Shown one piece after another: positions 1 through 32,766 of a stretch of 32,766 nucleotides of DNA. The notes under the pieces were generated by a model, which saw only the letters and a list, made by a program, of their open reading frames with translations, did not search any database and was not told the origin of the DNA. The translations under genes and the position numbers were made by a program. This DNA comes from Thermoproteota archaeon (GTDB lineage Archaea > Thermoproteota > Thermoprotei > Thermoproteales > Thermocladiaceae), in contig JAADCU010000028.1 in the NCBI GenBank assembly GCA_013154355.1, positions 1 to 32,766 on the forward strand, read 5' to 3'. The first letter of the stretch is position 1. Every line of letters starts with the position of its first letter.

Positions 1-42
1 GGAGATTTCAGAGAACCAGAAGATGAGATAGTGTTAACATGA
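1..42 (+). CDS. 3' tail of an upstream gene truncated by the window edge (ends ...GDFREPEDEIVLT*)
   Basis: Frame 1 is open from base 1 to TGA at 40-42; the other two plus frames are stopped earlier. The stop overlaps the cas6 ATG (ATGATG), as in a coupled operon. Only 13 codons are visible. Confidence 0.4.
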   Translation, partial: GDFREPEDEIVLT

Positions 43-926
43 TGTTCATAATAAGCATAAAGGTGAGTATTAGACCACGTGAAGATGTTCCGCTACCATC
101 AGTATCTTCAAGAGTTTCAAAAATGATATTGATTAGAGCTCTAGAAAACATCGGCAATGAGAAGGCTTTAAAGATAGTTGAGCTTCTTAGAAAAGGCTCA
201 CCATTAACTAGAGCTCCAGTTAAGCCTATAAGAGTGAGCTTCATACAGGATGGAGAGAGACCACTATGGGAAGAGTACGATAAGAGACCTATCATGAGAG
301 CTGGTAGAAGGTACAGTTTTAAGGTAACGTTATTTGATTCTGATAATGTTAGAGATAGACTCAAGATAAGCACGAGTCTAGACGTTATTGCAGAACTTCT
401 TGAGAACTTTTCTGGAGAGTTTAAGATATTTAAGTTTAATACAGTAGAGGTAAGTACTGACAGCATAGAGGCGGTGACAGAAGATCAACTATATGATAAT
501 TCTAGCTATGATACTGCTATAATACAGTTTCTCACTCCAACGTTTCTACAGTATCCTCATCATCCTAAAATTCGAGGATATCCTACAAGACATACCCTCT
601 ATCCTCAACCAATGTTATTCATGCTCTCTCTAGTGTATAAGTGGAATAATCTTGCTGATTCTCACATGAGCATAGCACAGGCTCTATATGCTCCATATGA
701 GATAATTGAGGTCAGTCATGGAATAAGACCAGTAACATTACAGTTTAGAAAGATTAGAGAGCGAGGTTTTGTAGGCTGGATCAAGTATGGTATAGATTCT
801 AAGAGCTCTAGAAGATATGAGAACTATATAAAACTTCTAAACTTTGCTAACTACATAGGTGTAGGTAGATCTACAAATATAGGTCTAGGAGACGTAAAGG
901 TGGTATTGAGGAGGAGAGGTAGATGA
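39..926 (+). CDS. cas6: CRISPR-associated endoribonuclease Cas6
   Basis: C-terminal glycine-rich signature NYIGVGRSTNIGLGDVKV; FLTPTFLQYPHHPKIRG...YPQPMLFMLSLVYKWN and GFVGWIKYGI segments typical of crenarchaeal Cas6. Start may be 39 or 42. Confidence 0.85.
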   Translation: MMFIISIKVSIRPREDVPLPSVSSRVSKMILIRALENIGNEKALKIVELLRKGSPLTRAPVKPIRVSFIQDGERPLWEEYDKRPIMRAGRRYSFKVTLFDSDNVRDRLKISTSLDVIAELLENFSGEFKIFKFNTVEVSTDSIEAVTEDQLYDNSSYDTAIIQFLTPTFLQYPHHPKIRGYPTRHTLYPQPMLFMLSLVYKWNNLADSHMSIAQALYAPYEIIEVSHGIRPVTLQFRKIRERGFVGWIKYGIDSKSSRRYENYIKLLNFANYIGVGRSTNIGLGDVKVVLRRRGR

Positions 927-1999
927 GTGTTAAGGAGGTCATAGTTAACACGTTGTTAGAGATATCTAAGATGATTGGAGACATAGTTGAGGAGGATGAT
1001 GTAGATGTTAGTGAAGACGTTAAGGGAAGCATAATAGAGGTAGAGTATGTAGATAACGTGATAGATAAGATAAGCAGATTAGAACCTGTAGATAGAAAGT
1101 TCTGGGGACTTGATGCATCTATAAGAACTCTAAGAGTTGCAGGTCTAGATCTCATGCTTGTGGCAGGAGCTCTCGTCGGCTCAAGAATTGAAATATGTCC
1201 AAGACTGGTGGACACTAGATGGATAGGAATCAGACCGAGATGTAGAGCAAGTAAAGAGCTTGAAAATATTTTAAATAGATTAAGCTCAACATTCTACACA
1301 AAGTCGAGATTCATTGACAAGGTGTTTGATGGAACATTCAGTGAGAAGACTATGCAGGACGAGATGAGAGTAAGCATGGAGAACGAGATGATAAGGAGAT
1401 GGGATGGTTCAGATGTGCTTCTAGTAGATGGTCCACTATTTCATACTCCAAAGGTCATAGCTACAGTAGAGAGCATGTACTCAAACATCTATATAGGTCT
1501 CATAAAGGAGAGAATAAGACTACTTGAGAACAGAGAAGACAAGGTTGTATGTGTTGTGAAGAGGCTTACACAGAGTAGATATCTTGCAAGACTTGAAGGA
1601 TTAGGAGCATCTGATGATTATATAGCAATAATCAAGGCTAACAAGATACTCAAGAGAGGAGAAGTAGCATCAGTATACATAGGTACTTTAAGACTTACAG
1701 TAACTATAGAAGATCAGAACTTTGAGAAATATATGGGATATCTTGTATCTAGGATAGGATCAGCCCTCAACGTCATAAGACTTGAAACATTGAGCGAGGA
1801 CTTCCTGTACGAGATCAAGGATCAGATAGCTCAGATACTTACTCATAATGGAGTTCCCAAGCCCATAGAGCTAGCTGACAAGGCCTGTAAGAGAGCATGC
1901 TCAAGCATATTTCTCTATCTCTGGAGCATAACTCCTCTAAGTCCAACATATGAGGGATTTGAATCACTTGTGAGCTCTATAAGAGAGCTAGCTGAGTAG
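923..1999 (+). CDS. nurA: NurA-domain nuclease
   Basis: NurA-like acidic motifs WGLDASIRTLRVAGLDLMLVAGALV and VLLVDGPLFHTPK; ATGA overlap with cas6; next to a HerA-type ATPase. Confidence 0.75.
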   Translation: MSVKEVIVNTLLEISKMIGDIVEEDDVDVSEDVKGSIIEVEYVDNVIDKISRLEPVDRKFWGLDASIRTLRVAGLDLMLVAGALVGSRIEICPRLVDTRWIGIRPRCRASKELENILNRLSSTFYTKSRFIDKVFDGTFSEKTMQDEMRVSMENEMIRRWDGSDVLLVDGPLFHTPKVIATVESMYSNIYIGLIKERIRLLENREDKVVCVVKRLTQSRYLARLEGLGASDDYIAIIKANKILKRGEVASVYIGTLRLTVTIEDQNFEKYMGYLVSRIGSALNVIRLETLSEDFLYEIKDQIAQILTHNGVPKPIELADKACKRACSSIFLYLWSITPLSPTYEGFESLVSSIRELAE

Positions 2000-2054
2000 G
2001 AGAGCGTAATATTTATCCTAATGTTCCTCATGATAGTTACAGTGAACTGAGTAT

Positions 2055-3947
2055 ATGGAGGTTGCTCAGTGTAGAGAGTATGTAGACTGTAGGGAGTACA
2101 TAGCTGTTGTAAGTCGACAACTTCCAAGTAGGGTAGCTCTAGAAGAAGCTAAAGTTCATGCAATAACTGACTGTTCTCAGGAATCCATTAACATATCTGT
2201 AGGCTCTTTCCTAGTAATAGAGTCTCGCTCACGTAAGTATCTTGCACGTGTATCAGAGATAGTTACACAGGACATATATGCCATATCTAAGACACCTGTA
2301 ATATCTCTCGAGCAGGAGCTAGCTGTTGATCTTTCACCACTTCCAAGACTTATAACCCTTGACCTAGTGATAGAATGTGTAGATGATAGATGTTCAGCAC
2401 CTATGACTCCAGTTGACATACATTCTCGCGTAAGATTTCCCAGAGATGGAGAGGTCTCTAAGATGCTTGGATTACCAGAACATGGAATAGAGATCGGAAG
2501 CTTATCACTTCCTACAGGAGAAGAGTTGAAAAGTGAGAGAGTTAGACTTACAGAACAAGCCTTGAGACATCACATCCTTGTTGTTGGAACAACAGGTAGT
2601 GGTAAGACAGTGTTCTTGAAGAATCTCATCTATGAGATACTGAGAAATAGGATAGGTAGAGCAGTAGTCTTAGACGTTGTTGGACATTATCATCATATAG
2701 TATCTAGCGATGTTAAAAAGATAGCGGTGATACTTCCAATAACATCAAGACTACTGAACCTCATAATGAGGAGAATAGAACTTAAAGAGAGTGAGGAAAG
2801 CTCAGAACTAGTTAGAGAGTTTGTTAGAGAAGTATCAAGGAACATAGCTGACATGTACTTCAGAAACGTGTTCAGAGGCTTCGGACTCAGATACAGGATA
2901 AAGAGGATAAAAGTATCATATAGGTTCAACAAGGATAGAAGACTAGTAATAATCAGTAGACTAATCATAGATGCAGCGATAGAAGATAATGATGTTCAGA
3001 TAATAATATACCCATGGGCACTTACTACAGGTAACGTAATACTCATACTTCCTAGATTATCAGCTGTCTTCACTGCTCAAGCAAGAATGTTCTATAGAAA
3101 GATACTTCTAGAGCTTGTTAGGGAATACTTGAAGAATCGTAAAGGAGAACATTCGACGGCTGAGAAACTTGATTATAATAATCTTGTTAGAGAGGTTAGA
3201 AAACATGGAATTACTCTAAGAGAGCTCTACGATTTCATGTTTCATAGTCTTGATCAGATGGGTAGGAGAAACATAATGGTTTATCAGTATATTGCTGATA
3301 AGATAGGTGTTCATAAGGGTACTCTAGAGAATATAATTAGAGGATTTCTATCATTAATAGAGACTGACCTCTTTGACGTATCCTTATGTGTAAGTATTGA
3401 AGGTTATGGTGATCTAACCGTAGAGATAACTGAGCCTAACTATGATGAAGTATTTAGAAACGATTACGTGGTGCTCGATCTAAGAGAGACATCTATAGCA
3501 CAGGAGAGATTAGTAGTGTATAGGGTATTGGATAGGTTATATAAGTTTGTTGAAAAAGAATGGATAAGAAGAGGAGGTAAGCGTGAAAGTGTGATAATAG
3601 CCATAGATGAGGCTCATCTATTCTTTCCTCAGACTCGTGAAGAGTCTGAGAAAGAGCTCGTAGAGAGATACCTAACAATGCTAGCTAGGCTAGGCAGGGC
3701 ACGTGGTATAGGTCTAGTGTTTGCTACTCATAGTCCAGATGATTTGAACGATCTTGTTCTACAGCTTACTAATACTAAGATAATTCTGAGAAGTGAAGAG
3801 AAGATTCTTGAGAAGCTTGGAGTACCTGCTAAGGAGAGGAGGATACTTATTCTTGCACCTCCAGGTCTAGCCTATGTTAGATCTTTCATATATAGGATGC
3901 CTATACTTGTCAAGCTTGATCCAGCTAAGACAATACATGTTGGATAG
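2055..3947 (+). CDS. herA: HerA-family (DUF87/FtsK-HerA) DNA translocase ATPase
   Basis: Walker A VVGTTGSGKTVFLKNLIYEI, Walker B VIIAIDEAHLFFPQ, LARLGRARGIGLVFATHSPDDL sensor region; N-terminal beta-rich (HAS-like) region. Confidence 0.85.
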   Translation: MEVAQCREYVDCREYIAVVSRQLPSRVALEEAKVHAITDCSQESINISVGSFLVIESRSRKYLARVSEIVTQDIYAISKTPVISLEQELAVDLSPLPRLITLDLVIECVDDRCSAPMTPVDIHSRVRFPRDGEVSKMLGLPEHGIEIGSLSLPTGEELKSERVRLTEQALRHHILVVGTTGSGKTVFLKNLIYEILRNRIGRAVVLDVVGHYHHIVSSDVKKIAVILPITSRLLNLIMRRIELKESEESSELVREFVREVSRNIADMYFRNVFRGFGLRYRIKRIKVSYRFNKDRRLVIISRLIIDAAIEDNDVQIIIYPWALTTGNVILILPRLSAVFTAQARMFYRKILLELVREYLKNRKGEHSTAEKLDYNNLVREVRKHGITLRELYDFMFHSLDQMGRRNIMVYQYIADKIGVHKGTLENIIRGFLSLIETDLFDVSLCVSIEGYGDLTVEITEPNYDEVFRNDYVVLDLRETSIAQERLVVYRVLDRLYKFVEKEWIRRGGKRESVIIAIDEAHLFFPQTREESEKELVERYLTMLARLGRARGIGLVFATHSPDDLNDLVLQLTNTKIILRSEEKILEKLGVPAKERRILILAPPGLAYVRSFIYRMPILVKLDPAKTIHVG

Positions 3948-3950
3948 GAA

Positions 3951-3960
3951 TATTTAATTA
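3951..3960 (+). promoter_or_regulatory. Candidate TATA box for the CARF gene (TATTTAATTA)
   Basis: Centre lies about 27 bp upstream of the GTG at 3982, the spacing expected for a leaderless archaeal transcript. Confidence 0.5.
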
Positions 3961-3981
3961 TGACAACTGTAGAATATTACT

Positions 3982-4848
3982 GTGAATAAGAAGGTTGCTC
4001 TACTTGTCACTGTTGGAACATCAATACTTTCTAATGCTTCTAATCGTGAAGAAGTTCCAAGAGAGTTTAGAGATGTTCTTAAGAAGGTTCCAAAAATGAG
4101 GCCTGACGATCCTAATCAAGTAGTGTTTAGAGAGGCCTACTTAAGTCAGAACGAGAATTATAGAGTAATATATGATCTACTATGTAGAGACCCACGTACC
4201 ATGTCTGCTGAGCTTAACGTGATCATAGGTTTTCTAGATACGTGGCCTCTTCGAAAGTATATTACAGAGCTTAGAATATATCTATACCCTACCGATACTG
4301 ACAGTTGCAGATTCTGCGCATACTTGATAAGAAGGTTCCTTGAGGAGAAGCTGAGAAGCTTCGTACCTCTAAGCGATGACTGTAAGGTGACTGTAGAGAT
4401 GGTAGAGTTGAAGGGGTTTGGTGCTTCTCCAGAGTTCTTCAGCTTCAGTGGGGAAGGATTGAAAGATCTGTTAGACAAGTACGCTAAGAACATACTTGAG
4501 CTAAAAGAGAAAGGATATAGAATCATAATAATGCCAGTAGGAGGATACAAGCCAGAATGCACCTATGCGACCATAATAGGACTCATGTTTGGAGCTTCTA
4601 AGGTAGTGTACATACATGAAAGTTTTAAAGAAGTTATAGATCTTCCACTACTTCCAATAGACGTTGATCCAAGATTTATACAAGTTGCTTCAAAGATAGG
4701 AGATGATGAACTACCAAGATCGGTAATAGAGATGCTTGGTGTAGATGTTGATGAGCTTCTTGATAGAGGAATACTTGAGAAAGGTGGTGAAGGTTATCGT
4801 CTAGCTGAGTGGGTCAAGAGTCTACTTAGAGCTAAAGGTCTTCTCTAG
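3982..4848 (+). CDS. CRISPR-associated CARF-domain protein, APE2256/Crn1-like (putative cyclic-oligoadenylate ring nuclease)
   Basis: N-terminal VALLVTVGTSILSNASN and IIIMPVGGYKPECTYATIIGLMFGASKVVYIHE, typical of CARF/APE2256 family; C-terminal wHTH-like tail (RSVIEMLGVDVDELLDRGILEKGGEGYRLAEWVKSLLR). GTG start. Confidence 0.75.
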   Translation: MNKKVALLVTVGTSILSNASNREEVPREFRDVLKKVPKMRPDDPNQVVFREAYLSQNENYRVIYDLLCRDPRTMSAELNVIIGFLDTWPLRKYITELRIYLYPTDTDSCRFCAYLIRRFLEEKLRSFVPLSDDCKVTVEMVELKGFGASPEFFSFSGEGLKDLLDKYAKNILELKEKGYRIIIMPVGGYKPECTYATIIGLMFGASKVVYIHESFKEVIDLPLLPIDVDPRFIQVASKIGDDELPRSVIEMLGVDVDELLDRGILEKGGEGYRLAEWVKSLLRAKGLL

Positions 4849-5160
4849 AAGCTTTAGAAGAGGATAGTCAGGATTTAGGCGAATAGATTTAGAGATATCT
4901 CTTGGAGATATGCAGGGTAGTCCTCTCACATATATTGCTCTATTAGAGAATCCTGGCTCAGCTACCTTAAATATTCTGATTATTCCCCACTTTAATAGTT
5001 CGTTAACGTCTATTCTAGCGAGATCTTCAACATATATTGCTACGTCTAGAAGAGGCTCATATGTTAGACCTATGGAGAAGGCTAGTGCAAGAGGACCGAG
5101 GGTCCACTCTACTCCTCTCTTATTCAATTCCTCGTAGAGTAGCAGTATGCCATGTCTCAT
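4822..5160 (-). CDS. Small hypothetical protein, downstream partner of the AbrB-like gene
   Basis: 112 aa ORF, 4-bp overlap with the upstream AbrB-like ORF; 27-bp convergent overlap with the CARF gene. Confidence 0.65.
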   Translation of the reverse strand: MRHGILLLYEELNKRGVEWTLGPLALAFSIGLTYEPLLDVAIYVEDLARIDVNELLKWGIIRIFKVAEPGFSNRAIYVRGLPCISPRDISKSIRLNPDYPLLKLLEKTFSSK

Positions 5161-5465
5161 TCTTCTGCTGTTGGTCTTCTGATCTCTAAAACCTCTATCT
5201 CATCTCCTGGCTTTATTCCATATCTGTCTCTAACGTCTTTAGGTATTGTGAACTGTCTTGAGTCTGTGTGTCTTGTTCTGAGTAGTCTAGCGTTTCTTAT
5301 TGTTATTATCTGGTCTCTATATCTTATAACTATGTCAGCGTATCTCCAGCTAGTAATGCCGAGGGTTCGTACTAGCTTAGCGGGTATTAGCACTTGATTG
5401 TTCACGTACACCTTCACTCTGTACGGTAGGCTCGTTATGTCGTACCCTTTTGCTCCTCTCCTCAA
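5157..5465 (-). CDS. AbrB/SpoVT-like swapped-hairpin DNA-binding protein, apparently with two hairpins
   Basis: SRQFTIPKDVRDRYGIKPGDEIEVLEI is a typical AbrB domain; the N-terminal VYVNNQVLIPAKLVRTLGITSWRYADIVIRYRDQIITI looks like a second, divergent copy. Confidence 0.75.
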   Translation of the reverse strand: MRRGAKGYDITSLPYRVKVYVNNQVLIPAKLVRTLGITSWRYADIVIRYRDQIITIRNARLLRTRHTDSRQFTIPKDVRDRYGIKPGDEIEVLEIRRPTAEE

Positions 5466-5503
5466 TTTAGATCCCTAGTACTGTATTATCGTTGAGAGAC
5501 ATA

Positions 5504-5514
5504 GTTTTTAAACT
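5504..5514. promoter_or_regulatory. Candidate shared TATA element between the AbrB-like gene and the KaiC-like gene
   Basis: Near-palindromic GTTTTTAAACT in the divergent intergenic region, placed roughly 30-40 bp from both start codons. Confidence 0.35.
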
Positions 5515-5542
5515 ATCTCACATGTAGTGTCATATATAAGCT

Positions 5543-6310
5543 ATGTCTGAAGAGCTTGATCTAGCACCAACAGGAATAGATGGACTAGACGACATACTTG
5601 GTGGAGGACTTCCAAGAGGTAGAACGTATCTTGTAACTGGAGAGACAGGAACGTGCAAGACCATATTCTCGTTAACGTTCCTCATAGGTGGAGCAGTAAA
5701 ACATGGTGAACCAGGGATATATGTGTCAGTTGATGAAGACTACTCACAGTTCGTTAAGGGAGCATACGCCTTTGGATGGGATATAGAGTATCTACGTAGT
5801 GAAGGTCTTCTAGAAGTTCTAACACCTGAGACTGAGCTGATAGAGAAGATACGTGAGAAGGATCCTACAGCTGTAGCAAAGTCGATAGTGATGTCGATAG
5901 CAGAGTACGTTAAGTGGCTTAAAGCTACTAGACTAGTCATAGATCCTATAGCTCCTCTAGTAACATTGGAGAAGGATGTACAAGTACTGAGAGAGTACAT
6001 TAGGACTCTTGTTCTAGAGATAGAGAAGAAGATAGGAGCAACAACTATAATAACTACAGAGATACCTTCAGGAAGTAATGCACTATCTAGATATGGTGTA
6101 GAGGAGTTTCTAGCATCTGGAGTATTTGTACTAGGCATAGCTAGGACAAGTACTGGAGATTTCAGAAGATTTCTCTTCATCAGAAAGATGAGGTGGAGAC
6201 CAGTAGAGCCAGGAATTTACGAGATCGGTGTTGAGAGAGGTAGAGGAGTATACGTTAAGGGAAGACTGAGAAATGTCCACGTGCCTTATGTTAGTACTGT
6301 GATGTTCTGA
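5543..6310 (+). CDS. KaiC/RadA-like RecA-superfamily ATPase, single domain
   Basis: APTGIDGLDDILGGGLPRGRTYLVTGETGTCKTIFSLTFL, GEPGIYVSVDED, LVIDPIAPLV; typical archaeal KaiC-domain protein. Confidence 0.85.
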   Translation: MSEELDLAPTGIDGLDDILGGGLPRGRTYLVTGETGTCKTIFSLTFLIGGAVKHGEPGIYVSVDEDYSQFVKGAYAFGWDIEYLRSEGLLEVLTPETELIEKIREKDPTAVAKSIVMSIAEYVKWLKATRLVIDPIAPLVTLEKDVQVLREYIRTLVLEIEKKIGATTIITTEIPSGSNALSRYGVEEFLASGVFVLGIARTSTGDFRRFLFIRKMRWRPVEPGIYEIGVERGRGVYVKGRLRNVHVPYVSTVMF

Positions 6311-6387
6311 ACATGGTAGCCACACTTGTACACTAGTAACCTCGTTATGAGTAATACTTTATAACTTAGTAGAGAGATGAGAAGGTC

Positions 6388-7782
6388 GTGACAAACGTGA
6401 GAAAGATAGTATTAGATGAGGATAAGATACCTAAGTACTGGTATAACATACTTCCAGACCTTCCTAAACCTCTTCCACCTTACATAAACCCATTCAACGG
6501 TCAACCAATAAGACCAGAAGATATGGAGAGACTCTTCCCAAAGGAGTGTATTAGACAGGAGTTCAGTAACGAGAGGTGGATACCTATTCCTGAAGAGGTA
6601 AGAGAAGTCTATAGGATCTGGAGACCAACACCACTATATCGAGCTGTTAGACTTGAACAGTACTTGAAGACTCCTGCAAAGATATACTTCAAGTATGAGG
6701 GAGTAAGCCCACCTGGAAGTCATAAACCTAACACGGCTGTAGCACAGGCATACTATGCTGCTAAGGAGGGTGTTGAAAGATTGACCACGGAGACAGGTGC
6801 AGGACAGTGGGGTAGTGCACTAGCTTTTGGGTGCATGTTCTTTGGGATAAAAGCTACAGTATACATGGTCAGATGCAGCTACGAGCAGAAGCCATATAGG
6901 AGAATACTCATGGAGCTATGGGGAGCAGAAGTCATACCTAGCCCAAGCAACAGGACAGAGGCTGGCAGAAAGATACTTGAGAAGGACCCGAACCATCCTG
7001 GAAGTCTAGGAATAGCTATAAGCGAGGCAATAGAAGATGCCGTTACTCACGATCGTACAAAGTATGCTCTAGGAAGCGTACTAAATCACGTACTTATTCA
7101 TCAGACAGTCATAGGTCAAGAGGCTCTAGAACAGTTAAAGCAGATAGATGAGTATCCTGACGTCATAGTAGGATGCGTAGGAGGAGGATCAAGCTTCTCA
7201 GGACTCTTCTGGCCATTCTACTATGAGGCATATGTACAGAAGAAGGCTCCAAAGATCCCTGAACTAATAGCTGTAGAACCGACAGCATGTCCAACTCTAA
7301 CTAAGGGAATATACACATACGATCATGGAGACACAGCAAGACTAACACCACTCTTAAAAATGTATACCCTAGGACATGACTTCACACCACCACCAATACA
7401 TGCAGGAGGACTAAGATATCACGGTGACGCACCAACACTATGTCTCCTAGTCAAGGAAGGCATAGTTAAAGCAAGAGCATACAACCAGATAGAAGTCTTC
7501 GAAGCAGCAACAACATTCGCAAGAACAGAAGGTCTAGTACCAGCACCAGAACCAGCCCACGCCATAAAGGCAGTCATAGACATAGCACTAGAATGCAAGA
7601 GAAAGAATGAACCAAAAACAATACTCTTCCTCCTATGTGGACACGGCCTACTAGACCTGAAAGCATACGACGACTACCTAAGAGGTAAACTACCACCATA
7701 CGAGTACCCGAAAGAGAAGATAGAGGAATCTATCAGAAAACTGAAAGAACTCTATCCATGGCTAGAACAAATACCATACTAA
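6388..7782 (+). CDS. trpB2: Tryptophan synthase beta-like protein, TrpB2 type
   Basis: [23 protein letters not shown] (PLP lysine), [34 protein letters not shown], long TrpB2-type N-terminus; GTG start. Confidence 0.92.
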
Positions 7783-8330
7783 CCCTTAGCAACATCAAGA
7801 AAATAGTCAAGATATTCCCTAAACTTCTTATCACCTTTATCATCAATGTTATCTTTAAGAAGTTCTTGAACTTTACCTATAACGTTCCTATAATAATATA
7901 ACTTTTCAAGAAAAGAGGAAAGATTTTTAATAAAATAATCTATACGCTTCCTATACTTAGACAAAAGTCTCACAATATCTTCACTCTTATCAACATATAC
8001 AGGTTTACTAAGCGCAATATGTTTTGCCTGAAGAGAAACATTAGTGAGCTTGTAGACAAACTTCCAGAGAGAGGACAATAAGTCTAAGAGATCTAGTATC
8101 TCTCTTGGAAATCTCTTAAAATAATGACACGAGATACATCTTATGAGCCTTGCTAAAGATTCCTCTAGATCATGAGAAGTTTTCCACAGATTGTAGAAGT
8201 ACCAGAAATCCCTATCGTCTAAGCCTCCATCAGTTCGAGTCTCATAGTTTCTACTAAGCAATTGTTCGAGTAGTCTTATAACTTCCTCTAGTAATTTACG
8301 TAACTCATCTATTGACGAATCACTATACAA
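7779..8330 (-). CDS. Hypothetical helical protein; probably the C-terminal part of the frameshifted PLD-like gene
   Basis: 183 aa ORF with TTG start; the same frame is open upstream to 8423 and overlaps the PLD-like ORF end. Confidence 0.5.
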
Positions 8331-8404
8331 GCTCTCTCTATAGACTTTCTGTAACTCGTTTATTAATCCTATGCAATTACAGCAAGAGGATATACAGAAG
8401 ACTT

Positions 8405-8923
8405 CTAATTTGATTCTAATCCATTATCTGTGAGATTAGCAGATCCAACGTATAGAAAATGGATACTCGCACTTCGACTTATACCTATGATATATTTTGC
8501 GTGATGTCGTGACACAAGTATTATCGGTTTATTAAGCAATCTTTGTAACATTAGGGCACGTCTGTAATGTGCTGGAAGACCATAGTTTATTATTGTAATT
8601 TCAAAACAATTATTTATAAGATTAATAAAATATTGACTAAACGTATAAGGAGCTGGAAGGTTCCATGTACCAATCAAACAAAGATAAAACTTCTCTTTAT
8701 CATAAGTCGAACTACATATTTGATCTATGTCTAATGCGTTCATCTGCGTTAATAGTGTTATTATATTAAACTCAACAATATAATTCCTTCCTACATTAGG
8801 TAATCTTGATAAGATACTTCTTATAGCACTCGTATCAAAACAACAAGAAAACCAGGGATTAAAACATATAGCACTATGAATTGTGGGAAGGATTTGCTTA
8901 TCTATTCTGCAAGAATCCATCAT
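8405..8923 (-). CDS. Phospholipase D-like (HKD) nuclease-family protein, probably truncated by a frameshift
   Basis: C-terminal HHAKYIIGISRSASIHFLYVGSANLTDNGLESN matches the HxK...GSxNLTxxG pattern of PLDc_2 proteins. Confidence 0.65.
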   Translation of the reverse strand: MMDSCRIDKQILPTIHSAICFNPWFSCCFDTSAIRSILSRLPNVGRNYIVEFNIITLLTQMNALDIDQICSSTYDKEKFYLCLIGTWNLPAPYTFSQYFINLINNCFEITIINYGLPAHYRRALMLQRLLNKPIILVSRHHAKYIIGISRSASIHFLYVGSANLTDNGLESN

Positions 8924-9069
8924 GTAATCAGCGTACTACTTGGTTATTACTGTTTTTCTAACTCTCGGTCGATACTATTTTCTGAAAGGATTCGTGACCT
9001 AAGGGTTTGACAATCCTAACAATTAAATGATAAGATTAATAGATTTTGTATACTTGTCGTTATTAATAG

Positions 9070-9117
9070 GTGATGAGTAAACGGTCATCTGATGTTGATG
9101 AGAAATCGCGGGGCTGA
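9070..9117 (+). ncRNA. C/D box sRNA (sRNA-1)
   Basis: C box GTGATGA (9070-9076), 12-nt guide GTAAACGGTCAT, D' CTGA (9089-9092), spacer TGT, C' TGATGA (9096-9101), 12-nt guide GAAATCGCGGGG, D CTGA (9114-9117). All four boxes are consensus. Confidence 0.85.
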
Positions 9118-9170
9118 TCAGCTAAGGGGGAGTTTACTCATCTCTCGTTTCGGGGACAGCAGTTCATCAC
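9118..9170 (-). ncRNA. C/D box sRNA (sRNA-2), convergent with sRNA-1
   Basis: Minus strand: C GTGATGA (9170-9164), 16-nt guide ACTGCTGTCCCCGAAA, degenerate D' CGAG, C' AGATGA (9143-9138), 16-nt guide GTAAACTCCCCCTTAG, D CTGA (9121-9118). Confidence 0.6.
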
Positions 9171-9205
9171 CTAGGTAATAATTATATAGTTCTAGAAGAG
9201 TTTTA

Positions 9206-9254
9206 TCAGCGTAGCGAGGCCTCGTCACTTGTCAGAACGTGCAAATCTCATCAT
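9206..9254 (-). ncRNA. C/D box sRNA (sRNA-3), 2 nt downstream of the beta-RFAP synthase-like stop codon
   Basis: Minus strand: C ATGATGA (9254-9248), 12-nt guide GATTTGCACGTT, D' CTGA (9235-9232), spacer CAAG, C' TGACGA (9227-9222), 12-nt guide GGCCTCGCTACG, D CTGA (9209-9206). Confidence 0.8.
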
Positions 9255-9256
9255 TG

Positions 9257-10207
9257 TTACGATATTCTAGCTCCTCTGTTGTCTACATGTGTTATGTATA
9301 TCTCTTCTATATCTAGCTCTTCTCTAAGTCTCTTTCTTACTCTTTCGCATGTCTTGTATGAGTCTGTTACTCCGTAGAATGTTGGTCCCCAACATGATTG
9401 TGCTGCGCCTGTGCAGCCTTCCTCTAGCATTATTGTTATGCCTCTTTCTACTTCTCTTGTACAGTATGTTCCTTCTTGGAAAGGTGACCAGTACTCTCCA
9501 GCGATCTTACTGAACTCTGTTAGAGCTTTACCAAAGGTCTCTATATCTTCTTCTACTACTGATGGTATCAGCTGTATGAGGACTATTCTACATAGTTTTC
9601 CTGAGATCTCAGGTCTCATCTTTGGTAAGTTCTTGAGTATCTCTGCCTCTCTCTTCTTTATCTCTATGACTCTTTCAGGAATTTTCTTAGGTACGGCAAC
9701 TATGAAGTACCATTTTTGAGGAATCTCTCCTCTATATATTAATGGTGGTATTTTTCCAAACTTATCTATTCTGAAACCTGCATCAATTATCATTCCTCCT
9801 AGCTTGAACGCGTATGTTCCTAACGCACTTACGATACCTCTACCAAACAGTGGAGCAAGCTGTACTATGTCAACATCTTCTCCAGCTATTCTAGACAGTG
9901 CATATACTGTTGAGAGAACTATGCTCGTAGTTAGTCCTAGTCCAACACCTCTTCTATAGGCTCTTCTTACAGTGATCTTGGCTCCCTTGATGTTGAATAG
10001 TTTAGTACATTTTTTAACGGTATCTAGCAGTATCTCTCTGTAAGGACCTTCAATAACTACATCATCGTCCTCTTCTACACTTACTTCTAGACAAGGATCC
10101 TCAAGAGCAAAACCTATTGTTCCAAAAAGTCTACCAAGATCACCGTTAAGATCAAAATTTCCTAGGTGAACATGAGATGGAGCTTTTATAATCACCATCC
10201 TAGACAC
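9257..10207 (-). CDS. GHMP-kinase-fold protein, beta-ribofuranosylaminobenzene 5'-phosphate synthase family
   Basis: IKAPSHVHLGNFDLNGDLGRLFGTIGFALEDP, RRGVGLGLTTSIVLSTVYALSR, EEGCTGAAQSCWGPTFYGV: COG1907-like pattern. Confidence 0.8.
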   Translation of the reverse strand: MSRMVIIKAPSHVHLGNFDLNGDLGRLFGTIGFALEDPCLEVSVEEDDDVVIEGPYREILLDTVKKCTKLFNIKGAKITVRRAYRRGVGLGLTTSIVLSTVYALSRIAGEDVDIVQLAPLFGRGIVSALGTYAFKLGGMIIDAGFRIDKFGKIPPLIYRGEIPQKWYFIVAVPKKIPERVIEIKKREAEILKNLPKMRPEISGKLCRIVLIQLIPSVVEEDIETFGKALTEFSKIAGEYWSPFQEGTYCTREVERGITIMLEEGCTGAAQSCWGPTFYGVTDSYKTCERVRKRLREELDIEEIYITHVDNRGARIS

Positions 10208-10256
10208 TTCTACTCGGAAGACTTAAACTATCTTTAAAACAATTACATGAAGTAAC

Positions 10257-13200
10257 ATGAGAGAGATAGCATATGTACTGCTAGGAATAGCCATAGCAGG
10301 AATAGTGATACCCATATTTCTAATGTTATCTCAAGGTTTATCAAAGATATCTCCTAGAGTAAACATAAGTCAGATACCTACAGCTAATGGAGGATCATCA
10401 TCCATAGGTGGCGCTATAAATAACATACTTCATAACATACCATTAAGAAAGATAAACTATAACATACTAAGCTTCAAACCACCAAATAAGAAGCTTCTAA
10501 ACAAGACAATATTCATAGTATATGGACCACCTGACTCAGTCTATGGTGACATAACGTACTTTCAGATAGCTACATATTCAGAATATAGAGATGGCTCATG
10601 GATTATAGATAATTCAGGAAGTTATGGAAGCAGTCTAGTATCAGACTGTCCATATGGTGCTTGTACAACAAGCTGCTACTCTATAAAACTATTAGTAAAG
10701 TTAGATTATCTTCCTCATAATGGTTACCCATTCATACTAAGAGTAAACTCTAGGAAGGGAAAGATACTGTATAATAGATGGACAAATATGTTAAAAAATG
10801 TTGGAGATATAAGAGAGTACAGCATATGTGTATATGTTCCCCATGTTCCACTATACGAGATCCTTAACGTTCCATTATCAGAGTATAAGAACATTGGAGA
10901 GAGACTATCCAAATATGTACAAGTAAGTAAAAATATAGAGAATATTCTTAGAAAGTACTTCTCACCATTAGTAAGTAGCTGTAGAACTCTTAGATGCGTG
11001 ATATATAGAATACTTAAGTACATAGATGAACACTATAAGTATACTAGATATGCAGAAATACCTCATAATGCTAATCCAATACTCTACATACTACATTCAA
11101 GAAGAATAAACTGTCTAGAAGCAAATACTCTACTAGTACTTACCTTACGAAGCTTTGGAATACCTGCAAGACTTGTAGCAGGATTCATAGGAAGCCCCTA
11201 CTCTCAGTATCAGGAGATAAAGCTCTACTATGCTCATGCATGGTCTCAAGTATATGTGCCAGGAGTAGGATGGATAATTATAGATGCAACACCAGGAATA
11301 GTTAAGGAGTTCATATCAATGCTTCAGAATGGTGTAACAAACATCTTAAATAATATAGATCTCTCTAAGATAGATATTGTTAACCCTCCTAACGGAGAAG
11401 ATACTATAATAGGCGAGATCGAGCTTAAAAGACCAATGTCAGGAATATATGAGCTATATGTAACACATCTAGACTATTACCTACCTAATAATACCTGGAT
11501 AAGAGAGAAAATACGCTTCTACTACTGTGATGAGCTTAATACTCTTAAAATGCTTATAGACAACAACTTTATTAAAAGACACTATATTGAGTATGATGTC
11601 CATCTCTTCATTCCACTAAGATATGTACCTCATCTAGACTATGCAGTAAGTACGGAACCTGGCATAGTAGATCCATGTTCTAACGAGATAAGTAGCAGTG
11701 GAGCAACCTACTTTAAAATAGTCTCCGTAGAAATATATAAGTCAGATCTCATAACTTTACTTAACATACCATTATCAGCATATGAGAATTTAAATGTTCC
11801 AAAAATATTTCTACAAGTTCCACAGAGAGATCTACAGTTATTAAGAGAGGTAGCAGATAATGTGACTAGTAGATGTAGAACTCTACTCTGTGTATTGAGG
11901 AGAGTATACATGTTTGTTCTTAATAGACTTAATCCTACGACAATGTACTTCACTACTAGTACTAATAGAAATAGTATCAAGATTGATATAATAAGAGAGG
12001 TTCTTAAAGAGAATAACATAACATTATCAACTTCAAGAGAGTTCTTTACAATAGCTAACACGTTAATAGTTCTTCTTCTAAGAGCAAGAGGAATACCTGC
12101 AAGACTTGCCATAGGTCTGACATCGATGTTCTCAGGAAAAGAAGGAGTGATAAGAGGTGATGTGGTAGTGTGGCCTCAAGTATATGTTCCTGTTGGAAGT
12201 GGAATATGGGTAGATCTTCCTTATCAACCTCTAATAGCAGTGATAGAGCTTTCTAGAAACTATTATAAGAATATTACACTCATAGTAGTGAGAGGAGGAA
12301 ATTGGAAATGTACATACCTTCCTATTAGAACAATCTATTCTACAAACATAATTGTTAGAGGACTACCAAGAGACGTATATTATAGAACAGAGAGCTATGG
12401 TAGAAGACCAATACTATGCGTTCACGCTGGAGAAGATGCACCTATTGGAATATATTCAATAACTATCAACATATTAGGACCTTATGGAAACGAGTATCTA
12501 TATATGAATCTTCTAATTAAAGCTCGTACAAGAATTACGATAAAGAGAATATATCCAACATATGTATCTCCTGGATCAACATTCATAGTAGAAGGATACC
12601 TGACCGATGATAAAGGTGATCCTTTGCCTGGGAAGACAGTATACATATATGTTAAGACTAGCAAGAACGGTAGAATAGTAACAACATGTCCAGGAAAGAC
12701 TCTACCTAATGGTACGTTCAGAGTTGAGTGTTACATACCTGAGAATGAGAAGCTAGGAAAATACTATGTTGAGGCAGTGTTCAATGGATCATTATATTAT
12801 GCTGGTTCAAGCACCGATCCATACATATACGTTTCAAGAAGACCGATAGTAGTAATATCAATACCAGCCTCATGTGTTATGATGAACAAGGTCTCAATAC
12901 TATGTATAACAGACTTAAAAGATCTTAATCTTACATTGACGACTTTTCCAAAGATAACAGAAGACCTAGAGATTCAGGTCAAAGGTTCAGAATATGTACA
13001 TTCTGCATATACGTCGAGGAGTAGTGCTCTGAGAATCTATTTGAAAAATATTCAGAATTTCTCAACAATATTAATAACATATCCAGGTTCTAGACAAGTA
13101 TCATACTTTAATCTACTCATAAATATATTAAGAATAGGAATTAGAAAGCTAATTACAACCTGTAAAATCTATGATAAATATTATCAATGTTATAAGAACT

Positions 13201-14423
13201 CTACCATGATAATAGAGCTAGAAAGCATTCCTAAACTATCATATAGAGCATACATCAATATGTCGATAGAGAATAAGAACGTGATAAGAACCGTGACTAC
13301 TGTTAAAAATAATATAACTATACCTTTTAACAATCTGAGACCTGGACTATATAAGGTCAGTATCTGTATAAGGCCTATGCTAACTGAGGAGGAGTCTACA
13401 GCTATGATCCCTGTCAAGATTTTGAGAGATCCTCCATATGTTGATGTTATAGATCGTAAATGTATTAACATATTTACCACGTATGTGAAGGTGATCTCTC
13501 TAGTAGCTCTCAGAGATATTAAGATAACATATGATTTGCCTAGTCTTCTAACGTTTCATATTAACATAGTTGGAAGAATATTAGACTATTTTACACAGAG
13601 TCCTGTAAGTTCTATAGTATGTGTAGATAAGAAATGCGTGCTTGCGAAAGATGGTTCATTTAATATAGCTATTAACTCGATATCACCTACCTTAACAATA
13701 TCTGTAAAACCATTATCAAAGTTCTATGCTAACTCACGTTTTAGAGTTGTTGTACCCATGTACCTGTTTCTGATACCATTACTCTTATATTCATCAATCA
13801 GCATAATATCTGGAGTAATAGCGTACAAGGGATATAAGATTCTTAAGAGAAGAAGGAGAAGAAGTGCTGTCTTCTATGGAGGTAGTATGTTTCATAAAAT
13901 TAGAGGCTTCATAAAACTACTCGATATAAGAGAAGGCGAGCCTCTCGTATGGGGCATAGGTGAGCCTCTTAGAATAGAGGTTGAAGCATTTAGAGAAGGA
14001 AGACCTGTTCCTGAGCACTCTCTAGTACTTCAAGTCAATTCCATATATGTTGGTAGAGGAAAATATCACGAGATCACGTTCAATAGTGAAGGTACTTATG
14101 AGATATCTCTATACGTTGATAATATTAAGATATGTAGCATAGTTATAAAAGTCGTAGATTATAGATCAGAGATTGGTAGAGTATTCGAGAATATTTTAGA
14201 AGAGATTTTTGGAGAGAATGTGAAATATCTTACTCCTAGACAGATAATGAACAAACTTATAGAGAAGGGAGTAGATCCAGCCGTTGCTAAGAGGATAGTA
14301 GAGATTCATGAGAAGGTCACATATGCTAAACAAAATGTTGATAGAAAGATATTTATAGAGTTCGTTACGCTTATAAGACACGTAGACCGTAAATATACTC
14401 TCGCGGGTGTACCGCAGATCTAG
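10257..14423 (+). CDS. Large membrane-anchored extracellular protein with two transglutaminase-like domains (second lacking Cys/His), Ig-like segment and cytosolic DUF4129-like C-terminus
   Basis: N-terminal TM; TG core RINCLEANTLLVLTLRSFGIPARLVAGF...YYAHAWSQVYVPGVGWIIIDATPG; repeated as REFFTIANTLIVLLLRARGIPARLAIG...VVVWPQVYVPVGSGIWVDLPY; C-terminal TM around residue 1170. Confidence 0.8.
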   Translation: MREIAYVLLGIAIAGIVIPIFLMLSQGLSKISPRVNISQIPTANGGSSSIGGAINNILHNIPLRKINYNILSFKPPNKKLLNKTIFIVYGPPDSVYGDITYFQIATYSEYRDGSWIIDNSGSYGSSLVSDCPYGACTTSCYSIKLLVKLDYLPHNGYPFILRVNSRKGKILYNRWTNMLKNVGDIREYSICVYVPHVPLYEILNVPLSEYKNIGERLSKYVQVSKNIENILRKYFSPLVSSCRTLRCVIYRILKYIDEHYKYTRYAEIPHNANPILYILHSRRINCLEANTLLVLTLRSFGIPARLVAGFIGSPYSQYQEIKLYYAHAWSQVYVPGVGWIIIDATPGIVKEFISMLQNGVTNILNNIDLSKIDIVNPPNGEDTIIGEIELKRPMSGIYELYVTHLDYYLPNNTWIREKIRFYYCDELNTLKMLIDNNFIKRHYIEYDVHLFIPLRYVPHLDYAVSTEPGIVDPCSNEISSSGATYFKIVSVEIYKSDLITLLNIPLSAYENLNVPKIFLQVPQRDLQLLREVADNVTSRCRTLLCVLRRVYMFVLNRLNPTTMYFTTSTNRNSIKIDIIREVLKENNITLSTSREFFTIANTLIVLLLRARGIPARLAIGLTSMFSGKEGVIRGDVVVWPQVYVPVGSGIWVDLPYQPLIAVIELSRNYYKNITLIVVRGGNWKCTYLPIRTIYSTNIIVRGLPRDVYYRTESYGRRPILCVHAGEDAPIGIYSITINILGPYGNEYLYMNLLIKARTRITIKRIYPTYVSPGSTFIVEGYLTDDKGDPLPGKTVYIYVKTSKNGRIVTTCPGKTLPNGTFRVECYIPENEKLGKYYVEAVFNGSLYYAGSSTDPYIYVSRRPIVVISIPASCVMMNKVSILCITDLKDLNLTLTTFPKITEDLEIQVKGSEYVHSAYTSRSSALRIYLKNIQNFSTILITYPGSRQVSYFNLLINILRIGIRKLITTCKIYDKYYQCYKNSTMIIELESIPKLSYRAYINMSIENKNVIRTVTTVKNNITIPFNNLRPGLYKVSICIRPMLTEEESTAMIPVKILRDPPYVDVIDRKCINIFTTYVKVISLVALRDIKITYDLPSLLTFHINIVGRILDYFTQSPVSSIVCVDKKCVLAKDGSFNIAINSISPTLTISVKPLSKFYANSRFRVVVPMYLFLIPLLLYSSISIISGVIAYKGYKILKRRRRRSAVFYGGSMFHKIRGFIKLLDIREGEPLVWGIGEPLRIEVEAFREGRPVPEHSLVLQVNSIYVGRGKYHEITFNSEGTYEISLYVDNIKICSIVIKVVDYRSEIGRVFENILEEIFGENVKYLTPRQIMNKLIEKGVDPAVAKRIVEIHEKVTYAKQNVDRKIFIEFVTLIRHVDRKYTLAGVPQI

Positions 14424-15804
14424 CATAGGATTCTTACTTAGAGGAGTAGTTACGGCAGTCCTATTCATAATCATTCCGCTTCTACTTCTCAGAGTAATAC
14501 AGAACATAGCGTCAATAGCATATGCCTACTATATTAGCAACATTATATCACGATTATATACTCCTATCATCATGATAGCAGTCTCAGCATCAGTAGCAGT
14601 TATATTAGAGAAGATATCGATAGTATATATACTGTCTGGAAAAGAGAGAAAAGGAACATTATTAGGCGTACTAACAAACATATGTGCTACACTCACTATA
14701 GCTATCCTACTACTTATCATACTATCCTATATTGTATCTGTGATCTATGTTATACCTCTCGTGATAGGTCTAGTAGTGTCTTCTGTTATCACTTCTCTAT
14801 TCACTAGATCTGATAGACGCGTGATCTTTCTATTAATCTTCACTATAGTTTACCTATCCTCAATCCCTCTAATAGAGCTGCTAGTGTCTAAGTTTGGAAG
14901 TTCATACATTATACTGATATGGATTCCTCTAATAATATCTCTGATGGGCTTACTAGCTAGTCTTAGAAGATCTCTTAGAAGATATCTCTCAGCTATCTCA
15001 TTCCTAACTCTATTAACAACCTTAACGATGACTTACGTTGTCTCTGCTAGAGGAGTAATATTTACGTTGACCTCATCTAGAGCACCAGCCTTAACATATG
15101 TGATGGACTCTCTAATAATATCTCTAATACTCATAATTAGTTTTCTCATAGTAAACATCCTGTTTGGGGCTGAGAAACCTCTAATTATAGAGACTTTAGA
15201 GCCATTCGAGAAATTTCTTGAGTTGAGATTAGACTCTCTTTCTCTAAAGATAAGAGAGAGACTTCTAGAGTTCTTAAGAACAGGTAATAAGGTTCCATTA
15301 TTATGCTCGATAATTGAGATAGGAATGATATCGAACGATGTCGATACTGTAGAGAAGGCTGTGAAGATTGTTGAAGAGTATTCTGATATAAAAGTTCCAC
15401 CATTAGCTTTAAAATGGCAGGTAGAGCTTGTAAATTATAAAAATATTGCAAGAAGATTAGCTCTTGTAAGAGCTGTGATAGATATATTGAGGGGGTGCAA
15501 GGTCTCAGATGAAGATATTAAGAGAGCCGCATCATTAGCATTTAGTTCTATACCTCGTATATCGTTCATAGGTGTTCTACAGAAGATTTTTCTAGCTCTT
15601 CTCATAATAGTTCCTTTTGTTGCTATATGCTCTGGAGAGTACTTCCTTATCTATCTTATACCGCCTCTAGTACTACTACTCTCTTTAATGTCTGATGCCA
15701 CAATCTTTCCACGTAAGTACCTTATTGATCATCTGATACATGCTTATAATAAGTACGTTAGCATAGTTTCTAGTAGAGGAGATGTACGGAACAAACGTAT
15801 CTAA
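14407..15804 (+). CDS. Polytopic membrane protein with cytosolic domain, part of the transglutaminase/MoxR/DUF58 operon
   Basis: 465 aa, many hydrophobic helices; GTG start overlaps the upstream ORF by 17 nt. Confidence 0.7.
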   Translation: MYRRSSIGFLLRGVVTAVLFIIIPLLLLRVIQNIASIAYAYYISNIISRLYTPIIMIAVSASVAVILEKISIVYILSGKERKGTLLGVLTNICATLTIAILLLIILSYIVSVIYVIPLVIGLVVSSVITSLFTRSDRRVIFLLIFTIVYLSSIPLIELLVSKFGSSYIILIWIPLIISLMGLLASLRRSLRRYLSAISFLTLLTTLTMTYVVSARGVIFTLTSSRAPALTYVMDSLIISLILIISFLIVNILFGAEKPLIIETLEPFEKFLELRLDSLSLKIRERLLEFLRTGNKVPLLCSIIEIGMISNDVDTVEKAVKIVEEYSDIKVPPLALKWQVELVNYKNIARRLALVRAVIDILRGCKVSDEDIKRAASLAFSSIPRISFIGVLQKIFLALLIIVPFVAICSGEYFLIYLIPPLVLLLSLMSDATIFPRKYLIDHLIHAYNKYVSIVSSRGDVRNKRI

Positions 15805-16762
15805 CTATCTTCCATATATAAGGAGGATCGTTGGACAGATATGCTCATACTTTGTTATAAGACCAGAGATCATAGTTAAGATATTGGCAGCATTATTATC
15901 TAACTCTCACATACTGTTCGAAGATTATCCAGGGCTTGGGAAGACTTTACTAGCTAAGATAATAGCTAAGGTTCTTGGATGTGAGTTCAAGAGAGTACAG
16001 TTCACTCCTGACTTACTTCCAGCAGATATCATAGGCACCAAGGTCTGGGTTCCTGGTAAGGGAAAGTTTAAACTAGTTAAAGGACCTATATTTACTAACA
16101 TACTTCTAGCAGATGAGATAAATAGAGCACCTCCTAAGACTCAGGCAGCACTTCTAGAGGCTATGGAGGAGAGACAGGTAACTATAGAGGGAAGAACGTA
16201 TAAGCTTGAACAACCTTTCATAGTATTAGCGACTCAGAACCCGATAGAGATGGAGGGAACTTATCCTCTTCCTGAAGCTCTACTAGACAGATTTGGTGTC
16301 AAGATAAGTATAGGATATCCACAGACTCTTGAAGAAGAAGTTGAAATACTTAGAAGACGATTAAGCTGGAGAAAAGACGATCCTACAGAAGACATAGCTC
16401 CCGTCGTTACTCGAGAAGGATTTCTCAAGCTTCAGATGGTTGTAGAGGAGAACATATATATAGATAAATGTATACTAGAATACATTGCCAACATAGTTCG
16501 AACAATAAGAAATGATCCTAGAGTACTAGCAGGTCCAAGTCCTCGTGGAGCCATAGTTCTCATGAAGCTAAGCAAGGCTGTGGCACTAATGTTTGGAAGA
16601 TCTTACGTGATACCTGACGATGTCCTGTTCATAGCTAGAGAAGCTCTATCACATAGAGTGATACTGAGGCCAGAGTACTCAGAAGAGACGACACCAGAAG
16701 ACGTGGTCTCTGAGTGTATAAGAAGAGTACCAGTACCTAAGGTATCGACAGATGTCCACTAG
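15782..16762 (+). CDS. MoxR-family AAA+ ATPase
   Basis: HILFEDYPGLGKTLLAKIIA, VQFTPDLLPADIIG, ILLADEINRAPPKTQAALLEAMEERQVTIEG, VLATQNPIEMEGTYPLPEALLDRF. Confidence 0.95.
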   Translation: MYGTNVSNYLPYIRRIVGQICSYFVIRPEIIVKILAALLSNSHILFEDYPGLGKTLLAKIIAKVLGCEFKRVQFTPDLLPADIIGTKVWVPGKGKFKLVKGPIFTNILLADEINRAPPKTQAALLEAMEERQVTIEGRTYKLEQPFIVLATQNPIEMEGTYPLPEALLDRFGVKISIGYPQTLEEEVEILRRRLSWRKDDPTEDIAPVVTREGFLKLQMVVEENIYIDKCILEYIANIVRTIRNDPRVLAGPSPRGAIVLMKLSKAVALMFGRSYVIPDDVLFIAREALSHRVILRPEYSEETTPEDVVSECIRRVPVPKVSTDVH

Positions 16763-18077
16763 TGACATATTACCAGATGTAGGAAAGTATGTTGAGAAGA
16801 TAAGATCATTACTTGCAAGAGATATTGCTAGGTACTGTCTATCACTGCTCATAGTCTTCATAACTCTAGGTCTACTATTAATGAACGTCTACATCATATA
16901 CTCAAGCTCAGGTCTTCTAGCAACATTATTAGCATTTCTTGTAGTACCTAGACCAGACATAAATGTTCAACTAGAGGTAGAGAAGAGAGAAGTCAAGATC
17001 GGTGATAAGATAGATCTAAAGATAAGAGTAGTCTCTAGTAGAGGACTTGGAATCATAACATGTAGGATAAATATTCCAGAGAACTTTGAGATAGTTAAAG
17101 GAAGAACAACATTCATGATAATTAAAGGTGTTGGAAGATCAGAGTACCTATATGATATCACACTTAGAGCAGCGAAAATAGGAAAATGTAGGATAACCAT
17201 AAGTGAGGTAGAGCTATATCATGTTCTTGGTGTTGGAGGTCCAAAAAAGATTAGTAATATCGCAGAGATAGAGCTCGCAGTAGTTCCATACATTATTCAG
17301 GTTGCTCAGATTCGTCGTATTAGACAAGCTAGGACACGTATACCTCCAATAACTGTTTCAAGGTTAACACTAGGTGCAGCATCTACAGAGTTTAAAGAGA
17401 TTAGAAAATATGTTCCAGGAGATCCTGTAAAAAACATAAATTGGAAAGCTACGGCGAGAGTAGGTTCCGAGGTTCCGCTAGTGAATGAGTATGAGAAGGA
17501 GAGTATATCGAGAGTAATGATAGTTCCTGATTTATCGGAGAGAACTAACATAGGTGGTGGAGGAGCACATGTACAGGAGGAGATACTATCAATAGTATTT
17601 TCAATTATCAGACTTCTCCTCAGAAGAGGATGTAGAGTACATGTTGTTGATCCATTTAGTGGAGAGATACGTAACGTGAGGGGATTGAAAGACTATGTTA
17701 GAATCTATAGAGAGATAATAGAGAGGAGAAGTAGAGGAGAAACAGGTATAGACATTCTAGAAGCTCTAGGTAGACAGTACTCAAGAATTAGAAATGTAGA
17801 TTACTTGATCATTCTTACATATATAGATCATCGTAGTCTAAAAATGTTGGAGAGATTTAGAACCTTAGCTAGAAGATGTAAAATACTAGTAATAGATTTC
17901 GATGTTTCAGAACTGTTAAGAAAAGATGTATACGGTGAATATGTTTCAGATATGTATAGAATATATAAGATAGCTTTTCAGAAACATTTAAGAAAGTTAG
18001 GTGTCAAAGTTCTACTTCATGTCTCAGGTATAAATATAGGAAGAACCGTGAACATGATACTATGTCAGGTAAGCTAG
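16752..18077 (+). CDS. DUF58 domain protein (vWA-like)
   Basis: TEFKEIRKYVPGDPVKNINWKATARVGSEVPLVNEYEKE is the DUF58 core; N-terminal TM pair. Confidence 0.9.
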   Translation: MSTSDILPDVGKYVEKIRSLLARDIARYCLSLLIVFITLGLLLMNVYIIYSSSGLLATLLAFLVVPRPDINVQLEVEKREVKIGDKIDLKIRVVSSRGLGIITCRINIPENFEIVKGRTTFMIIKGVGRSEYLYDITLRAAKIGKCRITISEVELYHVLGVGGPKKISNIAEIELAVVPYIIQVAQIRRIRQARTRIPPITVSRLTLGAASTEFKEIRKYVPGDPVKNINWKATARVGSEVPLVNEYEKESISRVMIVPDLSERTNIGGGGAHVQEEILSIVFSIIRLLLRRGCRVHVVDPFSGEIRNVRGLKDYVRIYREIIERRSRGETGIDILEALGRQYSRIRNVDYLIILTYIDHRSLKMLERFRTLARRCKILVIDFDVSELLRKDVYGEYVSDMYRIYKIAFQKHLRKLGVKVLLHVSGINIGRTVNMILCQVS

Positions 18078-18745
18078 ATAGAGTAGTCATACTCGTACTT
18101 CAGCTATCGATCTCTATAGTATCTGCTGTCCTCTTATCATATCTAATACTTATCGTACCATTGTTAAGATATTTCACCTATGTTGCAGAGTATAGTATTG
18201 GTATATATGTTAATCCTTTTCTAGCATCGTTCATGTTTTTCTCGGCTGTCTTCTTAACATACTCTATAGCTTCTCGAACATGTAGACTTGGACCACTTGT
18301 ATGTACTATAATGTGTATAATAGTCCTATTCTTCAATTCTCCTATAGTGTACTTGATGACTTTGAGAATAGAGCAGGTAAGTAAGATCATTGCTAGCACA
18401 GTAGGCACGTTTGTACGTGGATTCTACATACCTTCAAATGATCTAGTATATGTATCTATGCTATGTGTTGTCAGTACTCTAATGCTCATACTTAGTCGAG
18501 TAATAGAGAATAGTTATGCTATAGAGGAGCTTGTATTTATCAAGAGAGTACCATTATTAGGATCTTTCTCTAATATTGTTATTACGACATCTCTAATACT
18601 GATATCTCTAGCATTCATCACTTTAGGAGCATTATTAGAGATCTCTCATACGTGGACTAGTGTACCTGTAGGTATATCTCTAATTTCTATTGGACTAACA
18701 TGTCTACTAGTAATGATTCTGATCCTTGCTAGAGGTAGAACATAG
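18062..18745 (+). CDS. Polytopic membrane protein, last gene of the MoxR/DUF58 operon
   Basis: 227 aa, hydrophobic, overlaps the DUF58 ORF by 16 nt. Confidence 0.65.
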   Translation: MSGKLDRVVILVLQLSISIVSAVLLSYLILIVPLLRYFTYVAEYSIGIYVNPFLASFMFFSAVFLTYSIASRTCRLGPLVCTIMCIIVLFFNSPIVYLMTLRIEQVSKIIASTVGTFVRGFYIPSNDLVYVSMLCVVSTLMLILSRVIENSYAIEELVFIKRVPLLGSFSNIVITTSLILISLAFITLGALLEISHTWTSVPVGISLISIGLTCLLVMILILARGRT

Positions 18746-18749
18746 AACG

Positions 18750-18759
18750 TTTATATATC
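18750..18759 (+). promoter_or_regulatory. Candidate TATA box for NAC (TTTATATATC)
   Basis: Centre about 28 bp upstream of the ATG at 18783. Confidence 0.5.
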
Positions 18760-18782
18760 TTGAAAGTAGTAGCTTAAGATAG

Positions 18783-19193
18783 ATGTGTGCGTTTAATCCT
18801 CGAAAGCTGAGAAAGATGTTGAAAAACTTGGACATAAGTAATCTAAAGCTAGAGGAGGTTCCCAACGTTGTTAAGGTTGAGATAGTTTTCAGAGACGGTT
18901 CAAGAATAGTTATCGACGCTCCAGCAGTTGCTAAGATGAATCTTGGAGGACTAATACTCTTTCAGATACAGGCTCAGGCAAGCTCTATAAGAAGAGAGGA
19001 GAAGATTCAGCAACCTCAAGCCTTGATAATGCCTAGTGGCGAAGAGAAGAAGCTCTATACTGAGGAGGATATTGAGCTCGTAGTACAGGAGACTGGGTGT
19101 AGTAGAGAAGAGGCTGTTAAGGCTCTCGAAGAGACTAAGGGAGATATTGCTGAGGCCATAATGTTATTGAAAGAACGTAAGTCAGGTACCTAG
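18783..19193 (+). CDS. nac: Archaeal nascent polypeptide-associated complex protein (NAC + UBA)
   Basis: [53 protein letters not shown]-terminal [40 protein letters not shown]. Confidence 0.95.
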
Positions 19194-20504
19194 AGTCCAA
19201 GAGCTAAGGTACTTCTTCTGTTCTTCTGTCAACTGATCTATCTCTACGCCCATGGCGTCAAGCTTCAATTTTGCCACAGATATATCAAGCTCGTCAGGAA
19301 GCTTGTACACTTTTCTCTCTAGTTTTCCCCTGTTCTTAACAAGGTACTCTACTGCAAGTGCTTGATTAGCAAATGACATGTCCATCACTTCGCTTGGGTG
19401 TCCTTCTGCACATGCTAGATTGACTAGTCTACCCTCAGCTAGTAGGTATATTCTTCTACCATTCCTCAACGTGTACTCTGTTACTCCTGGCCTTATCTCT
19501 CTTTTAGATACTGCAAGCTCCTCAATGTCTGGTACCCATATCTCGACGTTGAAGTGTCCCGTGTTTGCTAGTATTGCTCCGTCTTTCATTTTCTCTACAT
19601 GTTCTTTTCTTATCACCTTCATGTTTCCTGTAGCTGTTATAAATATGTCTCCTATCTCTGCAGCCTTGATCATCGGCATGACCTCGAAACCGTCCATTAC
19701 TGCTTCAAGTGCTCTAAGCGGGTTGACCTCTGTTACTATGACTCTTCTAGCACCAAGACCACGTGCTCTCATTGCAACTCCTCTACCTACCCATCCGTAT
19801 CCTGCTACTACGACTATCTTTCCTGCTACTAGTATGTTTGTTGCTCTGAGAATGCCATCCCATGTTGATTGACCTGTACCATACCTGTTATCGAACAGGT
19901 ACTTGGTATATGACTCGTTGACAGCTATGACAGGATATCTGAGAACACCGTCACGTTCCATAGCTTTTATTCTTATGACACCTGTCGTCGTCTCTTCTGT
20001 TCCACCGATAACTTTGCTGATCATTTTTTCGAAATCTCTTTCACCAAGGATCTCTTTAGCATATCTTGTAGCATCATCTTCTATCTTGAGCACGAGCTTA
20101 TGAAATGTAGAGATTATGTCTGCTCCATCGTCCATTGTTATGTCAGGTTCTATTGATAGTGCATTACCTATAGCATTATAGTACTCTCTCTCATTCATTC
20201 CTCTCCAAGCATAGACGTATACTCCCTCTTCTGCAAGAGCTGCAGCAACATCATCCTGAGTTGAGAGAGGATTACAGGGAGCTAATGCGACAGAGGCGCC
20301 ACCAGCTACTAACGTACGTACTAGGACGGCAGTCTCCTTAGTTACGTGAAGGCTAGCAGCAATCTTGAGACCTTCAAGAGGTCTCTCCTTACTAAATCTC
20401 TCTCTTATTTTGAGAAGAACAGGCATATGACGTTCAGCCCACTCAATCTGTAGACGACCACGCTCAGCTAGGGAAGGATCCTTAACCTTAACCTGAGGAC
20501 ACAT
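19182..20504 (-). CDS. ahcY: Adenosylhomocysteinase (S-adenosylhomocysteine hydrolase)
   Basis: [96 protein letters not shown]. Confidence 0.97.
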
Positions 20505-20607
20505 GCTAGAGCAAGAGTGAGTACACTACTTAAAAGATTTCCTAGAGAACGTCAGATACCTACCGTGAGCCTTATCTTCTAGCTCTCGATCATTATCATA
20601 GTCATTT

Positions 20608-21867
20608 TTATTCTTCAACACATTTTCCAGTCTTTAGATTACATAGCCATGCTACTGTACTCAGATCTATGAGCTCTCCCGTAGGTACCCAATATATCTG
20701 ATGTATGTCATTGTAGTAGGGTTTTATATATTTCAATCCTATCGGACTCAGGTATCCATGACCATTCTCTATAGCTGATATTGCTTTCAGAACATCGTTT
20801 GGTAGATCTTTCTCGAGGAAGTTCTCTATCGAGCTTGGCTGTGGTGGCTCGAGAAAGAACGCATGCATCCATGCTCCACCTTCTGATAATACGTGTATGC
20901 GTATAGTATCGTTTACAAATATTGTTATCCTTACCACAGAGTCTATCCAGTTATCTATCACATAGTTAGGATTGTAGAGACCTTCCTGAATCTCCTTAAG
21001 TACTCCAGGATGCCACGTGTCCTCCCATAGTAGTAACATGTCTATCACGACCTTAGTTCTCGAGCTTACTAGCTTCTTCAGAGTAAAAGTATGTACACCT
21101 CCTAACGCATCTATGATCTTAAACGTCCAGTCCTCTGTAGCATATGTTGGATTTATTACGACCACTATTGGACCTAGATCGTACCTCTGTTCTAGAGTCA
21201 TGTCCTTTATGTCAAGCACTGTCTGTCCTATTGGTAGGACAGTCGTGGTCTTGGTCCATATCGAGCCACACTCGTTTCCGTGACATCTGACAGCGTATAT
21301 TTTAGCAAATGGGTATACAAGTATGCTGTCCCAATAGTCAGACGATAGATTAACGTAGAGTCTATCGTTAGATCTTGCAACCTCATCTTCAAAATATGCA
21401 AATCTTAGCTCTTTTAGACCGTTTCTAAGTGATTTAAAGTCTGAAGGAGGCGATATTGCTGATATAGAGGATGAAGTAACAAAGAGAACGTATCCAGTAT
21501 CTGGGATCTTTCTCATACAGTGAAGCAATGTACCTATTACAGGAATGGTATTGAGCGTATCTGGACTGAGCTTTAGACCTCCAGGAAAAGTCTCTATACA
21601 TGCTATAGTACCGTTAAGATACTCTATGACAACATCTTTAATGGTAATGGGCTCGTTCGTAGTAACGTAATAGACCAGGTATCCTGGACCTGGACGATAA
21701 CCGATAACTTTTATCTTACCTATGTTAGATACAGACTCTGAAGAAGGTGCATGAAATGTGAGCACTGTACTATAAAGATAGATGAGCATGGCAACTATCA
21801 CAACGATAGCACATGCTAGTATAGATGTTACTACGTGTGATACAGCAGCACGTTTAATACTACTCAC
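20608..21867 (-). CDS. Secreted/membrane-anchored protein with type IV pilin-like N-terminus
   Basis: MSSIKRAAVSHVVTSILACAIVVIVAMLIYLYS: short basic start followed directly by one hydrophobic helix; remainder beta-rich, Thr/Ser-containing. Confidence 0.6.
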   Translation of the reverse strand: MSSIKRAAVSHVVTSILACAIVVIVAMLIYLYSTVLTFHAPSSESVSNIGKIKVIGYRPGPGYLVYYVTTNEPITIKDVVIEYLNGTIACIETFPGGLKLSPDTLNTIPVIGTLLHCMRKIPDTGYVLFVTSSSISAISPPSDFKSLRNGLKELRFAYFEDEVARSNDRLYVNLSSDYWDSILVYPFAKIYAVRCHGNECGSIWTKTTTVLPIGQTVLDIKDMTLEQRYDLGPIVVVINPTYATEDWTFKIIDALGGVHTFTLKKLVSSRTKVVIDMLLLWEDTWHPGVLKEIQEGLYNPNYVIDNWIDSVVRITIFVNDTIRIHVLSEGGAWMHAFFLEPPQPSSIENFLEKDLPNDVLKAISAIENGHGYLSPIGLKYIKPYYNDIHQIYWVPTGELIDLSTVAWLCNLKTGKCVEE

Positions 21868-21940
21868 GGCGTACCCTCAGTAATTAGGACTTATCGAGTA
21901 TATTTATAAACTTCCTCAACAATATTCGCTAAACCAGCAA

Positions 21941-21989
21941 GTGATGAAGGGTACCAAAACAGAGCGATGACGAACTCATGACGAGCTGA
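21941..21989 (+). ncRNA. Weaker candidate C/D box sRNA (sRNA-4)
   Basis: C GTGATGA (21941-21947), 12-nt guide AGGGTACCAAAA, D'-like CAGA, C'-like CGATGA (21965-21970), 15-nt CGAACTCATGACGAG, D CTGA (21986-21989). A TATA-like TATTTATAAA lies upstream at 21901-21910. Confidence 0.45.
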
Positions 21990-22012
21990 GTTAGATGATC
22001 CTACTCCGGTCA

Positions 22013-23116
22013 TCATATCGGCACTAGCTCTATATTAAGGACCTTGGTAACAGCATGGATTGCTGGATTGATACCTTCTATACATTCTCTAGGTGCTGCA
22101 ATGATCTTATGTACATTACCTATACCGAGATCAAGCTTCAGTAAGGCCTCATAGGTCAGTACTTGACCAATAGCATGCTCATCGATCTTACAATTCTTTA
22201 CCTCGATTACTGTGACTTTTTTACCGTTAAGGTTCATTTTAAGTAGAGATTCTGCATAAATTACCTGGACATAAGTATCAGGAAAACGTGCCCGATACAG
22301 ACTACCAAGCCTGTACATGTGTTCCATACCACGTGCACAGGGGTAGATTCCCGGCTTAAGCTCATATGGCTCCTCTATGACTACCAGATCAGCACGTAGA
22401 GGATATGCAGCTATACTTACCTCTCTAAGAATATGGTAATATGTCGGATCTCCAGCACCTACTCTATCTACTAAAGACTTAATGTATCTGAGTCCTAGTG
22501 GAACTTCTACAAGAACAGCAACGTTACTATCCTTATTAAGTAAGTCTTCTATTATTTTAAATACTAGATCGTCATGAGTTGGCTTCAACGATTCTATTTT
22601 TCCTTGAAGCACTTGCTCTATCTTGTTAATAATTTCCTCGAGATATTGAGGATTTTCTAATACAAGTCTAAGAAAAGCGATATTATAACTGACCCAGCTT
22701 AGCCCAGTCTCCTGTCTCAGTTTATTAGCAACCTGCCTCCACAGGTCTAGATCTCTTGTCCAAGCTGCATGATACCATACGACCTGTCCATCTCTGACAA
22801 GCGCGATAACTCCATGAATATGTATGACCCCTCTCCTAGACTTCAATGCTTGTGAAACAGTTAAATCATGTATCTTATTGAGTATCTTACTTCTTCTCTT
22901 AAAATGTTCTTCATAAATAAATTCTTCCTGTCCCGACTTTATTGGATAAAGCTCATAATCAATACCAATCCTCTCCTTAATCTGTTCAAGCAGTCTGAGA
23001 ACGAGCTCATGTTCTCTATGAAAAAAGTTGATCATATCCTCAACATAGTAATATCTAAGCTTGTATCTGCTGAGGAGAGACATTACTAGTATACTGTTTA
23101 CATCTTTTATAAACAT
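22013..23116 (-). CDS. Uncharacterised protein with C-terminal PD-(D/E)XK-nuclease-like motifs
   Basis: YPLRADLVVIEEP followed by KVTVIEVKN...IGQVLTYEALLKLDL, the D..ExK..Q pattern of the restriction-endonuclease-like fold. Confidence 0.55.
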   Translation of the reverse strand: MFIKDVNSILVMSLLSRYKLRYYYVEDMINFFHREHELVLRLLEQIKERIGIDYELYPIKSGQEEFIYEEHFKRRSKILNKIHDLTVSQALKSRRGVIHIHGVIALVRDGQVVWYHAAWTRDLDLWRQVANKLRQETGLSWVSYNIAFLRLVLENPQYLEEIINKIEQVLQGKIESLKPTHDDLVFKIIEDLLNKDSNVAVLVEVPLGLRYIKSLVDRVGAGDPTYYHILREVSIAAYPLRADLVVIEEPYELKPGIYPCARGMEHMYRLGSLYRARFPDTYVQVIYAESLLKMNLNGKKVTVIEVKNCKIDEHAIGQVLTYEALLKLDLGIGNVHKIIAAPRECIEGINPAIHAVTKVLNIELVPI

Positions 23117-23200
23117 TCTTCGTATGAAGAGAGTACTGTACTTAGGAACTCATGTTCTTCACATAATATATGTACCATGTACATAGTTTAACAATGATAT

Positions 23201-23464
23201 TTAAGTCTGGTCTTCCATACATTGGTATCCTTGTGACCTAAGCTCATGTATTATTAATTCAGCTAATGCCCATTCTGCATCTGGTAGTCCTTCAAAGATT
23301 AACTTATTATTCAAGTATATTTTCACGTTCTCTGATATTCTTTCTACTACCTCTATTTTCTCTATACACGTCATCTCTCTTATTATATCTTCTACTTCTT
23401 TCAACCACGATCTTAATGTGTATAGGTAGTATTCAGGTCCCTCAAATGTTATTACTATGCTCAT
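23201..23464 (-). CDS. Small conserved-looking hypothetical protein (87 aa)
   Basis: Full-length ORF with good codon usage, divergent from the GDPD gene. Confidence 0.55.
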   Translation of the reverse strand: MSIVITFEGPEYYLYTLRSWLKEVEDIIREMTCIEKIEVVERISENVKIYLNNKLIFEGLPDAEWALAELIIHELRSQGYQCMEDQT

Positions 23465-23508
23465 GAGATATATGTTTAATAGTCTAGTCTTAGTAAGTCT
23501 ATCCTCAT

Positions 23509-24207
23509 ATGCGTAAGGTGCTTGTCATAGGTCATAGAGGAGCTTGTGGTTATTTTCCTGAGAACACGATACTTTCACTGAAGAAGGCTATCGAGATGGG
23601 GGTTGATGCTGTTGAGTTTGATGTTAGAATGACTAAGGATGGTGTATTAATACTTTTCCATGATGAAAAACTTGATAGATTATTAAGAATCCATGGTAAA
23701 GTTAGAGATAGAACTTACGATTTCTTAAAGAAGTTTACTATTAGAGGTGAGAAGATTCCTACTCTAGAGGAAGCTTTACAAGTTCTAAAGAATAAGAATG
23801 TGAAGATAGTTGTAGAGGTCAAAGAACCTGACACTATCGATAAAGTGATTGATATCATCTCTCGCTCAGGTATTGAAAAAGATCGTTTTCTCATAGTATC
23901 GTTTTACCATACCATAATTAAGAAAGTGAAGGAGAGTGGTTACAGGTTTGGTGCTATCTTCGTATGTAGACCTATCTCTATTAGACAGATGTTTAGTGAA
24001 GTAATGCCTGATGTTGTTCTTCCTAGACAAGATATGCTTGATAGGGAACTTATTGATGAAGCTCATAGCCTAGGAGTAATGGTAGGTACATGGGTTATAA
24101 ATGATGAGTCTGATCTTCAGAAAGTTATTGATCTTGGAGTTGACATGGTAGCGTCAGATTATCCTGACAAGATTATTAGAGCTCTTAAACAGACTAGGCT
24201 TTTCTAA
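23509..24207 (+). CDS. Glycerophosphodiester phosphodiesterase
   Basis: VIGHRGACGYFPENTILSLKKAIEMGVDAVEFDVRMTKDGVLILFHDEKLDR is the GDPD signature. Confidence 0.95.
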   Translation: MRKVLVIGHRGACGYFPENTILSLKKAIEMGVDAVEFDVRMTKDGVLILFHDEKLDRLLRIHGKVRDRTYDFLKKFTIRGEKIPTLEEALQVLKNKNVKIVVEVKEPDTIDKVIDIISRSGIEKDRFLIVSFYHTIIKKVKESGYRFGAIFVCRPISIRQMFSEVMPDVVLPRQDMLDRELIDEAHSLGVMVGTWVINDESDLQKVIDLGVDMVASDYPDKIIRALKQTRLF

Positions 24208-25435
24208 GTTCATTAACTATCTTATAGATCTCCTCGCTGATGTTATCTATAAGCTTCTTATCTGGTCTTCCTTTATATGTCACATTCTTCAGTATCTCCA
24301 TTCCAGCTTCAGAGAGCCTCTTAGTGAGTTCTTTATCTGCTGATGGAGCCCAGCCATATGATGATATTATTATGAATCTCTTTCTAAGTCCTTTAAATTT
24401 TGTACATATCATTGATACTATGCTATCTATGAGAGGATTTAGAGATCCCTCATATGTCGATGCTCCTAGAATTATGAGATCTGCGTCTATGGCATCTCCT
24501 AGGACATCAGACTTGTTGGAGTGTGTCTTATCGGTGAACTTGTAGATTCTTAGTTCTATGTCCTGTTCTTCGAGTCTTCTGACTATGCTCGATATCATTC
24601 TCTCAACGTTTCCATACATTGAAGAATAGATTATCACTACCTTGAACTTTCCACCAAATCTCTCACCACGAGCCCATGCAAGATAGCTCTTGACTATGAT
24701 GTCAGGCTTGTTTACCCAGACGAGACCATGACCTGGAGCTATGATCTTATAATCTATGCCTATGCTCACTAGTTTATCGACAGCCTTTATCACATGTTGA
24801 CTATACTTAGCAACTATGTTAGCGAAATAGTCACGAGCATGTGGCAGGTACTCAGATATTACGTCGTCTGAGGAGTCTACTACTGTTCTTGGAATAGAAT
24901 AGCCTCCAAATGCGTCACATGTGAAGAGAACCTTCTCCTCTGGATAGTACGTCATTGCAGTATCAGGCCAGTGAAGCCAGGGCGTGTGTAGAAAGATCAG
25001 CTCTACATCTCCTAGAGATATCTTCTCGCTATCTTTAAGAGGTTTGAAAAATGGCAGAGCTCTTCCAAGAAAGCCCTCTAGCATAGATTTAGCAAACTGA
25101 GTACCTAGAAGTTCTATGTTTCCTAGAAGCCTAAGAAGAATCTCTATGCTTCCAGTATGATCGGGCTCTGTATGATGAACTATGATCTTCTTAATATCTT
25201 TAAGATCTATAACGCTCTCTAAAGCCTCTACGAAGAGGTCAGAGAACTCTCTTTTCCACCCGTCAATAAGTATAGCTCCTTCACTAGTCGTCACTATGTA
25301 GGCGTTATATGTTATTCCTTCAGGAATAGGCCATATGCCCTCGAAGAATCTCGTATCTGTATCATCTAGCCTAAGCAGATATACTCTCTTTGTGAGCTTG
25401 TGAACTCTGTACGTAGTCATCCATATACCTGACAT
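24194..25435 (-). CDS. A-type flavoprotein / flavodiiron protein (FprA family)
   Basis: Beta-lactamase-fold iron site HHTEPDHTGS, WLHWPDTAMTYYPEEKVLFTCDAFG, C-terminal flavodoxin VVIIYSSMYGNVERM. Confidence 0.95.
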   Translation of the reverse strand: MSGIWMTTYRVHKLTKRVYLLRLDDTDTRFFEGIWPIPEGITYNAYIVTTSEGAILIDGWKREFSDLFVEALESVIDLKDIKKIIVHHTEPDHTGSIEILLRLLGNIELLGTQFAKSMLEGFLGRALPFFKPLKDSEKISLGDVELIFLHTPWLHWPDTAMTYYPEEKVLFTCDAFGGYSIPRTVVDSSDDVISEYLPHARDYFANIVAKYSQHVIKAVDKLVSIGIDYKIIAPGHGLVWVNKPDIIVKSYLAWARGERFGGKFKVVIIYSSMYGNVERMISSIVRRLEEQDIELRIYKFTDKTHSNKSDVLGDAIDADLIILGASTYEGSLNPLIDSIVSMICTKFKGLRKRFIIISSYGWAPSADKELTKRLSEAGMEILKNVTYKGRPDKKLIDNISEEIYKIVNELRKA

Positions 25436-25516
25436 AAGATATTTTTACAAGATATTTAAGCGATACTGTAACACAAGTTTAGTATTCCTAACTTATCTAT
25501 TTCGAAAAGCTGATGA

Positions 25517-25564
25517 GGAGTTAGTTGCCTATTGGAAATATGTGACCAATGGTTTATTAACTCC
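25517..25564. repeat. Imperfect inverted repeat overlapping the hsp20 core promoter
   Basis: GGAGTTAGTTGCCTATTGG (25517-25535) versus CCAATGGTTTATTAACTCC (25546-25564): 14 of 19 positions pair. Confidence 0.5.
25553..25560 (+). promoter_or_regulatory. Candidate TATA box for hsp20 (TTTATTAA)
   Basis: Centre about 27 bp upstream of the ATG at 25584, consistent with leaderless expression. Confidence 0.45.
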
Positions 25565-25583
25565 TTAAAAATATAGTAGACAC

Positions 25584-26141
25584 ATGAGCTTCATGGAGGA
25601 CTTCGAGAGATGGATGAAGCGAGTAATGAAGTTCTTCGAAGAAATGGAGAAGGAGATGCTGGCAGAGTTCGAGAGACTTGAAAGACTGAGCAGAGAGCCA
25701 GCAAGATTCTTCGCAGTAGGAAAACCAAGAGTATACTACTACGGATTCGAGATAACTATAGGACCAGACGGCAAGCCTAGGATAAGAGAGTTCGGAAACA
25801 TCAGGCCAAGAATAGTGGAAGCTGGCGAGGGTAAGCCAATCATAGAGGTTCAGGAAGATATTGAGCCTCTGACAGACGTCATAGAGGAGAACGACAAGAT
25901 AAAGGTCATAATGGACATGCCAGGAGTAAACAAGGATAACATAAAGGTCACGATAACTGAGGATGGTAGAAAGCTCATAGTATCTGCAAAAGGAGAAGAT
26001 AGAAGATACTACAAGGAAGTTGAGCTTCCAGCTCCTGTAGATCCAACAAAGGCTAAGGCAACGTACAGGAATGGTGTCCTAACAATAGAGCTGGAAAAGA
26101 AGGAGAAAAAACAGAAAGGAGTAGACATAAAGGTAGAATAA
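25584..26141 (+). CDS. Hsp20/alpha-crystallin small heat shock protein
   Basis: DKIKVIMDMPGVNKDNIKVTITEDGRKLIVSAKGEDRRYYKEVELPAPVDPTKAKATYRNGVLTIELEKK. Confidence 0.95.
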   Translation: MSFMEDFERWMKRVMKFFEEMEKEMLAEFERLERLSREPARFFAVGKPRVYYYGFEITIGPDGKPRIREFGNIRPRIVEAGEGKPIIEVQEDIEPLTDVIEENDKIKVIMDMPGVNKDNIKVTITEDGRKLIVSAKGEDRRYYKEVELPAPVDPTKAKATYRNGVLTIELEKKEKKQKGVDIKVE

Positions 26142-26163
26142 GGTTCTTCCTAAGTAGACCTCT

Positions 26164-27078
26164 CTAAGTATACTTTCTAGCTCTCTCTTCTCTAGAATAT
26201 ACCTTAGCTAATGCCGTAGGTATTCCAAGTCTCTTCTTCTTTATCTCCACGTACGATACTATAGATAGCGCTGCTATGGTTAAGACGTAGGGCAGTGCGT
26301 AGAGTAGGTATGGTGAAACTGGTACTCCTAGGAGAGGTAGTACTCTAGCAAGAGAGTCAGAACATGCTATGAGGTAGGATCCTCCTATAGCATATATTGG
26401 ATGCCATAAACTGAACATTGCTAATGCAATAGCAAGCCAACCTTTTCCTAAAGTGACACCTGTAGACCATTCAGGTATGACGACCAGAGAGTAGTAAGCT
26501 GCTCCAAGTCCAACTAGTACTCCTTCTATTGCTGTTGCTATGTACCTGACCTTGTCTATCGGTACTCCAAGTCTATCAGCAACATGTGGATTCTCTCCAA
26601 CTATTCTTATCTGATAACCAAGCTTTGTTCTGTACAGTAGGTACCATAGAAGTACGGCTACGATTATTGACATAAGTATCATAGGATCAAGTTCTAGACC
26701 AAGCACGTTCACTATGGGCATAGATATGGATGATGGAAGTGGTATGCCTACTAGAGACACTCCAAGACTGTAGCTTAGTCCAAGTCCAAGCATCGATACT
26801 GCAAGTCCTGAAACAATGTGGTTTAGTCTTAGGTGAACTGTGAGAACTGTGAATATCATGTTAAATGCTAGAGCAGATACTGCAGCTGCTATGAATGCTA
26901 GAACAATGTTTCCACTGTAGACAGCAACTGCATATGCTACGAGAGCAGCTATTGCAAAGAATCCCTCTATACCAAGGTTCAGTAGACCAGCTCTCTGAAC
27001 AATAAGTGATCCTTCTGTGGCTAGCAAGTACACTGTTGCTCTTTCAAGAATTCCGTTAACTATGATGAGAAATCTCAT
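26164..27078 (-). CDS. ABC transporter permease, BMP-associated (nucleoside/simple-sugar type)
   Basis: Polytopic; AGLLNLGIEGFFAIAALVAYAV and LRIVGENPHVADRLGVPIDKVR typical of branched-chain-like sugar/nucleoside permeases. Confidence 0.88.
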   Translation of the reverse strand: MRFLIIVNGILERATVYLLATEGSLIVQRAGLLNLGIEGFFAIAALVAYAVAVYSGNIVLAFIAAAVSALAFNMIFTVLTVHLRLNHIVSGLAVSMLGLGLSYSLGVSLVGIPLPSSISMPIVNVLGLELDPMILMSIIVAVLLWYLLYRTKLGYQIRIVGENPHVADRLGVPIDKVRYIATAIEGVLVGLGAAYYSLVVIPEWSTGVTLGKGWLAIALAMFSLWHPIYAIGGSYLIACSDSLARVLPLLGVPVSPYLLYALPYVLTIAALSIVSYVEIKKKRLGIPTALAKVYSREERARKYT

Positions 27079-28154
27079 TTTCTACTACTCTTTGAGCTAG
27101 AACTGATAAATCTTATCTCCACTCTGTACCTAGTGAAGAAGTGTACAAGAAGTATACATATGAGTAGTAGTCCCTCTAATGCATCAATCATGTATGAGGG
27201 TATGTTAAGAGTAGCCTGCATGGTATAGCTGCTCGAGTATAGTGCAGCAAGAAGTAGAGATGCTAGAATGCTATACTCGACCTTGAGCTCGCATAGCCAG
27301 GCAGCTATTATGCCAGAGAACCCGTAGTATGCTATAAATCCTGGTTCTAGAAACTTAGCAGCATACGAGAGGTAGAGAGAACCTGCAGCACCTGCATAGA
27401 ATCCACTTAAGAACATTACGATGCATATTAGTCTTCTATATCTCAGACCTATGTAATCTATTACTCTAGTACCTTCAGCAAGTATAGACATCTCTAGCCC
27501 AAGCCTTGTCCTATCGAGTATCAGCCAGGCTAGAAAGGTGAGCACTGCTAATGCTATGATAGCAGAAGTGATGGGACCAATGTTAGGTAGCTGATAATTC
27601 TGTGGAAGAGGAAACGTTTCTGGAAAACCTATACTGCTTCTCCAAGGTCCATAACATAGGTAGTTTAGTATGCTTGACGCTATGTAAAGCATCATCAATG
27701 TTGTAACAGCCTCATTAGCTTCAGTATATGCTCTTAATACTCCACATATGAGGCACCATGCTCCTCCAGCTATTCCTCCTAGAATCACTACTAGAACATA
27801 TGATAGTGGTGGTGGAACATTTGGAATGAGAGATGCTATCCATAGTAGAAATACTGCTCCCATTATGTACTGACCATCCTGACCTATGTTCCATAAGCCA
27901 GCTCTAAACGATACTATAGCACTTATGCAGCATAATGCGACTGGTATGAGGTTTATTATTGTTAGAGGTATCGAATATGGTGCAAAAGAACCTACTATGA
28001 GGTACTTATAGAAGAGAATTGGGTTAATGCCTAGAGCAGCTACTATTGGAGCAGCTATGAGGAAAGATACTAAGATAGCAACAGCAGTATATAATGCTTT
28101 AACTTTTCGAGACAGCTTCTCTCTTCTCTTAACTACTATCTTTACAGGAGACAT
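27075..28154 (-). CDS. ABC transporter permease, BMP-associated (second subunit)
   Basis: FRAGLWNIGQDGQYIMGAVFLLWIA, AYTEANEAVTTLMMLYIASSILNYLCYGPWR; 4-nt overlap with the next permease. Confidence 0.88.
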   Translation of the reverse strand: MSPVKIVVKRREKLSRKVKALYTAVAILVSFLIAAPIVAALGINPILFYKYLIVGSFAPYSIPLTIINLIPVALCCISAIVSFRAGLWNIGQDGQYIMGAVFLLWIASLIPNVPPPLSYVLVVILGGIAGGAWCLICGVLRAYTEANEAVTTLMMLYIASSILNYLCYGPWRSSIGFPETFPLPQNYQLPNIGPITSAIIALAVLTFLAWLILDRTRLGLEMSILAEGTRVIDYIGLRYRRLICIVMFLSGFYAGAAGSLYLSYAAKFLEPGFIAYYGFSGIIAAWLCELKVEYSILASLLLAALYSSSYTMQATLNIPSYMIDALEGLLLICILLVHFFTRYRVEIRFISSSSKSSRK

Positions 28155-28158
28155 TGTC

Positions 28159-29652
28159 TCATGCTAACATCTCTCTAAGCTCATTCACGTCAACATCTCT
28201 TCTATCAGACTCATACACTACTTTTCCATCCGTCATAACGATTATTCTGTCACTAAGTGCTAGAATCTCGTCAAGATCTTCAGATGTGAAAAGTATGCTA
28301 CATCCCTTATCTCTGAGCAAGATAAACATATCGTGTACAAGCTTAGTGGTCTCATGATCGAGACCTTGTGTAGGATATGAAGCTAAGACTAGTCTCACAT
28401 CACGGTTTAATAGCTCTCTTGCAAGTATTACTCTCTGAATCATTCCTCCAGAAAGATCAGCACATGGTACATCGAGAATATCTTCAGGTAATCCAACTTT
28501 TAAAAGCATGGATCTAAGACGATCATTATCGTACTTGTAGAAGCCTAGTCTCGTAGAGTATAGGTCTAGATCTCTCATTATGAGGTTCTCTTTCACAGAT
28601 AAGGTTAAGGCAGATCCTGTAGATAACCTATCATCTGGTATATAAGCTACTCCTAGTCTCCTAACATCACTACTCTTCAATCTTGTGACCTCTTTTCCAG
28701 CTATCACTATACGACCTCTCTCAACGTCTCTTAGTCTCGCAATGGCTTCCATTAGCTCTCTCTGTCCTGAATCTGCTGGACCTATTATTCCAAGGATCTC
28801 TCCTTCATATACTTTAAGCGATATATTCTTAACTTTTAATCTTCCTGTATCATCTTTAACATATAGGTCATCTACTATAAGTATCTCTCCTCTTCTACTA
28901 GATCTCTCTTTTCTACTCATACTTCTCACATCAGTATCTGTTAATGATTTACCAAACATGGCTTCAAGAAGCTCGCTCTTACTTACCTCGTTAACGTTCT
29001 TAGTAAGAATCTTCTTACCTTTTCTAAGTACTGTTACTCTATCAGCTATCTCGAAGACCTCGTCTACTCTATGAGTTATGAATAGGACAGCCTTACCTGA
29101 ATCTTTCAACTGTCTCATTACTCTCAGAATCGTCAACCTATCTTTCAATCCTACTAGCGACGTAGGCTCATCAAATATGTAGACCTTACCGTCTCTAAGC
29201 AAGGCCTTAACTATCTCTACTCTAGCTTTCTCACTAGCAGAAAGCTGCCATACTCTCTTACCTAAGTCGATCCTTATACCAAAACCTTCTATTACCTTTC
29301 TCAGCTCGTTAACAAACTTTCTATCTCTTGGACTCATGTCGAGAGCTAGGGCAAGATTCTCTAGCACTGTTAATGAGTCTACAAGAATAGGATGTTGTGA
29401 AACAGAGACTATTCCAAGCTTCTGAGCATCACGTGGAGATGATATGACTATTCTCTTACCATCCAGGTATATCTCTCCACTATCTGCTGAGTATACTCCA
29501 GATATTATGTTTACTAGCGTAGTCTTGCCAGCACCATTCTCTCCTAGAAGAGCATGTATTTCTCCGTATCTGAGATCAAAATCTACGTTATCTAACGCTA
29601 CTGTGTGTGGAAACTTCTTTACTATGCCTCTTAGTTCTAGTGCTGTCTTCAT
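28159..29652 (-). CDS. ABC transporter ATP-binding protein with two ABC domains
   Basis: GIVKKFPHTVALDNVDFDLRYGEIHALLGENGAGKTTLVNIISGVY; second half ISLKVYEGEILGIIGPADSGQRELMEAIA and LSGGMIQRVILARELL. Confidence 0.95.
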   Translation of the reverse strand: MKTALELRGIVKKFPHTVALDNVDFDLRYGEIHALLGENGAGKTTLVNIISGVYSADSGEIYLDGKRIVISSPRDAQKLGIVSVSQHPILVDSLTVLENLALALDMSPRDRKFVNELRKVIEGFGIRIDLGKRVWQLSASEKARVEIVKALLRDGKVYIFDEPTSLVGLKDRLTILRVMRQLKDSGKAVLFITHRVDEVFEIADRVTVLRKGKKILTKNVNEVSKSELLEAMFGKSLTDTDVRSMSRKERSSRRGEILIVDDLYVKDDTGRLKVKNISLKVYEGEILGIIGPADSGQRELMEAIARLRDVERGRIVIAGKEVTRLKSSDVRRLGVAYIPDDRLSTGSALTLSVKENLIMRDLDLYSTRLGFYKYDNDRLRSMLLKVGLPEDILDVPCADLSGGMIQRVILARELLNRDVRLVLASYPTQGLDHETTKLVHDMFILLRDKGCSILFTSEDLDEILALSDRIIVMTDGKVVYESDRRDVDVNELREMLA

Positions 29653-29658
29653 TTCCTA

Positions 29659-31122
29659 CTAAACTGATACTCCTTTTGGTAATACTACACCTTTCACGAA
29701 CCACTTCATCGAGTAAAGCTCGTCCTTACTTAACCTCATGCCTGGCTCAACTCTAACCTTACCATTAATGTCCACTATCTCCTCCATTATTACTCTAGAT
29801 ATCTTACCATTCTTAACTATGGCTAGAGGTGGACAGAATGGATCTATAACGTTCTCCATTATGAGCTTCCTCTTATATAGTACATAGCTCTTTACATTAT
29901 CTGGAACTGCTGGATTTATGAGCCATATGTCGACTACATTTATAGGCTGATATATCGTTCCATATGGTGTCTGTTTTACAGGTACAAAAGCATCCTTCAA
30001 GGTGAGCGGTACGTAGTGTGATCTATGCATTGTCCACCAGTAGTCTCTAGGTCTCTCAGGAGGCCACTCAGTCCATAATCTCAAGGCCTCGTCTAGTGAA
30101 GTATTACAGTACTTGTGCATGAGGTATACCATGTATGCTCTTATGACAAGCTCCTCATACATTGGTCCCCAGTTAACTAGCTGGCCTGTTAGACAAGCAT
30201 GTGGACCATACACATGCATGTCACTATAGTGACTGAAACTCCATATCTTGATTCCTCTCTTCTGATAGCTCTCAGCAACCTCTAGAACAGTTGGAGAGTC
30301 CTCAGTATAGGCTAAGACATCACATCCCTCAGCTATGAGAGACTCAGCCTCCTCTCTAGCCTTTTCAGGATAGTACCATCTTCCTAATGGTGGAGCAACT
30401 ATCACCTCTACCTTGTCGGGATCTTTACCTACCAGTGCTGCACCCTCCTTAACTCCTAGCGTGAAAGCATTAATATGTCTTATCACCTCAGGTGTCAGAA
30501 AGGCAGGTACATAACCAACCTTGTTCGTCCTAGTCATGGCTCCTCCAACTATTCCACATAGGTAGTATGCTGGATACTCATCTATAAAGTACTCTACAAC
30601 ATTTAGAGGAGTCTCAGGAGTGAGGTATCCTGAACAATGTCCAAAAAGAACGTCTGGATATTTTCTAGCCATCTCCCATGTATATCTCATATATCCAAAA
30701 CTTGTAGTAAATATCAGATTACATCCCTCTTCCTCAACAAGTGTCTGAATTGCTTCTACTACTCGAGACTCAGGAAAAACCTTCTCAATATACACTGGCT
30801 GTGGCTTACCCTTCCACTCAGCAAGTATGGGACCGAGATACTCAGCAACATACTCTCTACCGCGTTCATGAGCGAAGGTCCAGCCGTAGTCTCCTATTGG
30901 TCCTATATATATGAAGCCGACCTTTATTTTTGGAACCTCTACTCTTGAGATGATTTTCTGTTGAACAACCTTTGTAGTTTTTCTAAGAGCTTCAGATATT
31001 GCATATCCTGTACCTATGCCAGCACCGAAACAGGCTGCTGCTATTCCTATTGTAGCGCCTGTTGAAATGGCAAGCTTTACGAAGTCTCTCCTAGTAATAC
31101 TTGAGTCCGAGCTTGTCGACAT
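29659..31122 (-). CDS. BMP-family substrate-binding protein with Tat-type signal
   Basis: SITRRDFVKLAISTGATIGIAAACFGAGIG twin-arginine signal; PKIKVGFIYIGPIGDYGWTFAHERGREYV is BMP/Med-like. Start placed at the internal ATG 31122 rather than 31164. Confidence 0.88.
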   Translation of the reverse strand: MSTSSDSSITRRDFVKLAISTGATIGIAAACFGAGIGTGYAISEALRKTTKVVQQKIISRVEVPKIKVGFIYIGPIGDYGWTFAHERGREYVAEYLGPILAEWKGKPQPVYIEKVFPESRVVEAIQTLVEEEGCNLIFTTSFGYMRYTWEMARKYPDVLFGHCSGYLTPETPLNVVEYFIDEYPAYYLCGIVGGAMTRTNKVGYVPAFLTPEVIRHINAFTLGVKEGAALVGKDPDKVEVIVAPPLGRWYYPEKAREEAESLIAEGCDVLAYTEDSPTVLEVAESYQKRGIKIWSFSHYSDMHVYGPHACLTGQLVNWGPMYEELVIRAYMVYLMHKYCNTSLDEALRLWTEWPPERPRDYWWTMHRSHYVPLTLKDAFVPVKQTPYGTIYQPINVVDIWLINPAVPDNVKSYVLYKRKLIMENVIDPFCPPLAIVKNGKISRVIMEEIVDINGKVRVEPGMRLSKDELYSMKWFVKGVVLPKGVSV

Positions 31123-31232
31123 TACAAGGGAGCAGATATGAGGAGTCTTTAAAAAGAGTACCATACCATTTAACGATCTATTTAAAAGGAGCGAGGACAG
31201 TCTTTGAAGAGAAGTATAGGATGGACGAGATT

Positions 31233-31697
31233 TTAGACGTATCTTAACACGGCGTACAGCGTTATCGCTAGCACTATTAGAGCAACTATGAGCATTCTAC
31301 GATCATGTTTTGCATATGCTGCAGCTACTCCTATCAATGTTGCTATAACACCGACAACAAATATGAGTACGCCTATCATTGCGATCATGTCCGAGTGAGA
31401 TATGTTGTCAAATATCCACCAGTACGATTTTGGAACAATCTTCTTTCCAATCTCTTTAGATACTAGCTCCCAGAAGACTGATGGCTTGTACTTCCAGTAC
31501 TTCTCCATTATGTTCATCGGTACCAGTGGTGGTATCACGCCTGTCACGTAGAGTATCAGTCCTATTATGAGGAACACTATGCCTGCTATTGATATTATTT
31601 CGAACGTTCTAGCACATATCTGACTAGCAGTATCAACCTTTACCTGCTGCTCAAGCTTTGCTTCCTCCTTCTCTTTACGTTTCTGTACCGTGCTCAT
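31233..31697 (-). CDS. Small membrane protein (three or four TM helices)
   Basis: 154 aa hydrophobic ORF 11 nt downstream of the TauE/SafE-type gene. Confidence 0.65.
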   Translation of the reverse strand: MSTVQKRKEKEEAKLEQQVKVDTASQICARTFEIISIAGIVFLIIGLILYVTGVIPPLVPMNIMEKYWKYKPSVFWELVSKEIGKKIVPKSYWWIFDNISHSDMIAMIGVLIFVVGVIATLIGVAAAYAKHDRRMLIVALIVLAITLYAVLRYV

Positions 31698-31708
31698 GGT
31701 CTCACCCC

Positions 31709-32680
31709 TCAGACTATGTGTAGTCCATGTAGTCCCTTGTATATGTCCATTATTGCAGCAAACAGCATTATTGCTAAGAATATGTATCTAACAACTTTAG
31801 GCCTAGCCTTAACTGTTAACCATGCTCCTAATCTAGAACCAAAGAACATGCCGGCTACGGCAGGTATCATAATTAGTGGAAGTATAGCACCCTCAGCAAG
31901 ATATACGCAGGCAGCTGGTGTAGTCGTTAATGCTATTATCAACATGCTCGTGCTAGTAGATACTTTTATTGGAGCACCCATGACCAGGTTGAGTACTGGC
32001 ACGTTTGCCCAGCCAGCACCAAGACCAAACATTCCAGCAATAAATCCAACACCAGCGAATGCTAGTAGTGCTAGGGGAGTTCTAGTGACCTTGTACTCGA
32101 CTACTCTACCTAGAGCAGGTTCGTAGTATGCTCCTGTTAGATTGAAGAATCTTGCTATAGGATCCATCTCTTTAACTTCTGGAAACTCTACTCTCTTACT
32201 GAGCATCATTATGAGGAATATGAAGAATAGTAGTCCGCCAAGTGCTGTATATATGTAGTACTTGCCTTGTGGAAAGGCCTTCACAACCCATATTCCTATC
32301 ATTGCTCCAGCTATCGATGATCCTGCTGCTACAGTAGCAGCTAGCAGTCCTATTCTTAGGGAAGCAAGTCCAGTTCTTAAGAACTTCGGTGATGATACTA
32401 GAGCGTTGACCTGCGCCATCACTAGGCCAGCACCTCTCACAAATGTTATACTGAAGGGATAGAATGCTGATACCACAGGTACGAAGATGACTCCTCCACC
32501 TACGCCAGCAACAGGTGCTAGTATTCCTATGGCAAACGTCAGGAAGAACAGGCTAATAGGCCAGAAGTCCACTGGTAATGCATAGTGAAAATATGTTCCT
32601 AAAGCAGCAATTATTATCACTATAAACATCATAGCAAGCGATATAGCAATAAGTCCATACACTCCCTTCTCCCCAGCCAT
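31709..32680 (-). CDS. TauE/SafE-family sulfite/anion exporter-like permease
   Basis: GILAPVAGVGGGVIFVPVVSAFYP and GVGFIAGMFGLGAGWANVPVLNLVMGAPIKVSTSTSML: duplicated TauE/SafE motif. Confidence 0.88.
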   Translation of the reverse strand: MAGEKGVYGLIAISLAMMFIVIIIAALGTYFHYALPVDFWPISLFFLTFAIGILAPVAGVGGGVIFVPVVSAFYPFSITFVRGAGLVMAQVNALVSSPKFLRTGLASLRIGLLAATVAAGSSIAGAMIGIWVVKAFPQGKYYIYTALGGLLFFIFLIMMLSKRVEFPEVKEMDPIARFFNLTGAYYEPALGRVVEYKVTRTPLALLAFAGVGFIAGMFGLGAGWANVPVLNLVMGAPIKVSTSTSMLIIALTTTPAACVYLAEGAILPLIMIPAVAGMFFGSRLGAWLTVKARPKVVRYIFLAIMLFAAIMDIYKGLHGLHIV

Positions 32681-32766
32681 GATACCTCAAGTGGTTTGTA
32701 TTTTCAATACTCCTAAATAATGTTGTTCTTAGGATACGAGAAGACAAGATAGGGAAAAATGGAAAA

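Follow-up and report, generated by a model that had tools for sequence, protein, structure and literature searches.

A NurA-HerA pair associated with CRISPR loci in Thermoproteales lies in line with adaptation genes and two CARF genes

The stretch of DNA analysed here (the window; 32,766 bases from the start of contig C115 in G000, the draft genome of a heat-loving archaeon that is 69% complete and in 121 contigs) begins with cas6, nurA, herA, and a CARF gene, the downstream part of an operon whose full order, as read from contig overlap and a sister genome, is csa1-cas4-cas1-CARF-cas2-cas6-nurA-herA-CARF. The explanation that we favor, with roughly even confidence, is that its NurA-HerA pair would be a CRISPR-dedicated translocase-nuclease for double-stranded DNA (dsDNA) that breaks down invader DNA in parallel with type III signaling, and that, where it is co-operonic with adaptation genes, it probably feeds Cas4-Cas1-Cas2. 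A shared operon does not prove a shared function.

Base 1 of the window is a contig end. The 3′ end of cas2 occupies bases 1 to 42 of the plus strand (frame 1, GDFREPEDEIVLT followed by a stop) and matches the C-terminus of Cas2 in the sister genome G003; this is the gene tail that the original prediction had noticed overlapping cas6, and its overlap with the cas6 start is 4 bp. Four plus-strand genes then follow in a row, with the ATGA overlap that had been described between cas6 and nurA (4 bp, 923 to 926). They encode the crRNA-processing endoribonuclease Cas6 (295 aa; 39 to 926), a NurA nuclease of the CRISPR clade (358 aa; 923 to 1999), a HerA hexameric DNA translocase of the CRISPR clade (630 aa; 2055 to 3947), and, from a GTG start, a CARF protein of the APE2256/Crn1 type (CARF7; 288 aa; 3982 to 4848). 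Gaps of 55 and 34 bp follow nurA and herA, respectively. No CRISPR array was found in the window, whose contig begins inside cas2, and an Rfam search of the window returned no match. Convergent with the CARF gene, the minus strand at 4822 to 5465 encodes a 112-aa protein without a Pfam match and a 102-aa MazE/AbrB-type protein. These two genes are kept in genomes G001 and G003 and are possibly a toxin-antitoxin-like pair.

The upstream part of the operon was found on a second contig of the same genome. Bases 1 to 91 of contig C63 are identical (100%) to window bases 91 to 1, and C63 carries csa1, cas4, cas1, a gene for a 279-aa CARF protein, and cas2 (PF09827, E = 7.6e-13), all in the orientation of the window genes. 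The same nine genes stand on one contig in G003. From the 91-base overlap and the sister contig of G003 we infer that C63 joins C115, and thus that, as on the G003 contig, nurA-herA is in same-strand continuity with cas1-cas2-cas4. Overlaps of 4 bp link csa1 to cas4 and cas2 to cas6, as they do cas6 and nurA, and the second CARF gene, which sits between cas1 and cas2, overlaps cas2 by 19 bp. The absence of upstream cas genes, which would have counted against the original prediction, was not borne out: cas genes are present, but those directly upstream are csa1, cas4, cas1, and cas2 and not type III effector genes, which in the window genome lie on other contigs (C8, with a GGDD-bearing Cas10, C21, and C50) and not adjacent to the module. 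Beyond csa1 on its upstream side, contig C63 (at its end) and contig C10 of G003 (at its start) run on for no more than about 100 bases, the pattern expected if assembly had stopped at a CRISPR array.

The identities proposed for Cas6 and the CARF protein were borne out by Pfam profiles and, for Cas6, also by NCBIfam. Cas6 matches the Pfam families Cas6 and Cas6_N (PF10040 and PF17952; 5e-18 and 1.5e-12), scores 69.4 bits on the NCBIfam equivalog TIGR01877, above its cut-off of 58.65, and matches PADLOC Cas6a (2.5e-36) and the PDB entry of a Cas6 (4ill). NurA matches PF09376 (3e-20) and, over nearly its full length, PADLOC PDLC01056 (5.7e-62), one of the "Type III coevolved" models that probably originate from Shah et al. 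2019; its acidic residues D64, E147, E153, and D169 are invariant among 15 homologs. A phmmer search of NurA against PDB sequences gave no match, so the fold was compared instead, and the best PDB matches of the AlphaFold2 model (pLDDT 89.5) were all NurA. The central domain of HerA matches PF01935 (5e-11), and nearly the whole protein matches the "Type III coevolved" model PDLC01055 (4.1e-147). Its Walker A motif GTTGSGKT (178 to 185) and its DEAH motif (518 to 521) are invariant in 15 sequences, and the AlphaFold2 model (pLDDT 85.0) has HerA 4d2i as its best PDB match.

The 288-aa CARF protein is a probable cyclic-oligoadenylate ring nuclease, judging from its family and conserved residues. 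It matches Cas_APE2256 (PF09651, 2.8e-31), PADLOC CARF7 (4.1e-66), and PDB 7pq2 (8.6e-29), and its S14 and K190 align with the two residues that are changed in 7pqa. It thus resembles the Crn1 ring nucleases (Sso1393, 3qyf; Sulfolobus islandicus Sis0811, 7pq2) in domain family and in both active-site residues, and their winged-helix C-terminus is weakly detected in it, but identity to them is low. Because it scored 95.3 bits on the Crn1 equivalog NF040951, below the cut-off of 600, we name it Crn1-type and not a Crn1 equivalog. Both active-site residues (Ser and Lys) are also kept in the 279-aa CARF protein encoded between cas1 and cas2, whereas in the Pyrobaculum/Thermoproteus group two short CARF proteins have Asn at the Lys position.

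In many archaea NurA and HerA work together in repair. The window genome carries such a canonical pair on contig C120, in the order nurA-herA-mre11-rad50, and neither mre11 nor rad50 occurs at the window locus. The window pair is therefore a paralog, as the original prediction had supposed, and not the only HerA-NurA pair of the genome. On the "Type III coevolved" HerA model the window HerA reached 489 bits versus 86 for the canonical HerA, which scores higher on other PADLOC HerA models than on this one; on the repair HerA equivalog NF040819 the window HerA reached 53.8 bits against a cut-off of 970. In phylogenetic trees the CRISPR-linked sequences form one clade, with support of 95/94 for HerA and 100/99 for NurA.

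That clade unites the window pair with pairs of 20 other Thermoproteales genomes, the module being present in 21 of 45 genomes of the order. A CARF gene adjoins the nurA-herA pair in 21/21 loci, and CRISPR arrays are present in 11 of these 21. Genomes of the Caldivirga, Thermocladium, and Vulcanisaeta types have the orthologous pair next to csx1, cmr, or cas10, and those of the Pyrobaculum type have it next to a cas1 operon or an array. Near the module we found csx1 with a cmr/cas10 operon (loci L047, L050, L052, and L073), cas1-csa1-cas4 (L045, L057, L058, and L062), and cas6 (the window, L044, L045, L055, L057, and L058). Two copies that look damaged were also seen. On contig C6 of G015 (L173:7005-10581), which also carries Cas10, the order is CARF-csx1-nurA with nurA truncated to 273 aa and herA absent from the stretch, probably a broken module. 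On contig C39 of G011 (L048:10347-11345) nurA reads as frameshifted close to the start, and herA and the CARF gene are open; such a state would accord with decay once type III genes had been lost, but an assembly error is possible.

CRISPR-linked pairs were also found beyond this clade. A short metagenome contig (JAADEY010000046.1; L142:1127-7353) carries nurA-herA-csa1-cas1-cas2-cas4 in one direction; at L127 the pair lies between cas4 and csa1, together with csx1; at L141 it adjoins a CARF gene and cas4; and in G337 (L178) it adjoins CARF genes and csa1. In trees in which some branches are long, L142, L127, and L141 fall outside the Thermoproteales CRISPR clade. The presence of phylogenetically separate pairs at CRISPR loci suggests that NurA-HerA has become joined to such loci repeatedly. 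The linkage is not general for NurA-HerA, since most of the other Sulfolobales and Desulfurococcales pairs that we examined had no clear CRISPR neighbor. At L187:6349-10628, Sulfolobales-type herA and nurA genes are convergent and stand beside csx1, with no other cas genes detected.

To assess co-occurrence across the order, presence was called from Pfam families for Cas10, RAMP, Cas1, and Cas7. With kinship among the genomes ignored in every comparison, type III genes were present in 19 of 21 module-bearing versus 12 of 24 other genomes (Fisher p = 0.004; p = 0.056 for genomes at least 90% complete), cas1 in 16/21 versus 11/24 (p = 0.066), and type I cas7 gave p = 0.23 in the comparison of module-bearing with other genomes. 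Genome G005, a single contig that is 99% complete, holds an intact module and Cas10 and had no cas1 match, and G008 (98% complete) has the module and RAMP genes, also with no cas1 match; cas1 is broken or partial in G006 and G035. Five genomes have cas1 without type III genes (G003, G010, G023, G040, and G044), and the module is absent from all of them except G003. No type III genes were detected in two module-bearing genomes, G003 (88% complete), which has cas1, and G011 (97%), in which cas10, RAMP, and cas1 all went unmatched. Conversely, an intact module is missing from six genomes that carry type III genes and reach a completeness of 90% or more. In G003 the Cas10 match is just a 217-aa protein that lacks GGDD, and we did not score it as type III. 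The HD and GGDD motifs of Cas10 were considered as a separator of module-bearing from other genomes and discarded, nearly all Cas10 proteins having GGDD. A 210-aa protein on contig C14 of the window genome (L169:5234-5866) has a weak Cas10 palm-domain match with TGDN instead of GGDD and had no PADLOC match; two further genes of about 250 aa follow in line, and similar small matches occur in G001 and G003. Together, gene order points to adaptation and co-occurrence to type III, so that the evidence points both ways. The link to type III that the original prediction supposed is an association across genomes and not an adjacency to effector genes in the window genome.

Under the explanation that we favor, the HerA ring, a hexameric dsDNA translocase, and the NurA nuclease would form a CRISPR-dedicated dsDNA exonuclease that enters from the ends of invader DNA, degrades both strands, and works alongside type III signaling, while the Crn1-type CARF proteins would degrade cyclic oligoadenylate and end the response. 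In bacteria, RecBCD products feed spacer acquisition, and the fragments released by NurA-HerA would probably do likewise wherever csa1-cas4-cas1-cas2 belong to the same operon, as they do here. This reading is supported by the operon continuity, the neighboring genes, the constant CARF gene, the type III association, the case of G005, the lack of the module in four of the five genomes with cas1 but no type III genes, the separate CRISPR-linked clades, and a 2026 study in which HerA-NurA of Thermococcus kodakarensis cleaved both dsDNA strands exonucleolytically from their ends and whose authors, citing the Pyrobaculum cluster, propose an antiviral use (PMC12977600). It is weakened by G003 and G011, by the six type III genomes without an intact module, and by the loss of strength of the type III association among the most complete genomes. 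We also considered, as a rather improbable extension, that the CARF proteins could be more than off-switches and one of them a cyclic-oligoadenylate-sensing partner of HerA-NurA, such that type III recognition would switch on the exonuclease and the fragments would pass to the co-expressed Cas4-Cas1-Cas2; if true, this would couple type III alarm signaling to memory formation.

The nearest competitor, to which we give about half the credence of the favored explanation, confines the pair to adaptation, where it would make or trim prespacer DNA for Csa1/Cas4-Cas1-Cas2 and have no role in interference. It draws support from the unbroken same-strand run of csa1-cas4-cas1-cas2-cas6 into the pair in both the window genome and G003, from the arrangement in the separate lineage L142, from the nearness to cas1 operons in Pyrobaculum-type genomes, and from Pyrobaculum islandicum, which lacks both the adaptation genes and the module (PMC3396285). 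However, G005 and G008 keep the module with no cas1 match, cas1 is damaged or partial in G006 and G035, and the association with cas1 is weaker than that with type III genes. Genomes that keep the module and lack cas1 are in this respect a natural test between adaptation and interference. Repair of the array is a decidedly unlikely alternative: HerA-NurA would mend the chromosome at a CRISPR array after spacer insertion through homologous recombination, as discussed by Bernick et al. (PMC3396285), which would suit the 11 module loci with arrays. It leaves the constant CARF neighbor and the type III link unexplained, the genome already has an Mre11-Rad50-linked pair, and an enzyme that degrades both strands, as in T. 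kodakarensis (PMC12977600), is ill-suited to resection. Least probable by far is a housekeeping repair pair lying near cas genes by chance. Such a reading would accord with the common role of NurA-HerA, yet it is disfavored by the canonical locus on C120, by the HerA scores, and by the separate clade of the window pair.

The module itself is already cataloged, both in the literature (PMC3396285) and in the PADLOC "Type III coevolved" models. In 2012 Bernick et al. reported that Pyrobaculum, Thermoproteus, and Vulcanisaeta carry a nurA-csm6-herA cluster close to CRISPR arrays, and they proposed that it is connected with adaptation (PMC3396285); NurA and HerA are listed among putative CRISPR auxiliary genes (PMC10910872). 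The window locus shares with that cluster adjacent nurA and herA genes of the orthologous CRISPR clade, an APE2256/csm6-family CARF neighbor, a CRISPR locus, and a separate repair-type paralog elsewhere in the genome; P. oguniense TE7 (G036) is common to both sets. It differs in its order, cas6-nurA-herA-CARF, unbroken from csa1-cas4-cas1-CARF-cas2, and in the second CARF gene between cas1 and cas2. The window proteins match the PADLOC models, and HerA fits the "Type III coevolved" model far better than it fits the other PADLOC HerA models, but the neighbors in the window genome are adaptation genes and not effector genes, and the library makes no functional claim. The bacterial anti-phage systems SIR2-HerA and HerA-DUF4297 likewise couple a HerA-fold translocase to a nuclease for defense, whereas here the partner is NurA and the pair lies inside a CRISPR operon. 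New here are the unbroken run from the adaptation genes into the module, the CRISPR linkage of NurA-HerA pairs from separate clades, and the evidence on type III versus adaptation. The cluster has had no assigned function since its description in 2012, and the unbroken operon, with its two ring-nuclease-type genes, and the separate clades make it directly testable whether archaeal CRISPR has a counterpart of the RecBCD spacer source and whether cyclic-oligoadenylate signaling reaches adaptation.
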